DNA from: an uncultured Candidatus Cenarchaeum sp. | GTDB taxonomy: Archaea > Thermoproteota > Nitrososphaeria > Nitrososphaerales > Nitrosopumilaceae | Length of the DNA stretch: 64,000 nucleotides | NCBI GenBank assembly: GCA_958295735.1 | Contig: OY282369.1 | Span: forward strand, 852,161-916,160 | Reading direction: 5' to 3' | Shown: piece by piece, positions 1 through 64,000 of the stretch | Layout of the letters: the number at the start of each line of letters is the position of its first letter | Numbering within the stretch: position 1 is the first letter of the stretch | Made by a program: the position numbers and the translations under genes | The notes under the pieces: generated by a model | What the model saw: the letters and a program-made list of their open reading frames with translations, nothing else | Told to the model about the DNA's origin: nothing | Database searches by the model: none

Positions 1-34
1 CGGATTCCCGCCCCTCCGGGCGCCCCCGCCAAGC

Positions 35-1279
35 TCACACGATAATGCTCGTGGCGTACATTATCGACATGCCCGCCGCCAACCCGGCGGCGGCCGCGGC
101 GCCGGGGAACCCGGCGCCGGGGCCCCCCGGCCCGCGCTCCATGTCCCTCACCCACCGCAGCACGACCCACGCGACCTGGAATATCGCCCCCACCCCTATC
201 GACAGGAACACGGCGGCCGAGAGCGGCGAGTACAGGAACCCGCCCATCCAGGCGCCCAGTATGGCGGGGGCGCCCGCCAGCAGCCCGAGGGCGGCCAGCG
301 CCAGGACGGGCGTCCGCCGGGGGCCGCCGCTGCCGGCCAGCGGCGCCGCTATCGCGATCCCCTCGGTGGTGTTGTGTAGCGCGAACCCCAGCACGAGGAA
401 GGCCCCGAGGGCGGCCTCGCCGAGCCCCACGGCGGCGCCTATGGCCAGCCCTTCCCCGAGGTTGTGCAGCCCTATGCCGGCCGAGATCATGAGCGCGGCG
501 GCCATGGGGCTGGCCCGCCCGTTCCCGGAGCCGCCCGCCCGCCGGGCCAGCATCCCCCCCGCCCAGTGCAGGGCCAGGAACGAGAGCGAGGCGGACACGA
601 CGACGAGCATCGCGCCGCCGAACCCGGCATCCAGGCCGTTCTCTTCCCCCGTAACCCCGGACGCCAGGGACAGGGCCTCCTCGGCCGCGTCGGCCCCCAG
701 GAACAGGAGCAGGCCCGCTGTAAGCGACAGGAAGAAGACGAGCCGCCGGCTCCGCATCCCGCGCATGAACGGGAGCCAGAGCAGCCCGACCATGACGGGG
801 ATGACCCCGACGTACACGCCCAGGGTGGCCAGCAACCCCGCGGTGCCGGCGTCCGGCTCCAGGGACGGCGCGGCCGCGTCCACGCGCCGCTCGAAGCGCG
901 TGCCGTCGTCGGTGGTTATCCCCACGGTGTACGGCTCGGCCTCGTTCCACGGGAACGGTATCCTCACCAGCGCCGACTCGAACCGCTCCAGCCGCCCGTC
1001 CGGCTCGACGGCGGCCGGCTGTATGCGGTCGTTCACGTCGGCTACCGCCACGGAGACGGGGACCGGCCCCGTGTTGCGCACCACGGCCCGGATCTCGCCG
1101 TCCACGAAGTCGATCCTCTCTATGGAGACGTCCGGCAGCGGGACGCCCAGGCCGATGGCCTCCGAGCCGGGGCCGGCCACGTACGCGGCCATGGCCACGA
1201 CGAACGCGAACGGCACGAGGCCCGCCGCCGCCGCGCGGGCCCGGCCGCGCTGCCGCCGGCCGGCGCCCGGATCAGCCAT
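35..1279 (-). CDS. ZIP-family metal permease with N-terminal extension
   Basis: Predicted integral membrane divalent-metal (Zn/Fe/Mn) transporter of the ZIP family, 414 aa. The C-terminal half carries the two ZIP helix signatures HNLGEGLAIG and HNTTEGIAI, whose His and Glu residues line the metal path. The N-terminal part has a membrane segment followed by a roughly 100-residue beta-rich extracytoplasmic domain, giving a longer protein than a minimal ZIP permease. Its start overlaps the end of the upstream multicopper oxidase gene by 8 nt, so the two are probably co-transcribed and translationally coupled. That context suggests a role in copper or other metal supply, but the substrate cannot be read from the sequence. 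Confidence 0.88.
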   Translation of the reverse strand: MADPGAGRRQRGRARAAAAGLVPFAFVVAMAAYVAGPGSEAIGLGVPLPDVSIERIDFVDGEIRAVVRNTGPVPVSVAVADVNDRIQPAAVEPDGRLERFESALVRIPFPWNEAEPYTVGITTDDGTRFERRVDAAAPSLEPDAGTAGLLATLGVYVGVIPVMVGLLWLPFMRGMRSRRLVFFLSLTAGLLLFLGADAAEEALSLASGVTGEENGLDAGFGGAMLVVVSASLSFLALHWAGGMLARRAGGSGNGRASPMAAALMISAGIGLHNLGEGLAIGAAVGLGEAALGAFLVLGFALHNTTEGIAIAAPLAGSGGPRRTPVLALAALGLLAGAPAILGAWMGGFLYSPLSAAVFLSIGVGAIFQVAWVVLRWVRDMERGPGGPGAGFPGAAAAAGLAAGMSIMYATSIIV

Positions 1280-2312
1280 ACTCCGGCCCGCTTTCCCCCA
1301 CCAGGAACACGCCGCTCCAGCCCTTCTCGGAGAACTCGACCTTGTGCGCGTGGAACAGGTACCTGCCGGGATAGTCGTACGAGAACTCCATTATGCCCCG
1401 CTCGGTCTGCGACAAAGTGACCATGTCCGTGTACGCCGACGGTACGGTGTCCGTGCCCGTGGGGTAGTAGTGGTACAGGTTCCCGTGCAGGTGGAAGTTG
1501 TTCACGGGGTCGAACTCGACCATGTTCACGACGTACACCCGGACGAGCTCGCCCTGCTGTATGCGGACGGGGTGGTGCTGGTAGTGGAACGGGACGGTGT
1601 TGGCCGCGTAAAAGTTGTTCTCGCCGTCAAAGTCGGTGTCCAGCCCGTTGAGCACCATGACCATCTCGTCGGCCGGCGGGCGGCCCTCCTTGGGGTCCAC
1701 GATGTACACCCCGTACAGGCCGTGCGCGATGTGCTCTTCCAGCGGCATGACGTGGCAGTGGTACGGGTGCACGCCCACCGGCTCGGCCCTCCACTCGTAC
1801 GTGAAGCGGCCGCCCCCGGGCCCGACCGGCTCGAATACCCCGTCGAAGCGCGCCTCGTGTATGCCGTGGAAGTGCAGCGTGTGCTCCTTCGAGCCGTTGT
1901 TCACGAAGTGGATCCGCACCAGGTCACCCTCGGTGGCGCGTATGGTCGGCCCCGGGACGGTGCCGTTGAAGGTCCACACGTTGTAGAAGACGCCGGGCGC
2001 CACCTCCATCACCAGGCCGTCCTCTGCCACTATGGTGAACTCGCGCAGGACGGTGCCGTCTGGCAGCTCGCTGACCGTCCCGTAGTGGAACTCCCTCAGG
2101 TACGCGTCCGGATCGAACTCGACGGTGCTCACCGCGTACATGGGGTCGAGCACCTCGCCGCTGGTGCGCACCACCGCGCCCGAATGGGTCAGGAACGTGC
2201 GGTCCTCCTGCTGCGCCTGCCCGGGAGGGGGGGCCAGCGCCAGCAGCAGGGCCGCCGCGGCCGCCGCTGCCAGTGCCATCGCCATCGCGCGGCCGGCGGC
2301 GGGGCGTGCCAT
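1272..2312 (-). CDS. Two-domain multicopper oxidase
   Basis: Secreted two-cupredoxin-domain multicopper oxidase, 346 aa, with a hydrophobic Ala/Leu signal peptide at residues 10-34. Domain 1 has HTLHFHGIH (144-152) and HPYHCH (182-187, Cys186), followed by EEH (192-194) and HGLYG, which together look like a type 1 copper site with Leu at the axial position. Domain 2 has HLHGN (274-278) and HAH (321-323) but no Cys, so type 1 copper appears only in domain 1. Thaumarchaea carry several such blue-copper enzymes, and some are discussed in ammonia oxidation or NO chemistry. The natural substrate here is unknown. A TATA-like sequence lies about 25 nt upstream of the ATG, next to palindromic sites. 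Confidence 0.9.
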   Translation of the reverse strand: MARPAAGRAMAMALAAAAAAALLLALAPPPGQAQQEDRTFLTHSGAVVRTSGEVLDPMYAVSTVEFDPDAYLREFHYGTVSELPDGTVLREFTIVAEDGLVMEVAPGVFYNVWTFNGTVPGPTIRATEGDLVRIHFVNNGSKEHTLHFHGIHEARFDGVFEPVGPGGGRFTYEWRAEPVGVHPYHCHVMPLEEHIAHGLYGVYIVDPKEGRPPADEMVMVLNGLDTDFDGENNFYAANTVPFHYQHHPVRIQQGELVRVYVVNMVEFDPVNNFHLHGNLYHYYPTGTDTVPSAYTDMVTLSQTERGIMEFSYDYPGRYLFHAHKVEFSEKGWSGVFLVGESGPEYG

Positions 2313-2331
2313 GCGGGGGGGCGGGGCGGGC

Positions 2332-2386
2332 CGAATATAAAATTTAGCCTAGGCTAACTTTGTTGTACGCGGCTAACTTTGTTAGC
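2332..2386 (-). promoter_or_regulatory. Promoter and operator-like palindromes upstream of the oxidase
   Basis: Read on the minus strand, a TATA-like run at 2333-2343 sits about 25 nt before the oxidase ATG. Immediately upstream is a perfect 14-bp palindrome, TTAGCCTAGGCTAA (2344-2357), then a second inverted repeat, GCTAAC-TTT-GTTAGC (2372-2386). The half-site vocabulary (TTAG, GCTAA) resembles operators of DtxR/IdeR-type metalloregulators. That would suit a copper oxidase and metal permease operon, but the identity of the regulator is inference. Confidence 0.6.
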
Positions 2387-2500
2387 GCGCGCTAAACGCG
2401 GGGGGCGCCCCGTCCGGGCCCGCCCCGCGGGGGGGGGGCGGCCGGCCCCGCGCCCCCCGGCGATCCCAAGTTTTAACTAGCGATGCGGCCCCCGGCCGCC

Positions 2501-3007
2501 ATGCTCGGGGCGCAGGCCATGCTCGCCGTGGCCGGGGGGCTGGTCGCGGCCGGGATAGCCCTCTCGTTCTACGGCTCGGCCGTCGTCGTCGAGGACCTGG
2601 CCCAGGACGCCCGCAGGATCGGCGGGGGGGACGGCATGGAGGTCGCCGTGGACCTGGACCGCGGCGGGCAGGGCGTGTACGTGGTGCAGGTGATAGAGGG
2701 GGCGGACGGGGCGGAGATCTCCGCCTCCGTGGCCGGCCCGTCGGGGCGCGTGCTGGCGTCTCACGAGGGCGGCGAGGATGCGCCGGCCGAGGAGCACTTT
2801 AACGCGGAGGAGGGCGGCAGGTACGTCCTCACGGTGAGGAACTCGGGGGAGGAGGCCGACGTGGCCGGCGCCGTGGGGCTCGTCCCCGACGCCGCCAAGT
2901 TCTCCGTCGGGGTGACGGGGTTCTACCTCGTGCTGGCCGGGATGGCGTGCATGGCGGTGATCGGGGTGACCGCGATCTTCGCGCGGAGGAGGGAGAGGGC
3001 CGGCTAG
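2501..3007 (+). CDS. Small bitopic membrane protein, beta-sandwich ectodomain
   Basis: About 168 aa, function not recognised. An N-terminal membrane helix is followed by a roughly 90-residue acidic, beta-rich region that could be a GOLD-like or other beta-sandwich ectodomain, then a second membrane helix and a short Arg-rich cytoplasmic tail. I place the start at the ATG at 2501, because the TATA-like TTTTAA run at 2470-2479 lies about 25 nt upstream and other genes here are leaderless. An in-frame ATG at 2483 would add six residues. It is divergent from the oxidase operon and convergent with the winged-helix gene downstream. Confidence 0.7.
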   Translation: MLGAQAMLAVAGGLVAAGIALSFYGSAVVVEDLAQDARRIGGGDGMEVAVDLDRGGQGVYVVQVIEGADGAEISASVAGPSGRVLASHEGGEDAPAEEHFNAEEGGRYVLTVRNSGEEADVAGAVGLVPDAAKFSVGVTGFYLVLAGMACMAVIGVTAIFARRRERAG

Positions 3008-3020
3008 GGCCGGCCGCGCG

Positions 3021-3332
3021 CTAGTTGAGGTAGCTGTCGAGCTTTGCCAGGCCGTCGACGGCCGACTGGTAGTTCTCGTCGTCCTCCATCGCCCGGGCCA
3101 GCTTTTCGGCGTCGGCGGCGTACACGGGCGGCTCGCCGGGCGAGCGGGACACGTACCCCCTCTCTACGAGGTACGAGAGGCGCCCGCTTATGTCCCCGGG
3201 CCCCACGCCGAGCTCGGCGGACAGCGACGCGGCGTCCCGCGGGCCGCCCTCCAGGAGGGACAGCACGGCAGCAACGTCGGGGTCGAACAGGGCGTCCATC
3301 AGCCTGTCCCTCTCGCTTCCGCCCCCGGCCAT
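3021..3332 (-). CDS. Winged-helix DNA-binding regulator
   Basis: About 103 aa. Residues 13-70 form a helix-turn-helix and wing pattern (a helix beginning DPDVAAVLSLLE, a recognition region in SAELGVGPGDISGRLSYL, then the wing VERGYVSRS), as in small ArsR/MarR-like archaeal regulators. A C-terminal helix may mediate dimerisation. The start at 3332 is supported by a TATA-like CTTTTTAG on the minus strand about 25 nt upstream; longer in-frame starts read into Arg-rich non-conserved sequence. It is divergent from the four-gene cassette starting at 3425, so it might regulate that cassette, but no operator was identified. Confidence 0.72.
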   Translation of the reverse strand: MAGGGSERDRLMDALFDPDVAAVLSLLEGGPRDAASLSAELGVGPGDISGRLSYLVERGYVSRSPGEPPVYAADAEKLARAMEDDENYQSAVDGLAKLDSYLN

Positions 3333-3424
3333 CGCGCGCGGGCGGCCGCGCTCCACTAAAAAGCCATGCGGGCGCCGGACGCGCACGCTTTTATCAGCCT
3401 GCCCGCCGCGGCGGGCGATCGCGC
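3333..3424. promoter_or_regulatory. Divergent promoter region of regulator and SIS-HAD cassette
   Basis: Contains back-to-back TATA-like boxes: a CTTTTTAG run (minus strand, about 3354-3362) for the winged-helix gene and GCTTTTATC (plus strand, about 3387-3395) for the cassette. A GC-rich inverted repeat (GCCCGCCGCGGCGGGC) lies between the plus-strand TATA box and the TTG start. Confidence 0.55.
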
Positions 3425-5332
3425 TTGGGCAAGCCGTACGCCGCCGAACTGGAACTCCTGGAGGGCACGTACGGGTGGGCCATGGAGTCCGACGTAAGCG
3501 AGATCGTCCGGTTCGCAAAGGACGGCGCCGGAGCCCCCCTGTACGCGGTAGGATCGGGCGGCTCGTTCTCGGCAGCGGCCCTCGCGGCCCTGCTACACCA
3601 GCGCACGGGGCGCATGGCGAAGTGCCTGACGCCGCTGGAGTTCCTGGGGCAGGAGAGCGTCGACAGGGACTGCTCCGCCCTCATGGTCACGGCGGGGGGC
3701 GACAACCCGGACATCCTGGCAGCCTTTGACAGAGCTGTTGATCTCGGGATAGAAAACATCGGGGCCGTGTGCGCGAGCACCGGCAACAGGCTGACCGGGA
3801 GGGCGGCCGGCGCGCCGGGCGCTACAATCCACGCCGCGCGCCCGCCCACAGGCAGGGACGGCTTTTTGGCAACCAACACCCTGGTGGCCACGCTGACCTG
3901 GATGTGCAGGGCGTACGTGGAGGCGCACTCCATGCCATACCACATTCCAGACTGGGACCTGCTCGTAGATAACGAAGGGGCCGGGCGGGGGCCCGGGGCG
4001 GATGCTGAGGGCGGGATCGGGAGCCTGTCGGGCAAGGATACCGTAATCTGCCTGCACGGATACTGGGGTAGCGTTGCGGCGATCGACTTTGAGTCCAAAA
4101 TGAGCGAGGCCGGCCTAGCCAACGTGCAACGCGCGGACTATCGCAGCTTTGCGCACGGAAGGCACAACTGGCTAGACAAAAACAGGGGCAGGACGGGCGT
4201 GCTGGCCCTCGTGGAGCCCGGATGCGAGCGCGTCGCTGGCAGTACACTAGAGCTAGTGCCAAGCCACACGCCCAAGGCCGCCATCCGCACGGAACACGAA
4301 GGGCCCCCAGCATCTATGTCGCTAACCGCGCAAATCCTGCACGCGGTGAGGATCTTCGGCGAGTCCAGAGGGATCGATCCCGGCAGGCCGGGGGTGGCCG
4401 ACTTTGGCCGCAAGATGTACCACTTGCGGATCCCGCGCACGGCGGATCAGGGCCTGACGGACGCGGAAAAGCTTGCATTGCGGATAAAGTTCGGGCGCTG
4501 CGACGCTGGCAGTCCAGCCGCAAGGAAAAGAACGAAGGACCTGCGTGGGTTCCTAGGCCGCATGGCGGAGGCCAAGTTCGGGGCGATCGTGTTTGACTAC
4601 GACGGGACGCTGTGCGATGCGCAGTGCCGGTCAGGCCTCCCGTCCGAGGACACCGCAGTACTTCTTAACCGGCTGCTGAGAAGTGGAATAGCTGTAGGAA
4701 TAGCCACTGGACGAGGAAAGTCAGCCAGAGAGTCGCTACGCGAGATCGTCCCAAGCCAGCATTGGGGCAAGATGCTGGTAGGGTACTACAACTGCGCCGA
4801 AGTCGGGCCGCTGGAAGATGATTCGCGCCCCGACGCCGGGCCCTGCAAGGACAAGCACATGCTGGACGCGCTGGACCTTCTGAGGGGGCGCGGGCTGGTC
4901 ACTGCAGGGGCCAAGGTCACCTTCAGATCCAAGCAGATAACCGTCGAGGATGCCAAAACGGGAGAGCTCGGCCCGATCCTCACAGCAGAGAAGGCATCTC
5001 CCAAGCTCCGAAATGTCAAAATAGTGGAATCCTCCCACAGCATAGACATACTCCACAAAGATGTCTCAAAGTTGAACATGGTCAAGCAGATCCAAGAAGC
5101 GTTGCCGGACGGGGACCAGGTTCTGTGCATTGGGGATATGGGCAGGTGGCCCGGAAACGACTCCGAGTTGCTCTCCCACCCGCATTCCCTGAGCGTAGGC
5201 ACGGTTCCCGCAGGCGCCGGAACCTGCTGGAACCTGTCGCCCCCCGCAAAGCGCGGAGAGGCGGCCACTCGCGCGTGCCTGGAGAGGTTCAGGCTCCGCG
5301 GGAAGCGGCTGATCTGGGAGGGCCCGGCATGA
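3425..5332 (+). CDS. SIS-domain / HAD-hydrolase fusion, first gene of cassette
   Basis: About 635 aa bifunctional protein. The N-terminal half has a SIS (sugar isomerase / phosphosugar-binding) core with the phosphate-loop-like GSGGSFSAA near residue 42 and a second SIS-like lobe up to about residue 350. The C-terminal third is a HAD phosphatase with motif I FDYDGTLCD (Asp391 and Asp393), a motif-II-like IATGRGKS and a motif-IV-like IGDMGRWPGND. It should bind and dephosphorylate a phosphosugar or nucleotide-like compound; the substrate is unknown. The TTG at 3425 is chosen because it begins the first conserved helix about 30 nt after a TATA box; an ATG at 3482 would truncate that helix. The stop overlaps the next ATG (ATGA). 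Confidence 0.78.
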   Translation: MGKPYAAELELLEGTYGWAMESDVSEIVRFAKDGAGAPLYAVGSGGSFSAAALAALLHQRTGRMAKCLTPLEFLGQESVDRDCSALMVTAGGDNPDILAAFDRAVDLGIENIGAVCASTGNRLTGRAAGAPGATIHAARPPTGRDGFLATNTLVATLTWMCRAYVEAHSMPYHIPDWDLLVDNEGAGRGPGADAEGGIGSLSGKDTVICLHGYWGSVAAIDFESKMSEAGLANVQRADYRSFAHGRHNWLDKNRGRTGVLALVEPGCERVAGSTLELVPSHTPKAAIRTEHEGPPASMSLTAQILHAVRIFGESRGIDPGRPGVADFGRKMYHLRIPRTADQGLTDAEKLALRIKFGRCDAGSPAARKRTKDLRGFLGRMAEAKFGAIVFDYDGTLCDAQCRSGLPSEDTAVLLNRLLRSGIAVGIATGRGKSARESLREIVPSQHWGKMLVGYYNCAEVGPLEDDSRPDAGPCKDKHMLDALDLLRGRGLVTAGAKVTFRSKQITVEDAKTGELGPILTAEKASPKLRNVKIVESSHSIDILHKDVSKLNMVKQIQEALPDGDQVLCIGDMGRWPGNDSELLSHPHSLSVGTVPAGAGTCWNLSPPAKRGEAATRACLERFRLRGKRLIWEGPA

Positions 5333-6408
5333 GGAGCGCTCTCGCCAACGCGCTGCTCGCCAAGGTCACTGGATGGCCGCCGAAAAAGCTGAGTGGCGAG
5401 ATTCAGGATCTTCAGCTCCTGTCAGATTACAAGTATGACGAATACCAGCAGTTTTCCCCGGGGATGAGGTTCATTGAAAGCCTGTCCATGTGGCTGGACC
5501 AGTTCGGCGAAGAAGAGAAAGATCTGGCCTACGAGCTGGTCAAGAAGCGGCTGATCTTCGCATCGTCGGCGGAGCTGCACCACCTGATCAGGATGGCGTA
5601 CCCCGACTGCATACGGCCCTACCTGAGAGACATAATATCGGAAGATGCGGGAATAGACAGCTTCCGAGTCGTCAAGATCGCAGAGAGTCCCGAGTTCAGG
5701 GATCTGCACAGGAAGTGCCTATTCCTAGGCCTGAGCGACGGCGCGCGCATGGACCTGTTCCGCAGGTTTTCCCGCATCAAGCACGAGCGGGCATATCCGG
5801 CATACCAGATCTCGGCAGGCAAAGCCGCCGAGATGCTGAAAGATCTCAACGGCGGGAACAGCGGCGGGAGCGACAGGTTCAGCATAGTCTTCCTGATCGA
5901 CGACTTTTCCGCCAGCGGGAAGAGCTACTTGCGCAAGGAGCAGGACGGCAAGTTTCACGGGAAGATACAGAAGTTCCTGGACCAGTTGGACAAAAACGGC
6001 GACGACTCGATCAGGCACATATTTGCAAACGAACTGCGGGTGTGCGTCGTGCTGTACTCGGCAACCGAGCGGGCCAAGAAGCGCATCAGGGAGGCAGCCG
6101 ACGAGTTCATCAAATCTAAAAAGAAGCGGGTGGACTTGCTGATCGTGCAGGAGATAGGCGATTCGACGGAGCTGGACGACGCAAGCCTTGGTCCCCTGTC
6201 CCCCGTGCTCCGCGACAGGTTCGACCGCAGTGTTATAGACAAGCACTACAGGAAGGGAAAGCACGACAACCCCCACTTGGGGTTTGACGAATGCGGACTG
6301 CCTCTGGTCCTGAGCCACAACTGCCCCAACAACTCGCTGCCCATGATATGGCACGAGTCAGACAGATGCAGGGCACTGTTCCCACGGATTAAGAGGCATG
6401 CGGTGTAG
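5329..6408 (+). CDS. Phosphoribosyltransferase-like protein of cassette
   Basis: 359 aa. The centre carries a PRPP-binding-like motif, VFLIDDFSASGKSYL (about residues 187-201): a hydrophobic strand, two acidic residues, then a small-residue loop ending in Gly-Lys, as in type I phosphoribosyltransferases. The C-terminus has conserved-looking LVLSHNCPNNSLPMIW and an RALFPR segment, a combination reminiscent of the PRTase-like domains reported in conflict-system surveys (PRTase-CE). The ATG overlaps the SIS-HAD stop codon by 4 nt and the next gene starts 5 nt after the stop, so the genes are coupled. Whether it transfers ribose phosphate to a base, a protein or another acceptor cannot be told from sequence. 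Confidence 0.7.
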   Translation: MRSALANALLAKVTGWPPKKLSGEIQDLQLLSDYKYDEYQQFSPGMRFIESLSMWLDQFGEEEKDLAYELVKKRLIFASSAELHHLIRMAYPDCIRPYLRDIISEDAGIDSFRVVKIAESPEFRDLHRKCLFLGLSDGARMDLFRRFSRIKHERAYPAYQISAGKAAEMLKDLNGGNSGGSDRFSIVFLIDDFSASGKSYLRKEQDGKFHGKIQKFLDQLDKNGDDSIRHIFANELRVCVVLYSATERAKKRIREAADEFIKSKKKRVDLLIVQEIGDSTELDDASLGPLSPVLRDRFDRSVIDKHYRKGKHDNPHLGFDECGLPLVLSHNCPNNSLPMIWHESDRCRALFPRIKRHAV

Positions 6409-6413
6409 CGAGC

Positions 6414-8381
6414 ATGGAACCGAGCAACGCCCTCACAATCCGCCTCGTAGATGCCGCGCGGCAGGACGGCATCGTGGCAGGAACGAGATCTCGCAATCCT
6501 TTTGCCATGAGATCGTCTGAAAGCATCGACAGGGAGATGACGTTCCTGAGGCTGTTTGGACCTGGTGCGCTAGAGAGCCTTCGCGACGATTGTATGTCGA
6601 ACAAGGTGACCGTGATCAGGAGCGGTCCCGGAGGCGGCAAGACCTCGCTGCTGCGCCTGTTCAGGCCCGAGTCCTTGAATCAGATCCACGAGCACGACGC
6701 CGAATATAGGGAACTGCGCCAAAAGCTGGAAGTGCTCTCGGCAATGTCGAGATCCGGTCCCAACGTCCTAGGCGTATACTTGCGCCTGAACGACTACGCG
6801 CCCCTCCAAGACTTGGACGTCGGCGAGCCGCAGAAGGACGGGCTTTTGTTTTCGCTCATCGGAGCGCGGCTCACGCTCAAGATGCTGATTGGAATCCTAG
6901 CCCTGAAAAACCTGGAGCGAGGAGATCTGCGTCGAATCCATGTGTGCAGACCCGAAGATGGCGATCTCACAGCAGTGCCGCTGCCCTGCAACGGCGAGGA
7001 GTTATTCGAATGGGCATCATCCACAGAGCGAAACATCTGCGACAGAATGAATCGCTTCAACGGATCTGCCCACACGCCAATGCCGGTTTTTGACAGTTTG
7101 GAGCACATCCGCATGATGGCTCCTGAAAACATACGGCTTGACGGCGAGCAGATCGTGCCGAAGACGCTCATCATGATAGACGATCTACACAACCTGCACA
7201 AAAGCCAGCGAGCCGCGCTTTTAGACAAGACGGCCACGGAAAGGTACCCCGCGGCGATCTGGTTTGCCGAAAGGCTAGAGTCTCTGGACCTGCGCGACAT
7301 GGACCCCATGGCGGCCCACGGACGCGAGTACACGCTGGTCAACTTGGAGGAATACTGGGAATCAACCCGCCGCAGGAAGTTCGAGAACTTGGTGAGGGTG
7401 ATATCAGAAAAGCGGGCCAGGTTTGCCAAGATTGATTACGCGATAGACTCGCTGGAAGATCACGTAGAAAGCCAGGGAGACGGCGCGAGCTTCAAACCGC
7501 AGCTTTTGGAGATGTCGCGCGAGATAAGAAAAAAACTGCGCAAAGTAGCCCACATCACCCGCCAGTTTGACCTCTGGATAGAGGATGCCGAGGTAGAAAA
7601 CCAGTCGCCGCTGGCCGCCGCCCTAAAATGGAAGTCCGTCGAAATCAAGGTGGCCAGGGTGCAAAAAAACGCGCAGAAAAAGCTGTTCGGCAAACCCCTA
7701 GAAGTGGAAGAGCATGAAAACGACCTCAGGGCCGCCGCCGAGATTTTCGCGCACAGCGAATACGACGTGCCGTATTACTACGGGTTTGCGCGAATCGCGA
7801 CAATGTCCAACTTCAACATAGAGCGATTCCTAGAAATCTCCAAAGAGTTGTTCGATCTCATCGTGGCGCAGTCGATCACGGGGATGGATCCGATGGTGGA
7901 CGCCTCAGATCAGGAGCAGGTAATCAAGAAGATCGCCAAGCGGCACTGGGACGGCATACAAAAGAACAATGCCAACGGACGCGCGGTAAAGACGTTCCTG
8001 TGCGCTTTTAGGGACTTTGCACAAGAGCAGTCGCGGCGCCCAAACGCCCCGTACGCCCCAGGGATCACAGGCTTCGGAATAAGGCGATCCCAGTTCGAAA
8101 AACTCGCCGATCCCGCCGCCCTGAACGGCCAGCGCGAACTCAAAGATCTAGCCGACGTGCTGCGGACATGCTTGGCGCAGAACTACCTCAAGGCAAGATA
8201 CGAAAGCAGGCAGGGACAAAAGGCCGGCGAGGGTTCCGATGTGGACGACGTCACCATACTGTACCTAAATCGCCTCTTCTGCTCGCACCTCGGGCTACCG
8301 CTCAGCAGAGGCGGATGGAGGCACAAGACCATCGAGGACCTGTGCGGATGGATGCGGCACGCGGGATCTCCCAAGGGGTGA
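6414..8381 (+). CDS. P-loop ATPase (ORC/STAND-like) of cassette
   Basis: 655 aa NTPase. Walker A is GPGGGKTS (residues 71-78) and Walker B-like LIMIDDLHN is near residue 252. The N-terminal region before the P-loop (EMTFLRLFGPGALESL) resembles the lead-in of ORC/Cdc6-like or STAND ATPases of defence loci. The rest is mostly helical with no recognised nuclease motif. GC is visibly lower than in housekeeping genes here (the line at 7381-7440 counts 29 of 60 G or C), which suggests transfer. Its stop overlaps the GTG start of the fourth gene (GTGA). A sensor or switch role in the cassette is likely by analogy only. Confidence 0.75.
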   Translation: MEPSNALTIRLVDAARQDGIVAGTRSRNPFAMRSSESIDREMTFLRLFGPGALESLRDDCMSNKVTVIRSGPGGGKTSLLRLFRPESLNQIHEHDAEYRELRQKLEVLSAMSRSGPNVLGVYLRLNDYAPLQDLDVGEPQKDGLLFSLIGARLTLKMLIGILALKNLERGDLRRIHVCRPEDGDLTAVPLPCNGEELFEWASSTERNICDRMNRFNGSAHTPMPVFDSLEHIRMMAPENIRLDGEQIVPKTLIMIDDLHNLHKSQRAALLDKTATERYPAAIWFAERLESLDLRDMDPMAAHGREYTLVNLEEYWESTRRRKFENLVRVISEKRARFAKIDYAIDSLEDHVESQGDGASFKPQLLEMSREIRKKLRKVAHITRQFDLWIEDAEVENQSPLAAALKWKSVEIKVARVQKNAQKKLFGKPLEVEEHENDLRAAAEIFAHSEYDVPYYYGFARIATMSNFNIERFLEISKELFDLIVAQSITGMDPMVDASDQEQVIKKIAKRHWDGIQKNNANGRAVKTFLCAFRDFAQEQSRRPNAPYAPGITGFGIRRSQFEKLADPAALNGQRELKDLADVLRTCLAQNYLKARYESRQGQKAGEGSDVDDVTILYLNRLFCSHLGLPLSRGGWRHKTIEDLCGWMRHAGSPKG

Positions 8382-9490
8382 GAACCAAAACGAAGCGGCG
8401 CTGGGATGACTACCTCCTAAAGAGCGGCCGCAAGCACAGGGAGTTCTGGATCGAGTACCTCAAGTCTCCCAAGGACATCCTGTACGTCATGGGCGTGGGA
8501 TTTGATCCCAGAATGTGCGTAGGCATACGATCAGTGCTGGAAAGCGGGGGCGGCGGCATGCGCGACTGCATGCTAATAAGGTTCGCAGAAGGCCCCAACT
8601 CTGCCTCGGGCGACTTGAGTCCCGAAGTTGAGAAAAACGAGGAAGAGTTCCGGCGCACAACGGAGGGGCGGGCAACCCTGCGCGAAAGGCGCATACGCAT
8701 GGAAGATGACGATGGCCACAGGACGGGATCCGCTGAATCGGCCGCCATCTTCAAGAGCATCTCAGAGCTGAGAGGATACACGGACATAATCCTGGACATC
8801 TCGTCGCTCCCCTCGGGCGTATACCTGCCCCTTCTGGGCAAGATCCTCAGCCTGCTTGACGGATGCCGAGGCGGAGCCCCAAACCTGCACGTATTGGCCA
8901 CGGAAAACCCCGCCACGGACGGATCAATCCGAAAGTCGGGGCTGCAGGACAGGGCCAGCATCCTACACGGCTTTCCGGGAAGGCTCGGCACCGTTGCCGA
9001 CGAGGACAGCACCACCGTGTGGATTCCAGTTCTTGGGGAAGGGCAACAGGCGCAGCTGGAGAGGATCAGCGACATGGTAAACCCGAAGGAGATCTGCCCC
9101 GTCATTCCGTCCCCCTCGCGCAACCCGCGCAGGGGAGACGATCTGCTGCTAGAGTACAGGAATGTGTTCACAAGCCACATAGAGCCGCGCAATGTCATAT
9201 ACGCCGCCGAGAGCAACCCGTTCGAACTCTACCGCCAGATACAAGATGCCGTAGATCACTACCGGAAGGCGCTCAAACCCCTCGGCAACCCGCGGTTTGT
9301 CCTGTCCGCCCTGTCCAGCAAGCTTATGTCGATCGGCGTGTTTCTTGCAGCGTACGAGACGATGTCGCACGGTGACGATGTCGGCATAGTCCATGTGGAT
9401 GCTACCGGATATTCGTGGTCCAAGTCGGAAACCTCCCACGGCGACGAGGTGTTCTCCATGTGGATCTACGGAGAGTGCTACCGCCCCTAG
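8378..9490 (+). CDS. Cassette protein with two Rossmann-like lobes, function unknown
   Basis: 370 aa, not confidently assigned. Two alpha/beta lobes are visible. The first includes LYVMGVGFDPRMC (about 31-43) and a strand-loop-helix IILDISSLPSGVYLPLLG (about 137-154). The second has FVLSALSSKLMSIG (about 306-319) followed by an alanine-rich helix and the strand GIVHVDATG. The strand-Ser/Gly loop-helix arrangement with a Lys is loosely like the ligand loops of CARF-type nucleotide sensors, but no family is assigned. The GTG start overlaps the ATPase stop by 4 nt. As the last gene of a four-gene coupled cassette it may be a ligand sensor or effector. Confidence 0.6.
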   Translation: MRTKTKRRWDDYLLKSGRKHREFWIEYLKSPKDILYVMGVGFDPRMCVGIRSVLESGGGGMRDCMLIRFAEGPNSASGDLSPEVEKNEEEFRRTTEGRATLRERRIRMEDDDGHRTGSAESAAIFKSISELRGYTDIILDISSLPSGVYLPLLGKILSLLDGCRGGAPNLHVLATENPATDGSIRKSGLQDRASILHGFPGRLGTVADEDSTTVWIPVLGEGQQAQLERISDMVNPKEICPVIPSPSRNPRRGDDLLLEYRNVFTSHIEPRNVIYAAESNPFELYRQIQDAVDHYRKALKPLGNPRFVLSALSSKLMSIGVFLAAYETMSHGDDVGIVHVDATGYSWSKSETSHGDEVFSMWIYGECYRP

Positions 9491-9667
9491 CAGAGCCCCG
9501 AAACACGTTCGGCTCGGACGATCGGCCGCGACAGCGCGCAGAGCTGACCACCGCGCATAGCGGTCGAGCCGTGCGCGGAGACGGCGCGTCCAGCATGCCG
9601 ATCTGTAGGCGCGACGAGCGCCTACGGCACGAAACGGATCGCGCCGTGCGCGGAGACGGCGGCGTAC
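9491..9667. repeat. Intergenic spacer with hairpin and imperfect direct repeat
   Basis: No gene seen. A perfect 8-bp-stem hairpin, GTAGGCGC-GACGA-GCGCCTAC (about 9606-9626), lies after the cassette and could act as a transcript end. A direct repeat with core GCCGTGCGCGGAGACGGCG starts at 9568 and again at 9643; the flanks also match imperfectly over about 30 bp, with a period of about 75 bp. Confidence 0.55.
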
Positions 9668-9752
9668 GAGGTCAGGCGCTTCCGCCGTTAGGCGCTAACC
9701 CGGATCAACGAAAGCGTTTTCGCGCCCGTGACCGGCGGGTACGTGACCACGT
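9668..9752 (+). repeat. Dispersed 85-95-bp element, copy 1
   Basis: Copy of an intergenic element bounded by GAGGTC at the left and GTACGTGACC at the right, with the central words GGATCAACGAA and TTTTCGCGCCCGTG. Related copies occur at 57114-57209 (same orientation) and 58740-58822 (inverted), with partial or decayed copies at 58671-58722, 14164-14222 and 49600-49730. The loosely inverted ends suggest a MITE-like or structured RNA element. No coding capacity. Confidence 0.65.
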
Positions 9753-9800
9753 ACACGGTGGCCCTGTGAATACATAAAACCCTCCACCCTAGTCAACCGC

Positions 9801-10808
9801 ATGGGAAAGAGGCCCGCCTGCGTCGGCTCGGGGCTGGTGACGCTGGACGTCATATGCGGGGAAGGCGGCGGAAGGCCGGGCTTCTTCGCGGGAGGCTCGT
9901 GCGGCAACGTGCTGACCATCCTGTCGTACCTGGGCTGGGACTCGTACCCGATCGCCAGGCTGGGGGACGATCCCGAGGGGGACAGGATAGTGGAGGACAT
10001 GGGGCGGTGGGGGGCCAGGACCGACTTCGTGGGCAGGGAGCGGGGCTCCCCGTCGCCCAGGATCATAGAGAGGATCGCCCCCCGCGGCAGGGCGGGCCAC
10101 ACGTTCCACTTCGAGTGCGAGCACGGGAAGCGGCTCCCCCGCAGGATGCCGTGCACCATAAAGTCGGCCGGAGCGGCGCTTTCCGATATTCCCGATGCCG
10201 GCGTGTTCTATTTCGACAGGGCGGACAGGGGCGCCCTGGCGTTGGCGCGCGGGATGAAGGAGAAGGGCGCCGTCGTATTCTTTGAGCCCCCCAGGTTCAA
10301 GGACGGCGGCGACTTTGCCGAATGCCTGCGGATCGCCGACGTCATGAAGCGCTGCGGCGGGCCCGGCGGGATCGAGCCCGGGACCGGCGCCCCGCTGGAG
10401 ATCCAGACCATGGGGGAGGGCGGCCTCGCGTACAGGACGAATTCCGCCGGGAACGGATCCTGGAGGCGGATGGATGCGTTTCCGGTGCGCCGGACGGTGG
10501 ATGCGGCGGGATCTGGAGACTGGCTCTCGGCCGGCCTCATACACAGGCTGTTCGGCGGGGGATCCCGCGCGATTCCGGCGCCGGACAAGATCGAGGAGGC
10601 GCTCCGCTGGGGGTCGGCGCTGGCATCGATCAACTGCAACTTTGCGGGCGCCAGGGGGGCGATGTACCGCCTCTCCAAGAAAGAGATCTTCCGGCTCGCC
10701 GGCCTGGTAGTACGAAGCCGGAATGCGGCGGAGATCAAGGGCGCTCCCGGAGAGCTGCAACCCCACGGCCGCTCGCGGGAGTGCCGGATCTGCCTGTGCG
10801 GGGCGTAG
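9801..10808 (+). CDS. PfkB-family carbohydrate/nucleoside kinase
   Basis: 335 aa ribokinase-fold kinase. The N-terminal PfkB signature is FAGGSCGNVLTILSYLG (about 33-49), and the C-terminal signature contains DAAGSGDW with the catalytic Asp near residue 240 in the GSGD anion hole. Substrate unknown; PfkB kinases act on sugars, nucleosides or sugar phosphates. The C-terminus ends in an unusual Cys pair (CRICLCGA). A TATA-like ACATAAAA (about 9772-9779) lies about 25 nt before the ATG, so the gene has its own promoter rather than being read from the upstream cassette. A decayed copy of part of this gene lies at 13668-13885. Confidence 0.82.
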   Translation: MGKRPACVGSGLVTLDVICGEGGGRPGFFAGGSCGNVLTILSYLGWDSYPIARLGDDPEGDRIVEDMGRWGARTDFVGRERGSPSPRIIERIAPRGRAGHTFHFECEHGKRLPRRMPCTIKSAGAALSDIPDAGVFYFDRADRGALALARGMKEKGAVVFFEPPRFKDGGDFAECLRIADVMKRCGGPGGIEPGTGAPLEIQTMGEGGLAYRTNSAGNGSWRRMDAFPVRRTVDAAGSGDWLSAGLIHRLFGGGSRAIPAPDKIEEALRWGSALASINCNFAGARGAMYRLSKKEIFRLAGLVVRSRNAAEIKGAPGELQPHGRSRECRICLCGA

Positions 10809-11164
10809 TTCCGCGGCGCGGATCCGGCCGGCGCCGGGAGTCGAAAACGCGCTTCCGGTCCGGGCCGCACGCAGGGGGCCGGGCTTGGGACGAACGCGTT
10901 CGGGTACGGGGGAGCGCGGTGCCGGGCCGGAACGGCGCGATCGGGGAGATCCGGAAGCGGGCGAAGCGCGGGCCGATCGCGCCGGCGTCCCGTGGGCCGG
11001 CGGGCGATCTCGGTGCCGCCGTCCCGGGGCTCCAGGACGCGTCCCTCCAGGATCGACGTCCGCGCATCCGCAGCGCGGTATTTGGGACGAAGTTGTTCGC
11101 AATCGCCGGCATTGGAACGAAAATTGGGCGGTTGAACGCCGCGAAACCCTGCCGATGCTTGCTT
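10809..11164. other. 356-bp gene-free spacer between convergent genes
   Basis: GC-rich sequence between the PfkB kinase and the convergent nuclease-like gene. I see no credible ORF, RNA gene or clear repeat in it. Confidence 0.5.
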
Positions 11165-13423
11165 CTAGCCAGCACGCTTGCTGTCGAGGCACTCTTCCAG
11201 AAACCGCATCGTGGGCGCGTCGATCCTGGAGCGCGCGTGCGGGTTGTAGAGGATCTTGAACTCCATCCGCTCGGTGAGATCGGCCCGCGTCCTCATCCTG
11301 TAGCAGACGACGGCGCTGATAGCGCCAGTTCCCGGATCCCGCGCGTGCGCGGATCCGTCGCTCACCAGCCCGTATCGCAGGCCTGCCGCCTCCACATTTC
11401 GGTTGAACGGCGCCAGGGCGATCAGCGTCCCCAGCAGGTACTCCTCGACAAAGCCGTAGTCCACCCCCGATTCTCCCACGTCTATTGCAAGCAGGACGGG
11501 GTTCTCCCCGCCGTCGAGCGCGCGCAGCCAGTTTTTGAATTTGTCGTACGCCTTGCCCGGGATCCTGTGGGGCACTGCCTGCCCCCCCGAGAACAGCTTG
11601 GACTGTAAGAGCGTCTCGGGATTGAATACTTCCACGTAGACCGGCCGCCCCCCGACAACCAGCCGGGCATCCAGTTTTTTGGCGCCGATCTCGGGCTCTA
11701 TCTCCATGCCGCATTTGCCCAGGAACCGCACGGTGAAATTGATCTTGCTCACCGTGTCCCAAAACCGCTTTTCGTCCTTCATCCGTTCCGCATACACGGC
11801 CGCGTCGTGTCCGTGCTGCTCGAGCATGCGCAGGTTTCGATCCAGGCCGTGCAGGAAGCAGCAGGCGCCGGCCATGCGCCTCAGCCTGGGCACCAGGACG
11901 TCTCTCTCCCGCGGCGTCCGCGCCGAATTGAGGCGCTTTATCAGGCCGTCTATCTCCCCTTTCGGGGGAAGTTTCTGCCCCAGCATGGCCAGGATCGGGT
12001 GGGCGTATTTGCCTTGCCGCATGCCGTCGATCCACTGCCGGCCTAGCAGGGATGCCATCCCCGGAAAGCGCCCCATGTTTTTGCGCGCGAGCCCATAGTC
12101 CGGCTTTGCGCCGTTCAGCATGGTGTGGATGATGCGTCCGCAGATTATAGCCTGATCGCTCTCGTCCCGGGCGATCCGATCCGTGTTGATTTCCATGGAT
12201 TCTGCGTGGCGTTCCAGGAAGCCGCGCGCGGCGGCGAGCATGGAGCCGCGCGACGCGCCGCCCACTCCGGAATCCGTGATCACCTCGCGCAGCGCCTTTA
12301 TCCCGATCTTGTGCGGGTCCCGCCCTGAGCGGATCGCCTCAAATATGGGCCCCAGGGCATCGCTGCTGCCGGCGCCCGCAAGCAGGTGCATCACCATCAC
12401 GGGGGCGTGGCGATGCAGGTCGGCGGTTGGTTTCTGCCCCCCCAGCATGTCCAGCATCGCCGCTACGGCCTTTGCCCCGTGGGCCTTGCCGATCCGTCCA
12501 AGCAGGTATTCTTCATCCTCCGCGCCGTGCCCGTCTCTTGCAGCATACATGACGACAATCCGCAGCGCATCCTCGAGGTAGCCATCCACGAATCTTGTTA
12601 GTGCGTGGTAAACCTCCCGCTTCACGTTGGTGTCGGAAAATCCCGAACACGTGTGAAGAAGATGCAGCGCGGTGCCCTCGTCAAACGGTGGCTTCATGCA
12701 GATCCGGAGGGCCAGCAGCCGCGCGCACTCGTGGTGCCTTCTGGCCAACCCCCCTATCGCGCGAGAGGACCTTTTCTCATCGCTGGCGTAGAATGAAATA
12801 AACGCGTTAATGGTGGCCACCATCACGTCTGTGTCGTTTGATTCGGATGCGCGCTCCAGCGCCTTGAGCACGTCCTCGCCCACGCGCCTGCCGGAGTCGC
12901 CATATGCCACGACCAGCGAGTTTATCGCGGCCGGCCAAAGCCGCGTGTCGTCAGAGCCGAGCAGTCTCTTCGTCAGGGCCTTGCACCTGCCCGGCAGCTC
13001 GGCGGCTGCGCCGCCTATCAGCAGGCACGCGTATCCGGGATCGTCACACCCCAGCAGTCTTTCGGCTATCCGCAGGGCCGTCTCGGGATCCGAGGATCCG
13101 AGGGATCGGATCGGTTCCGTGATAAGCTCTGTTCCCATGCCGTCCCCAATCTTGCCATATAGGCTATCCAGCGCCCTGGCAAACGCATCGCTGTCCGATG
13201 CGGCATCCGCAAGCAGGCCAGATATGGCGGGAAGAAAGCCAAAGACGTCGTCCTCGATGAGGGAACCCACCAGCTCGGGCAGGTTTTCGGAGACCAGCGC
13301 CTGGCCCCCGCGCAGGGCGGCCAGCCTCTCCGGTTTCCAGTAGGAGGGCTTCCGTGCGCTTTTTTGGTTCCGGATGGCCTCCCTGATCTTCTCCCGGATG
13401 TGCTCGGCCTGCGCCTCATTCAT
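11165..13423 (-). CDS. Helical-repeat protein with C-terminal nuclease-like domain
   Basis: About 752 aa. Residues 1 to about 520 are a long series of helix pairs resembling HEAT/Armadillo repeats. The C-terminal 200 residues switch to alpha/beta. There, the stretch KLDARLVVGGRPVYVEVF looks like the core of a PD-(D/E)xK nuclease (Asp on one strand, Glu on the next), although the usual Lys after the Glu is replaced (EVF), so activity is uncertain. The ATG at 13423 is preferred; in-frame starts further up (for example 13601) add an Arg-rich, low-complexity leader. The gene stands alone between repeat-rich spacers, with T-ending codons more frequent than in nearby genes. A defence role is possible but unproven. 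Confidence 0.62.
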   Translation of the reverse strand: MNEAQAEHIREKIREAIRNQKSARKPSYWKPERLAALRGGQALVSENLPELVGSLIEDDVFGFLPAISGLLADAASDSDAFARALDSLYGKIGDGMGTELITEPIRSLGSSDPETALRIAERLLGCDDPGYACLLIGGAAAELPGRCKALTKRLLGSDDTRLWPAAINSLVVAYGDSGRRVGEDVLKALERASESNDTDVMVATINAFISFYASDEKRSSRAIGGLARRHHECARLLALRICMKPPFDEGTALHLLHTCSGFSDTNVKREVYHALTRFVDGYLEDALRIVVMYAARDGHGAEDEEYLLGRIGKAHGAKAVAAMLDMLGGQKPTADLHRHAPVMVMHLLAGAGSSDALGPIFEAIRSGRDPHKIGIKALREVITDSGVGGASRGSMLAAARGFLERHAESMEINTDRIARDESDQAIICGRIIHTMLNGAKPDYGLARKNMGRFPGMASLLGRQWIDGMRQGKYAHPILAMLGQKLPPKGEIDGLIKRLNSARTPRERDVLVPRLRRMAGACCFLHGLDRNLRMLEQHGHDAAVYAERMKDEKRFWDTVSKINFTVRFLGKCGMEIEPEIGAKKLDARLVVGGRPVYVEVFNPETLLQSKLFSGGQAVPHRIPGKAYDKFKNWLRALDGGENPVLLAIDVGESGVDYGFVEEYLLGTLIALAPFNRNVEAAGLRYGLVSDGSAHARDPGTGAISAVVCYRMRTRADLTERMEFKILYNPHARSRIDAPTMRFLEECLDSKRAG

Positions 13424-13667
13424 CCGGAATGCCGCCCCGCAAGCGCCGAGAAAGGCTCCACGTCCGCGCCCAGACGAGGTTTTGCGGCGCCGCTTCCCGA
13501 CACGTCGCCCGCGTTCCCCTCCCGATCGGAGGCGAGCGCAGATCCGCCGTCGCCCCCCGCAAGCGTCAAAAGCGCCACGGACACCCTGTGACTTTTCCAT
13601 GCATTTAAGCGTGCTTTGCACGCGCCGGTTTGCGCGGCGGCCCGGCAGCAAGGCCAGCCTTCCGCCG

Positions 13668-13885
13668 CGCCCGGGCCCGCGGCCCGGATCCGGCGCAAGC
13701 GGGTAGCGGGGCTTCCCGGCGCCCGGGATCACGGGAGGGATCGCCCCCCGCGGCGGGCCGGGGCGGGCCGGGGCGGGCCGGGGCGGGCCGCGCGTTCCGC
13801 TTCGGGCGCGGGCGCGGGAAGCGGCCCCCGCAGGCTGCCGTGCACGCATAGTCGGCCGAAGCGGCGCTTCCCGGGGACCGGATGC
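13668..13885 (+). pseudogene. Decayed fragment of a pfkB gene
   Basis: This stretch aligns by eye with about 190 bp of the intact PfkB kinase gene (about 10010-10200). Shared words occur in the same order: AGCGGGGCT, GGATCGCCCCCCGCGGC, GGGAAGCGGC, CCCCCGCAGG, TGCCGTGCAC, AGTCGGCCG and GCGGCGCTT. The fragment has stops and frameshifts and contains a GGGGCGGGCC tandem repeat (about 13753-13788) where the parent has AGGGCGGGCC once. It is a non-functional duplicate about 3.6 kb from its source. Confidence 0.7.
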
Positions 13886-13903
13886 CCGCGGGACGGCGGG
13901 ATG

Positions 13904-14011
13904 CGCTGTGAAAAGGGGCCGAATCGCGCGGCCTGCGGCCGTCGTTTCGGCTGTCGGCCACGAATACGTGGCCCGCTGTGAAAAGGGGCCGAATCGCGCG
14001 GCCTGCGGCCG
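13904..14011. repeat. 38-bp direct repeat around a 32-bp insert (period 70)
   Basis: An identical 38-bp sequence, starting CGCTGTGAAAAGGGG, occurs at 13904-13941 and 13974-14011. The 32 bp between the copies (13942-13973) is unrelated to the repeat and contains a hairpin, GGCCACG-AATA-CGTGGCC. It is intergenic. It shares its geometry with the sites at 14932, 21041, 28163, 52456, 56830 and 62620, although the repeats themselves are unrelated in sequence. Confidence 0.85.
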
Positions 14012-14163
14012 CGCAATGTTGTCAGCCGTGACAGGGCCCGCGGCCCGTCCCTGTCCGTCTCACAAATCCCGCCGATCGGGCGGGTTCCGGCCCGCCTGCC
14101 GGCCCCCCGCGGGCGGCCGCAGGCTCCCCGCGGGCGCGAGGACGGCGGCCCGCGCCCCGCAGC

Positions 14164-14222
14164 CGCGAATCCGTGTGGGCGGAGGCGCTTTCGCGCCCGC
14201 GGCCGGCGGGCATGTGGCCCCG
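14164..14222 (+). repeat. Decayed copy of the dispersed 85-95-bp element
   Basis: Retains CGCGAATCCG, then GCTTTCGCGCCCGCGGCC and GGCGGGCATGTGGCCC, parallel to the central and right part of the element at 9668 and 57114. It lies just upstream of the translin promoter. Confidence 0.45.
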
Positions 14223-14272
14223 CGCCCCCGCGGGCCGGCAAGGCCTTTATTCCCCCGCACGGCACGCGGGCC

Positions 14273-14911
14273 GTGTCGCTCGGGAACGCGGTCCGGTCCT
14301 TGGACGGGATAGCCAGGTCGCTGCAGGAGGAGCAGGACTCGCGCGAGTTCCTCATACGCAACACGAGGGACGTCGTGATACTGTGCAGCCAGTCCATAAT
14401 GTCGGTCCACCGCGGGGACATGGGGGCGGCCAAGGAAAAGGCGGCCGAGGCGTCCGCGCTGCTCAGGGCCCACCGTAAAAGGGCCCGCGGCGGGCTGCGC
14501 CGGCACCTGGCGGTCCCCGAGCAGGAGATGGTGGAAGCGCTCGCGCTCATAGCGGTGGCCGAGGGCGCCAGGGTGCCGGGGGCCGGCCGGCTAGGCGCGC
14601 CTGGCGGCGCGTACGTGCTGGGCCTGCTGGACTGCATAGGCGAGCTCAAGCGGCTGGTACTGGACAGCATAAGGGCCGGCAGGCCGCGCGAGGCGCAGCG
14701 GGTCTTCGGCGCGATGGAGGAGATGTACGACATGTTGTACCCGTTCGCCTCGTTCGACAAGGTCGTCAAGGAGGCCCGCAGGAAGACGGACGTGGCCAGG
14801 TCCCTCGTGGAAAGCGCCAGGGCCGCGGTCACCGAGGAGGCCAGGAGGTCCGAGGTGATGGCCGCGTTCGCCGCGGTCGCGGCCGGGGCGGAAGGCAAAA
14901 GGCGGCGGTAG
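14273..14911 (+). CDS. Translin-family nucleic-acid-binding protein
   Basis: 212 aa, all-helical, matching archaeal translin homologues: the N-terminal helix EFLIRNTRDVVILCSQSI, HRGD, and the C-terminal RRKTDVARSLVESARAAVTEE. Translins form ring-like oligomers that bind single-stranded RNA or DNA, and some have RNase activity with TRAX partners. The GTG at 14273 is about 25 nt after a TATA-like CTTTATTC, indicating a leaderless mRNA. It is followed by the tRNA-Leu region on the opposite strand. Confidence 0.82.
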   Translation: MSLGNAVRSLDGIARSLQEEQDSREFLIRNTRDVVILCSQSIMSVHRGDMGAAKEKAAEASALLRAHRKRARGGLRRHLAVPEQEMVEALALIAVAEGARVPGAGRLGAPGGAYVLGLLDCIGELKRLVLDSIRAGRPREAQRVFGAMEEMYDMLYPFASFDKVVKEARRKTDVARSLVESARAAVTEEARRSEVMAAFAAVAAGAEGKRRR

Positions 14912-14931
14912 CGCGGGCGGCGGGGCCCGCC

Positions 14932-15040
14932 GGGGCGAAAGGCAGTGCGGGCGGCGGGATTTGAACCCACACAAGCCGGACAAATATGCACGGGGATGGA
15001 AGGGGCGAAAGGCAGTGCGGGCGGCGGGATTTGAACCCAC
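14932..15040. repeat. 39-bp direct repeat duplicating the tRNA-Leu 3' end (period 70)
   Basis: A 39-bp sequence beginning GGGGCGAAAGGCAGTGCGG occurs identically at 14932-14970 and 15002-15040. The second copy includes the 3' acceptor strand and T-arm of tRNA-Leu; the first is a detached duplicate. The 31 bp between them (14971-15001) is unrelated and more AT-rich than the surroundings. It could be read as an attachment-site footprint, but the 70-bp period matches several non-tRNA sites. Confidence 0.85.
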
Positions 15041-15100
15041 GAACTCCTGAGAGACTAGCCCCTCAAGCTAGCGCCTTTGGCCAGGCTGGGCGACGCCCGC
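15017..15100 (-). tRNA. tRNA-Leu (anticodon GAG)
   Basis: 84-nt class II tRNA. The 7-bp acceptor stem is GCGGGCG / CGCCCGC. The anticodon stem CTAGC/GCTAG encloses loop TTGAGGG, giving anticodon GAG (Leu). A long variable arm and the T-loop TTCAAAT are present. No intron and no encoded CCA. The 3' 24 nt are duplicated 70 bp away at 14947-14970. Confidence 0.93.
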
Positions 15101-15258
15101 GGGCCCGCGCGGCGGGCCGCCGTTATAATTCCATTGGACGGCGGCCGGCTCGGGCCGGGGCCGCGCGCGGCGGCGGGCCGCTTCCCGATCCCGCGCGGCG
15201 GCGGGCCGGGGCGCTGCCGCCGCCTTGGTTTTTATAGCGCCGGGCCGCCGCCCCCCGC

Positions 15259-15495
15259 GTGCTAGTCCCCGTCAGATGCTTCACGTGCGGGAACCTCGTG
15301 GCGGACAGGTTCGCCGAGTACAAGTCCAGGACGGAGGGCGGGGAGGAGTCGGGGGCGGTCCTGGACTCGCTCGGGTTCAGCAGGTACTGCTGCAGGCGCA
15401 TGCTGTTCACGTCCGTGGAGACCATACGGCAGATCGTCCCGTTCTACGAGGCCATAGAGATGCGGCGCCGGGAAGTCCAGTCAGAGCTGGATTGA
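15259..15495 (+). CDS. rpoN: RNA polymerase subunit N (Rpb10)
   Basis: 78 aa zinc-binding subunit of archaeal RNA polymerase. It has the N-terminal CFTCG (Cys7, Cys10) and CCRRM (Cys44, Cys45) that ligate the structural zinc. GTG start about 25 nt after TTTTTATAG, so leaderless. First gene of a conserved archaeal operon with enolase, ribosomal protein S2, MEMO and mevalonate kinase; the enolase TTG starts 1 nt after its stop. Confidence 0.96.
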   Translation: MLVPVRCFTCGNLVADRFAEYKSRTEGGEESGAVLDSLGFSRYCCRRMLFTSVETIRQIVPFYEAIEMRRREVQSELD

Positions 15496-15496
15496 G

Positions 15497-16765
15497 TTGG
15501 CGAGGATAACCTCGCTGTCGGGCCGCATAGTATACAACGGCAGGGGGGACAGGTCCCTCGAGATCGAGATCGTCTCGGACAACACGCACATGGGCAGGGC
15601 GTGCGCCCCGTCCGGGGCCAGCGTGGGCAGGCACGAGGCGGCCGCCTTCGCGGGGGGCGATCCGCGCGAAAGCCTGCGCGCCGCTACGGGCGAAAAAGCA
15701 AGGGCCGCGCTGGTCGGCCTGGATCCGGCCGACGCGGAGGCAGTCCACGGGGCGGTGCGCCGCCTCGACGGGGGCACGGGGAACTATTCCGGGATAGGCG
15801 GGGCCGCCGCCTACGCGGTGTCCCTGGCCGCGGCCGAGTCGGCGGCGGCGGCGGCCGGCGAGCCCCTGTTCGCCCAGATCGCGCGGTATGGAGGCGGCGC
15901 GGCGGAGATGAGGATCCCGTACCCGCTGGGCAACGTGCTGGGCGGCGGGGCGCACGCGGGGCCCGGGACGCCGGACATACAGGAGGTGCTCGTGTTCGCG
16001 CCCGGCGCCGGGACTGCAAGGGAGGCGATCGAGGCGAACCTGGCGGTGCACCGCGCGGCGGGCGAGGAGCTGCGCAGGAGGGACCCCGCGTTCACGAACG
16101 GGAGGGGCGACGAGGGCGGCTGGGCCCCCAGGCTCGACAACGAGGGGGCCCTCGAGGTGGCGGCCGCGGCCTGCGAGCGGCTCGGCCGCACGCTCGGAAA
16201 AGACGTGTCGCTGGGCGTGGACTTTGCCGCGTCCACCCAGTGGGACGCGCGCCGCGGCGTGTACGCGTACGGCAGGGCGGGCTTCGAGAACTCGCCGGGC
16301 GAGCAGGTCGAGTTCGCCTCGTCCCTCATGGAAAAGTACAAGCTGGCCTACGCCGAGGATGCCGTCCACGAGGAGGACTTTGCGGGGATGGCCGAGCTGG
16401 CGTCCAGGTTCCCGGGAACGATGGTGACGGGGGACGACCTCACGGTGACCAGCGCGGCGATGCTCGAAAAAGCGGCCGCGGCCCGCTCCTGCAACGCGGC
16501 CATACTGAAAGTGAACCAGGCCGGCGGCCTGCTGGACGCGCTCCGGTTCGCCGCCGCGGCCGCGGCCCGCGGCATCGACACCGTCACGTCCCACAGGTCC
16601 GGCGAGTCGCCGGACGCCCACATCGCCCACGTGGGGATAGCCGCCGGCTCCAAGCTGCTCAAGGCCGGGATAGCGGGCGGCGAGAGGGTCGCCAAGACGA
16701 ACGAGCTGCTGCGCGCCTCTGAGCATGATTTAATACGAGGAATGGCGCGCCTGAGGAACCGTTGA
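15497..16765 (+). CDS. eno: Enolase
   Basis: 422 aa phosphopyruvate hydratase of glycolysis/gluconeogenesis. Full-length family match: N-terminal capping domain with PSGASVGRHEA, then the TIM barrel with GRGDEGGWAP, AEDAVHEED, TGDDLTVT and the active-site Lys in ILKVNQAGG followed by SHRSGESPD. TTG start directly after rpoN. Its stop overlaps the TTG of rps2 (TTGA). The barrel surface is Ala/Gly rich, in line with the high GC of the genome. Confidence 0.96.
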   Translation: MARITSLSGRIVYNGRGDRSLEIEIVSDNTHMGRACAPSGASVGRHEAAAFAGGDPRESLRAATGEKARAALVGLDPADAEAVHGAVRRLDGGTGNYSGIGGAAAYAVSLAAAESAAAAAGEPLFAQIARYGGGAAEMRIPYPLGNVLGGGAHAGPGTPDIQEVLVFAPGAGTAREAIEANLAVHRAAGEELRRRDPAFTNGRGDEGGWAPRLDNEGALEVAAAACERLGRTLGKDVSLGVDFAASTQWDARRGVYAYGRAGFENSPGEQVEFASSLMEKYKLAYAEDAVHEEDFAGMAELASRFPGTMVTGDDLTVTSAAMLEKAAAARSCNAAILKVNQAGGLLDALRFAAAAAARGIDTVTSHRSGESPDAHIAHVGIAAGSKLLKAGIAGGERVAKTNELLRASEHDLIRGMARLRNR

Positions 16766-17382
16766 GCCAGCAGGCCGAGTCGCACGAGAGCAAGAGGATG
16801 CTCTCGACGGGCATAAGGGTGGGCACCCAGGTCAAGACCAAGTTCATGAAGCGGTTCATAACCGAGACGACCCCGGAGGGGCTGTACAAGCTGGACCTGG
16901 ACGTGACGCTGCGCAGGATAAGCATCGCGGCGCGGTTCATCAGCAGGGCCGGCCCGGAGAGGACGCTCGTCTGTTCCGGCAGGGAGAACGCGAACACGCC
17001 GGTGGAGAAGTTCTGCGAGCTCGTCGGGGCCGTCCCGAAACTGCAGAGGTTCATGCCGGGGACGCTGACCAACCCGTCCCTCGGGTACTACACGGAGCCC
17101 GGGCTGGTCGTGGTCACCGACCCGCAGGTGGACTCGCAGGCGGTAACCGAGGCCACCAACGCGGGGATACCCGTCGTCGGGGTGGCGAACACGGACAACA
17201 TCACTTCCCGCGTGGATTTAGTGATACCGGCCAACAACAGGGGGCGCAGGGCCCTGGCCACCGTGTACTGGCTGCTGGCCCGCGAGATACTGCTGGAGAG
17301 GGGCGACATAAAGGAGAGGGAGGGCATGCCGTACGAGATAGACGACTTTGAGACCAAGATGACCGAAGAGTCGCCCGAGTGA
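16762..17382 (+). CDS. rps2: Small ribosomal subunit protein uS2
   Basis: 206 aa archaeal S2. Conserved stretches include GTLTNPSLGYY, VVVTDPQVDSQAVTEA and GIPVVGVANTDN. TTG start within the TTGA overlap with the enolase stop, showing translational coupling. The C-terminus is a short acidic tail. Located in the usual archaeal place between eno and the MEMO gene. Confidence 0.96.
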   Translation: MSQQAESHESKRMLSTGIRVGTQVKTKFMKRFITETTPEGLYKLDLDVTLRRISIAARFISRAGPERTLVCSGRENANTPVEKFCELVGAVPKLQRFMPGTLTNPSLGYYTEPGLVVVTDPQVDSQAVTEATNAGIPVVGVANTDNITSRVDLVIPANNRGRRALATVYWLLAREILLERGDIKEREGMPYEIDDFETKMTEESPE

Positions 17383-17386
17383 GCGC

Positions 17387-18235
17387 ATGGGCGGGAGCGC
17401 CCCGCGCAGGGCACCGGCGGTCGCCGGCTCGTTCTATCCGGCCGATCCGGTACGGTTGCGGCGGGCGGTTCGGGAGTGCGTGTCGCACCGGCACGGCCCG
17501 GGAACACGTAGCGCGGATGCGGCGATCGGGGCCGTATGCCCGCACGCCGGGTACGAGTATTCCGGCCCGGTCGCGTGCCACGCCCTCGCCGCCATAGCGG
17601 CCGGCCGGCCCGACACGGTGGTGGTTATAGGGCCCGACCACGTGGGGCTGGGCGAGGGCGCCTCGACGGCGGGGCCGGGCGGCTGGGAGACCCCGCTCGG
17701 GACGGTGCCCGTAGATGCGGCCGCCTCGGCCGCCCTGGCGGAAGCCGCCGGCGGCCTGGTAAGGGAGGACGCGGCCCCGCACGCGCGGGAGCACAGCATA
17801 GAGGTAGTGCTGCCCATGCTGCAGGAGTTCATTCCGGGCGGCTTTTCCGTCCTGCCGGTGCTCGTGTCGGACCAGCGCAGGGGGGCGGCCGAAAGGCTGG
17901 GCCGCGCGGTGGCCCGCGTCGCCGCGTCCCTGCCAGGCAGCACCGCGGTAGTGGGCTCGTCGGATCTCACCCACTACGAGCCGCCCGAGCGCGCGCGCGA
18001 GCAGGACGCGGCCCTCCTGGAGCCGGCCGCCCGCATGGACGCGGAAAGGTTCTACTCCGTGCTGGAGGGGAGGGGGGTGACGGCGTGCGGGTACGGCGCC
18101 ATGGCCGCGGCGATGACGGCGTGCCGCCTGCTCGGGGCCTCCTCGGGGACAGTTCTAAAGTACGCCACCAGCAGCGACGCGCGCGGGAGCGGCCGCGATG
18201 CGTGCGTGGGGTACGGGGCGGTGGCGTACTCTTGA
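17387..18235 (+). CDS. MEMO-family protein
   Basis: 282 aa AmmeMemoRadiSam system protein B / MEMO. It keeps the typical APAVAGSFYPADP opening, the PHAGYEYSGPVACHA loop with the conserved His, and the REHSIEVVLPML and SSDLTHYEPPERA blocks. The family has a dioxygenase-like (LigB) fold, and its exact role in archaea is unresolved. It starts 4 nt after rps2 and its stop overlaps the mevalonate kinase TTG start. Confidence 0.92.
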   Translation: MGGSAPRRAPAVAGSFYPADPVRLRRAVRECVSHRHGPGTRSADAAIGAVCPHAGYEYSGPVACHALAAIAAGRPDTVVVIGPDHVGLGEGASTAGPGGWETPLGTVPVDAAASAALAEAAGGLVREDAAPHAREHSIEVVLPMLQEFIPGGFSVLPVLVSDQRRGAAERLGRAVARVAASLPGSTAVVGSSDLTHYEPPERAREQDAALLEPAARMDAERFYSVLEGRGVTACGYGAMAAAMTACRLLGASSGTVLKYATSSDARGSGRDACVGYGAVAYS

Positions 18236-19194
18236 GGGCGAGGGCCACCGCGCCGGCCAAGGTGATACTGCTGGGGGAGCACTTCGTGGCGGACGGCGGG
18301 ACGGCCCTCGCGTGCGCCATAGACGCGCGCGTCTCCGCGGAAGCGAGGCCGCGCGCCGGCGGCACCGTCCGCATCGAGTCCCGGATGGGGGCGGCCGAGG
18401 CGGGGACGGCCCCGGGGGACGGCGACGGGGCGGTGCCGCCGGCCCTCCGGCCCCTCCTGTTCGCGGCCAGGGAGTCGGGGGCGGGGGGGCTCGAACTTAC
18501 CGTGGAGTCGCCCCTGACTCCGGGGATGGGCCTCGGCTCCTCCTCGGCCTGCTGCGTGGCCGCCGCCGGCGCCCTGCTCCGGCTGGCGCGCGGCTCGGAG
18601 CCCCCCATAAAGGACGCGCTGGACCTGGCGTCCAGGGCGGAGCGGACGGCGTTCCCCGGAGCATCGGGGGTCGACGCCGCGGCGTGCGCGCACGGCGGCG
18701 CCATGCTGTACTCTGCTGCAACGGGGCGCAGGCCGGTGGGGGCGCCCGGGGACGGGGATCCCTGCTCCCCGCGCCTGGTGGTGGCCGAGTCAAGCAGGGC
18801 CCACTCCACGGCAGAGGCCGTGGCGCGGGCGGGGCGGTTCAGGGACGCCAACCCCTCGGAATATTCCGAAATGCGGAGCAGCGCGGGGAAGCTCGCGTCC
18901 GCCGGCGCGCACGCCCTGGCGAGCGGCGACCTGGCATGGCTGGGATGGTGCATGTCGGAGAACCAGGCGCTGCTGGCGAGGCTGGGCGCCTCCAACGCGG
19001 AGCTCGACGCGCTGGCGGAGGCCGGCGGCGGGCTGAGCCACGGCGCCAAGATCACCGGCGCCGGCGGGGGCGGATGCGCGGTGGCGCTGGCCGACCGGGG
19101 CCGCGCCCCCCGGACCGCGAGGGCGTTCCTGAAGGCGGGGGCCCGCAGGTGCTTCACGGCCCGCATCGACCGGGAAGGGCTGGAGTTCCCGTAG
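18232..19194 (+). CDS. mvk: Mevalonate kinase (GHMP kinase)
   Basis: 320 aa GHMP kinase, first ATP-dependent step on mevalonate for archaeal lipids. It shows KVILLGEHFVADG at the N-terminus, the glycine-rich ATP loop TPGMGLGSSSA (GHMP motif 2) and the C-terminal KITGAGGGGC (motif 3). TTG start inside the TTGA overlap with the MEMO stop. Downstream mevalonate-pathway genes (IPK, Idi, prenyl synthase) form a second cluster at 49.8-52.2 kb. Confidence 0.9.
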   Translation: MRARATAPAKVILLGEHFVADGGTALACAIDARVSAEARPRAGGTVRIESRMGAAEAGTAPGDGDGAVPPALRPLLFAARESGAGGLELTVESPLTPGMGLGSSSACCVAAAGALLRLARGSEPPIKDALDLASRAERTAFPGASGVDAAACAHGGAMLYSAATGRRPVGAPGDGDPCSPRLVVAESSRAHSTAEAVARAGRFRDANPSEYSEMRSSAGKLASAGAHALASGDLAWLGWCMSENQALLARLGASNAELDALAEAGGGLSHGAKITGAGGGGCAVALADRGRAPRTARAFLKAGARRCFTARIDREGLEFP

Positions 19195-19257
19195 GGGCGG
19201 GCGCGCGGCCCCGCGCTGCAAAAGCACAAAAAGACCCGGCGGCGGGATCCGGCGCGG

Positions 19258-21012
19258 ATGGGCTACATCGACAGGTTTCCCGGAGGGTACGCCCCCCGCG
19301 AGTCCCAGAAGAAGATAATACGCGACATCGAGGGGGCGGCCTCCTCGGGGTACAAGAACGTCCTGCTGTGCGCCCCCACGGGCGTGGGGAAGAGCCACGT
19401 GGCGGCCACGGTGGCCGCCGCGCGCGGATCCTCGCTGATAGTCACGGCGCAGAAGATACTCCAGGACCAGTACACCGGCGACTTCAAGTGGATCCTCCCC
19501 ATGAAGGGCATGCCGAACTTCCCGTGCCTGGCGCTGTACGACCCGAAAAGCGTGGACTACGCCACGGCCGCCTCCGACCCCTCCGTCTCGTGCTCCAAGG
19601 GCAACTGCTCCTGGGAGGTGAGCGTGAACGGGGTCAAGAGGACCAAGGTCTGCGAGCACAAGCCGGCGGTCACCGAGTTCGAGGTGCACGGGCGGGGGAC
19701 GGAAAGGGAAAAGGTGGCCCACGCCAGGCCCGGCGGGAAGGAGATATGCTACTACTACGCCCAAAAGTACGCGGCCCTCAACGCCAGCCACGCCGTGTTC
19801 AACTATCCCGCCTACTTCCAGACCAAAAAGTACTCCAACGGCATATCCAGCTACCTGTCCCGCAGGTGCCTCGTGGCCGACGAGGCGCACGAGATCGAGG
19901 ACCAGGTGATCGACTTCATCGGGCACGACATTGTGCGGATCCACCTGAGGGACGCCAAGATGAGTTTCGGCGACTTCCGGCTGGACGACGTCGACGGGAT
20001 CGCCTCCATGGCGGACGCGCTGGCGGAAAGGTACGACGCGCTGGCCAGGAGGCTGGAGGAGGCCGAGGCGCGCGGGGCGGGGGGGGGCGACCCCAACCCG
20101 CTGATAGGCGCTTACAAGGCCAGGCGGGACAAGATGGACGCCACGGTGCGCGAGATAAGGAGGGATCCCGGGAACATGGTGCACCAGGCGGAAAAGGACC
20201 AGTACGGGGACGTCGTGTCGATGTCGGTCAAGCCGATAGAGGTGGGCAGGTACGTGAAGGAGTACTTTGACTACCCGTTCCAGCTGTTCATGAGCGCCAC
20301 CATAAACAAGGAGATGTTCTGCAGGACGATGGGCCTCGACGAGGCGGACTGCGCCCTCGTCGAGGTGGAAAGGTCGCCGTTCCCCGCGGAAAGCCGCACC
20401 GTGAGGTTCCACGACGTGCGCAGGCTGAACTACCGCTCGTCCGACTCGGACTACGCCGCCGTGTACGGGAAGGCCAAGGAGATAGCCGACTCGCATCCCG
20501 GGGAGAAGGGCCTCATACTGACCACCACCAAGAGGCACTGCAACGGGGTGGCCGAGCGCATAGGGGGCAGGGTCGCGGTCGCCTACGAGCGGGAGGGCAT
20601 GGGGAGGGACCAGGTGCTGCGGCAGCACAGGAACGCGAGCGGGCCGTCGATACTCGCGTCCCCGTCGTTCTGGTACGGGATAGACCTGAAGGGGGACCTG
20701 TCCAGGTTCCAGATAATACTAAAGGCGCCCTACCTGTCGATGGCCGACCACCGCACCAAGGTGAAGGCGGGCCGCGACCCCGTGTGGTACAGCTACGCGG
20801 CGCTCGTGAAGCTGCTACAGGGGATGGGCAGGTCGGTGCGCAGCGCGGACGACTACGCGGAGACGCACGTGCTGGACGAGGGCGCGCGCGTCCTGGTGAA
20901 CAAGATGAGGCGGTACGTCCCGAGGGCGTACCACGACGCGTTCGGGTGGGAGGCGGCCGAGGAGCCGGCGGGGAATGGCGGCCGGCGCTCGCGGATCGGC
21001 CGGATACTGTAG
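19258..21012 (+). CDS. XPD/DinG-type superfamily 2 helicase with Fe-S cluster
   Basis: 584 aa. Walker A is APTGVGKS, the DEAH box is VADEAHEIE, and motif VI is QGMGRSVRS near the C-terminus. Between motifs I and II lie four cysteines (FPCLAL, VSCSKGNC, KVCEHK, EICYYY) in the arrangement that ligates the 4Fe-4S cluster of XPD-family 5'-3' DNA helicases. Likely in DNA repair or replication-fork processing. ATG at 19258 lies about 25-30 nt after CACAAAAAG. Monocistronic, convergent with the large helicase-nuclease gene. Confidence 0.85.
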   Translation: MGYIDRFPGGYAPRESQKKIIRDIEGAASSGYKNVLLCAPTGVGKSHVAATVAAARGSSLIVTAQKILQDQYTGDFKWILPMKGMPNFPCLALYDPKSVDYATAASDPSVSCSKGNCSWEVSVNGVKRTKVCEHKPAVTEFEVHGRGTEREKVAHARPGGKEICYYYAQKYAALNASHAVFNYPAYFQTKKYSNGISSYLSRRCLVADEAHEIEDQVIDFIGHDIVRIHLRDAKMSFGDFRLDDVDGIASMADALAERYDALARRLEEAEARGAGGGDPNPLIGAYKARRDKMDATVREIRRDPGNMVHQAEKDQYGDVVSMSVKPIEVGRYVKEYFDYPFQLFMSATINKEMFCRTMGLDEADCALVEVERSPFPAESRTVRFHDVRRLNYRSSDSDYAAVYGKAKEIADSHPGEKGLILTTTKRHCNGVAERIGGRVAVAYEREGMGRDQVLRQHRNASGPSILASPSFWYGIDLKGDLSRFQIILKAPYLSMADHRTKVKAGRDPVWYSYAALVKLLQGMGRSVRSADDYAETHVLDEGARVLVNKMRRYVPRAYHDAFGWEAAEEPAGNGGRRSRIGRIL

Positions 21013-21040
21013 TTCCGGGGCCCGCGTCCCGGGGCGGGGG

Positions 21041-21147
21041 CGGGCGGGCGGCCGCGGATCTGCGGGGCTCTGCAGCTTTCCTCGACCGCTTGCTTGAGAT
21101 ACGGCAGGCTGGCGGGCGGGGGCCGCGGATCGGCGGGGCTCTGCAGC
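21041..21147. repeat. About 36-bp direct repeat around a 36-bp insert (period 71-72)
   Basis: Copies at 21041-21076 and 21113-21147 share GCCGCGGATC, then GCGGGGCTCTGCAGC, with one substitution in that part and a 1-nt indel plus a substitution in the G-rich left part. The 36 bp between them (21077-21112) is unrelated and less GC-rich. It sits between two convergent genes. Confidence 0.78.
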
Positions 21148-21187
21148 AGTAGCGCACGTGCTGGTTCCCGCGGCGGGCGGCCGGCGC

Positions 21188-24100
21188 TCACGGATCGGCG
21201 GGGCCGTCCGGTCCGCCCTTCCCGGCGAGCTCGCGGATCCGCCTGTCCAGGCGATCCGTCTCCCCTGCGCGGTTCCTCCACCAGTCCTTGCTCCACACGC
21301 GCTCGATCACCCACCCCTTCCCCTCCAGGAACTTCTGGCGCATCACGTCGCGCTCCCTGACGCTGCGGGCCGAGTGGAACGCCGCCCCGTCGCACTCTAT
21401 CCCCAGCGCGTACCGGTTCTTGTCGTTCGGGTGGACGACGGCCAGGTCTATCCTGTACCCCGAGAACCCCACCTGCGTGCTTACGTCATATCCCCTCCCC
21501 GTCAGGGCCGCGTGCACCTCCATCTCGAACTCTGAGTCGAACCAGCCCCCGCCTCCCGCGCCCGTCGGCATGTCGGGGTTTATCGAGGACAGGACCGCCT
21601 GCTGGCCGTCCCTGTCCAGCCTGCTCGTCGCCTCGGCGTACTCCAGGAACTGCCGGAGCTTGCGCGGGCCCTCGTGCATCGAGGTGGGCCGTATGTCGGA
21701 CGGCCGTATCGAGGAGACCACCACCATCTGTTTCCTGGCGCGGGTCGCCGCCACGTTGAGCCTGTTCTCGCCCCCCCTCGCGCTCAGGGAGCCGAACTGG
21801 TTGGCGAACCTGCCGTCCGGATCCTTCGCGTACCCCACCGAAAACATGATGACGTCGCGCTCGTCCCCCTGGACGTTCTCGATGTTCTTCACGAACAGCC
21901 CGTCGTCCTTTCCCGCCTCCCCGTGCGCCGCCGCGTGGAGTTCGACGAACCGCGGATCCGATTCCAGCCTCTTGTCCACGGCATCGCGTATGGCCTCCTG
22001 CTGCCCCTCGTTGAACGTTATTATCCCCACGGACGGGTAGCCGTTGCCCGCCTCCCGCGCCTCCCCCCACGCCCGCGCGAGCTCCTCCACCACCAGGTCC
22101 GCCTCCACCAGGTTGGCCCGCGACTCCCACCGCCCCCCCTCGCACTCCACCCAGCGTATGGGCGGGTGCTGCGGGTCGTTGACGGCGTTCGGGGCCACGT
22201 TCAGCCGCCCCTCGTAGAAGGCGTGGTTGGAAAAGTCGATCAGGTCCTGGTACATGGACCTGTAGTGCCACGACAGCGTCACCTGGCCGTACCGCGTCGC
22301 CGCCAGGTCCAGCAGGCTCCTCTCGGCCGAGACGGCCTCCTCGTCGACCTCGTCCACGTCGTCGTCCCGCACTTGGAACAGGTCGAACGGCGGGAGCTGC
22401 TTCTCGTCGCCCGCCACCACCGCGCGCTTGGCCCTGTACAGGAACGGCACGGCCCGTTCCACGGCGAGCTGGCTGGCCTCGTCCACTATGACCAGGTCGA
22501 ACAGCCCCCGCTTCAGCGGGAATACCTTGGAGACGGCCTCGGGCGTGGCCAGCCAGCACGGGGCGGCCCGGAACATCTGGTCCCCGTACTCGCTGAACAA
22601 CTGCCTCACCGGCTTCACGCGGCGCCTCTTGCTCAGCTCCCCGGCCAGCGCCTTCCACTTCTTCTGATCCCCGCTCCGGCCCCTCCCGTGCATCTCGTGC
22701 GGGCGCACGGCCGACTCTATCTCGTGCTGGATGGTGGCCCCCACGAGGCGGCGCTTCTCCGCCATCAGTTTTTCCAGCTCGCCCCTCAGCCGCGCGTGCT
22801 CGCAGGCAGGGTTGTCGCGCAACGATGGGTTCTCGATCTCTATATGGTCCAGCCAGTGCGCGTACACCGACCGGCGGACGGCATCGGCCCACCTCCCCTC
22901 GGGGGGGCAGGCGGCGGCCGCGGCCAGCGCCTCGAACACGCCCTGGCCGGCGTACTCGGCCTTCTTCGCGTCGAGATCCCGCAGATCGTCCACCTGGTCC
23001 AGCGAGCCCAGCATGCCCTCCAGCAGTTTCCCGAGGCGGCCCGCATCGGCGGCGGCATCCAGGAGCCGCTCCCTTCCGGGCATCTCCAGCAGCTCCATGA
23101 GGCGCCCCAGCAGCCCCCACAGCACCGCGCCGGCGGCCGCCCCGCCCGCCTTTTCCTCCACGTATTTCCCGTCCACCTCGCCCACCCCGAGTATCTCCCC
23201 GATCCTCCTGGCGTAGCCCTTCCTCTTCCTGTTGAAGAGCCCGGGGTCGTTCGCGTGCGAGTCGAACAGGGAGACGAGTTCCTTTTGGTGCTCGGGGGTG
23301 GGGGCCAGCAGGCAGCCGCCCGCCGCGCCGATCGCCTCCCGCAGCAGGCCGTCCAGCTTGTCCCGCTCGGCCAGCCCCATCCCGCGGAAGCTCTTCCTGC
23401 CGGACCACGGGTGGTCGGCGCGTTCCAGCCTGCGGTACGCGCCCTCCACGGACGCGACCTTTTCCACGAACGAGTCCACGTCCCTCCACTCCAGCCGCTC
23501 ATCGAGGCCGCCCAGATCCAGCACGCGGCCCGGCCTCGGGTCGGCCACCGCGTACAGCCTGCGCGCCGTGGCGCCGCCAAAGTACTCCTTGTGCAGGGCC
23601 TTCCCCAGTTCTACCAGGCGCGCGACGCACTCGTCCGTCCGGCGCGAGACGGCCTCCATCTCCCTGCGCGAGCTGTCCGTGCGCGGCGGGTCGCTCTGTA
23701 TCACGCGGAGCAGCTTCTCGTACATCTTGGTGCGGTCGTCCACCTCCTTTTCCAGGAACACCGCGTACTTGTCCAGGCCTACCTTGGCCAGCCGGCTCCT
23801 CACCACCTCCAGCGCGGCGCGCTTTTGGCACGCCACCAGGACGCGGCCGCCGTTGCTGAGGGCATCGGCGACCAGGTTCACTATCACCTGCGACTTGCCG
23901 GTGCCCGGCGGCCCGCGCACCACCAGCGCGTCGGAGGCCTTGGAGCGCAGTATGGCCTCGTCCTGGCTGGAGTCGCTCTCCAGTATGGTGTTCAGCAGGG
24001 CGTCGCTGGAGCCGTCCACGCCCTCCCATTCCCCGCCCTCGCCGTCCCATTCCCCGCCGTCCCCTCCGGCATCCTCCGCCATGTCGGCTCCCAGGAGCTC

Positions 24101-25306
24101 CCACACCAAGTCGTGGCCCTTCCCGGTTTCCGTCTTGATCAGTTCCGCGTAGTCCCGGTATATCTCGCTGGCAGCCTGCGGAAAGCTCCCGACGACCGCG
24201 TACTTTTCCACCCGGAGCGGCTCCTCGTCCTTCGAATCCACGTCGGCGCGGCTGAGCGCGGGTATCCGGGGATAGCCGGCCGGGAGATCGGCGGCCGCTT
24301 CGGGATCGGCGGCCGCTTCGGGATCGGCGGCCGCTTCGGGATCGGCGGCCGCTTCGGGATCGGCGGCCGCTTCGGGATCGGCGGCCGCTTCGGGATCGGC
24401 GGCCGCTTCGGGATCGGCGGCCGCGGTTGCGGCAGGCGCGGGATCGGCGGCCGCGGTTGCGGCAGGCGCGGGATCGGCGGCCGCGGTTGCGGCAGGCGCG
24501 GGATCGGCGGCCGCGGTTGCGGCAGGCGCGGCCGCCGGGCCGAGCGTCACCATCTCGGACAGCCACCGCTCCACCCGCTCTACGAAGCGCTCGCCGCGGC
24601 TGCCCTCCGCGTCCTTTCCTCTTTTTCCCCCTTCCGCCGCCGCCGCGTCCTCTATCATCGCCTCGAACGACTCCTCGTAGTCTGCCGGCAGGTCGTAGCC
24701 GCCCTTTTTCTTGAGGGCGGCCATGAGCGCCCCGTTGAGGACGGGCCGGCTGTCCATCGGGAGCAGCCACCACCCGCCGCCGCGCGCCATTCTCCTGTGC
24801 TCTAGGGACACGGGGAACAGCACGACGGGGCCCCTCACGTAAAAGCGCCTGTCAGGATGCCCCTGCAGGAACGGGAACCCCAGGTACCCGACCCGCCGCC
24901 CCGTCTCGTCCTCGATCTGCATCAGGTTCCTCCGCAGGGCGGTGAGCGCCGACCTGGACGCGTCCGCTTCGGCGCCGCCGACCGAGTCGGGCAACACGCG
25001 CACCTCCGCGCTGTCCTTCCTGCTGTCCAGCGAGGCCGCGATGCTGCCCACGGCCCTTTCAACGGCCTTTTCCGAGGCGCCGGGGTAGATCCCGTCCAGC
25101 GCCGCCAGGTCAAAGTTGTGCTTCTTGTACACGCGCATGAGCGTGACGGAGCGGTTGCGCCGCGTCACCTGCAGCAGTTTTTCCTGGTAGCGCTTGTAGT
25201 TGCGCTCGAGCCGCTCGGCCGGCGTCATGCCCTCGGGCCGCTCTCCCGCGCTGCCGCCGCCGGCGCCGGGCGGCGATTCCCCGGCCTCCCCCTCCCGCGA
25301 CCCCAA
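21188..25306 (-). CDS. Giant SF1 helicase with DUF4011-like N-terminus and C-terminal nuclease domain
   Basis: 1372 aa. The N-terminus (KLLQVTRRNRSVTLMRV) resembles the DUF4011 start of AAA_11/AAA_12 helicases. A Pro/Ala/Asp/Glu linker (about 257-339) is encoded by tandem repeats. The helicase core has RGPPGTGKSQ near residue 460, VIVDEASQL, GDEKQLPPF and VAATRARKQMVVV. The last 110 residues form a REase-like domain (QVGFSGYRIDLAV, then GIECDGAAFH) of the MTES_1575/Vsr-like class. Such proteins are typical of accessory and defence regions; substrate unknown. The TTG start lies about 27 nt after a minus-strand TATA box in GATTTAATAAC. Confidence 0.85.
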   Translation of the reverse strand: MGSREGEAGESPPGAGGGSAGERPEGMTPAERLERNYKRYQEKLLQVTRRNRSVTLMRVYKKHNFDLAALDGIYPGASEKAVERAVGSIAASLDSRKDSAEVRVLPDSVGGAEADASRSALTALRRNLMQIEDETGRRVGYLGFPFLQGHPDRRFYVRGPVVLFPVSLEHRRMARGGGWWLLPMDSRPVLNGALMAALKKKGGYDLPADYEESFEAMIEDAAAAEGGKRGKDAEGSRGERFVERVERWLSEMVTLGPAAAPAATAAADPAPAATAAADPAPAATAAADPAPAATAAADPEAAADPEAAADPEAAADPEAAADPEAAADPEAAADPEAAADLPAGYPRIPALSRADVDSKDEEPLRVEKYAVVGSFPQAASEIYRDYAELIKTETGKGHDLVWELLGADMAEDAGGDGGEWDGEGGEWEGVDGSSDALLNTILESDSSQDEAILRSKASDALVVRGPPGTGKSQVIVNLVADALSNGGRVLVACQKRAALEVVRSRLAKVGLDKYAVFLEKEVDDRTKMYEKLLRVIQSDPPRTDSSRREMEAVSRRTDECVARLVELGKALHKEYFGGATARRLYAVADPRPGRVLDLGGLDERLEWRDVDSFVEKVASVEGAYRRLERADHPWSGRKSFRGMGLAERDKLDGLLREAIGAAGGCLLAPTPEHQKELVSLFDSHANDPGLFNRKRKGYARRIGEILGVGEVDGKYVEEKAGGAAAGAVLWGLLGRLMELLEMPGRERLLDAAADAGRLGKLLEGMLGSLDQVDDLRDLDAKKAEYAGQGVFEALAAAAACPPEGRWADAVRRSVYAHWLDHIEIENPSLRDNPACEHARLRGELEKLMAEKRRLVGATIQHEIESAVRPHEMHGRGRSGDQKKWKALAGELSKRRRVKPVRQLFSEYGDQMFRAAPCWLATPEAVSKVFPLKRGLFDLVIVDEASQLAVERAVPFLYRAKRAVVAGDEKQLPPFDLFQVRDDDVDEVDEEAVSAERSLLDLAATRYGQVTLSWHYRSMYQDLIDFSNHAFYEGRLNVAPNAVNDPQHPPIRWVECEGGRWESRANLVEADLVVEELARAWGEAREAGNGYPSVGIITFNEGQQEAIRDAVDKRLESDPRFVELHAAAHGEAGKDDGLFVKNIENVQGDERDVIMFSVGYAKDPDGRFANQFGSLSARGGENRLNVAATRARKQMVVVSSIRPSDIRPTSMHEGPRKLRQFLEYAEATSRLDRDGQQAVLSSINPDMPTGAGGGGWFDSEFEMEVHAALTGRGYDVSTQVGFSGYRIDLAVVHPNDKNRYALGIECDGAAFHSARSVRERDVMRQKFLEGKGWVIERVWSKDWWRNRAGETDRLDRRIRELAGKGGPDGPADP
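24289..24530. repeat. Coding minisatellites (18-bp and 30-bp units)
   Basis: Within the helicase gene, an 18-bp unit (GCGGCCGCTTCGGGATCG) repeats about seven times, then a 30-bp unit (containing GCAGGCGCGGGATCG and GCGGCCGCGGTTGCG) about four times. They encode repeated AAADPE and ATAAADPAPA segments of a flexible linker. Both unit lengths preserve the frame, so copy number can vary without breaking the protein. Confidence 0.9.
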
Positions 25307-25321
25307 AGCACGCGCGCACCG

Positions 25322-25701
25322 CCCCTGACGTTATTAAATCAGCCGGGCGGCGGGCCTCGGCGGCGCGCTTCGGATGCGGCGGGGCGCGAAAGCCTTGTTG
25401 CGGTATTGTTCCCCGCGGCGGCAGCGCGCTCGGGCCGGAGGGCACGCGGATGCGGGGCATGCCGCTTCCTTCCCCTTGACGCAAGCCCTGATCAGCGAGG
25501 CCTTTCGCACCTGCCAGTCCCCGCACAGCGGTCGTGCCCGATCTCTGCGACCGACACCCGATCTGTCCCGCGACGGGTCGGGCGGTCGCCGCGGCGCCGC
25601 GCGCCCGCGACTCGTGGATTCTGCTACCCTGTACGGATCTAAAAACGGCCGATCTGCCGGCTCTTCAAAGGGTATAAAACTGCACCAACCGCACCACACG
25701 C
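25322..25701. other. 380-bp spacer with divergent promoters
   Basis: The left edge holds the TATA box of the helicase gene (minus strand, about 25332-25341). The right edge holds GGTATAAAAC (25671-25680) for the next gene. In between I see no credible gene, and the sequence changes from GC-rich to AT-rich towards the right. Confidence 0.5.
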
Positions 25702-26238
25702 GTGGATATTTACGCATCGGTTTTCACTGACAGTATGCTAAGTGCAATATTGTCCAACATAGTGACCGTCTCTCCCATGTTAGGCATTGTGGTGTCAGTC
25801 TACATGTATTTCAGAAAAAAACGCAACGAGAAAGAGCGGACAGCCAGAAACTTGTACCATGAGCTCAAGGACGCGCTGGAAGGACTAGATTACAAAAAAT
25901 TCCCTAGCAGTTTTCGTCATATAGACATCACAGATGATTCCGCGACGAAGAAAACTGTGTATTTTATGGCCAGATTACTCAACCACGACTTTTACGACAG
26001 CTTGGTTTACTCTGGAAAAATCAACTTTTTGGAGCCCGATCTACAGCAACGGGTGCAAGACATATTCAATCGGATCAAGGATCATAACAAGTGTTTGAGA
26101 ATCGCATCAGAGATGTCGTATGAGGACAGAGATGTGGTGCCGAAAATCCACAAATATTACGAATGGTTGGACGCAAACGAGAGGCATTTGAACGAGGATA
26201 TTCCAAAAATGGTGGAATTGCTGCGAAATCACATGTAA
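25702..26238 (+). CDS. Low-GC orphan membrane-anchored protein
   Basis: 178 aa, not recognised. One membrane helix near the N-terminus (about residues 15-37) precedes a Lys/Arg-rich stretch (FRKKRNEKERTARN) and a helical, charged cytoplasmic domain. The GTG at 25702 is 25 nt after a strong TATA box. The line 25801-25860 counts 24 of 60 G or C, far below the rest of the window, which points to recent acquisition. It stands at the edge of a zone of mobile-element remains. Confidence 0.72.
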   Translation: MDIYASVFTDSMLSAILSNIVTVSPMLGIVVSVYMYFRKKRNEKERTARNLYHELKDALEGLDYKKFPSSFRHIDITDDSATKKTVYFMARLLNHDFYDSLVYSGKINFLEPDLQQRVQDIFNRIKDHNKCLRIASEMSYEDRDVVPKIHKYYEWLDANERHLNEDIPKMVELLRNHM

Positions 26239-26379
26239 GAATACGCGCCTTTGGAACGATCTCGTCCAAGCATCCCTGAGTCCATGCGCGCGGGCAGGAG
26301 GCGCAGGACGTGTGCCAGACGCGAGTTGCCGCGGCTGTAGGACGGCATTTCTGCGGTGCCGTCAGACTTGGAGCATCTT

Positions 26380-26740
26380 GCCTCAGACCCAATACCCTTG
26401 CGCTCCGGTTGTGCCGGTAGGCCCCGTTTTGCGCATTCAAACGGCGTGCTGTTTTGTCCCAAAGCCGACTATGCCGCTGCATCGGCAATCTGATGCTGGT
26501 ACAGGGCATTGCCTGTCGACAGAATGCCGCGCCTGCGTTCGCCCTGCCGAGCAGGAAGCATCGGGTGATGGCGAGGCAACCCGACGCAACCGGCCGCAGG
26601 TGCTTCTGATCAGTCGTCAGGCGGAGGCCTGGGCTTGCCGGTCTTTGTTCCAGAGTTCGGGCCTAGTGGCATCTCTCTGCTACGATTGATCATCGTTGTG
26701 TCTTTTTCGGTCATGTGGCTTTGTATGTCGGCGGTTATTT
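26380..26740 (+). repeat. Dispersed repeat R, copy 1
   Basis: First of three copies of a 250-400-bp sequence of unknown nature. Shared words in order: TTTTGCGCATTCAA, GTCCCAAAGCC, GCATCGGCAA, CAGGGCATTGCC, CAGAATGCCGCGCC, GGCCGCAGG, GATCAGTCGTC, CCGGTCTTT and TTCGGGCC. Copies 2 (26964-27260, 5' truncated) and 3 (28745-29150) follow in the same orientation. Both strands have short ORFs but none looks like a known protein. Confidence 0.6.
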
Positions 26741-26761
26741 AAAGTATGACTTTGACGGTAC

Positions 26762-26963
26762 GCACACACTTACCTCCCCCTCCCGCCGCATTTTGGGGAC
26801 GCCCTAGCTGGCCTGCACGTCACGCAATCCTAGCCTAACGGCGGGATCCCTTGGCTGGTGGTACTAGTATGGCGGATTTGCGCCGCGGCATGGCGGAATC
26901 AGAGACGGTGGCGGCGCGCAAGTAACTGGCGCGGCTGGAGGAGGGGGGGAGGTAAGTGTGTAC
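26762..26963 (+). mobile_element. 202-bp internally deleted IS66 derivative (MITE-like)
   Basis: Bounded by inverted repeats ACACACTTACCTCCCCC (left) and GGGGGGGAGGTAAGTGTGT (right), the same termini as the intact IS66-type element at 30500-32632. It retains the region upstream of the transposase gene and its first codons: an ATGGCGGAATC start lies about 128 nt inside the left end, equivalent to the intact element, and the next codons parallel MAESGVALLRKELA with an in-frame stop. The rest of the transposase is deleted. I see no target-site duplication. Confidence 0.75.
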
Positions 26964-27260
26964 CCAAAGCTAGCCATGCTACGGCATCGGCAACACGGTA
27001 CGAGCGCAAAGGTCAACGCACGTCTATGGAACGCTACGCCTGTCGCCTTGCTAAACGCAAAAAGAGCGCTGCGGAGTAGCGAGGTAGCCCCGGCGCAACT
27101 AGCCGCAGGTGCTTCTGATCAGTCGTCAGGCGGAGGCCTGGGCTTGCCGGTCTTTATTCCAGAGTTCGGGCCAAACAGGGGCATATCTCGGCTGGCCCTA
27201 AACGTCTTTGTGCCTTTTTTGTCCTTATTTTCTTCCATGTTGTCCCGTTTGCTGTCTCCC
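26964..27260 (+). repeat. Dispersed repeat R, copy 2 (5' truncated)
   Basis: Begins with CCAAAGC directly after the right end of the mini-element, so its 5' part is missing. It retains the GCATCGGCAA word and the highly conserved block from AGCCGCAGGTGCTTC through CTTTATTCCAGAGTTCGGGCC, then a T-rich tail similar to copy 3. It lies immediately upstream of the IS481-like element. Confidence 0.55.
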
Positions 27261-27339
27261 ACTTAAAGGTGCCCCCGAAAGCTCGGCGTTGTGGGATCCC
27301 AAAGGACGTTATTGTGCGATCTTGAAATCGTTTCGCAGC

Positions 27340-28327
27340 CTAGCTGTCAAGATACTCCTCCCCCGTGTACTCATCTTTGACTGTTTGCCCCTTTTCGGGC
27401 ATCTTCCGCGCGAACGCCCTGGCAGGCGTCCCCGGCGTGCTCTGGTCCGGGGAGCCGCGGGGCCTGCCGCGGTCGTGCCGCTGGACGAACTCGTCTATCC
27501 CGCCGAACCGCTCGATCTTCCTCTGGATCTCGCCGTGGAACCTCTCTAGCATGCCGTCGGTCCGGGGATGCCCCACCCCCGCCAGGACGTGCCTCACGCC
27601 CAGCTCGTCCAGCCTCCTCTCGAACTCCGTCCTGCCGCGCTTCCTGGCCTCGGACTCGCTGGCGCAGGACTGGGACCCGTGGTCGGTCATGACGGAGGCG
27701 GGCCTGCCGCGCCCGGCCATGGCCTTCTCGAGCACCTCCAGGGCGTGCTTCCCCGCGGCCTCGTCAAACACGCCGTAGCCCGCGACGAACCTGGATGCGT
27801 CGTCTTGGCACGCCATGAACCACCTCCCGTCGGGGAGCAGCTTGTAGTCGGCGTGCCGCATGGTGTTGGAGTGCGTCCTCTCGAACCTGATCCGCTCGCG
27901 CCTCCTGCCCTTCTTCGGGTGCTCCACCGCCGTCCCCTTCTTCAGCACGCGGTGGATGGTGTTGTGCGGTACGGCGATCCTCGCCGTGACTGCCACGATC
28001 CGCTCCAGCCGGGACGCGCCCGTCCTGCACTGGCGGAACGCCTTCTCCACCGAGATCTTGACGTGGTCCTGGATCTCCTTCCTCGGCCTGTCCCGTACGC
28101 CCAGCGCGGGCACCTCCCCCGTCCTGCGGCACAGGGCGTAGATCTGCCGTGCGCGGCGCGGCAAGACCTCCATCCGGGCCGCGATCTCGACGCTCCGGCC
28201 CACGGCGATCAACACGGCCGCCGTTGTCGAGAAAAAGCCCCATCCGGGCCGCGATCTCGACGCTCCGGCCCCCCTTCTTCATCTCGTCCACTATCCACTT
28301 CACCTTGACGGGATCCAGTTTCGCCAT
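27340..28327 (-). pseudogene. Frameshifted IS481-like DDE transposase
   Basis: The frame begins at ATG 28327 (MAKLDPVKVKWIVDEMKK, a helix-turn-helix region) and continues to GRSVEIAARM. The sequence coding GRSVEIAARM is then repeated after a short insert, 70 bp further on, and the original protein resumes in another frame down to 27340. Removing 70 bp restores one continuous 305-codon frame. The downstream part has the rve catalytic core: ACQDDASRFV, VMTDHGSQ and HPRTDGMLERFHGE. The insertion therefore disrupts an otherwise intact transposase. Confidence 0.82.
28163..28271. repeat. Direct repeat interrupting the transposase (period 70)
   Basis: 32 bp are identical between 28170-28201 and 28240-28271 (core CATCCGGGCCGCGATCTCG), with degenerate matching for about 7 more bases to the left. 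The insert between the exact copies (28202-28239) is unrelated. The event adds 70 bp and shifts the reading frame of the transposase. Confidence 0.85.
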
Positions 28328-28744
28328 CACTGCGTACCTCTTTCGCCGAGTTAGTACGCAACGTTTTCGCCAGGGGGAGCGCTCGGCCCCCCACACACCC
28401 CCATTTCCGCTCCGGCCGCGCGGCGGGCCAGCCCGCCGGCCAGGATGCGAAGCGATTTCGAAATCACCCCGCTGGCCCCTCCCCCGCGAACCCCACGTTC
28501 CAGTCGTGGATCGGCATGCGAAACGATTTCGGGATTGTGCAATTTTTTGAGCGCGCGTTAGCCGGATTTACTACTCGATCTTCTCCGGTTCCAGCCCGGT
28601 CCAGCACTTCGCGTGCGCGGGGTTCATCATGATGTCCAGCATCTCGGCCGAGTGCATGAGCGTGGGATCGCCGCGCTGGAGCCTCTTTTCGGTGGCGAGC
28701 GACTTCCAGAGCGCTCTCTTGCCCTCCGGTTCCGCATCCAGCCG

Positions 28745-29150
28745 CCCCGCGCTCCGGCCCGGCACCCCCGCGCTCCGGCCGCGCCGGTAGGCCCAGTTTT
28801 GCGCATTCAAGCCGCGTGCAGCCTTGTCCCAAAGCCGGCCATGCCGCGGCATCGGCAACCCGGCGCCGGTGCAGGGCATTGCCAGTCTACAGAATGCCGC
28901 GCCCGCCCTGCCGGGCGGGGAGCGGCGCGGGACGGCGGGGCATCCCGGCGCGGCCGGCCGCAGGCGCCTCCGATCAGTCGTCGGGCGAAAGCCTAGGCCG
29001 GCTGGTCTTTATGCTCGGGTTCGGGCCAAACGAGAGACCGGGCATCCCCTGCGATGGTAAACCTCAATTTCGTCATTCTCGGCCTTTCTCGGCCTTTCTC
29101 GGCCTTTCTCGGCCTTTCTCGGCCTCTTTTTCTGCCATGCCGTCATGCCT
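28745..29150 (+). repeat. Dispersed repeat R, copy 3
   Basis: The most GC-rich copy, with the same ordered words as copy 1 and the T-rich tail shared with copy 2. It follows the IS481-like element, so that element is bracketed by copies 2 and 3 in direct orientation. Minus-strand reading frames across 28571-28879 give a plausible-looking C-terminus (MLDIMMNPAHAKCW) but no recognised family. Confidence 0.6.
29075..29130. repeat. 10-bp tandem repeat (TCGGCCTTTC)
   Basis: About five consecutive copies of TCGGCCTTTC within the tail of repeat R copy 3. Absent from copies 1 and 2, so it is a local expansion. Confidence 0.88.
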
Positions 29151-29376
29151 GGCGCCGTCTGTGTAAAGCGCGTCCAAGACGGCAGTCGGCGCGCGAGCCG
29201 CCCGCCCGGCGCGCCGCTTCCCGCCCGCGGATTACAGGAAACGCGCCGCCTGGCGGGCCGGGGCGGCGCCGGGCGGGGGCGCGGCGGTCCCGGCGGCGCG
29301 GCGGAATGTCCGGGCGGGCCGGGGCGGGGGCGCGGCCGCCGAATGTTAAAATTGCGCGCGGCCGCGGCGCCGCCGA

Positions 29377-29451
29377 GGGCCCGTAGCTCAGTATGGACAG
29401 AGTGTTGGACTTCTAATCCAATGGTCAAGAGATCGAAGCTCTTCGGGCCCG
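29377..29451 (+). tRNA. tRNA-Arg (anticodon TCT)
   Basis: 75 nt. Acceptor GGGCCCG/CGGGCCC, anticodon stem TTGGA/TCCAA with loop CTTCTAA giving anticodon TCT (Arg, AGA codons), T-stem AAGAG/CTCTT with loop ATCGAAG. Discriminator G, CCA not encoded, no intron. A TATA-like TTAAAAT lies about 30 bp upstream. It marks the right border of the mobile-element zone. Confidence 0.93.
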
Positions 29452-29551
29452 CCTTGCCGCGAGCGCGCGCCGGAGTCTGGTGGCCCGCGCGGGCGCGGGA
29501 ACGGGGCGCGCGGGCGCAAGGCTCTTTATCCGGCGCGGTAACGGCGCCCGC

Positions 29552-29908
29552 GTGAAGGACATAGAGGTGGCGCTGGACGGCGTGGACATACTCCCGCGCG
29601 AGCCCGTAACGGGTACCGTCGCGGTGAACTACCGCGGCGGGTACGACGGGGTAGTGATCGACACGCAGATACTCGACTCCAACGAGCTCGTCGTGTACAG
29701 GTCGTACGCCGGGAAGGACATATCCAAGAACGTCTCGCGGCTGTTCGTGGAAAGGGAGCACTTCTCGGGGGACGGCAGGGTGCGGTTCTCGGCGTCCGTC
29801 GAGTTCGAGCCGGAAAAGGAGCACGACGTGAAGTTCAGGGCCTCCATCATAGAGCAGCACAAGGAGGTGGGGAGCGACGTGCTGTTCGCCCGCCTGCGCC
29901 CCGCATAG
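29552..29908 (+). CDS. Small beta-sandwich protein (arrestin-like), function unknown
   Basis: 118 aa. Alternating strands with PVTGTVAVNYRGGYDGVVIDTQILDS, a central VSRLFVEREHF and the closing strand FRASIIEQHKEVGSDVLF suggest an arrestin-like or immunoglobulin-like beta-sandwich. I recall similar short proteins in other thaumarchaea, but no function is established. GTG start 25 nt after CTTTATCC. No signal peptide or membrane segment, so probably cytoplasmic. Confidence 0.68.
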   Translation: MKDIEVALDGVDILPREPVTGTVAVNYRGGYDGVVIDTQILDSNELVVYRSYAGKDISKNVSRLFVEREHFSGDGRVRFSASVEFEPEKEHDVKFRASIIEQHKEVGSDVLFARLRPA

Positions 29909-29927
29909 GCGCGCGCCCGCCGCCGCG

Positions 29928-29955
29928 GGAGGATTCCGGCCGCGGAATCCTCGGC
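29928..29955. terminator. Hairpin between convergent genes
   Basis: An inverted repeat around AGGATTCCGGCCGCGGAATCCT lies between the convergent arrestin-like and plastocyanin genes. No T-run follows on either strand, so a terminator role is tentative. Confidence 0.4.
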
Positions 29956-29986
29956 CCGCGCCGCCCCGGGCGCGCGCCCGCCGCTC

Positions 29987-30451
29987 CTAGAACCGCTGCT
30001 TCGTCACGACGAGATCGGCCTTCATCCACGGGTGGGGGATGCAGTAGTATTCCAGCTCCGTGGGCTCGGTGAACAGGAACTCGTACGTTTCCCCCGGCAT
30101 TATCACGCCGTCCGAGCCGAACACGCCGCTGTACGAGTCGGCGTATCGGTGGGCCGCGCTCACCGTGTGGGCCGTGCCGTCCGCGTTCGTCCACACCACC
30201 AGGTTGTCCACCCCGAGCTGCACGTCGACTTTCTTGGGGACGTAGTTCTCTTCCTGGTCGGTCAGGGCCGCCCCCTCTATGATGCTGATCTGCTTCTCCG
30301 ACGTGGGATGCAGCACGTGCTCGTCGACCGACGGCTTTTCGAGCGACTCGGGCAGGTAGAACCCCTGGTAGAACACCGCGCTGGCGGCCACCCCCACTAT
30401 AACCGTCATTATTCCCACGCCGTACGCGTTGCTGGTGCGGGACTCGCTCAT
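29987..30451 (-). CDS. Membrane-anchored plastocyanin-like blue copper protein
   Basis: 154 aa with one N-terminal membrane anchor (about 12-32) and an extracytoplasmic cupredoxin domain. Type 1 copper ligands are visible as His95 (GTAHTVSA), Cys137, His140 and Met143 (YYCIPHPWM). In thaumarchaea such cupredoxins are thought to replace cytochrome c between the bc-type complex and the terminal oxidase. The ATG at 30451 is 25 nt after a TATA box (CTTTATAAC, minus strand). The gene is separated from cytochrome b by an IS66-type insertion that ends only about 20 bp upstream of this TATA box. Confidence 0.88.
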   Translation of the reverse strand: MSESRTSNAYGVGIMTVIVGVAASAVFYQGFYLPESLEKPSVDEHVLHPTSEKQISIIEGAALTDQEENYVPKKVDVQLGVDNLVVWTNADGTAHTVSAAHRYADSYSGVFGSDGVIMPGETYEFLFTEPTELEYYCIPHPWMKADLVVTKQRF

Positions 30452-30464
30452 GCCGCCGCGATTG

Positions 30465-30492
30465 GCCAAAGCGGTTATAAAGCTTGGTTGGG
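30465..30492 (-). promoter_or_regulatory. Plastocyanin promoter, bordering the IS insertion
   Basis: On the minus strand, CCAACCAAGCTTTATAACC contains the TATA box at about 30472-30480. It closely matches the Rieske gene promoter (CCCAAACAAGGTTTATAACC, near 35107-35127), suggesting common control. The left IS end at 30500 leaves the TATA box and about 12-20 bp upstream intact. Confidence 0.65.
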
Positions 30493-30531
30493 CGGCCGGG
30501 TACACACTTACCTCCCCCCCCCCCCTCCCGG

Positions 30532-30667
30532 CGCCCCCCGCGCGCCCGGGCTGCCCCGATCGGCGCGCGCCGCGCGATCGCGGCCGGAGCGGGGATCCTT
30601 CGGCGGGCGGGCGCCGCCCCCCGCGCGCCCGGGCTGCCCCGATCGGCGGGCGCCGCGCGATCGCGGC
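30532..30667. repeat. Subterminal 53-bp direct repeats of the IS66-type element
   Basis: Copies at 30532-30584 and 30615-30667 differ at one position and share GCGCCCGGGCTGCCCCGATC. They lie inside the left end of the insertion sequence, where transposase-binding repeats would be expected. Confidence 0.75.
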
Positions 30668-30776
30668 AGGGTTCGGGGCATTTTCGGCGCGCGGCCGCCC
30701 CGGTACGGCGCTCCGTCCCGATGCCTGACGCGGGCTGACGCCGCCCGCGCGCGCCCGGCAGATCCGCTGGGGCCGG

Positions 30777-32507
30777 TCAGGCGGACGCCGCTGCCGGAGC
30801 CGGCGCCCGCCCCGCCGCGGAGCCGGGCGGGCGCACCAGCCCGGATGCGGGGTCATCGAAGACGCACCAGTCGGGCCCGGCCCACGGGCCGGGGTCGAAC
30901 ATTTTCCAGTCGCGATTGCGGGCGATCTCGGTGAAGGCCCTGCCCGGGAACATGCCGTTCATGCGGGCGGTGCCCCCGATCGTGACCAGCTCGGAGAACG
31001 TCTTGCGCCCCTCCGGCGTGGAGATCTTGTGGTGCGCGTTGCGCTGCGTCACTATGAGGTCGCGTATGGCGAGCTCGGCGGGGTTGTTGTGGGGCGGCAT
31101 GCCGCGGAATCCCATGAACGTGAGCACGTGCGGCTCGGCGTTGGCGAGGTGCGTCTTCAGCTTGCCGTCGGGGTACGCCGACACGGCGTCGTGGAACTCC
31201 TTGGCCAGGTACGTCACGGTGAACGGCGCCAGCGTCTTGATGCCGTGTATCTTGTGGTAGTACCCCTGCATCCAGTCGTGCCTCGCCTCGTCCCCCGGGT
31301 CGCCGTCCACGGCGACGGCCTCGCCCTTGGCGAGCAGGTGCCTGCAGCATCTCTGCAGATGCTGGAACCACGCGCGGTACGCCGGCAGCCCGTCGGCCAC
31401 CACCGCCCTGCGGGACAGCCAGCCGAAGTGCTCCCTCAGGACCGCCGCCCCCCGGGTGGGCGCGAAGTGCACCCACACGGCGTTGCCCACGACGGCCACC
31501 CGGGCGCAGCCGGTCTTGCCCAGCACGCCGATCTTGAACCCGGTCTCGTCCATGTGCACGAACATGCTCTCGCTGAACGCCCACTTGATCTCCTCCAGCT
31601 GCTTCTTCGACGCGCCCGCCATGGCCCTCCGGGCCTTCGCCACGGCCGCCTCCGAGATGCGGAAGTAGAACGTGGACTCGATAAAGCCGGCGATCCTCGC
31701 GTCCGTGCAGCCCATCTCGAACAGCGCCATTATGAGGCCGAGCGCCCTCGGGCCGCACGAGGTGCCCTTCGGAAACGGCGCCTGGGCCTCGTAGTACTTC
31801 TCGCACCTGCCGCACCAGCCCGTCTCCACCTCGATCATCGCGGTGACCACGCGCCAGAACTGATCGAAGTCGTTGACCAGCTTTCGCCACCTGTCGAACT
31901 TCTCCAGGGGGCCGCAGCACACGGGGCACGTCAGGATCCCGCACTTCATGGTGAACTCGGGCTTGTTGCAGTGCGAGACGCCCTTGTGCCCTTGGGGCGG
32001 GCCCATCTTGCGCGGGGCGCCGCCGTCCGGAGCGGGCTTGCCGTCGGATCCGGCCCCGTCGCTCCCCTTGTAGCCCCGCTCCTTGCGCCAGGCGTTCCGC
32101 CGGGGGCCGTACGTGGTGAGGGACGACGAGGGCGCGTTCGGGCCGTCGCACACGGCAAGCCTGACCGCCTGCTCGGCGGCCTTGGCCTTCAGCCCGGAGT
32201 TCTCGGCTTCCAGCCCGGCGATCTTTTCCAACGCGGCCGCCAGTTCCTTGCGCAGCAGCGCCTGCTCCGTGGACTTGGCCTTCAGCATCGCGATCTCGGC
32301 CGCCCGCTCCGCGGCCTCGGCTTCCAGCCCGGCGATCTTTTCGAGCGAGGCCGCCAGTTCCTTGCGCAGCAGCGCCTGCTCCGTGGACTTGGCCTTCAGC
32401 ATCGCGATCTCGGCCGCCCGCTCCGCGGCCTCGGCTTCCAGCCCGGCGATCTTTTCCAACGCGGCCGCCAGTTCCTTGCGCAGCAGCGCCACCCCGGATT
32501 CCGCCAT
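30777..32507 (-). CDS. IS66-family DDE transposase
   Basis: 576 aa. The N-terminal third is a coiled coil built from two and a half copies of a 38-residue repeat (LLRKELAAALEKIAGLEAE and so on). It is followed by a Cys zinc ribbon (LTCPVCCGP, CGRCEKY) and the catalytic region with Asp in HMDETGFKIG, Asp in VVADGLPAY and Glu in HNNPAELAIRD. The frame is uninterrupted, so it is probably functional. The ATG at 32507 is about 25 nt after a TATA box (GTATAATTG); a TTG at 32540 would include the TATA sequence. A palindrome just upstream may be an operator. Confidence 0.88.
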   Translation of the reverse strand: MAESGVALLRKELAAALEKIAGLEAEAAERAAEIAMLKAKSTEQALLRKELAASLEKIAGLEAEAAERAAEIAMLKAKSTEQALLRKELAAALEKIAGLEAENSGLKAKAAEQAVRLAVCDGPNAPSSSLTTYGPRRNAWRKERGYKGSDGAGSDGKPAPDGGAPRKMGPPQGHKGVSHCNKPEFTMKCGILTCPVCCGPLEKFDRWRKLVNDFDQFWRVVTAMIEVETGWCGRCEKYYEAQAPFPKGTSCGPRALGLIMALFEMGCTDARIAGFIESTFYFRISEAAVAKARRAMAGASKKQLEEIKWAFSESMFVHMDETGFKIGVLGKTGCARVAVVGNAVWVHFAPTRGAAVLREHFGWLSRRAVVADGLPAYRAWFQHLQRCCRHLLAKGEAVAVDGDPGDEARHDWMQGYYHKIHGIKTLAPFTVTYLAKEFHDAVSAYPDGKLKTHLANAEPHVLTFMGFRGMPPHNNPAELAIRDLIVTQRNAHHKISTPEGRKTFSELVTIGGTARMNGMFPGRAFTEIARNRDWKMFDPGPWAGPDWCVFDDPASGLVRPPGSAAGRAPAPAAASA

Positions 32508-32547
32508 GCCGGCAGGCCCAAACTCGCCACAATTATACAAATCGACC

Positions 32548-32563
32548 CTTAGGCCAGCCTAAG
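32548..32563. promoter_or_regulatory. Palindrome upstream of the transposase TATA box
   Basis: Perfect inverted repeat CTTAGGC-CA-GCCTAAG, directly upstream of the transposase TATA box (about 32529-32537). Its half-sites resemble the palindromes before the multicopper oxidase gene (TTAGCCT-AGGCTAA). It may be a binding site for a host or element-encoded repressor. Confidence 0.5.
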
Positions 32564-32813
32564 CTTGCGCGGCGCGCGGGCCCGCCCGGGCGGCCAAGTC
32601 GCGGCGGGAGGGGGGGGGAGGTAAGTGTGTACGCGGCCGGCCGCCCGGGGCGCGGGGCGGGAGCCCGTTTGCGCGGCCCCCGCCCCCGACATCCCGGACG
32701 CCGCGGCAGGAAGGGGCCGCCCCCGCTGCCGCGCAACGCGGGCGGATCGGGCGGCGGGCCCGCCGCGGGGGGCGGCTCGGGGCGGCGGAACGAACCGTCG
32801 CGGGCGCGGCGGA

Positions 32814-34493
32814 TCAGGCGGCCGGCTCGCCGCGGGGGGCGGCGGCCTGGGCCGGCGGCGCGGCGGGGGGCGGGCCGGAGGGGGGCGGGCCGGGGGCGGG
32901 GGGCGGGGATCCGCCGGAAGGCGGCGGCGGCGCGGCGGGGGGCGGGGATCCGCCGGCGGCCGATGCCGCCGTCCCCGCAGCCGTCCCCTTCCGCGGCGGC
33001 GCCCGGATCTCCGGGGCCTTTTCCCGTTCCGGACCCGCGCCTTCCGGCAGGGCGGGGGGCTCCGGCGCCGGCTCGAGCGCCTTCGGCCGCTCCCGCGCGG
33101 CCCGCGGCGCGGGCGGCGCGGGCGGCGCCGCCTTGGCCCTGCCCATCGCGTACCGGTACACGTGGAAGAACGCCGCGAACGTGAACAGTATGAGGCCCAC
33201 CCAGAACAGCGAGAGGTTCTTGAACCCCGTTATGGCCGCGTTGTACGCGGCGATGTTCAGGAACACCAGGAAGGCTATCAGCGCCACGATGACCCAGTTG
33301 ACCCACTTGTCCGACAGGTCTATCGTGGCCACCTTGTTGGGCCCGCGCTGCTTTGCCATCTTGGCCTTGCGCTCGGACTCGCGGGCCATGTGGATCATCA
33401 TGTAGCTGAACCCGAAGCCGAGCGGCACCAGCAGTATCATGGTGAGGTACAGGAACACGGGGTCTATCACGAGGCGCTCCACTAGGGAAAGGTCCGGGTC
33501 GGCCGGTATGTAGAACCCCCAGTACGTGGTCACTATAATCTGGGATATGCCCACTATGCCGAACGCCGTGATTATCGGGCGGTCCTTCCAGGAGAACTTC
33601 TTGTACCTGTCCAGGAACGGCACCAGCAGCAGCGAGCCTATGAACAGGGCCGGCCACAGGACGCCCGTGACGAACTTGTCGTACTGGGTGCGCAGGAACG
33701 CGTACAGGCCCGTCAGGTACCACTCCGGGACGGTTATCCCCGGGGGCACCGTCGGCTGGAACTTGAAGCCCAAATCTATGGGGAAGACGCCCCCCGTTAT
33801 GAGGATGGCCCCGGATATGGCCATCACCATGGGCACGTCGAACACCAGGAACCGCGGGAAGTGCACGGCCATCAGCCCCAGCATCACCAGCGGCAGTATG
33901 AAGACGTGCTGGGCGTAGAACCGCAGGACAAAGTCGTGGAAGCCGCTCCCGAACATGGCGTCGCGTATGGTGGGGCCGACTACCGGCATGGAGTTGGTCA
34001 GGGAGGCCGCTATGCTTATGGCCAGCTCGGCCCTCTCGCTGAAGATGATGTCGTAGCCGGTGAAGGCCTCCAGTATCGTGACCGTCCCGAGTATGACCCC
34101 CGTGACCCACAGGATCTCGTTCCTTATCTTGTAGCGGCCGCTGAAGTACTGGTAGTACATGTGGAGGATGGCCAGCAGGACCATCGCGTTGGAGCCGTGG
34201 TAGTGGATGTTGCGTATGTGGAAGCCGTACGGCACCTCGTCGTTGATGAACTCGACGCTGTCCCAGGCCCTGTCCAGTATGGGCTCGTAGTAGAACATGA
34301 GCAGGGCGCCGGATATGCCCAGTATGACGAACACGATGAACGTGAGCATCCCCAGGAACCCGAACGGGCTGACGAACCGCGCCGGGAAGGAGAACTTTAT
34401 GGCCGTGAATATGGTGCGGTCTATCCCGTCCCATACCCAGTACAGGAACGCGACGAAGCCCGTGCGCCTACTTAACGTAGCGTCCAAACCCAA
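32814..34493 (-). CDS. Cytochrome b of the bc/b6f-like complex, with long Pro-rich tail
   Basis: 559 aa membrane protein. Residues 1 to about 430 hold the cytochrome b core with multiple helices, haem-ligand histidines (for example IRNIHYHGSNAM and YAQHVF) and the quinol-site PEWY motif in ITVPEWYLTG. It accepts electrons from quinol with the Rieske protein encoded just upstream. The last roughly 115 residues are an Ala/Pro/Gly-rich, low-complexity tail, unusual for the family. The TTG start lies inside the last codons of the Rieske gene (26-nt overlap); a second in-frame TTG is at 34487. The downstream plastocyanin gene is separated by the IS66-type element. Confidence 0.9.
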   Translation of the reverse strand: MGLDATLSRRTGFVAFLYWVWDGIDRTIFTAIKFSFPARFVSPFGFLGMLTFIVFVILGISGALLMFYYEPILDRAWDSVEFINDEVPYGFHIRNIHYHGSNAMVLLAILHMYYQYFSGRYKIRNEILWVTGVILGTVTILEAFTGYDIIFSERAELAISIAASLTNSMPVVGPTIRDAMFGSGFHDFVLRFYAQHVFILPLVMLGLMAVHFPRFLVFDVPMVMAISGAILITGGVFPIDLGFKFQPTVPPGITVPEWYLTGLYAFLRTQYDKFVTGVLWPALFIGSLLLVPFLDRYKKFSWKDRPIITAFGIVGISQIIVTTYWGFYIPADPDLSLVERLVIDPVFLYLTMILLVPLGFGFSYMMIHMARESERKAKMAKQRGPNKVATIDLSDKWVNWVIVALIAFLVFLNIAAYNAAITGFKNLSLFWVGLILFTFAAFFHVYRYAMGRAKAAPPAPPAPRAARERPKALEPAPEPPALPEGAGPEREKAPEIRAPPRKGTAAGTAASAAGGSPPPAAPPPPSGGSPPPAPGPPPSGPPPAAPPAQAAAPRGEPAA

Positions 34494-35088
34494 CCACTCC
34501 GTTCTGGTTTACCCCCCACTTCGGGGGCGAGATCCACATGGCGCCGCCCGCGTCGACCTCGAAGTCGAGGCGCGGGAGGACGTTGGACGGGGGCGCCTGG
34601 AGGGACGCGGGGCCCTGGACGGCCTCGCCGGTAAGCGGATCGTAAATGGTGCCGTGGCACGGGCACTCGCCCCTCTGGCGGCCCTCGGCGGGCCAGTACT
34701 TCCACAGGCACCACAGGTGCAGGCAGACCATGCTGTACGCCCTGAACGCCTCGGCCGTGTTCGCCCCGCCGCCCATCTGCTCCGGGAGCCGTATGAACTG
34801 CCACTTGCGGAACGCCTCCTCGTCCAGCACGCGGTCTCCCGTCTTGGGGTACGTTATGACCTCGGCGTGGTTCACGGGGAAGGTGGCCACGTTGGCCTGG
34901 AGGCCGTCCGGGAGCTCCACGGGGACGCGCTCCAAAACGGCCGAGGACGGGTTGGGCATGAAGTTGCCCCACGGGACGAACGGCGCGAAGGCCAGGCCGG
35001 TCCCGGCCGCCCCCATGAGCTTCAGAAAGTCGCGCCTGGACAGGCCGCCGGGCGCGGCGCCGCCCCCCTCCTCCTCCTGCTCCGGCAC
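34468..35088 (-). CDS. Rieske iron-sulfur protein
   Basis: 206 aa. N-terminal twin-arginine-type signal/anchor (SRRDFLKLMG, residues 17-26). The Rieske cluster motifs are CLHLWC (Cys122, His124, Cys127) and CPCHG (Cys142, Cys144, His145), with Cys127/Cys144 as the likely disulfide. It moves electrons from quinol to the cupredoxin in the bc-type complex. GTG start 25 nt after a TATA box (TTTATAAC). First gene of the Rieske-cytochrome b operon. Confidence 0.92.
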   Translation of the reverse strand: MPEQEEEGGGAAPGGLSRRDFLKLMGAAGTGLAFAPFVPWGNFMPNPSSAVLERVPVELPDGLQANVATFPVNHAEVITYPKTGDRVLDEEAFRKWQFIRLPEQMGGGANTAEAFRAYSMVCLHLWCLWKYWPAEGRQRGECPCHGTIYDPLTGEAVQGPASLQAPPSNVLPRLDFEVDAGGAMWISPPKWGVNQNGVVGFGRYVK

Positions 35089-35104
35089 GGACCGGAATTC
35101 CGCC

Positions 35105-35130
35105 GATTTGGTTATAAACCTTGTTTGGGG
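35105..35130 (-). promoter_or_regulatory. Rieske-cytochrome b promoter
   Basis: On the minus strand, CCCAAACAAGGTTTATAACC holds the TATA box (about 35111-35119), 25 nt upstream of the GTG start. It is nearly the same as the plastocyanin promoter, including the CAA-rich upstream element where TFB would bind. Confidence 0.65.
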
Positions 35131-35226
35131 GTTCCGGCGATTTCGGGGCCATATGGCGATCGGGGCTAGCGCGGCGGGGCGGGAACGCGCGGGCGGCCGG
35201 CGCGGGGGGGGGAGGCGGCCCTCCCC

Positions 35227-38200
35227 TTACCCGCCGGGGGGATCCGGCTGCAGGTCCGCGAACGAGGCGGCCACCCTGATCCCTTCCGCGGTCGAGTTCG
35301 CGCCCCCGAACAGCACGGAATGGAGCAGCAAAGAGTACGTGCCGGTCTGGTTTATGGGCAGGTACATGCCGGTGGAGGTGGGGCTCCTGCCCTCCACGGG
35401 GTAGAAGCCGCCGCCCTCGCTGAACGGGGTGGGCCCCAGCCAGTCCGAGCTGGGCCACCCCATTATGGGCCCGAAGGCCCCCGGCGGCGCCGTGGACTGG
35501 ACTATGCGCCCGCGCGGGTCCACCGCGAGCATGGAGATGCTCGTGTCCGGATCCTCCCACGAGGCGTCCACCACGGCGGTGTCCGTCCCGGAAGAGGCGT
35601 CCGCCTCGAAGTGGATCACCCGCCAGTCGCCCGCCGTGTACCGCGAGGCCATGTCGAACGCCCCCCTCACGTAGCCGTTCCCGTACAGCATGCCGCCCGC
35701 GCCGTTCCCGCCGGCCAGCAGGACCGTCCCGCCCGGCCGTACGGCCGGCGCTGCCACCGCGTACGACACCGGCACGTCCACCGTCGCGGCCCGTATGGTT
35801 CCGTCCTCCCCGGCCGTCCCGGAGAACCGCAGGAACCCCTGGTATATCCCTGGGGGGCGGCCCGGCGGCGCCACCACAGTGGCCGTCACGGCGGCCGAGC
35901 TTCCCGGCGGCACCTCGACCAGCCGGCGGTCCAGCCAGACGTCCCTCCACGGCTCCCGCCCGTAGTAGTCGGCGGAGAGCCAGTACCCCATGGACGTGGC
36001 GTTCTTGTCCAGCTCGCCCGTCCAGTACGAGTACCTGGACGGCACGGGGTACGCGCCCACGAGCGGCGTATGCTGGAACCGCGAGGCCGGATCGGAGACC
36101 CGCATCTCCTGGACGGTCCCCCACGAGCCGGCCCTGCTCACGAGGGAGAGCTCGTCGCTGGAGGGCAGCCCGTCCCCGTCCTTGTCCTCCCAGTCGTACA
36201 GGTACAATGAAGCGATCCCCGTGTCGTTGGCGTACAGCGGGTCCGACTGGTTCATGAACTCGCCGAACTTTTGGCGCAGCGACAGCACCAGCAGCGGGGC
36301 GTCCTCCGGGATGTCGTCCTGCCGGAAGTACGAGGCCAGGGTGCCGCGCTCCACCGCGTCGGCCAGCGCCACATAGTTGGGCGCGTACGCGTCCGGCCCG
36401 CCGTGCACCGCGTCCGCCATATGCGGCTCCGTGCTCCCGGCGTACCCGTGCGACGAGGCCAGGGCGAGCCGCTGCGGCTCCACCTCCAGGCGCAGCGGCT
36501 CGGCCGACGGGTTGCTCACTATAATGTCGGCGGTGCTGCGCCCCCCAGGCTCCAGGCGGCCCGCGAACCACGACGGCTGGCGCACGTCGGACGGCGGGAG
36601 GACGAACCTGTCCAGGCCCATCGCCGTATGGTTCACCTCGGCCAGCGGCGCCTCCAGCGCCATCCGGAGGTTGGCGTAGGTGGCCCCCGTGCCCACGTAA
36701 TAGTGGCCCGCATCTCCCCGCGCCGCGCTTATGGCCGCGTCTACGTTTACTATCCCGGCCCCCTGCACCAGCGGGTCGTTCCCCGCGTCCGTGGCGGCCG
36801 AGGCCAGCGCCACCTTCACGTCCGCGGGCGAGTATACGGGGGACTTTTCCTGCATGGCCTGGATCACCAGCGCGGCCGCCCCCGCCACTATCGGCGCCGC
36901 CATGCTCGTGCCGCCGAACATGCGGAACGGCTCCCGCTTTTCTCCTTCGGGATCCTCCCCGGGGGGCGGCCTCTTGGGCGGGGGCCCGAGCACCGAGGCC
37001 GGCACGAACCCGTACGCGCCCAGCCCCACGATGTCCGGCTTTGGGTCCCCCACCATCCCGGGCCCCCTGCTCGAAAAGTCCGCCACGTGGCCGCCGTGCC
37101 CCGTGGAGTTCCCGAAGCGGGGCTGGCCCTCGAACGGGCCGTACCCCACGAAGGCGTTGCTCGTGGTGGCCCCCACCGTGATCACGAAGGGGGAGGCGCC
37201 GGGCGTGCCGAGCGTGCCGTACCCGGGCCCCGAGTTCCCCGCGCTGGCCACCACCACCACCCCCGGGTACCTCCTGTCCAGCGAGTGGGGGGTGGCCAGC
37301 ATGCCGTGCAGCAGCGAGACTATATCGGCGCCGGGGGCCGAGCCTATGAGCGGGAAGGCCGAGACGCCCCAGCTGTGGGACATCACGTCCGCCCTGGGGG
37401 CTCCCGAGAACCTCCAGCCGCCTTCCGCGCTGTCGAACCCCGCCGCCCACAGGGAAGCGTACAGGCTGTTGCCGAACCACAGCGCCTTCACGGGCACGAT
37501 CGCCGCGCCGGGGGCCACCCCCCTCATCACGTACCGGCCAGTATCGTTGTACACGTCGTACTCTTTTTCCCCCGCCGAGGCTATGGCGGCCGCCCCGGAC
37601 GTGCCGTGCCCCCCGAAGTCCGTCATGACCCCGAAGAACCGGCCGCCCGGATCGATGGGCGGCAGCGCCGTCCCGTTTACAATGTACCCGTCCCCGTCGC
37701 CGGGCGCGCCCCCGCCCCGGGCGCCGTTGCCCTGCATGACCCCGTACACGTCGACCACCGAGGCCCCCACCGTCCCCGCCGAATAGTCGTCCTCCCCGTC
37801 CCCGTCGTGGTCGTGCACGAGGAACTCCGAGCCGCCGCCCAGCTTTACCCGTTTTTCGTCGGTGAAGTCAAAGTCGAACTCCGGCTCCTGCCCGCGCGGC
37901 AGGGACGACTTGGAATAGTCCAGCCACGACGTCGACATGTCCGCTATTATGGTGTCGTACACGCCGGGCTCCTCCGAGTCCACCGACAGCACCGGCACGA
38001 CCTGCAGCGCGGTTATGGGGCCCGACAGCGACCCCTGGTACATCATTCCCAGCCTGTACACGCCGCTCGCCGACCGTATGTAGTCGCGCGAGCCCTCCCC
38101 TATGCGCATGTCGTCGTATAGGGTCCCGTTGAAGACGGGCGCCGGGCCGCTCTCGGGGAACAGCGAGTTGTACACCTCTATTATAGTCCCCTTCCCGCCG

Positions 38201-38946
38201 CGCTCCACGTCCAGGAACACCCCCTTCCCCGTCCTGTACACCACGGAAGTGTGGTTCTCCCCCATGCTCCCGGTGACGTTGCGTATTATCCCGTCCCCGT
38301 CGATGTTCGCCGCGAACGTCGCGTTCGTCAGCACTATCCCCTGCCCGTCCGCGTCCAGCATGACGGGCGCGCCCGTGTCCGGATCGCGGGCCAGCGAGTG
38401 CCGCATGTCGGGGTTGGAAAAGTCGACGCCCGTGTCCACTACGGCCACCCTGACCCCCTTCCCCGTGTAGTTCTGTTCCATGGCCCGCAGGGCCGAGGCA
38501 AGCTCCGGGATCCGGGAGGCGTCCTCCGGCGGCTTCGCGGGGGTTGCTGCATGCAGGTCGACCTTGAAGTCTGGAATCACGGTGTGCCCCCGCGCCCTCA
38601 GCAGGCCCGCCTGCCCCTCGTCCAGCATCGAGACCGCGAAGCCGGCGCTCCCGCCCAGCACCACGTACCGCGAGGCCGCGGCCGCCCCCGGGCGCAGGTA
38701 CTCGTCCGGCACCTCCAGTATCCCGGACCGGAACGCGGGCGCGCCGTACGGCGGCGCATCCGGCGCCCCCCGCACAATCCACGGGACCGGGGAGCCGGAC
38801 GCGTCCAGATCGCCCCCGCCCAGGCCCTCGGCGGCGGGCGCGGCCGCGAAGGCGGCGGCAACCGCGGCGAGCGCCGCCGGGAGGGCCGCGCGCCGCGCCA
38901 GGGCGGCCGCTGCCGCGCCGCGACGATGCCACGCCGTCCCGCGCAT
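35227..38946 (-). CDS. Very large secreted subtilisin-like serine protease
   Basis: 1239 aa with an Ala-rich signal peptide (about 8-42). The S8 catalytic triad is visible: Asp near 169 (VAVVDTGVDFS), His near 447 (GGHGTSGAAAIAS) and Ser near 679 (GGTSMAAPIVAG). A roughly 270-residue insertion separates the Asp and His blocks, and another 560 residues of beta-rich domains follow the catalytic part. No C-terminal membrane anchor is seen. The ATG at 38946 lies 25 nt after TATATTGG. Its place beside the membrane-anchored coiled-coil protein and S-layer gene suggests a role at the cell surface. The substrate is unknown. Confidence 0.88.
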   Translation of the reverse strand: MRGTAWHRRGAAAAALARRAALPAALAAVAAAFAAAPAAEGLGGGDLDASGSPVPWIVRGAPDAPPYGAPAFRSGILEVPDEYLRPGAAAASRYVVLGGSAGFAVSMLDEGQAGLLRARGHTVIPDFKVDLHAATPAKPPEDASRIPELASALRAMEQNYTGKGVRVAVVDTGVDFSNPDMRHSLARDPDTGAPVMLDADGQGIVLTNATFAANIDGDGIIRNVTGSMGENHTSVVYRTGKGVFLDVERGGKGTIIEVYNSLFPESGPAPVFNGTLYDDMRIGEGSRDYIRSASGVYRLGMMYQGSLSGPITALQVVPVLSVDSEEPGVYDTIIADMSTSWLDYSKSSLPRGQEPEFDFDFTDEKRVKLGGGSEFLVHDHDGDGEDDYSAGTVGASVVDVYGVMQGNGARGGGAPGDGDGYIVNGTALPPIDPGGRFFGVMTDFGGHGTSGAAAIASAGEKEYDVYNDTGRYVMRGVAPGAAIVPVKALWFGNSLYASLWAAGFDSAEGGWRFSGAPRADVMSHSWGVSAFPLIGSAPGADIVSLLHGMLATPHSLDRRYPGVVVVASAGNSGPGYGTLGTPGASPFVITVGATTSNAFVGYGPFEGQPRFGNSTGHGGHVADFSSRGPGMVGDPKPDIVGLGAYGFVPASVLGPPPKRPPPGEDPEGEKREPFRMFGGTSMAAPIVAGAAALVIQAMQEKSPVYSPADVKVALASAATDAGNDPLVQGAGIVNVDAAISAARGDAGHYYVGTGATYANLRMALEAPLAEVNHTAMGLDRFVLPPSDVRQPSWFAGRLEPGGRSTADIIVSNPSAEPLRLEVEPQRLALASSHGYAGSTEPHMADAVHGGPDAYAPNYVALADAVERGTLASYFRQDDIPEDAPLLVLSLRQKFGEFMNQSDPLYANDTGIASLYLYDWEDKDGDGLPSSDELSLVSRAGSWGTVQEMRVSDPASRFQHTPLVGAYPVPSRYSYWTGELDKNATSMGYWLSADYYGREPWRDVWLDRRLVEVPPGSSAAVTATVVAPPGRPPGIYQGFLRFSGTAGEDGTIRAATVDVPVSYAVAAPAVRPGGTVLLAGGNGAGGMLYGNGYVRGAFDMASRYTAGDWRVIHFEADASSGTDTAVVDASWEDPDTSISMLAVDPRGRIVQSTAPPGAFGPIMGWPSSDWLGPTPFSEGGGFYPVEGRSPTSTGMYLPINQTGTYSLLLHSVLFGGANSTAEGIRVAASFADLQPDPPGG

Positions 38947-39014
38947 TGCGCGCCGTGTCCGCCCAGCCAATATATCGCTGCCGGGGCCCGCCCGGGCGCC
39001 CCGCGCTCGCGGCC

Positions 39015-40055
39015 CTACCGGCTCCGCGCCAGTATCACTATCTGGAGCGCGGCCACTATGCAGATGGCCCCCACCACGGGGAACAGCAGCGAGTTGAGCT
39101 GGCTGGAGGCCTCCTCTATGTTGCCCACCGATGCCGTTATTGTAGACACGCTCGTGTCGACGTCCCTGTTGGCCACCTCCAAGTGGGCGCCGAACTCGGA
39201 GACCTCGTCCTTCAGCGTCTCCAGCTCGGCCGACGTGTCGTCCAGCACGCTGTTGAGCCGCTGTATGTGCTCCGATATGCCCCCGACGTCCTGCAGCAGC
39301 ACGTTGGTCGCCGCCGAGCCGTGCGAGGCGGTCCCCTGGTGGAACGTCACTACGTGGAACACGTACGTGCCGAGGCGCTCGGGCACGTAGTCCGCGTAGT
39401 ACAGCCCCTGGTGGAGCGTCCGGAACGACTCGGATAGCGGCACGACCGATCCGCCGGGCAGGTGCACGTGCGTGCTGGCCAGCAGCTCGTCCGGATCGCC
39501 AGCTATGAGCGAGCCGTCGCTCGTGACCTGCGCGAACAGCCTCAGCGTGGCGTTCACGCCGGCCGTCTCCGGGGCGAACACCATCGTCTCCACGCTGCGC
39601 TTCACCGGCACGTCGATCAAGTCGTCCGTGGACGAGAACTTCACGTCGAGGGGCAGGGAGAGGCCCCTCTGCTCCGTGCTGATCACCTCCACCAAGTACG
39701 TGCCGTACGGCGAGGAGGCCGACGGCTCGGGCCATATCAGCAGCCTGTGGTTGAACGAGCCGTCCCCGCCGTCCGTTGCAATCTGGTCGAACTTCAGTAT
39801 CGTCCCGTCCGGGGAGAACATCCTCACTATCAGGTTCTCCCCCGGCAGGGCCGTCCCGTACACGAACAGCGGCTGCCCGTCCGTGTACACCCTGCTGTTC
39901 GTGAAGGCCTCCAGGCTGCCGTCCTCCCACTCTTCTTCCACCACGACCTGCGCCAGGGCCTGCGGCGCGGCAACGGCGGCGAGGAAGGCGGCGGCAACAG
40001 CAACCCATGCCGCGCTATTCACATCCGCCAACCCGCCGGCGTTTCCGCCTCGCAT
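39015..40055 (-). CDS. Exported membrane-anchored protein with coiled coil
   Basis: 346 aa, family not recognised. A signal sequence (about 15-35, ending PQALAQ) is followed by beta-rich domains with PxFVYGTALPGENLIVRMFSP-like strands, then a coiled-coil stretch (LNSVLDDTSAELETLKDEV) and one C-terminal membrane helix (about 320-340). This is a type I surface protein whose stalk could anchor S-layer material. It lies directly downstream of the S-layer gene, after a T-rich terminator-like sequence, and upstream of the subtilase gene, all on the minus strand. Confidence 0.7.
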   Translation of the reverse strand: MRGGNAGGLADVNSAAWVAVAAAFLAAVAAPQALAQVVVEEEWEDGSLEAFTNSRVYTDGQPLFVYGTALPGENLIVRMFSPDGTILKFDQIATDGGDGSFNHRLLIWPEPSASSPYGTYLVEVISTEQRGLSLPLDVKFSSTDDLIDVPVKRSVETMVFAPETAGVNATLRLFAQVTSDGSLIAGDPDELLASTHVHLPGGSVVPLSESFRTLHQGLYYADYVPERLGTYVFHVVTFHQGTASHGSAATNVLLQDVGGISEHIQRLNSVLDDTSAELETLKDEVSEFGAHLEVANRDVDTSVSTITASVGNIEEASSQLNSLLFPVVGAICIVAALQIVILARSR

Positions 40056-40097
40056 AGATATTGCTTATGATCGCGCGCAGGAATCCCCGCTCGCCCG

Positions 40098-40128
40098 AAT
40101 CAAAATAAAAGAAAAAGAAAGTGTGTTG
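40098..40128 (-). terminator. Poly-T terminator after the S-layer gene
   Basis: Read on the minus strand, a run of TTTCTTTTTCTTTTATTTTG follows the S-layer stop codon. T-rich stretches of this kind terminate archaeal RNA polymerase and are expected after a highly expressed gene. Confidence 0.7.
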
Positions 40129-40147
40129 TTTCTGTCTGTGACTAGTC

Positions 40148-43100
40148 TTATCTGACGTTTATCGTCACCGTGTCTGGCGGTGACAGGGCTGTCGGGTTGT
40201 CGAGCGACTCCCACACGAACACTGTGGCCGTGTAGGAACCTGCTGCCTCCGGCGTCCAAGACTGGGCCGGGGCGAGTGACTGTCCCGTGTTGAGCTGGCC
40301 AGTGATCCACGCGAGCGAGACTGTGACGCCATTGGAGTCCTGGATCTGGACGAGGTATGCGAACTCTTGAGTCCGGTCCTGCCCGTTCACCAGGTCGGCG
40401 GTGATCTGCACCTGCTGGTCGACCGACACCGAGGTCAGCGCATTCCCGAAGGAATCCACCACCCTGGCGTTGGAGACCGGCGCCCTCTCCAAGGGGGGCA
40501 CTATGGTGCCGATGATCGCCGTGTCCGTTATGGCAATGTCGTCGTTCGTGCTGTACGGGTCAGGCAGCGTGCCGTCCGTATAGTCGGCAGTGACTGAATC
40601 GCCTTCTGCAACGCGGAGCCGGTGCCCGGAGGAGTCTGAGTCCACCGTAAAGTACACCGTCCCCTCGAACACGCCGGTCGCCTCGTTGGTCTCTGTCACG
40701 GTGAGGTCAATGCCTCCCGAGTCCGAGTCCGAGTACACGTCGACGTCGAAGTTGTCCACCGATTCCGGATCCAAGTTCATGTCAGGATCGATGACCCTGA
40801 CGGTGCCCGTCCCGGAGGCCGGGTAGCTCGTCTCGAGCCACTGCACCTCGGCTATGTTCCAGCGGACCAGCGCGGTGGCTACCACCGTCGCGTCCTCCGA
40901 GAACTCGAAGGAGACTGTGATGCCGTCGTCGTCGCTGGTCGGCAGCTTGCCGTCGGTCGGACCCACGCCCGAGGACGGGGTACTCACGACGTCCATGCCG
41001 AATTCGTTGCCGGTGGTGGAGTCGTCGTCAGCATCGTGGCTGAAGCCGGTCAGTATGACCTCGCCGGCGAATATGCCGGTGTCGGTACCCGTCTCCACGA
41101 GGCGGTAGTTGTCAATGTCGGCGCTACGCGTGGAGATCCTGATCGGGTCCACGTCGGTATCGCCTATCTCGTCAACCAGCTGCGAGTCGAAGTTGTGGTC
41201 GGGTGCCACTATGGTGACGTAGATCTTGTCGGTCCACGTGTACACCTTCTGGTCAAGCTCGATGGTCGCGCCAAAGTTGGAGGTGAAGATCGTCAGGTTG
41301 ACGTCTTCATCCTCGTCGCCGACATAGTCGGCCCCTGACGGGCCCCAGTCGGTGTACTCTAGCACGATCTCTTCGCCTCTCTCCACGGTGTTGCCCGCCA
41401 AGGCCTCTGGAATCTCTACGACAACTTGGAATATTCCGGTGTTGTCGCCGGTCTCCCTGAGGTTGGAGGGCTCGGGATCGAAGTCAGCGCCGCCGCCGCG
41501 ATTGCCCATGGATATGGCTGCGGCATCGGAGTCCCATTCAATGAGGTCAAGAGAGTACGTCTCTGCCTCGTCGCTCTCCAAGTCGAGGTCCGGCTCTATC
41601 AGCGTGAGGATCATGTCGCTCCCGATGATGTAGACGGACTTGTCGGACTGGAGGACTCCGTTGCGGAGGTCAAAGGTAGCCGAGTCGGTCACCGTGTTCG
41701 GTGCGCCCGAGGCGTCTGTCGGATCTGCGTATTCTACCGTGATGATGTCGCCTTGCAGGATGCAGTGCGTGTTGTCGTTGTCGCTGAAGCGCGAGTTGGG
41801 TCCCGTTGCATCGACTAGCCTGCCGTTCTCAGTGATTGTGGAGCCGTCAAGGTTCTCAAAGACGGAGGTCGCGGGACACTGAGTGCCTGCTGGGCCATCG
41901 GTGTACCGAACGGGCAGATCCAGCTCGAATATTCCCGCATCTGGCGCGATCTCAATGATCGGGCCGAGCTCACGGGTCGGGTTGGTGCCGCTAACCTGTA
42001 TGTCGTTAATAACCATGAGATCCAGCCTTTTGGTCACTTCGTTGTACACCCTGAAGCTGCCCAACGAGGTTATGACGCCATCGTTGGCCGCCTCGCCGCC
42101 GGCCGTGGCCAGCACCACCTCTGAAGCCCCTCGGGATATGGATATCTTGAGGGGGCCGTGGGTGGCCTGATCCGCGGTCTGGTCCACGCGTGGCACATTT
42201 TGAGCTATGGAGTCTTGGCCGCTAGCAGAGACATCAAAGTCGGGATCGTTTATCCGTACGTGCACCATAAGGTCAGCATCCAGATGGTTACCTGGATCGG
42301 AGGCGGATGAGCCTCTCAGCCCCGTGGAGTGTATGCGGAATATGGAAGCGCCGTCAAGGTTGGTGCCAAAGTCTTCAGGAACGCCGAACGGAACAGGGTA
42401 TACAGTCCTGTCCAAGCTCACCGTGCCGGTGTTGGCGCGGATTCCGGCGCTGTCGCCTGACTCAATGATCTCTCCCGAGGAGTCGCGATAGTCCACATAG
42501 TTGACCTCCATGTCAACCCCCGTAGTAGATTCAACTGAATCTAGGCTGCTTGTTGACCTGTGGCAGTACACGGGGGGCACCTGGAAGGAGCCCACGAATT
42601 CGCCCGAGTCGGCCGCCGTCTCCACAAGCGTAAAGCCAGTGGAGCCGAGGCCGTTGTCAATGTTATCCCTAGGGTTTATAATGTTTCCGTCTTTGGTGAC
42701 TCTGGGATCTGGGTTGGTGCAACCGTGGAGCCACAACTGGTCGTCAAAGGTGATGTCAAGAATCCTACCGAAGTTCTCGCCCTCGCTGTTCTTGCCGTAC
42801 TCTTTGGCGCCCACCTGATCGTATGCATAATCTGCGGTGCCAGCTTTGCCCTTGCACACATATTCGTAGTATGTGTCAGTCCTGTCGGACTCACACACGT
42901 GGTTTACCACAGTGAACACGTCAATGGTGTCCACTGCGGTGTTTAGGTCAGCGTCTTGCAGGGTTACAGTGACCGTGTCGGCCACCTTGTAGTTATTGGA
43001 GTCAAAGGTGACTATGCCGGAGGTTGTGGGTGCCTCAACTTGGTCGGCGATCTGCGTCTTCACGCCGTCCGAGCCGAGATCTAGATAGTTGATGCGCACG

Positions 43101-45178
43101 GAGTCTTCATCAGTCAGATCGTTATGAACGATCAGTACGATTTCGTCGCTGATCGGAACTATTGCATCGTAGGTAGCGGGATCCCTGACATTGATCTGGT
43201 TCAGCATGACAAACTCCATGGTGCCTTCAAAGACACCAGTGTTGTCGTCGCTCTCTTCAAGCTCCAGCCGATATATGGCGTTGTTGAGCCTATCGTTAGG
43301 CGTCACCCCGTCGCCCTTCTGACCAAAGTTGAACAGGTCAATGGCCACGGGGTGCGTGTCCGCTTCTATGATGCCTTTTATCTTGACGTAAAAGTCCACC
43401 GTGTCTTCGTCCTTGAACTGATCTGCATAAATGTCGGTGATGTCCTTTACGGCCTGAGCGCCGTCTCTGTCGTCTAGAAACACACGACTACCAACGGTAC
43501 CATTGTCGTACATAAAGCCGACCTCAACTGGGGTGCCAAGCGAGCGGACATCATAGTTCAGGAACTGGAATGCCGCAGGCTTGAAGCTGCTGATGTCGTT
43601 CCTTAGGAATTTTGCCAACTTATCGCCCTCCACGACACTCTTGAAGACTACATCCGTGATTGATTCGCTTGAAGTGCCTTTTGTATCATTGACGGTAATC
43701 CTCATAACGTCACTGAAATCGTCAGCAAATGATGTGGTGATGCCGGCAGTACTGTTATTGAACGTGACCGTATCAACTCCGGCCAGCGTGATCGGTGAGC
43801 CGATTCTGACGCTGGGTATGAACATGGTACTAGGTTCATTCAGCACCATATCCTCGTCCTCAAGTGAGTTCTTGTTAAAGTCAGGATCTGTCAGTGTCAC
43901 TGCGATCTCCTCGCCAGAGTTCCACACTCCGCCGACACCGTCCTTGTCGATCGTGATCCCGCCAAACGCGTTGACGACCACGATCGAAGATTCGGCGTCG
44001 TTGTAGTCAATTACAGCAGTGGTTCCCCTCTTTGCGTCGTTAGCGACGCGTAGGTTGGACATATCGCCGCCGTCAAAGTTTTCAAAGACGCCGGTGTTCG
44101 GCCCTGTTTCTACCACGGTGATGAGTGTTTCTGTGCCGATGTGGTCCTCTCTGTCATTTTGGTTTCCGTTGTCCTCGAATTTAAGAACGGGTTGTGAGAT
44201 GTCTGTGCCGGTGTTGATTTTGAGATAACCGTTGTCGTCAAAGTCCAGCACTGTCCTGTCTATCGGAATCGCACTCTCGTACGTGCCGTCGGCCTCGTTG
44301 AACATCCAGTAATAGAGTTCGTCGTCGGCGGTAGAGTTGGTGTCAAACGTCCAAGTGTCCTCGTCGGTCGGGTCAATGTTCATCTGGAGATCGGTCATTA
44401 CAAAGTTGACGTGAGCGCCCTGCGTGTACGCTGACCTGTCCAAGGCCAGACTCGCATAGTCGGCTACATCGTCACTGTATGACAGCGTTACGCTCTGCGG
44501 GTCGCCGCCGCGCCTGTATTCAACCACTACGTCGTCCCCGTCTGAAAAGTCGTACAGCTGGATTATGGGCCAGTCGTCCTCGTCTTGAAGTTTGATCTGT
44601 CCCAAAGTGTCATTAGGGTTGCTCGCGGAATTTTCGTTGAGTGACTTTGTCACCCTGATGACATTCTGGTGCTTGGTGGGATTTGCGTTTGAGCCGCACG
44701 CGTCGTCAGCCACAAAGAACCCTACGGTGTCCGTGAAGCCTTGAGCGTCGTTGGGGTCAAGTACGGTGGTCGCATTGGCGGGGCACGGTGTGCCGTAGTT
44801 GAGAGACATTTTTGCGTTGTCTCCAGCCATTGCGTCAGCCTTCTCGGCGGTCTCTTTCTGCGCAAAGTACCCGTACCAGCTGCCGTCGCTACCCTGTGCC
44901 ATCCTGAGCTGATCGCCGTCGATCTCGACCCGCGGTTCGGACTCTACCTCGTCCTGATCCGACAGATCGGAGTCGCGCACGACCACCTCCACGACCATGG
45001 GGCCGGCGATGGTGTTGTCGTATGCTGAGTTTTCTGCAGACACGAACAGGTTCGCGTTGGAGGACTGGGCGCTGGCCGCCGGCATGGTGCCGGGGACAGC
45101 GAACGTCACTCCGCCCGCGATCATTATCGTTGCCAGTATTATACTAGTCATTTTTCTGTAGATATTTCTGTCTTTCAT
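40148..45178 (-). CDS. Major S-layer-type surface protein
   Basis: 1676 aa. An N-terminal signal peptide ends at ASAQ, and the mature part is an acidic, Asp/Thr-rich series of beta domains with recurring blocks such as VxVTLxDPDxN, ETGxNTGxF and VVETGTDTG. The C-terminus is another beta domain without a clear membrane anchor. This is the pattern of the giant S-layer proteins of Nitrosopumilus-like archaea, which form the cell envelope lattice. The ATG at 45178 is preferred because the TATA box GATATAAAAG (plus-strand reading, 45204-45213) lies about 25-30 nt upstream; a TTG at 45196 would lie before the predicted start site. GC in the middle of the gene is near 50%, lower than elsewhere. Confidence 0.88.
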   Translation of the reverse strand: MKDRNIYRKMTSIILATIMIAGGVTFAVPGTMPAASAQSSNANLFVSAENSAYDNTIAGPMVVEVVVRDSDLSDQDEVESEPRVEIDGDQLRMAQGSDGSWYGYFAQKETAEKADAMAGDNAKMSLNYGTPCPANATTVLDPNDAQGFTDTVGFFVADDACGSNANPTKHQNVIRVTKSLNENSASNPNDTLGQIKLQDEDDWPIIQLYDFSDGDDVVVEYRRGGDPQSVTLSYSDDVADYASLALDRSAYTQGAHVNFVMTDLQMNIDPTDEDTWTFDTNSTADDELYYWMFNEADGTYESAIPIDRTVLDFDDNGYLKINTGTDISQPVLKFEDNGNQNDREDHIGTETLITVVETGPNTGVFENFDGGDMSNLRVANDAKRGTTAVIDYNDAESSIVVVNAFGGITIDKDGVGGVWNSGEEIAVTLTDPDFNKNSLEDEDMVLNEPSTMFIPSVRIGSPITLAGVDTVTFNNSTAGITTSFADDFSDVMRITVNDTKGTSSESITDVVFKSVVEGDKLAKFLRNDISSFKPAAFQFLNYDVRSLGTPVEVGFMYDNGTVGSRVFLDDRDGAQAVKDITDIYADQFKDEDTVDFYVKIKGIIEADTHPVAIDLFNFGQKGDGVTPNDRLNNAIYRLELEESDDNTGVFEGTMEFVMLNQINVRDPATYDAIVPISDEIVLIVHNDLTDEDSVRINYLDLGSDGVKTQIADQVEAPTTSGIVTFDSNNYKVADTVTVTLQDADLNTAVDTIDVFTVVNHVCESDRTDTYYEYVCKGKAGTADYAYDQVGAKEYGKNSEGENFGRILDITFDDQLWLHGCTNPDPRVTKDGNIINPRDNIDNGLGSTGFTLVETAADSGEFVGSFQVPPVYCHRSTSSLDSVESTTGVDMEVNYVDYRDSSGEIIESGDSAGIRANTGTVSLDRTVYPVPFGVPEDFGTNLDGASIFRIHSTGLRGSSASDPGNHLDADLMVHVRINDPDFDVSASGQDSIAQNVPRVDQTADQATHGPLKISISRGASEVVLATAGGEAANDGVITSLGSFRVYNEVTKRLDLMVINDIQVSGTNPTRELGPIIEIAPDAGIFELDLPVRYTDGPAGTQCPATSVFENLDGSTITENGRLVDATGPNSRFSDNDNTHCILQGDIITVEYADPTDASGAPNTVTDSATFDLRNGVLQSDKSVYIIGSDMILTLIEPDLDLESDEAETYSLDLIEWDSDAAAISMGNRGGGADFDPEPSNLRETGDNTGIFQVVVEIPEALAGNTVERGEEIVLEYTDWGPSGADYVGDEDEDVNLTIFTSNFGATIELDQKVYTWTDKIYVTIVAPDHNFDSQLVDEIGDTDVDPIRISTRSADIDNYRLVETGTDTGIFAGEVILTGFSHDADDDSTTGNEFGMDVVSTPSSGVGPTDGKLPTSDDDGITVSFEFSEDATVVATALVRWNIAEVQWLETSYPASGTGTVRVIDPDMNLDPESVDNFDVDVYSDSDSGGIDLTVTETNEATGVFEGTVYFTVDSDSSGHRLRVAEGDSVTADYTDGTLPDPYSTNDDIAITDTAIIGTIVPPLERAPVSNARVVDSFGNALTSVSVDQQVQITADLVNGQDRTQEFAYLVQIQDSNGVTVSLAWITGQLNTGQSLAPAQSWTPEAAGSYTATVFVWESLDNPTALSPPDTVTINVR

Positions 45179-45202
45179 GTTATTGCTTTCATGCAAGGCC
45201 GT

Positions 45203-45365
45203 GGATATAAAAGGATAATGGACGATTTGTTCACGGCGCGGCCCTTTCGCTCAGGAATTTGCCGCATTCCCGTCATTTTGTGAGATTTTTGCATGTTTTA
45301 GTATGGTTTTTGGCCATTATATAAGAGAACGGCGCCGGTTTCGCCATTAATTTGCCGCATTCCCC
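45203..45365 (-). promoter_or_regulatory. S-layer promoter region with 16-bp direct repeats
   Basis: Holds the S-layer TATA box (about 45204-45213). A 16-bp repeat, AATTTGCCGCATTCCC, occurs at 45256-45271 and 45349-45364, with weaker matching over about 45 bp. A second TATA-like sequence (TTATATAA, about 45318-45325) lies between the copies. A long or second promoter for the S-layer gene is possible. Confidence 0.5.
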
Positions 45366-45381
45366 CACGAGCATGCGAGAT

Positions 45382-46764
45382 TCAGGTAGCCGCCCCCAGC
45401 AGGCCGTTGTAGAGCCTCACGGCCTCGTCCTCGTCGGTACAGCCGACCACCACGGCGGTGCCGCGCCGCGTCAGGCTCGCCGAGCGCTCGCCCGAGCGCA
45501 CCGAGAGGCCCATCTCGCCCAAGTTCTCCACGGCATAACCCAAGCGGGAGGCCGCCCGCGAGACCGCGCCCACGTCTATATCGGGGGCCGCGCCGGACGG
45601 CGCCAGCGAGAAGGTCCGCTTCCCGCGGCCGCGGCCGCACAGCTCCTCCACGACCATTTCCTCCCGCCCGCGGGGCCTAGCCGCTTCCGCCTCCGCCGCC
45701 CCGCCCCCTGCCGCCTCCGCCCCGATCCCGCAGTCGGGGCACTCGGGCGCCCGGAACGTCCTCGTGAACGAAAAGTCCAGCCCGTCCAAGTCGACGTGCA
45801 GTATGCGGCCGGAGAGGGAGGGCTTCTGCCCCAGCATCACCTTGGATGCCTCGGCCGCCTCTACGCCCCCTATGATGGACAGTATGGGGGGGTGGACGCC
45901 CTCCACGGAGCAGGCAGGCATTTTGTCCTCGTCCAGGGCGGGGAACACGCAGCGGTAGCAGGCCGACTCGCCCGGAACTACCGTGAACGCCTGGCCGGCC
46001 ACGCCGACGGCCGCCCCGGTCACGAACGGCGTGCCGGCCTCCACGCACGCCATGTTCAGGGCGTACCGCGCCTCGACGCTGTCCAGCGCGTCCACCACCA
46101 CGCTGCACCCGGCGACGGCCTCGGCGGCCGTGGAACTATTCACGGACATCGGTATTGGTTCCACCCGCACCGTAGGGTTCATGCGGCGCAGTTTTTCGGC
46201 GGCCGCTTCCACCTTTATGCGCCCGACGTCCGCGTCCTCGAACAGCACCTGCCGGTGCAGGTTGGACCGCTCCACGGTGTCGCGGTCTATTATGCGCAGA
46301 GTGCCCACGCCCATCGCAACGAGGCGCATCGCTATGGGGCTCCCGAGCCCCCCCGCCCCCACCAGGCATGCCGTGCTGGAGCGCAGCTTTAGCTGGCCGG
46401 CGTACCCGATCTGCTCCAGCATCACCTGCCTGGAATACCGGTCGAGCTCCTCCTGCGAGAGTTCCCCGCCCGACCCGCCGGCCACCGCCGGCAGCACGTA
46501 CACCTCGTCCCCCGCGGCGAGGCGGGTCCCCGTGCCGGCGTCCAGGAACCTGGAGTTCTTGCCGTTCACGTACACGTTGATGAGCGAGCGGGGGGAGCCG
46601 TCCCGCTCCAGGACGCGCCGCTTGAACTCCTCGCCCATCATTGCACAGACGGCATCGAACCCCTCGGATATTGTAAGGCCGGCGGCCACCTCCACCCTGC
46701 GCTCGCCGCCGCCCTTGTTCAGCACGGACGGTATGGTGAACTCGGCCGTCCCCGTTCCGGTCAG
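45382..46764 (-). CDS. MoaD-like ubiquitin domain fused to E1/MoeB-type adenylyltransferase
   Basis: About 460 aa. Residues 1-95 are a beta-grasp MoaD/ThiS-like domain (FTIPSVLNKGGG, VEVAAGLTISEGF, INVYVNGKN). Residues 100-350 are a ThiF/MoeB E1 domain with ATP loop GAGGLGSP, DRDTVERSNLHRQ, zinc cysteines (CYRC, CPDC) and the candidate catalytic Cys in MPACSVEGVHPP. A roughly 100-residue C-terminal domain is unassigned. Likely role: activation of a small sulfur carrier or SAMP-like protein. The threonine synthase stop TGA overlaps a CTG (46764) that I take as the start; a GTG at 46725 is the alternative but would cut the first beta strand. Confidence 0.85.
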   Translation of the reverse strand: MTGTGTAEFTIPSVLNKGGGERRVEVAAGLTISEGFDAVCAMMGEEFKRRVLERDGSPRSLINVYVNGKNSRFLDAGTGTRLAAGDEVYVLPAVAGGSGGELSQEELDRYSRQVMLEQIGYAGQLKLRSSTACLVGAGGLGSPIAMRLVAMGVGTLRIIDRDTVERSNLHRQVLFEDADVGRIKVEAAAEKLRRMNPTVRVEPIPMSVNSSTAAEAVAGCSVVVDALDSVEARYALNMACVEAGTPFVTGAAVGVAGQAFTVVPGESACYRCVFPALDEDKMPACSVEGVHPPILSIIGGVEAAEASKVMLGQKPSLSGRILHVDLDGLDFSFTRTFRAPECPDCGIGAEAAGGGAAEAEAARPRGREEMVVEELCGRGRGKRTFSLAPSGAAPDIDVGAVSRAASRLGYAVENLGEMGLSVRSGERSASLTRRGTAVVVGCTDEDEAVRLYNGLLGAAT

Positions 46765-48002
46765 CGCCCCGCGCCCCCCCTCGCCACGGCGGCCCCTATC
46801 GTACCCGCGTCGGCGCGCATCGGCCGCGGCGCTTGCAGCACCCCCATGAGCGGCTCGATTGCCTTGAGCCCGTTCCCCGTGATATAGCAGACGGTGAGCT
46901 CGTCCCTGTCCATGTCGCCGGCCCCGGCCGCGCGCGCCAGCGCGGCCACCGCCACGCCGCCGGCCGGCTCGGTGAATATGCCCTCGGTGCGCGCCAGCAG
47001 CTTTATGGCCTCGAGGATCTCGGCGTCCGTCGCATCGGCGGCGGCGCCGCCGTACTGCTTTAGCCGCTGCAGGACGTAGCGGCCGTCGCCCGGATCGCCT
47101 ATCGCGAGGCTCTTGGCCACGGTCTCCGGCCGCTCCACCGGCTTCACCGCGTCGGAGCCCGACCGGAACGCGTCCACGACCGGCGCGCAGCCGCGGGGCT
47201 GCGCCGCGTCGACCCGCATCGCGGACAGGTCGCCGACCAGCGAGGCGTCCCGCAGCTCCTCGAAGCCCTTGCATATGGCGTTGAGCATGGCCCCGCTGCC
47301 CACGGGGACGACCAGCCTGTCGGGGACGCGCCAGCCCAGCTGCTCGGCAGCCTCGTACGCCAAAGTCTTGGATCCCTCCACGTAGTACGAGCGCATGTTG
47401 ATGTTCACTATCCCTATGCCGTACTGGTCGCCCACGCGCGCCGCCACGCGGTTGGCATCGTCGTACGTGCCGTCTATGGCTATGTAGTTGGCGCCGTACG
47501 AGAGGGCCTGGGCTATCTTCGGCGCCTCGACGTCGCCGGGAACGAAGACGTGGCACGGGAGGCCGGCCCTCGCCGCGTGCGCCGCCGTCGCCGAGGCCAG
47601 GTTGCCGGTGGAGGCGCACCCCACCGACGAGAGCCCCAGCTCCACGGACTTCGAGACGGCCACGCCGGCGGGCCTGTCCTTGAACGAGAACGAGGGGTTG
47701 ACCGAGTCGTTCTTCACGTATAAGTTGGTCAGCCCCAGCTCGCGGCCCAGCCGCTCCGCCTTTACGAGGGGCGTCATGCCCGCCCCGATGCTCACGATAT
47801 GGGACTTTTCCAGCACGGGAAGCAGCTCAAAGTACCTCCAGTAGGTCTGCTCGCGGCCCTCGAACGTGGACCGCTCCAGCCTAGGCAGGTCGTGGTACGC
47901 CACGTCCAGCGGGCCGAAGCACTCGCTGCACACGTAGCGGAACTCGGGCTCGCTCTCCGCGCCGCACTCTCTGCACCTCAGCGCTATCTTCCTGCCGGCC
48001 AC
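46761..48002 (-). CDS. thrC: Threonine synthase
   Basis: 413 aa PLP enzyme converting phosphohomoserine to threonine. A zinc-ribbon-like N-terminus (CRECG, CSECFGPL) precedes the PLP-Lys motif NPSFSFKDRPA, then CASTGNLASA and the glycine-rich VPVGSGAMLNA. GTG start 24-25 nt after a TATA-like TTCTTATCAAT. A perfect palindrome lies just upstream of the promoter. It overlaps the MoaD-E1 gene by 4 nt. Confidence 0.93.
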   Translation of the reverse strand: MAGRKIALRCRECGAESEPEFRYVCSECFGPLDVAYHDLPRLERSTFEGREQTYWRYFELLPVLEKSHIVSIGAGMTPLVKAERLGRELGLTNLYVKNDSVNPSFSFKDRPAGVAVSKSVELGLSSVGCASTGNLASATAAHAARAGLPCHVFVPGDVEAPKIAQALSYGANYIAIDGTYDDANRVAARVGDQYGIGIVNINMRSYYVEGSKTLAYEAAEQLGWRVPDRLVVPVGSGAMLNAICKGFEELRDASLVGDLSAMRVDAAQPRGCAPVVDAFRSGSDAVKPVERPETVAKSLAIGDPGDGRYVLQRLKQYGGAAADATDAEILEAIKLLARTEGIFTEPAGGVAVAALARAAGAGDMDRDELTVCYITGNGLKAIEPLMGVLQAPRPMRADAGTIGAAVARGGAGR

Positions 48003-48046
48003 GGCACGCTTGCCATGCCGGGATTGATAAGAAGTCCTAATGTGCG

Positions 48047-48063
48047 GTTAAGCGGCGCTTAAC
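48047..48063. promoter_or_regulatory. Palindrome upstream of thrC
   Basis: Perfect inverted repeat GTTAAGC-GGC-GCTTAAC, about 20 bp upstream of the thrC TATA box, with a further half-site-like GCGTTAAAC at about 48077-48085. Probably an operator or activator site; the regulator is unknown. Confidence 0.5.
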
Positions 48064-48659
48064 TTTCGCGGCTTGCGCGTTAAACGGCGCGGGCGCCGGG
48101 GCCGGCGCGGCGCGTTCGGGCTGCCCCGGGCGGGCGGAAATGGCGGTTCGGGAGCAAAGGCCGGTTTGAACTCGTGCGGGGGCGGGACGCGGGGCGGCCA
48201 CGGCGCCGGCAGCGCGGCGCCGGCGCCGAACGCCGGGCCGGCGGGCCGCGGGCAGGACGTAACACGCGGGCGGCGCGCAGGTTCCGCCGCACGCGCGCTT
48301 GACCCGGCGCGCAACTTGGGCACCGCGCTTGCCGGCTTCGCGGTCGCCTCCCGCCGCATGGCAGAGGCGCGACGGGCCCGAAAAAACCCGGCGGCGGAGA
48401 ACGGGCCCCTGCCGGTGGCGGAACGCGCCCCCTGCCGCGCGCCGCCTTGCGGCATCCGGCGGCGGCGCGGGCGCGGGGCCACGGCAAGGGCAACCGGCCC
48501 GCGCGCGGAGGCGGCGCGGGTCCCGCGCGCAGCAACGCGGCCGCGAAACGCGGCGGGGACCCGCGCGGCCTCCAGATGTCGAATGCCGAATGGTTCCGCG
48601 CGGGCGGGCATCGCGCGGCGCCGCCTTGACTTAATAGAGCGGCGGGGAGGCGCGGCGGC
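48064..48659. other. About 600-bp gene-free GC-rich spacer
   Basis: Contains only Arg/Ala/Gly-rich open frames typical of GC-rich non-coding DNA. I see no RNA gene, convincing repeat or protein motif. Near its right end, CTTAATAG (about 48630-48637) is the TATA box of the archease gene. Confidence 0.5.
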
Positions 48660-49079
48660 GTGGGGTACAGGCTGCTGGAGCACGCCACCGACGCGATCGT
48701 CCAGGTGGATGCCGCCAGCATGGACGAGGCCTTCTCGGATGCGGGCCAGGCCGTGGCGGACATCACGCTGGACTCGCGGTCCGTGAAGGAGGCGCAGTCG
48801 CGGAGGATCTCCGCGGCCGGCGAGGATGCGAGGCACCTCCTGTACTCCTGGCTGGAGGAGGTCGTGTACCTCATGATAACGGACGGGTTCGCCGTGTCGC
48901 GCGTGGAGGCCCGCGCGGTCGGGGATCCGCCGCGGCGCGTGGAGGGGACGGCGCTGGGCGAGCCCATCGACCTGGGAAGGCACGGCTTCAAGGTGGAGAT
49001 AAAGGCGCCCACGTTCCACGGCATGGAGATCGCGCGGGGCGCTGAAAATGTTAAAATGAAGTTCCTCCTGGATCTCTAG
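48660..49079 (+). CDS. Archease (tRNA-ligase cofactor)
   Basis: 139 aa, full family length. Typical opening YRLLEHATDAIVQV, the central LLYSWLEEVVYL and the C-terminal TFHGMEI and VKMKFLLDL. Archease promotes turnover of the RNA ligase RtcB in tRNA splicing and RNA repair. GTG start 25 nt after a TATA-like sequence. The next gene, thioredoxin, follows after 2 nt. Confidence 0.93.
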   Translation: MGYRLLEHATDAIVQVDAASMDEAFSDAGQAVADITLDSRSVKEAQSRRISAAGEDARHLLYSWLEEVVYLMITDGFAVSRVEARAVGDPPRRVEGTALGEPIDLGRHGFKVEIKAPTFHGMEIARGAENVKMKFLLDL

Positions 49080-49081
49080 GC

Positions 49082-49522
49082 GTGGGAGCGGAAGTCGCGG
49101 ACGAGGAGCTCGAGCGCATAAAGCGCGCCAAGCTGCAAGAGATGATGCGGGCCGCGGCCGGCAGGGGCGGCAAGGGCGGCAGCCCCGGCGCGGGCCGCGT
49201 CGTGGAGCTTGACGCGTCCAGCTTCGACGGGGCCGTGCGGGAATGGGGGGACGGCCTGGCGCTGGTCGACTTTTGGGCGGAGTGGTGCGGCCCGTGCAGG
49301 TCGATGCATCCGGTGTTCGAGCGGATGGCCGGGCGGTACCCGGCGATAAGGTTCGCGAGGGTCAACGTGGACTCGGCCCAGCCCGTGGCGTACAGGTACG
49401 GGGTGCAGTCCATCCCCACCTTCATCATGTTCAAGGGCGGCCGGCCCGTGGACAGGATGATGGGCGCCGTCGGCGAGCCCGGAATCCACGCGATCGCCAG
49501 GAAGCACCTCGGGTCCGGCTAG
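49082..49522 (+). CDS. Thioredoxin-like protein with charged N-terminal helix
   Basis: 146 aa. Thioredoxin fold with the WCGPC active site (Cys69, Cys72), cis-Pro in SIPTFIMFK and the usual length from residue 40 on. The first 25 residues (DEELERIKRAKLQEMM) form a charged helix resembling the N-terminus of PDCD5-family DNA-binding proteins rather than a signal peptide. GTG start 2 nt after the archease stop. Cytoplasmic disulfide reductase; the helix might mediate partner or nucleic-acid contact. Confidence 0.9.
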   Translation: MGAEVADEELERIKRAKLQEMMRAAAGRGGKGGSPGAGRVVELDASSFDGAVREWGDGLALVDFWAEWCGPCRSMHPVFERMAGRYPAIRFARVNVDSAQPVAYRYGVQSIPTFIMFKGGRPVDRMMGAVGEPGIHAIARKHLGSG

Positions 49523-49599
49523 CCGCGGGCGGCCGGCCGCGGGCCGCGGGCGGCCGAAACGGGGGCGCCCCCGCCCGGCGCGCGGGGTCGTCCGCCCTC

Positions 49600-49730
49600 C
49601 CCCGCCAGGCTGGAATCCGGATCTAGTGAGTTTTCGCGCCCGCGGGCGGCCGGCTCCTGCGCGCGCGAGGCCGGCAACCCCCCACGCGCGAATCCGGGGG
49701 CGTCCTCGCGCCCGCGGGCGGCCGGCCCCG
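49600..49730 (+). repeat. Two decayed copies of the dispersed element in tandem
   Basis: Both copies carry GAATCCGG and then TCGCGCCCGCGGGCGGCCGG (start of that word at 49634 and 49706, period 72). The second is preceded by GAGGCCGGCAACCCCC, matching the left end of the dispersed element (GAGGTCGGCAACCCCC). They occupy most of the 250-bp spacer between thioredoxin and IPK. Confidence 0.55.
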
Positions 49731-49774
49731 GCGCCGGCTTATACTTTTTATCTGCCGGCGCCGCACCCGCGCCC

Positions 49775-50530
49775 ATGCTGCTGGTGAAGCTGGGCGGCTC
49801 GGTCGTGACCAACAAGAACAAGGCGCTCACGCCGAGGAGGGCCGCGCTGGACAGGATGGCCGACGCCCTGTCCAGGATAGACGAGCCGCTGGTAGTGGTG
49901 CACGGGGGCGGCTCGTTCGGGCACTACTGGTCGGTGAAGTACGGCATGCACACGGAGCCGGCGCGGTACGGCAGGGACGGCGTGGCCGCCGTGAAGAACT
50001 CGATGGTGCAGCTCGATCTCGTGGTGCTCGAGGCCCTCCACGGGGCCGGCATGGCCCCGTACGCGGTGCCCCCCGCGGTGTTCGTGGGGGAGACGGGCGC
50101 CCCCGTCCGGTCCAGGGCCAAGGAGGTGGGCAGGATCGCCCGCTCGGGGATGGTCCCCGTGACGTACGGCGACGCGCTGCTGCACGGCGGCGGGGGGGAC
50201 TCGTACATACTGTCGGGCGACCGCGTGATGGGGATGCTGGCCGCCGCGCTCAGGCCCAGGCTGTCCGTGTTCGCCACCAACGTGGACGGCCTGTATTCCG
50301 GGGACGTGGAGGACGGGGAGTTGATCGGGGAGTACGTCCCTGGCTCCTCCGCCGCGGGCGCCTCGCGCGCCCCCGACGTCACGGGCGGGATGGCGAGGAA
50401 GGTCGGGGAGGCGGAACGGATGGCCCGCGCCGGGCTCGACGTCTTCTTCGTGAACGGGAACAGGCCGCGCAGGATCACAGATGCGGCCTCCGGCGCCGCG
50501 TTCCGCGGGACCATGTTCAGGGGGGCGTGA
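49775..50530 (+). CDS. Isopentenyl phosphate kinase
   Basis: 251 aa amino-acid-kinase-fold enzyme that phosphorylates isopentenyl phosphate in the archaeal mevalonate pathway. LLVKLGGSVVTNK is the phosphate-binding start, VVHGGGSFGHYW carries the substrate His, and VFATNVDGLYSGD and DVTGGMARKV are the ATP-site blocks. ATG about 25 nt after CTTTTTATC. First gene of an isoprenoid cluster: idi starts 1 nt after its stop and the prenyl synthase follows. Confidence 0.93.
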   Translation: MLLVKLGGSVVTNKNKALTPRRAALDRMADALSRIDEPLVVVHGGGSFGHYWSVKYGMHTEPARYGRDGVAAVKNSMVQLDLVVLEALHGAGMAPYAVPPAVFVGETGAPVRSRAKEVGRIARSGMVPVTYGDALLHGGGGDSYILSGDRVMGMLAAALRPRLSVFATNVDGLYSGDVEDGELIGEYVPGSSAAGASRAPDVTGGMARKVGEAERMARAGLDVFFVNGNRPRRITDAASGAAFRGTMFRGA

Positions 50531-50531
50531 C

Positions 50532-51167
50532 GTGGAGGAGGCGCTCGTGCTGGTGGACGGGAACGACGCGCCCGTGGGCGCGGCCGGGAAAGCGCGCTGC
50601 CATATGAGGGACGGCCTGCTGCACAGGGCCTTCACGGCCCTCCTGTTCGACGGGGCGGGCAGGCTGCTGCTGACGCGCCGGAGCGCATCCAAGCCGCTGT
50701 GGCCCGGCTGCTGGGACGGGACGGTGGCCAGCCACCCGAGGGCGTCCGAGTCGTACGAGGAGGCGGCGGACAGGAGGATCCCGGAGGAGATCGGCGTGCG
50801 CTGCAGGACGGACTACCTGTTCAAGTTCGAGTACCACGTCCCGTACCGCGACGCGGGATCCGAGAACGAGGTCTGCGGCACGCTGGCGGGGATGGTGGAA
50901 CCGGGGGCGGCCGTGTCCGCGGAACGGGGCGAGGTCAGCGAGTCCGCGTGGGCCGAGGCCGGCGAGCTCGCTGATATGGTCGCAAAGGCCCCGGAACTGT
51001 ACTGCCCGTGGATGCTCGTCGCCCTGCACCTGCTGCCCGGCGCCGTGGCTCCCCAAAAGTACGGCGGGCTGCCCGCGTGGACGGGCGCCCGCGCGCGGGG
51101 CGCGTTCCTGGAGGCCGCCAGGGCGCACCTCCCCGACGGCCAGTGGAGGCTGGTGGCCGAACGGTAG
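50532..51167 (+). CDS. idi: Isopentenyl-diphosphate isomerase, type I (Nudix)
   Basis: 211 aa Nudix-fold IPP isomerase. The block LLLTRRSASKPLWPGCWDGTVASHP is the type I signature with the catalytic Cys in GCWDG, followed by the Nudix-like REIGV equivalent (RRIPEEIGV) and ENEVCGTLAG. It converts IPP to DMAPP. The GTG at 50532 follows the IPK stop by 1 nt. Many archaea use the unrelated type II enzyme, so type I is informative for lineage. Confidence 0.92.
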   Translation: MEEALVLVDGNDAPVGAAGKARCHMRDGLLHRAFTALLFDGAGRLLLTRRSASKPLWPGCWDGTVASHPRASESYEEAADRRIPEEIGVRCRTDYLFKFEYHVPYRDAGSENEVCGTLAGMVEPGAAVSAERGEVSESAWAEAGELADMVAKAPELYCPWMLVALHLLPGAVAPQKYGGLPAWTGARARGAFLEAARAHLPDGQWRLVAER

Positions 51168-51238
51168 GCGGCGGCGGGCCCGCGCGCGGCGGCGCGCCCC
51201 GCACCAAGGCCGCGGTCGATGCGCGCCTGTCCCGCGCC

Positions 51239-52159
51239 ATGAGGGGCGAGCCGGCCGAGCTGTACGAGGCGGCCTCCCACCTAGTGTCGAGCGGCGGCAA
51301 GCGGCTCAGGCCGCACATGGTGGTAGAGAGCTGCCGGCTGCTGGGCGGCACAAAATCCGGCGCGCTGGCGGCCGCGGCGGCCGTGGAGATGGTGCACAAC
51401 TTCACGCTCGTCCACGACGACATCATGGACAACGACGACGTGCGGCACGGCGTGCCCACCGTCCACAGGAGGTTCGGCACCCCCGTGGCCATACTGGCCG
51501 GCGACGTCCTGTTCTCGAAGGCGTACGGCGTCCTGGCGAACTCCCGCCGCCCCCCGGACAGGACGGTGAGGCTGGTGCGCAGGCTGGCCGGCGCGTGCGC
51601 GGACGTCTGCGAGGGGCAGATGCTTGACCTGCGCATGGCCGGGAGCCGAGGCGCGCCCACGCCCGGCGAGTACGTGGAGATGGTCGGGAAGAAGACGGCC
51701 GCGCTGTTCGAGGCCGCGTGCGCGATGGGGGCCGTCTGCGCCGGCGGCGGCAGCGGCGACGAGGCGCGCCTGGCATCGTTCGGGCGCAACCTGGGGATAG
51801 CCTTCCAGATAACCGACGACCTCATGGGGGTGGCCGGCGACCCCGGCGCGACGAAAAAGCCCGTGGGCAACGACATCCGGGAGGGCAAGAAGTCGCTGCC
51901 GGTGCTGATGGCCCTCGGCGCCGCGAGGGGCGCCGCCCGGAGGGCCATAACGCGGCCGTTCGGCAACCCCGGCGCCAAAAAGGAGGAGCTCGAGGCGGCC
52001 GTGGAGGCGGTCAGGGGCCTCGGCATAGAGGGAGCCGTCCGGGACACGGCGCGGGGGTACGCGCGCAGGGCGGAGGCGGCCCTGCGGCCGTACGGGAACG
52101 GGGAGGCCAAGGAAAGCTTGGAGGCCCTGCTGGGCTTCGTCGTGAAGAGGGGCGCGTAG
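51239..52159 (+). CDS. Polyprenyl (geranylgeranyl-type) diphosphate synthase
   Basis: About 306 aa from this ATG. All-alpha prenyl synthase with GGKRLRPHM, the first Asp-rich motif LVHDDIMDND and the second ITDDLMG. It makes the C20 (or longer) chain for archaeal ether lipids. The start is uncertain: family members usually have a further 10-20 residues, and here the in-frame upstream codons (TKAAVDARLSRA) look homologous but contain no ATG, GTG or TTG. A CTG lies 12 nt before the ATG. It follows idi closely. Confidence 0.85.
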   Translation: MRGEPAELYEAASHLVSSGGKRLRPHMVVESCRLLGGTKSGALAAAAAVEMVHNFTLVHDDIMDNDDVRHGVPTVHRRFGTPVAILAGDVLFSKAYGVLANSRRPPDRTVRLVRRLAGACADVCEGQMLDLRMAGSRGAPTPGEYVEMVGKKTAALFEAACAMGAVCAGGGSGDEARLASFGRNLGIAFQITDDLMGVAGDPGATKKPVGNDIREGKKSLPVLMALGAARGAARRAITRPFGNPGAKKEELEAAVEAVRGLGIEGAVRDTARGYARRAEAALRPYGNGEAKESLEALLGFVVKRGA

Positions 52160-52179
52160 GCCTCCCGGGAGCGCGACCA

Positions 52180-52191
52180 CGGTATAAAATA
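52180..52191 (+). promoter_or_regulatory. gltX TATA box
   Basis: GGTATAAAATAG, the clearest TATA box in this part of the window. A start site about 25 nt downstream (near 52211) is compatible with the proposed CTG start and would leave a leader of over 100 nt for the TTG at 52323. Confidence 0.65.
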
Positions 52192-52226
52192 GGCGCGGGC
52201 CCCGCCGCGCGCGGGGGCGCTGGCGG

Positions 52227-54008
52227 CTGGACGCGGAGGTCGAGGGGGAGGCCAGGAGGCTGGCGCTGCTCAACGCGGCCGCGCACGGGGGCCGCACGTC
52301 CGGAAAGATACTGCTGTCGAAGTTGCTCGGCGCCAGGCCCGATCTCAGGGGGAGCGCCGCCGCGCTGGCCCCCGAGATGGAGAGGATAGCCGGCGAGGTA
52401 TGCGGGATGGCGCCGGAGGAGCTGGAGGAGGCCGCGGCGGCCGGGCGTTCCGCCGGGAAAAAAGAGGAGTCCCTGCCCGGGCTGGAGGGCCCGATGAGGA
52501 CCATCGTCGCGACCATGTCGATGGGCTGGAAAAGGGAGGGATTCCTGCCCGGGCTGGAGGGGGCCGAGTACGGGAAGGTGGTCACGCGGTTCCCCCCCGA
52601 GCCCAACGGGTACCCGCACATCGGCCACGCGAAGGCGGCCATCATAAACGAGGAATACGCCAAGATGTACGGCGGCAGAAAGATACTCAGGATGGACGAC
52701 ACGAACCCCGGGGCCGAGAGGATGGAGTACTATGCCGCCATAAAGGTGGGGCTGGAGTGGCTGGGGATAGAGTACGATACCGTGAAGAACACCTCGGACG
52801 ACATGGACGCGCTGCTCGCGAAGGGGCAGGAGCTCGTGGAGTCGGGCGGCGCCTACGTGTGCACGTGCAAGAGGGACGACGTGGCCAGGAACAGGAGGGC
52901 CATGTCGGAATGCAGGTGCCGCCCCCCTACAGGAGGCGACCCGGACGAGCACTCGAAGAGGTGGCACCGCATGTTCGAAAAGTACAAGCCCGGGCAGGCC
53001 GCCGTGCGGTTCGTGGGCGACATGTCCTCGCCGAACACGGTGATGCGCGATCCCGTCCTGTTCAGGGTGACCGACGAGAGGCACCCGCTGCTGGGCACCA
53101 GCTACAGGGTCTGGCCGAGCTACGACTTTGCCGTCGCGGTCGAGGACAGCATGGACGGGGTCACGCACGCGCTCCGGTCCAAAGAGTACGAGCTGCGCAA
53201 CGAGCTGTACGGGGCCATACTGGAAAGGCTGGGCATGCGCGCGCCCCGCGTGGCTGAGTTCTCCAGGCTGGAGCTGGAGGGCATGCCCGTGTCCAAGCGC
53301 GCCCTCCGGCAGCTCATGGACGACGGCAAGGTGGGGTGGTACGACGACCCGCGCCTGCCCACGCTGGAGGCGCTGAGGAAGAGGGGGATCGCGCCGGAGG
53401 CCGTGCGGCGGTTCGTGGCCTCGCTCGGCATGACGAAGACCAACACGACGGCCCCGATCGGCGCGCTGGAGGCCTTCAACCGCACCTGCATAGACGCCGC
53501 ATCGACGAGGCTGTTCATGGTGGAAAGGCCCGTGTCGCTGGAGGTGTCCGGGGCGCCGGCGCCGCCGGCCACCGTCCCCAACCATCCCGGAGAAGCGGAG
53601 ATGGGGGACAGGGAGATACCGCACGAGGGCGGGCGGCTCTACATAGAATCAAGCGATGCCGAAAAGATGCCGGCGGGAGGCAGCGTGTGGCTGATGGGGC
53701 TGGGCAACGTGAGGCTGGACGGCGGCAGTCCGGGGGGCGGCCTGCGCGGCGCGTACGAGGGGGGCCCCGCGCGGGAGGGAGTCCCCCGCGTGCAGTGGGT
53801 GCCGCAGGAGGGAGCGCACCGGCTGACGGTGCTGGTGCCCGGGGCCCTGATCATAGACGGCAAGTTCAACGAGGACAGCCTGCGGGAGCTCGAGGTCCTC
53901 GCGGAACCGCACTACGCGGCCGTCCCTGACGGTAGCATGATACAGTTCGTCAGGTTCGGGTACTGCAGGAAAGAGTCGCACCGGACGGCGGTGTACGCGC
54001 ACAGGTGA
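52227..54008 (+). CDS. gltX: Glutamyl-tRNA synthetase (archaeal class I)
   Basis: About 593 aa. FPPEPNGYPHIGHAKAA carries the HIGH motif near residue 131, VSKRALRQL is the KMSKS equivalent, and a C-terminal beta-barrel anticodon-binding domain follows. The helical N-terminal region (DAEVEGEARRLALLNAAAHGG) is typical of archaeal GluRS, but its only start-like codon is a CTG at 52227, about 16 nt after the TSS predicted from GGTATAAAATAG; the first conventional start (TTG 52323) would delete it. A 24-residue in-frame insertion that repeats LPGLEG precedes the catalytic domain. Confidence 0.9.
   Translation: MDAEVEGEARRLALLNAAAHGGRTSGKILLSKLLGARPDLRGSAAALAPEMERIAGEVCGMAPEELEEAAAAGRSAGKKEESLPGLEGPMRTIVATMSMGWKREGFLPGLEGAEYGKVVTRFPPEPNGYPHIGHAKAAIINEEYAKMYGGRKILRMDDTNPGAERMEYYAAIKVGLEWLGIEYDTVKNTSDDMDALLAKGQELVESGGAYVCTCKRDDVARNRRAMSECRCRPPTGGDPDEHSKRWHRMFEKYKPGQAAVRFVGDMSSPNTVMRDPVLFRVTDERHPLLGTSYRVWPSYDFAVAVEDSMDGVTHALRSKEYELRNELYGAILERLGMRAPRVAEFSRLELEGMPVSKRALRQLMDDGKVGWYDDPRLPTLEALRKRGIAPEAVRRFVASLGMTKTNTTAPIGALEAFNRTCIDAASTRLFMVERPVSLEVSGAPAPPATVPNHPGEAEMGDREIPHEGGRLYIESSDAEKMPAGGSVWLMGLGNVRLDGGSPGGGLRGAYEGGPAREGVPRVQWVPQEGAHRLTVLVPGALIIDGKFNEDSLRELEVLAEPHYAAVPDGSMIQFVRFGYCRKESHRTAVYAHR
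52456..52564. repeat. In-frame 72-bp repeat-insert-repeat inside gltX
   Basis: About 37 bp at 52456-52492 reappear at 52528-52564 with about eight mismatches; the central 18 bp from CCTGCCCGGGCTGGAGGG are identical. The insert between the copies is unrelated. The protein reads LPGLEG twice, 24 residues apart. Only the second copy is at the normal distance from the catalytic start (PGLEGAEYGKVVTRFPPEP), so the first copy plus insert look like an added segment. Confidence 0.72.
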
Positions 54009-54012
54009 TCGC

Positions 54013-54900
54013 GTGAAGATAGCCAGGCTGGCGCGCAGGGGGGGCGGCGGGCCGACGTACGGTTTAGTCGACGGCGGGGCGGTCGCCACGAGGGAGGAGA
54101 TCGGGCGCGCGGCCGGCGCGGACATGCCGGAAAGCGCGAGCGAGTTCATGTTCGGCGGCTGGCTCGACAGGATAAGAGAGGCGGCTGGCCGCGGCCTGCC
54201 TCACGAGGATCTGTCGCGGTTCGATTTGCTCCCCCCGGTGGAACGGCCCGGAAAGATACTGTGCCTGGCGTTCAACTATGCGGACCACGCCGGCGAGCAG
54301 GGAAAGGAGCCGCCGGACGAGCCCGTGGTGGTGATGAAGCCGAGGACGGCCCTGCGCGGGCACGGCGCGGACGTGGCGCTGCCGCCGTTCGTCGAAGAGC
54401 TTGACTACGAGGCGGAGCTTGCCGTGGTGATCGGCAGGGACTGCCCCGCCGGGGGGCCGGAGTCTGCGGACGCGGCGAGGGCGGGGGAGGCCGTATTCGG
54501 GTACACGGTACTCAACGACGTGACGGCTAGGGACGTGCAGCGCAGGGACGGCCAGTTCACCCGCGCCAAGGGGATGGACACCTTCGCGCCGTGCGGCCCG
54601 TGGATTACGACGGCCGACGAAATACCCGATCCGGCCCGCCTCGGGATCTCCCTGAGGGTCAACGGCGAGCTGCGGCAGGACTCGTCCACCGCCATGATGC
54701 GCCTCAAGCCGCCCGATATAGTGTCGCATCTCTGCCGCTCCATGACCCTGGAAAGGGGCGACGTGATATCCACGGGCACCCCCGCGGGGGTGGTGCTCAA
54801 CAACGGCTCCGGGTGGGGCTACCTCCGGGACGGCGACGTGGTGGAGGCCGAGATCGAGGGGATAGGGACCCTGCGCAGCACCGTGAGGAGCAGGCGGTGA
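54013..54900 (+). CDS. Fumarylacetoacetate hydrolase-family protein
   Basis: 295 aa. The C-terminal 210 residues match the FAH fold: LCLAFNYADHAGE, metal ligands in LDYEAELAVVIGRD, YTVLNDVTARDVQ, KGMDTFAPCGPW and ISTGTPAGV. Members include hydrolases, isomerases and oxaloacetate/acylpyruvate decarboxylases of 2-oxo acids; the substrate here is undetermined. The N-terminal 80 residues are the small lid domain. GTG start 4 nt after gltX, so likely co-transcribed. Confidence 0.88.
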   Translation: MKIARLARRGGGGPTYGLVDGGAVATREEIGRAAGADMPESASEFMFGGWLDRIREAAGRGLPHEDLSRFDLLPPVERPGKILCLAFNYADHAGEQGKEPPDEPVVVMKPRTALRGHGADVALPPFVEELDYEAELAVVIGRDCPAGGPESADAARAGEAVFGYTVLNDVTARDVQRRDGQFTRAKGMDTFAPCGPWITTADEIPDPARLGISLRVNGELRQDSSTAMMRLKPPDIVSHLCRSMTLERGDVISTGTPAGVVLNNGSGWGYLRDGDVVEAEIEGIGTLRSTVRSRR

Positions 54901-55137
54901 CTCGGGGCGGCCGGTCGCGCGGCGGAGGCGCCTCCGCCGGGAACGCGGGGGCGCGGGCGGGGCGGTTGCGCGCGGGCCCCCGGGCTCCCGCCCGCACGCC
55001 CGAGGCCCGCGCCGTCCCGGCTTCCGGGGCCGCGATGCGATCCTCCGGGCGCGCGGCGGGGGGCCGCGCCCGCGCTGCGAGCGAATAATGGGGAAGGGGG
55101 CGGCAGCACTCCCCGCGGGGGCAGGAGTGGCGTAGGA

Positions 55138-55710
55138 ATGGGCATTGGCGAAGGAATGGGCATTGGCGAAGTGCGGATCGCATCCGACGGGACCAGGATA
55201 TACACGTACGAGCAAGCCAAGATGGTATTCCGAAAACTGGAATGCCGCGAGTTCCTGCTGGACGATCTGATGCTCATGATACTCGGGGCGGGGCCCCAGC
55301 CGGTCATCGGAGCGACGCTGCTGATGAACGAGCTGTTCCTGCTGTACAAGGAGGTGCTGAAGGACAGGTCCGAGGACCCAAGGTTCGTGCCGTACAAGCC
55401 GGGTCCCCACAGCTTCCACATGGCGGGGAAGCTGGACCCGCTCGACTACCACGGAGTGCTGAAGTGCAGGGGGCGCAGGAACTCAAACTCCGAGTCGTTC
55501 ACCCTCACCCCAAAGGGGAGGGCGATGGCGGAAGAAGTGCTGCGGAGGCTGTCAAAGGAGGATCGGGCGCTCGTGGAGGAGAAGAGGAAGGGCTGGGATC
55601 AGCTCGGGGTAAGCGGGATCCTCGACTACGTACACAAGCACTACCCGGAGTACAGGGAAGCCTCGTCGGTAAAGGACAAGTACAAGGACGTGGTGTGGGG
55701 CCGGGACTAG
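55138..55710 (+). CDS. YwgA/Panacea-like helical protein, first gene of a pair
   Basis: 190 aa, no firm family. The segment LLDDLMLMILGAGPQPVIGATLLMNELFLL, then VPYKPGPHSF and FTLTPKGRAMAEEVLRRL, resembles the layout of YwgA/DUF4065 (Panacea)-type small regulatory or antitoxin proteins. The 5' end contains an exact 18-bp tandem duplication giving MGIGEGMGIGE, so the start could be either ATG (55138 or 55156). It starts after a 237-bp GC-rich spacer, and the second gene of the pair follows after 1 nt. Confidence 0.6.
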   Translation: MGIGEGMGIGEVRIASDGTRIYTYEQAKMVFRKLECREFLLDDLMLMILGAGPQPVIGATLLMNELFLLYKEVLKDRSEDPRFVPYKPGPHSFHMAGKLDPLDYHGVLKCRGRRNSNSESFTLTPKGRAMAEEVLRRLSKEDRALVEEKRKGWDQLGVSGILDYVHKHYPEYREASSVKDKYKDVVWGRD

Positions 55711-55711
55711 T

Positions 55712-56857
55712 GTGAAGGTCCAGCGGGTCAAGGTTCTCGAGGCGGACGACAGCTTCGGGATGCTGCCGCCGGCCAGGGCGATCGAGATAACGACCGACAG
55801 GGGGCGCGCGGTCACGCCGGACCGGTGCGCCACGTCCTACGAGTTCGCCAAGAAGGCCGAGGTTCCCACGAGCGTCGGCATCGGCAACCGCGTTTCCGTC
55901 TACTGCAAGCACCTCACGGGGCGCGACGTCGGGGCCCTGCTCGCCTCCAACGGCGCGTTCGGCGCCCAGCTGCGGGCGATGGAAAACGTGGATCGGATCA
56001 CGGGGTATTCTGTCCTGCACGTGCCGGTGTTCCGGCTGGCCAAAACCGCGTCGGTCGGCAAGGCGCCGATGGAGATCCTGCGGGGGGACAACTTGGACAA
56101 GTTCCTCCGGATCCTGATCATCCTGCAGGAGGAGGCCGGGCACGACATGATCTCCGTCCCGCATCTGGACATGCCGCTGGGGGACCTGAAAAAGACGCTG
56201 CGCGGCGCGCACGAAGCCATAACCAAGATCGGCAAGCAGGCGGTGTTCTCGCTGGACATGCGGTATGGGCGGTTCCCCGAGCTGCTGGACTATGTGGCGG
56301 ACGATCTGCAGGCAGGCGTGCTGAACCTGCACTACGCGGAGAGGCGCGACGTCCCGCGGCATTACGAGCATCTGGGGGGCTTTGCCGGAAGGGAGATCGC
56401 CTTCCTCATGACCGGCGTGGATCGGGAGGACGCGGACCGCGGCGGCCTGTCCACGATGCACTACATGCCGTTCCTCGGGTGCGACCTGCTTGCCGTGCGG
56501 CCGCCGCGGCCGGCGGGGCGCGCACTGCGGGGCGCGTCCAGAATGCGGAGCCTGCGGGTGATGAACCGGGACGAGCTGACCATAGTGCCGATCATGGGCA
56601 AGAAGGTGCCGATAAGGAGCATCCTGGACCAGCTGGACAGCCCGAGATCCGACGACCTGAGCGCATGCCTGCGCAACGTGGGGAAGGCCGAAAAAGATGA
56701 GGAAAAATACAGGAGCGTCAGCGCCCTGACGCGGCTGCAAGAGCTGCTGGCCAGCACCGACGAGTTTTCGGCGCTGGCAGAGCACATCAGGAAAAGATCG
56801 GCGAAAGAGTACGTGCGGGGCAAGAAGGGCCTGGAGCGGCGGCTGGAAGGCGTTTGA
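55712..56857 (+). CDS. Unknown 381-aa partner protein
   Basis: 381 aa, not recognised. The middle is an alternating alpha/beta pattern that could be a TIM barrel: ISVPHLDMPLGDLKKTL, QAVFSLDMRYGRFPELLDYV, GVLNLHYAERRDV, IAFLMTGVDREDAD, then FLGCDLLAVRPPR. The C-terminal 100 residues are helical. Loose resemblance to tRNA-guanine transglycosylase-type barrels is noted but not claimed. GTG start 1 nt after the YwgA-like gene indicates a two-gene unit. The last codons (GLERRLEGV) are duplicated downstream of the stop by a 71-bp event. Confidence 0.6.
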   Translation: MKVQRVKVLEADDSFGMLPPARAIEITTDRGRAVTPDRCATSYEFAKKAEVPTSVGIGNRVSVYCKHLTGRDVGALLASNGAFGAQLRAMENVDRITGYSVLHVPVFRLAKTASVGKAPMEILRGDNLDKFLRILIILQEEAGHDMISVPHLDMPLGDLKKTLRGAHEAITKIGKQAVFSLDMRYGRFPELLDYVADDLQAGVLNLHYAERRDVPRHYEHLGGFAGREIAFLMTGVDREDADRGGLSTMHYMPFLGCDLLAVRPPRPAGRALRGASRMRSLRVMNRDELTIVPIMGKKVPIRSILDQLDSPRSDDLSACLRNVGKAEKDEEKYRSVSALTRLQELLASTDEFSALAEHIRKRSAKEYVRGKKGLERRLEGV

Positions 56858-56936
56858 GGAGCCCGCAGTCCTTATTCTGGTGGGCCTCCACGATGCTGGA
56901 CCTGGAGCGGCGGCTGGAAGGCGTTTGAGGAGCCCG
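56830..56936. repeat. 36-bp direct repeat at a gene end (period 71)
   Basis: 36 identical bp (start CCTGGAGCGGCGGCTGGAAG) at 56830-56865 and 56901-56936. The first copy holds the last codons and stop of the 381-aa gene. The 35 bp between copies (56866-56900) is unrelated and less GC-rich. Confidence 0.87.
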
Positions 56937-57113
56937 GGCAGTGCGGACGGGCGCGCCGCGCGGAATCCTGCCGCAGGGGGGCCTACGCACTGCGGAAGCG
57001 TGCCGAGCAACGCCCGCGCCCCCTCCCCCCACGGAGAGGCGGCCCGGCCCTAGCGCGGGGGCCCCCCGCGGGCCGGATCCGCGCCGGAACGGGCGGATCG
57101 CCCCGCGCGCGGG
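56937..57113. other. Gene-free spacer
   Basis: GC-rich sequence after the duplicated gene end. The words GCAGTGCGGA and CACTGCGGAA near its ends suggest an imperfect inverted repeat. No gene seen. Confidence 0.4.
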
Positions 57114-57209
57114 CGTAAGAGGTCAGCAACCCCCGCTTCGCAGGCGCGAACGCGGATCAACAGAGTCGTTTTCACGCCTGTGGCCAGCAGGTGCGTGACC
57201 CCATACGAG
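57114..57209 (+). repeat. Dispersed 85-95-bp element, copy 2
   Basis: Starts GAGGTCAGCAACCCCC, with central GCGGATCAACAGAGTCG and TTTTCACGCCTGTGGCC, and ends CAGGTGCGTGACC. The best-preserved partner is the inverted copy at 58740-58822. It lies just upstream of the Rieske ferredoxin promoter. Confidence 0.72.
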
Positions 57210-57248
57210 GGGGCCCATGCAAGAATTATTAAGAATGGCAAAAGGCGT

Positions 57249-57572
57249 ATGTGCGTGGCCAGGGTGGTGATAGGCAAGGCGTCGGACGTCCCAGAAGGGA
57301 CGATGCGCAAGTTCGAGGCGGGCGGCAGGGACGTGCTGGTCGGTAACGCGGGCGGGAAGCGGTTCGCCATAGACGACACGTGCACCCACGCCGGCGCCAG
57401 CCTCGCCGAGGGCAGGATGGACGGCGGGTCCGTGGTCTGCGGGTGGCACGGGGCGCGCTTCGGCTGCGCGACGGGGAAGCTCGAGGCGTTCCCCGCCAAG
57501 ATTGCCGACCTGGGAAGGTACGAGGTGGATGTGTCCGAGTCCGGCGAGATGTCCGTGGAGGTGCCCGCGTGA
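57249..57572 (+). CDS. Rieske-type [2Fe-2S] ferredoxin
   Basis: 107 aa soluble Rieske domain. Cluster ligands are Cys45-x-His47 (DTCTHAG) and Cys64-x-x-His67 (VCGWHGARF), as in NirD/BphF-type ferredoxins; it lacks a membrane anchor, so it is cytoplasmic. ATG at 57249 lies about 20-25 nt after an ATTATTAAG TATA box. Its stop overlaps the ATG of the UPF0147 gene, so the two are coupled. The redox partner is unknown. Confidence 0.9.
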   Translation: MCVARVVIGKASDVPEGTMRKFEAGGRDVLVGNAGGKRFAIDDTCTHAGASLAEGRMDGGSVVCGWHGARFGCATGKLEAFPAKIADLGRYEVDVSESGEMSVEVPA

Positions 57573-57841
57573 TGGCCGATGCCGCCAGGAACGCCCAGTC
57601 CATGAGGGAGGCCGTGGAGACGCTCAACCAGATAGCCACCGGCCAGTCCACCCCCAAGACCATAAAGAAGAACGTGACCGACCTGATGGCCGACCTGCGC
57701 AGCGACGAGTACTCGCTGTCAGTGAGGGCGGCCAACGCGGTGAGCATGCTCGACGACATCACGCAGGATCCCAACATGCCGTCGTTCGTCAGGGTCACGC
57801 TGTGGCAGGCCGTCTCAAAGCTGGAAAGCATAAGGGAATAA
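57572..57841 (+). CDS. UPF0147 family protein
   Basis: 89 aa, a small helical protein conserved across archaea. Characteristic blocks: NVTDLMADLRSDEYSLSVRAANAVSMLDDITQDPNMPSFVR with the invariant-looking DPNMP. Function unknown. The ATG overlaps the ferredoxin stop (TGATG). Confidence 0.93.
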   Translation: MADAARNAQSMREAVETLNQIATGQSTPKTIKKNVTDLMADLRSDEYSLSVRAANAVSMLDDITQDPNMPSFVRVTLWQAVSKLESIRE

Positions 57842-57866
57842 ATCCCGCGGGGGCCCCGGCCGCCCG

Positions 57867-58625
57867 GTGAGGCTCGAGGAGTACCTGGGATCGCTCCCGG
57901 CGGGGATAATGTCGGGGGAGGAGGTGGCGCTTCCCGACTCGGCGCTGCGCGGCGCGCTGGGGGCGCTGGGCGTGGGGAAGGGCGACGTCTTCTACCACCT
58001 CGGGTGCCGCGACGCGCGGGGATGCGCGATGGCGGCCGGCGAGTTCGGCGCGTCCAAGGCGGTGGGGATAGACTTGGACGCCTCCAGGGTGGAGGCCGCG
58101 CGCGCGGGGAGCCCTCCCGGGGTCGAGATGCGGCGCGGGGACGCGAGGGAGGCGGACATCTCGGACGCCACGGCCGTGCTGTTCTGGTTCGCCGACGGGG
58201 ACGTGGTGTCCGGGATGCTCCCCAGGTTCGGGCGCCTCGGGGACGGATGCAGGATAGCCACGCTGTGGGGCCCGCTGCCCGGCTGCCTCCCGGACCTCGT
58301 GAGGTTCCCGTACGTGGTGAGCAGGACGCCGCTGCGGCCCGCGGCGGATCTCAGGGAGCAGCTGCTCGCCGTGTTCGGCGTCGGATGCGTCGACTTCGTG
58401 ACCGCGTGGGAGCACGCCGAGAGGTACACCAAGGCCGTCCAGCCGCCGGACGCGCAGAACAACAGGTTCGTGACCATAATACAGGCGCTGTCCATATGGA
58501 TCAGCGCGAAGAACCTCGGCGTGGCGTGCGGGGAGGGCGTCCCCGAGCCCGTGAGCGCGTACATGGGGATACTCAGGAACTTTTACGGGATAGAGACGGC
58601 CCACCTGCTGGACGGCGGGGAATAG
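57867..58625 (+). CDS. SAM-dependent methyltransferase (archaeal DOT1-like)
   Basis: 252 aa Rossmann-fold methyltransferase. FYHLGCRDARGCAMAAGEFGA is the SAM-binding glycine loop region (motif I), followed by AVGIDLDASRVEAA (acidic end of beta 2) and AVLFWFADGDVV (motif IV position). It looks like the archaeal DOT1-like protein lysine methyltransferases, though the assignment is by pattern only. A roughly 100-residue C-terminal part is specific to the family. GTG start about 25 nt after GAATAAAT. Confidence 0.78.
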   Translation: MRLEEYLGSLPAGIMSGEEVALPDSALRGALGALGVGKGDVFYHLGCRDARGCAMAAGEFGASKAVGIDLDASRVEAARAGSPPGVEMRRGDAREADISDATAVLFWFADGDVVSGMLPRFGRLGDGCRIATLWGPLPGCLPDLVRFPYVVSRTPLRPAADLREQLLAVFGVGCVDFVTAWEHAERYTKAVQPPDAQNNRFVTIIQALSIWISAKNLGVACGEGVPEPVSAYMGILRNFYGIETAHLLDGGE

Positions 58626-58670
58626 GGGCGCGGCGGCGCGGGGCCGGCAGCCCGCGCCCCGGAGGCGCGG

Positions 58671-58822
58671 GGCCGGATCAACGAAGTCGCTTTCGCGCCC
58701 GCGGCCAGCGGGCACGCGGCCTCGCACCCGGAGGCGTATGAGGTCACGTACCTGCTGGCTACAGGCGTGAAAACGACTCCGCTGATCCGCATCACACCTG
58801 CGAAGCGGGGGTTGCCGACCTC
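58671..58822 (-). repeat. Dispersed element: partial copy plus an inverted full copy
   Basis: 58671-58722 is a partial plus-orientation copy (CCGGATCAACGAAGTCG, TTTCGCGCCCGCGGCC). 58740-58822 is a nearly complete inverted copy: reverse-complemented it reads GAGGTCGGCAACCCCCGC, then GTCGTTTTCACGCCTGTAGCC and CAGGTACGTGACCTC. The two together could form a large RNA hairpin. Confidence 0.72.
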
Positions 58823-59035
58823 GCACCCGGAGGCGTGTAGGCTTACGTCCAAACCGAAACCACGCCTAGCGGCAGCAAACCACCCCCCGATCCCGCGCCC
58901 AGATCACAATGGACGCAAGTCTGCACCCGGAGGCGTGTAGGCTTACGTCCAAACCGAAACCACGCCTAGCGGCAACAATCCGCTCCGCGATCCCACGCCT
59001 AGATCACAGTGGACGTAAGTCTACACCCGGAGGCG
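58823..59035 (+). repeat. 100-bp tandem repeat (2.1 copies)
   Basis: Two full 100-bp units starting GCACCCGGAGGCGTGTAGGC at 58823 and 58923, and a third truncated start at 59023. The first two units differ at about a dozen positions, mainly after position 52. The start word CACCCGGAGGCGT also occurs at 58725, 99 bp earlier. An inverted copy lies at 63449-63539. The last partial unit abuts the promoter of the next gene. Confidence 0.88.
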
Positions 59036-59073
59036 CGTGCAAGCCTTTTATCACGCGCTGGAACGCGCGCTGC

Positions 59074-59433
59074 GTGGATCGCATCCGCATCAACGTCTCC
59101 GCCGTGGACTACGACAGGACGAGCAAGGACATCGAGGCGGCCGCGAGGAGGCTGGAGGAGATGGTGCACGCGGGCGACGGGCTGGACGGGCCCGCCGTGG
59201 CGATGACGGACTCGGAGTTCGCGTTCGGCTGGCACTTTTTCGTGGTCAGCGTGAGCCGCGACGCGGTGCAGAGGCTGGCAGACCAGATGGGCCCCGACTT
59301 TCAGGCGCTGAAGGGAAAGGGGCTGGAGAAGAAGTTCCTCACATGGCTGGCCGGCAGCGTGGGCGACGGCGGCCCGCGGTTCAAGCTGGCCATAAAGGAG
59401 GAGATGGAGTCCAGCAAGTACGGGGTTTTTTGA
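59074..59433 (+). CDS. Conserved small alpha/beta protein, unknown function
   Basis: 119 aa. RIRINVSAVDYDRTSKDIEAAARRLEEMV, FGWHFFVVSVSRDAVQRLADQM and FKLAIKEEMESS alternate strands and helices in a compact domain. No motif identifies a reaction. GTG start at 59074 about 25 nt after CTTTTATC. The stop is only a few bases from the 3' end of the opposing tRNA-His gene. Confidence 0.72.
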   Translation: MDRIRINVSAVDYDRTSKDIEAAARRLEEMVHAGDGLDGPAVAMTDSEFAFGWHFFVVSVSRDAVQRLADQMGPDFQALKGKGLEKKFLTWLAGSVGDGGPRFKLAIKEEMESSKYGVF

Positions 59434-59439
59434 TGGTGG

Positions 59440-59512
59440 GGCCTCCGGGGGGAATCGAACTCCCGTCCGGGGATCCACAGTCCCCTATACTGACCACTAT
59501 ACGACGGAGGCC
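59440..59512 (-). tRNA. tRNA-His (anticodon GTG)
   Basis: Acceptor GCCTCCG/CGGAGGC, with an extra G at position -1 (59512) opposite C73, the tRNA-His identity pair. Anticodon stem GGGGA/TCCCC with loop CTGTGGA gives GTG (His). T-loop TTCGATT. The bases after C73 happen to read CCA (59439-59437), so CCA may be encoded. Confidence 0.92.
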
Positions 59513-59714
59513 GCGCCCGCACGCACGGGCATCCCGTAATAATCCTTGAGATGCGCGGGGCCGCGCCCGCCGCGGCCCGGGCGCGAGAACGGGGAGCGGC
59601 CCGCCGCCGCCGCGGGGCGCGGCATCTGTTTGGGCGGGCCTGCGCCGCGGGGCCGCCCCCCCCCCCTTCGGGCGCGCGGCCTAGGTTTATTATCGTGGAT
59701 CGCCTGCCGGCGGC

Positions 59715-59801
59715 ATGGCCGGGAGGCTGTGGTGGATCGGCATGGCGGGGGCGGCCGCCGTGGTCTATTATGCCACGTACGCCCTGTTGCCGTTCAAGTA
59801 A
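59715..59801 (+). CDS. 28-residue single-pass membrane peptide
   Basis: MAGRLWWIGMAGAAAVVYYA followed by TYALLPFK: almost entirely one membrane helix with aromatic ends and a terminal Lys. It is too short for normal gene finders, but the ATG lies 25 nt after TTTATTATC, the spacing seen at leaderless genes throughout this window. It might be a small subunit or regulator of a membrane complex. No partner is implied by its neighbours (tRNA-His, corA). Confidence 0.6.
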   Translation: MAGRLWWIGMAGAAAVVYYATYALLPFK

Positions 59802-59882
59802 GCGGGGGCGGCGCGCCGCCGGGAGGGACGGGCGCGCGGCATCCGGAGAATCGTTTTAAGGCCTGAAAACGCGCCGTGCGCC

Positions 59883-60890
59883 GTGAGGGGCAAGTTCATA
59901 CCGAAAAAGCTCCGCCACGACAGGGCGGGCGGGCGGCCCGGCGCGGAGGCCGAGAAGGTCACCGTGATACGGGGCGGCGGGTTCGCGTGGACCGACCTCC
60001 AGAACCCGGACAGGGCCCACGTGGAGGAGCTCGCCAGGAGGCACGGCCTGAACGCGCTGAACGTCGAGGACTGCCTCACGAAGTTCGAGCTCCCCAAGAT
60101 AGACGCGTACGAGGACAGCATGTTCATCACGCTGCACTTCCCGCCGCTGGCGGCCAGGCGGCCCGGCGCGAGGCACAGCCAGCTGTCCATATTCATGGGG
60201 AGGGACTTCCTGGTGACCGTCCACCAGGGCGAGCTCGCCCCACTCGTCGACCTGGTGGGGGCCTGCACGGGCGACGGCGACCCGGAGAGGAGGGAGCGCA
60301 TCCTTGGCGGCTCCACGGGGGAGCTCCTGCACGAGATGGTGGACGTGCTGGTGGACGACCTGCTGCACACGCTGCGCAGGATAACCGCCAACCTGGACGA
60401 CATGGAGGAGGAGGTCTTCGACGACAAGAGGTCGGCGGCCAGGAAGATCTCCGTGCTGAGGCGCGAGATCACCGTGCTGAGGCGGACGGTGGGCCCCCTC
60501 AAGAGGATCGTCCCCGAGGCGGCCAGGCGCGTGGGCGGGTTCTCCGGCGCCGAGGATCTCACGCTGTACTTCGACGACGTGATGGACCACATCGACAAGG
60601 TCATAGACGCCCTGGAGGAGTCCAGGGAGACCATGGAGATCTACAAGGACACGGACTTCATGCTCAGCACGGAAAAGACCAACAAGGTGCTCTCCGTGCT
60701 GACCGTCGTGTTCACGCTGGCCATACCGGCGACCGTCATAGGCACGTTCTACGGGATGAACGTGGAACTGCCGGGGGGCGCCGACGGCTCCGGCGCGTAC
60801 GGGACGCTGGCGGCCATACTGGCCGCCTCGGCCGTGCCGGCCGCCGTGATGCTGGCCTACTTCAAGAAGGCCGGCTGGATGAGCGGCTGA
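59883..60890 (+). CDS. corA: CorA-family Mg2+/Co2+ channel
   Basis: 335 aa. A large N-terminal cytoplasmic domain ends in a long stalk helix, followed by two C-terminal membrane helices joined by the GMN signature (IGTFYGMNVE). It forms a pentameric divalent-cation channel. GTG start about 25 nt after ATCGTTTTAAG. It is convergent with dus, leaving a 13-bp gap. Confidence 0.92.
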   Translation: MRGKFIPKKLRHDRAGGRPGAEAEKVTVIRGGGFAWTDLQNPDRAHVEELARRHGLNALNVEDCLTKFELPKIDAYEDSMFITLHFPPLAARRPGARHSQLSIFMGRDFLVTVHQGELAPLVDLVGACTGDGDPERRERILGGSTGELLHEMVDVLVDDLLHTLRRITANLDDMEEEVFDDKRSAARKISVLRREITVLRRTVGPLKRIVPEAARRVGGFSGAEDLTLYFDDVMDHIDKVIDALEESRETMEIYKDTDFMLSTEKTNKVLSVLTVVFTLAIPATVIGTFYGMNVELPGGADGSGAYGTLAAILAASAVPAAVMLAYFKKAGWMSG

Positions 60891-60903
60891 CGGGCGGGGG
60901 GCC

Positions 60904-61929
60904 TTACTCGGCCCCGCCGAGCGCCTCACCCACGGCCCGCTCCAGCTGCCCGGCGTCCCGCGAGGCGGCTATCCGGGCGCGGGCGCGCGCCGCCCGCGGC
61001 AGCCCCCTGACGAACCGCATCGCCTGGGCCCGCACCCGCGGGAACCGTATGGAGAACCGCCGCGCGGCCTCCATATACTCGAAGAACGCGCCGGCGCGCT
61101 CGGCCGGCGAGCGGGCGCGGTACCTGCCCCGCTCCAGCAGGTCGTTGACCTGCTCGAACAGGAACGGGTTGCCCATGGCCCCCCTGCCGATCATCACGTA
61201 GTCGCAGCCTGTCTCCTCCAGCATGTCCCTGGCGTCCTCGGGCGTCGCGATGTCGCCGTTGCCCACGACGGGCACCCCCACAGACCGCTTGAGCTCGGCG
61301 ATGAGCGACCAGTCCGACCTCCCGGAGTACCCCTGGCTGACGGTGCGGGGGTGCAGCGCGATCATGCTCGCCCCCTCCTCCTCGGCCACGCGCGCCGCCC
61401 GCAGGAACAGGCGCGCGCTGTCCCCCGAGACGCCGGCGCGCATCTTCACGGTGACCGGCCTGTCCGATCCCCTGGCCAGCGCGCGCAGGATCCGGCGCGT
61501 CAGGTCCGGCTCCTGCAGCAGCGCGCCGCCGGCCGCCTGCCGCGTTATGTGCGGGGCGGGGCATCCCATGTTGTAGTCGATGACGTCGAAGTGCGGCCCC
61601 ACTATCCCGGCGGCCCGCTCCAGCGCCCCCGCGTCCGAGCCGAAGAGCTGCACGGACACGGGCCTCTCCTCCTCCGAGAACTCCACCACGTCCCCCGCTC
61701 CCCCGCAGCGCTGCCGCCGCCCCTCCCTGGCCACTATGCAGTGCGCGCTGGTGAACTCGGTGACCACCAGCCCGGCGCCCCGCCGCCTGCACAGCAGCCG
61801 CATGGCCGGATCGGTCACGCCGGCCATCGGCGCCAGGAACGCCCTGCCCGCGAACTTCGGCAGTGGGCGCGGGAGCGGGGTCATGCCTCGCGGGAGGCCC
61901 GCGCCGCGCACGGGAACGCGTCCAACCAT
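60904..61929 (-). CDS. dus: tRNA-dihydrouridine synthase
   Basis: 341 aa FMN-dependent TIM-barrel enzyme. FLAPMAGVTDPAMR opens the barrel, DYNMGCPAPHITRQAAGGALL holds the catalytic Cys region, and TVKMRAG, ALHPRTVSQGYSG, NGDI and MIGRGAMGNPFLF follow. It reduces uridines in tRNA. The ATG at 61929 is 25 nt after a minus-strand TTTAATAG; a later ATG (61884) would also leave a complete barrel. Confidence 0.93.
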   Translation of the reverse strand: MVGRVPVRGAGLPRGMTPLPRPLPKFAGRAFLAPMAGVTDPAMRLLCRRRGAGLVVTEFTSAHCIVAREGRRQRCGGAGDVVEFSEEERPVSVQLFGSDAGALERAAGIVGPHFDVIDYNMGCPAPHITRQAAGGALLQEPDLTRRILRALARGSDRPVTVKMRAGVSGDSARLFLRAARVAEEEGASMIALHPRTVSQGYSGRSDWSLIAELKRSVGVPVVGNGDIATPEDARDMLEETGCDYVMIGRGAMGNPFLFEQVNDLLERGRYRARSPAERAGAFFEYMEAARRFSIRFPRVRAQAMRFVRGLPRAARARARIAASRDAGQLERAVGEALGGAE

Positions 61930-62007
61930 GCGGCGCGGCCACGCCCGCTATTAAACCGCGCCGCGGCCGCCGGCGCCCGCGGCGGTCCTCCGCGCCCGAA
62001 ACCCGCG

Positions 62008-62649
62008 TCACGGGGCGGGCTTGCGGCTCTTGAACCACGCGGCGAACCGCTCCAGCGCCTTCCGCCTGTGCGAGATCGCGTCCTTGCGGCCCGCGGCGGC
62101 CAGCTCGGCGAACGTGGGCGCGCGCGCGCCCCGGGGCGCGACGGGCGCCCCCACCGCAGCAGCGCCGGCGGCCGGCCCGGCGGGCACGAATATCGGGTCG
62201 TACCCCCACCCCTTCCCCCGCGGGCGGTCAAGCACCGTCCCCCGCGCCTCGCCGGAGAACGCGGCCGTGGCGCCCCCGTGGCCCGCGTACGCGACCGCGG
62301 CGCGGAAGGTGGCGGTGCGGGGGAGCCGGCGGCAGCGCTCCGCGCGGAGCAGGGCCGGCACGGCCCCGAGCCCCACGGTGCGCAGCGCGTGCGACGAGTA
62401 CGGCCCCGGAAACCCGCCCAGCGCGTCCACGTACAGCCCCGAGTCGTCCGCTATGGAGGGCCGCCGGCACTCGCGGTAGGCCTGCGCGGCCTTGTGCGCG
62501 GCTATCTCCTCCAGCGAGTCGGACTGGATCTCCTGCAGCCTGCACTGCAGGAACCCGGCCGACACGCCCAGCCCCTCCAGTATGGCCGAGGCCTCGGCGA
62601 ACTTTTCGGCGCTCGAGGAGGCGAACATCACGTCGCGCGACCCGCTCAC
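62008..62649 (-). CDS. RdgB/HAM1-type dITP/XTP pyrophosphatase
   Basis: About 213 aa. MFASSSAEKFAEA (substrate loop), SIADDSGLYVDAL, GFPGPYSSH, GKGWGYDPIFVP and ISHRRKAL are the canonical HAM1 blocks. It removes non-canonical nucleoside triphosphates. Start codons are ambiguous: GTG 62649, GTG 62631 and ATG 62628 are in frame. The start region lies inside a 37-bp sequence that is duplicated 71 bp upstream, so the present start may be shifted from the ancestral one. Probably in an operon with bud32. Confidence 0.88.
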   Translation of the reverse strand: MSGSRDVMFASSSAEKFAEASAILEGLGVSAGFLQCRLQEIQSDSLEEIAAHKAAQAYRECRRPSIADDSGLYVDALGGFPGPYSSHALRTVGLGAVPALLRAERCRRLPRTATFRAAVAYAGHGGATAAFSGEARGTVLDRPRGKGWGYDPIFVPAGPAAGAAAVGAPVAPRGARAPTFAELAAAGRKDAISHRRKALERFAAWFKSRKPAP

Positions 62650-62727
62650 GCCCGCCGGGACCTCCCGGCGCGCCGCTGCCTCCCGTCCGGGGCGAGCATC
62701 ACGCCGCGCGACCCGCTCACGCCCGCC
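62620..62727. repeat. 37-bp direct repeat at the rdgB start (period 71)
   Basis: 37 bp at 62620-62656 reappear at 62691-62727 with two mismatches (shared CGCGCGACCCGCTCACGCCC). The 34-bp insert (62657-62690) is unrelated. The first copy covers the possible start codons of rdgB; the second lies in the bud32-rdgB spacer. Confidence 0.87.
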
Positions 62728-62771
62728 CCCCGCGGCGGGCGCCGCCGGCGATTCGGCGCGAAAGCATCGCG

Positions 62772-63398
62772 TCACACGACCGACGCATACCTGCCCCTCG
62801 CCTCTATCGCCGAGACCAGTCCCGCGATGCGCCCCGCGCGCCGGCCCCCGACCGCCGAGGCGTACTCCGACATGAACTTGTCCCAGGCGCCGCCCATCTC
62901 TTCGACGTGCGCGCTGCCGAGCACCTCGCGGAACAGCCGCAGGTCCACCGCGTGGTCCTCGGGCTTTCCGGTGCTCGCGGAAAGCCCGAAGTCTATCGCG
63001 CACGCCGGGCCCCCTCCCGGCGGCGCCACGAAGTTGGCGGTGGTAAGGTCCCCGTGCATTATGCCGGCCGCGTGCAGCATGCCCGCCGCCCTGCCCATCT
63101 GCCCGGACAGCTCCACCAGCCGGCTGCCCGAGAACAGGCTGGCCGGCCGGCCCGGCATGAGCTGCATCACTATGCTGGAGCGGCCCACGTCGACGAAATA
63201 CACTATAGGCGCCGGGACGCCGGCCGACTTTGCGCGCTGGATCATCCTGGCCTCGCGCGCCGTCCTCTGCTTTCTGATGCGGGCGTCCAGCGCGGCGTCG
63301 CGGTACTCCTTCGGCCTGCGCACCTTGAGGATCGCGGGGCGGCCGTCCCAGGCGGACTCGTACACGTCGCCCTCGGCGCCGCGGCTCAGGAGCCTCAA
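62772..63398 (-). CDS. bud32: Bud32 (PRPK) kinase of the KEOPS complex
   Basis: 208 aa minimal protein kinase. Gly-rich start RGAEGDVYE, Lys in AILKVRRPKEYR, the catalytic loop GIMHGDLTTANFV and AIDFGLS (DFG). Bud32 works with Kae1 in tRNA t6A modification; here it is a stand-alone gene rather than a Kae1 fusion. TTG start 25 nt after TCTAAATTG on the minus strand. Confidence 0.93.
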   Translation of the reverse strand: MRLLSRGAEGDVYESAWDGRPAILKVRRPKEYRDAALDARIRKQRTAREARMIQRAKSAGVPAPIVYFVDVGRSSIVMQLMPGRPASLFSGSRLVELSGQMGRAAGMLHAAGIMHGDLTTANFVAPPGGGPACAIDFGLSASTGKPEDHAVDLRLFREVLGSAHVEEMGGAWDKFMSEYASAVGGRRAGRIAGLVSAIEARGRYASVV

Positions 63399-63448
63399 CG
63401 GGGGCGGGCGGCCCCGTCACAATTTAGAGGTTCGGGGCCGGGCTTTTG

Positions 63449-63539
63449 GACTTGCGTCCGTCGCGATCTGGGCGTGGGATCGCGGGGCGGCTTGCTGCTG
63501 CTAGGCGCGGTTTCAGTTTGGGCGCAAGCCTACGCCGGC
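63449..63539 (-). repeat. Inverted dispersed copy of the 100-bp repeat
   Basis: Reverse-complemented it reads GGCGTAGGCTTGCGCCC, then CTGAAACCGCGCCTAGC, CCGATCCC-like CGCGATCCCACGCCCAG and GGACGCAAGTCC, parallel to the tandem unit at 58823. Located upstream of the bud32 promoter. Confidence 0.68.
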
Positions 63540-63610
63540 CTTTCCGAGAAAGAAACCGCCGGATGCGCGCCCTGACAAGGCGGGCGAACGAGTGAAAACT
63601 GATGCGGGGC

Positions 63611-64000
63611 CTAGTCGCGCCGGCGCCGCAGGGCCCTGCCCGTCCTGTGTATGACGTACGCGGGCGCTGCCACGTACATGCCGGCCAGGATGGCCAAGGA
63701 TGCGATCCCGTACGCCACGACGGAGCCCTCCGATCCCTCGCCGGAATGGGTCTCCGCGAGCGGCATCACCACGGACAGCGTGGCGATCATCGGCGCGATG
63801 AACGCCTGGACCGCCTGGCGGAACAGCGGGCTCTGGCGCTCCATGTCGGCCACCGCCGGCGAGAAGGAATAGTACGCCGTGTTGAACGCGGACATGAACG
63901 CCGTGCCGGATCCGGTCGCCAGCAGGGTGCCGTCCCTTACCTCCCTGAGCGCCTGCAGCTGCGGGGCCATCTCCGTGCCGTACGCGGCCGTGGCTATGAG
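63611..64000 (-). CDS. Membrane protein with ATAAYG motif (truncated at window edge)
   Basis: C-terminal 129 residues; the frame continues past the window, so the start is missing. IATAAYGTEMAPQLQALREVRDG, then AFMSAFNTAYYSFSPAVADME, followed by two membrane helices. This matches the CFI-box-like C-terminal module found at the end of exported thaumarchaeal proteins (copper-binding or surface proteins), where it probably anchors the chain. The Arg-rich end (RRRRD) fits a cytoplasmic tail. Confidence 0.7.
   Translation of the reverse strand, partial: LIATAAYGTEMAPQLQALREVRDGTLLATGSGTAFMSAFNTAYYSFSPAVADMERQSPLFRQAVQAFIAPMIATLSVVMPLAETHSGEGSEGSVVAYGIASLAILAGMYVAAPAYVIHRTGRALRRRRD

Follow-up and report, generated by a model that had tools for sequence, protein, structure and literature searches.

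The 24-residue insertion in gltX, the glutamyl-tRNA synthetase (GluRS) gene of this Candidatus Cenarchaeum genome, is in all likelihood the product of off-target CRISPR adaptation, in which Cas1-Cas2 integrated a spacer into the gene with duplication of a 36-bp target. The evidence lies in the anatomy of the insertion and of its counterparts across the genome, the lengths of their parts, the existence of empty sites, the presence of integrase genes and an array in the host, the chromosomal origin of some inserts and a bias towards G at the target ends; from these features we infer Cas1-Cas2 as the agent. The assignment of gltX to off-target integration is based on the genome-wide pattern, as the event could not be assigned if taken alone. 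Throughout, the window is the whole stretch of 64,000 nucleotides that was analysed, numbered from its first letter.

The insertion in gltX

The gene and the parts of its repeat are located in the window as follows.

52227 to 54008, plus strand: gltX, archaeal-type glutamyl-tRNA synthetase (Pfam tRNA-synt_1c, 6.9e-75; N-terminal alignment to relatives)
52456 to 52489, plus strand: first copy of the ~36-bp target-site duplication, with 34 bp of clear identity, encoding ..KKEESLPGLEG
52490 to 52527, plus strand: spacer-like insert of ~36 bp, encoding PMRTIVATMSMGW, unlike its flanks and missing in relatives
52528 to 52561, plus strand: second copy of the target-site duplication, encoding ..KREGFLPGLEG, identical to the first at 29 of 34 positions

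The first-pass annotation had proposed an in-frame insertion of 24 residues just before the catalytic domain of GluRS, whose closest solved relative is 3aii, Glutamyl-tRNA synthetase. This insertion is real. The frame 52323-54008, part of an open frame that begins further upstream, remains open through the repeat (...SLPGLEG-PMRTIVATMSMGWKREGFLPGLEG-AEYGKVV...), LPGLEG is read twice at a distance of 24 residues, and the added segment abuts, on its N-terminal side, the catalytic domain that starts at residue 85 of the TTG-started ORF. The two copies of the direct repeat (52456-52489 and 52528-52561) are separated by 72 bp from start to start and are 85% identical, with 5 differences in 34 aligned bases instead of the "about eight" given at first. 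The description of the event as a 72-bp duplication had to be corrected as well, only about 34-36 of the 72 bp being duplicated and the other ~36 bp consisting of unrelated inserted DNA.

GluRS N-termini from 17 Nitrosopumilaceae, including the same-genus genome G001, could be aligned with this protein, and the extra PMRTIVATMSMGWKREGFLPGLEG was present in none of them. The insertion is thus limited to this genome among those compared, and the possibility that the 24 residues are an ancestral feature of the archaeal GluRS family, which had been named as the alternative, was rejected. Once the segment is removed, the protein has the common length of its relatives, and its LPxLEG lies as far from the N-terminal domain as theirs. 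The gltX genes of the relatives, with a single copy of the repeat, represent the empty site.

Because the 72 bp added are a multiple of three, gltX gained 24 codons and kept its frame. The kept frame shows that the insertion is tolerated, rather than that it brings a benefit, and the synthetase that carries it presumably still works.

No significant copy of the gltX insert was found in the sampled chromosome. The insert resembles the array spacer L005:10787 (21/23 identity, E 2.4e-4), a likeness that is not significant against random genome segments: 8 of ~1940 such segments passed E 5e-4 and 45 inserts were tried, which places the resemblance within chance. A degenerate 23-mer common to the insert and this spacer had no match in viral contigs, and with the spacer likeness within chance, a viral origin of the insert was rejected.

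Neither ATG, GTG nor TTG occurs near the homologous N-terminus of gltX (positions 52188-52330 were inspected), the first such start being the TTG at 52323. The gene may start at a CTG at ~52227, which fits the homologous start, or at another unusual codon. A TATA-like box is found at ~52182, upstream of the candidate CTG.

Sites with the dimensions of a CRISPR unit

That gltX is one case of a pattern recurring across the window, as had been suggested, is borne out by similar pairs at 13904, 14932, 28170, 56830 and 62620, with spacings of 70-71 bp, copies of 32-39 bp and unrelated inserts of 31-38 bp. These sites, and one probable older site, are listed below without strand.

13904 to 14011: dispersed site, spacing 70, identical 38-bp copies with a 32-bp insert between them
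14932 to 15040: dispersed site, spacing 70, identical 39-bp copies, the right copy spanning the 3' end of a tRNA-Leu gene (15015-15100, minus strand)
28163 to 28271: dispersed site (~28170), spacing 70, within an rve-type integrase element whose paralogs represent the empty site with an exact 70-bp gap
49634 to 49734: probable older site, spacing 72, 29-bp copies with 2 mismatches, upstream of the ATG of an amino-acid-kinase-family gene
56830 to 56936: dispersed site, spacing 71, identical 36-bp copies, duplicating the 3' end and stop codon of the ORF 55712-56857
62620 to 62727: dispersed site, spacing 71, 37-bp copies with 2 mismatches

The site at 14932-15040 has left a duplicated fragment of the tRNA-Leu 3' end downstream, which could be mistaken for the attachment site of an integrative element. 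Two other kinds of repeat were observed in the window. One is a 59-bp repeat at 30529-30670 (spacing 83, 95% identical), which falls outside the 68-75 bp class and may differ in origin. The other belongs to a ~95-bp family (GCACCCGGAGGCGTGTAGG...) found at 58823-59022 and at many other loci, e.g. L010:11979-12171 and L016:12427-12515. This family has very many copies in the genome, sometimes in tandem, and is unrelated to the 71-bp pattern; the insertion sites L088:2495, L108:8422 and L117:11825 adjoin members of it.

The search was extended to 1.424 Mb of sequence (45% of the genome) in stretches spread across it, with a strict filter for direct-repeat pairs with copies of 30-43 bp and at least 88% identity, and spacings from 20 to 200 were compared. 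At spacings of 68-75 the filter retained 35 pairs in the 1.424 Mb, where 0.97 were expected (Poisson p ~1e-41), and this pile-up excludes chance for the gltX repeat. The other 173 spacings together gave 21 pairs, 19 of them at multiples of 3, the spacings to be expected of protein repeats. Scaling from the 45% sample, assumed to be representative, gives about 80-95 sites in the whole genome, and we take 80-100 as the estimate.

Copies are identical at 15 of the 27 well-defined sites, and gltX, with 5/34 differences, is the most diverged of the 27, its duplication being recognisable over 34 of 36 bp. The earlier proposal that the gltX event is old, to be dated relative to the other sites, is therefore upheld, and the process must span a long time and is probably continuing. 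An assembly error, already doubted on first inspection, is unlikely, given that the structure recurs in dozens of unrelated loci that differ in sequence and in how far their copies have diverged.

Over all good sites the spacing is unbiased modulo 3 (7:8:12). Four insertions are located unambiguously within genes, and each of them is a multiple of 3 (gltX 72, L021 69 and 72, L118:8977 72); most of the remaining sites are outside predicted ORFs or at gene ends, the ORFs used for this placement having been called from length and the composition at codon positions alone. Such a distribution would be expected of a process that inserts with little regard to genes and whose harmful products are then eliminated.

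As the geometry of the sites is that of one CRISPR repeat-spacer-repeat unit, a CRISPR system was sought in the genome. A single cas1 was found, fused to cas4 and with cas2 adjacent; the best PADLOC models were Cas1g and Cas2g, Pfam confirmed Cas1, Cas4 and Cas2, and the genes adjoin the array. Type I-G adaptation genes, an array and at least two effector components are therefore present in this genome (G000).

G000:C1:2939609 to ~2981980 (L149, L005, L003), on one strand: CRISPR array with 531 copies of a 36-bp repeat
~C1:2932-2936 kb: type I-G Cas7 (PF09617) and Cas3-HD
G000:C1:1150733-1155253 (L190, L192): second type I-G effector set, PF09617 Cas7 and Cas3-HD, far from the sole cas1 and the array

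Within the array, 14 spacers form a block that occurs twice (L005:3269-4238 = 8990-9959), and the repeats are interrupted for 1.3 kb at 2946164-2947501.

The 393 spacers read measure 33-39 bp, nearly all of them 34-38 bp with a mode of 35, and the array period is mostly 70-74 with a mode of 71. With a repeat of 36 bp, spacers of 34-38 bp and a period of 71-72 bp, the array has the dimensions of the scattered sites: the spacing is 70.9 +/- 1.1 at the dispersed sites and 71.6 +/- 1.1 in the array (KS p 0.09). Mean copy length at the 27 well-defined sites is 36.9, compared with 36 plus the 0.82 of chance extension expected at this base composition. At the two sites where an insert source fixes the boundaries, the duplication is exactly 36 bp: the 31/32 copy of the 13904 insert at C1:2818136-2818167 shows this site to be a 36-bp duplication with a 34-bp insert, and L118:18282 has an insert of 35 bp.

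Relatives were sampled as well. The nearest one, G001 of the same genus, lacks cas1 and gave no dispersed sites in 400 kb by the same filter. In 240 kb of G016, a genome with both cas1 and an array of period ~71, none was seen outside the array, so that possession of the genes is insufficient. Two more genomes with cas1, G057 (~129 kb) and G015 (a small sample of 49 kb), likewise gave none. Among the relatives sampled here, then, carrying cas1 is not generally accompanied by the pattern, and something in this lineage permits it.

Inserts, nascent arrays and empty sites

Near-full-length copies in the sampled chromosome were detected for about 6 of 45 inserts, such as that of L091 (33/34, 9.4 kb distant), versus none of the 393 array spacers (Fisher p 9e-7). 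The genome is highly repetitive, with a second copy for 23% of random 34-mers, and the number of self-matching inserts is for this reason weak evidence alone. The evidence for self-origin is that, in the source matches examined in detail, the similarity breaks off at the insert ends or no more than one or two bases from them, boundaries that repeat families would not explain. That no self-matching spacers were seen in the array would fit a loss of self-targeting ones there and their tolerance at silent sites. No common PAM was visible in the source flanks (~7 cases).

When the first duplicated bases of both ends were pooled, G was found in 34 of 54 cases and T in 0 of 54, with a background of 0.354 for G; this bias gives moderate support, 24 positions having been examined. 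A preference for hairpins or palindromes at the targets, as in the CRISPR repeat, was not found, the mean stem score being below random.

Three copies of the target with two different inserts are present at L088:2495-2672, L107:9985-10167 and L100:241-415, and these are small nascent arrays. Extra copies were also seen at L122:10418, where the inserts resemble each other and part of the structure may reflect ordinary duplication. The insert at L114:16450-17340 has two matches within 1 kb (17233 and 17305), beside further copies of the flank, and this locus is perhaps an expanded or rearranged nascent array.

Target duplications around self-derived inserts would also be produced by a Cas-free, templated-insertion repair of staggered double-strand breaks, in which overhangs of ~36 nt are filled and a stray fragment of ~35 bp is joined, and several inserts are indeed chromosomal copies. 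However, such repair explains neither the narrow range of lengths (spacing 68-75, mean 70.9, sd 1.1) nor their match to the CRISPR array, it does not account for the sites with three copies and two inserts, and no sites were found in the same-genus genome that lacks cas1; we consider it very improbable.

A mobile element (a MITE, a casposon or another transposon) with a ~36-bp target duplication, which left an insert or scar of ~35 bp, has in its favour that an insert flanked by a target duplication is a transposase-like signature and that Cas1 and casposases are related. Against it, the inserts have no common sequence or terminal repeats and are unlike each other, apart from two at L122, so that a common mobile insert was rejected. 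Moreover, no element with the same 36-bp duplication was found in the genome, and the lengths equal those of the genome's own CRISPR repeat plus spacer. Casposons in particular are kilobases long and duplicate far less of their target (about 14-15 bp), which counts against them here. A mobile element is accordingly a very unlikely source of these sites.

Empty sites were found within the genome itself. The site L021:14486 is in an IS66-type gene, and the four same-genome paralogs compared have one copy and no insert; site 28170 is in an rve-type element with several paralogs, of which those aligned are exactly 70 bp shorter; and the transposase paralogs of L091:11644 lack exactly 71 bp. Together with the gltX genes of the relatives, these empty sites directly show that the event is an insertion of spacer-length DNA with duplication of the target. 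A 72-bp tandem duplication or replication slippage, after which half of each unit diverged, is suggested by the direct repeats, by the fixed spacing within one gene and by protein tandem repeats elsewhere in the genome, but it is hardly credible, as many sites have ~36-bp copies that are 100% identical around a wholly unrelated ~34 bp, which divergence cannot yield, the empty sites in paralogs consist of a single copy with no insert, and certain inserts can be matched over their full length to distant loci. In its simple form it is refuted for the recent sites, the repeated part of those with identical copies being only 34-40 of 68-75 bp.

Probable off-target integration by the host adaptation machinery

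Off-target integration by Cas1-Cas2 would proceed as follows. The type I-G Cas4/Cas1-Cas2 integrase would capture a prespacer of ~36 bp and attach one of its 3' ends to each strand of gltX, at points about 36 bp from each other, just as it does with the ends of a CRISPR repeat; gap filling by host repair would then leave the 36-bp target duplicated on each side of the insert. Prespacer capture, joining one repeat length apart and gap filling are the established chemistry of spacer acquisition. The same reaction would have taken place an estimated 80-100 times on this chromosome and, in at least three places, repeatedly, giving rise to nascent arrays.

The process itself is known; what appears to be new here is its natural scale and the retention of an insertion in an essential protein. 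Nivala, Shipman and Church (2018) reportedly described "neo-CRISPR" loci, mostly from an overexpressed type I-E integrase in E. coli, and are said to have found a few natural cases, in Yersinia pestis and Sulfolobus islandicus. The sites described here resemble the E. coli loci in the spacer-length insert, the repeat-length target duplication outside the array and the possible birth of arrays. They differ in that they occur in an unmanipulated archaeal genome with a type I-G system, at ~80-100 sites by extrapolation, and in that they include several nascent arrays, self-derived inserts and an in-frame insertion kept in an essential enzyme. Off-array integration in E. coli on Cas1-Cas2 overexpression is cited in a passage of PMC11788318, and the study of Nivala and colleagues also in one of PMC9456107. 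The literature searched, which was mainly open-access, yielded no description of dozens of off-array events in a natural genome or of an off-array insertion kept in an essential protein.

The G bias has a counterpart in the type II-A Cas1-Cas2 of S. thermophilus, whose off-target integration in vitro prefers guanine at the integration point, with T the rarest base, a preference called common to diverse Cas1 proteins (PMC6895254). Those were in vitro and probably half-site events on plasmids, whereas the events in Cenarchaeum are full-site and fixed in the chromosome. For a type I-G Cas4/1-Cas2, the same type of module as here, the relevant passages of PMC10504553 describe smears in vitro with some substrates, suggesting nonspecific integration, and spacer-side integration at the correct site of only 60-70% with processed substrates; chromosomal off-target insertions are not reported in those passages. 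In Sulfolobus islandicus, the accessory factor Csa3a binds Cas1 and has been proposed to stop integration outside arrays (PMC9456107), a restraint that in the present genome appears weak or lost.

Our guess is that restraint of Cas1 was lost in this lineage. The wider reading, that the lineage lost whatever confined adaptation to the array and that the integrase became a genome-wide mutator, adding ~35-bp snippets (self DNA included), 36-bp duplications, new arrays and new peptide segments in essential proteins, is one for and against which we lean about equally.

Most of what is known about off-target integration comes from overexpression and in vitro experiments, and descriptions of adaptation usually confine it to the array. 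An estimated 80-100 natural scars of differing ages, with empty sites and some sources, make the frequency of such events testable, and likewise the preference of the integrase in the absence of a leader, the birth of CRISPR arrays and any contribution of integration to protein evolution. They also serve as a warning that pairs of short direct repeats and odd in-frame insertions in proteins can be the work of the immune system of the host. Dating of the sites across strains could turn them into a clock of adaptation activity, and if restraint has indeed been lost, CRISPR adaptation would be a source of novelty for the genome and the proteins of this lineage.
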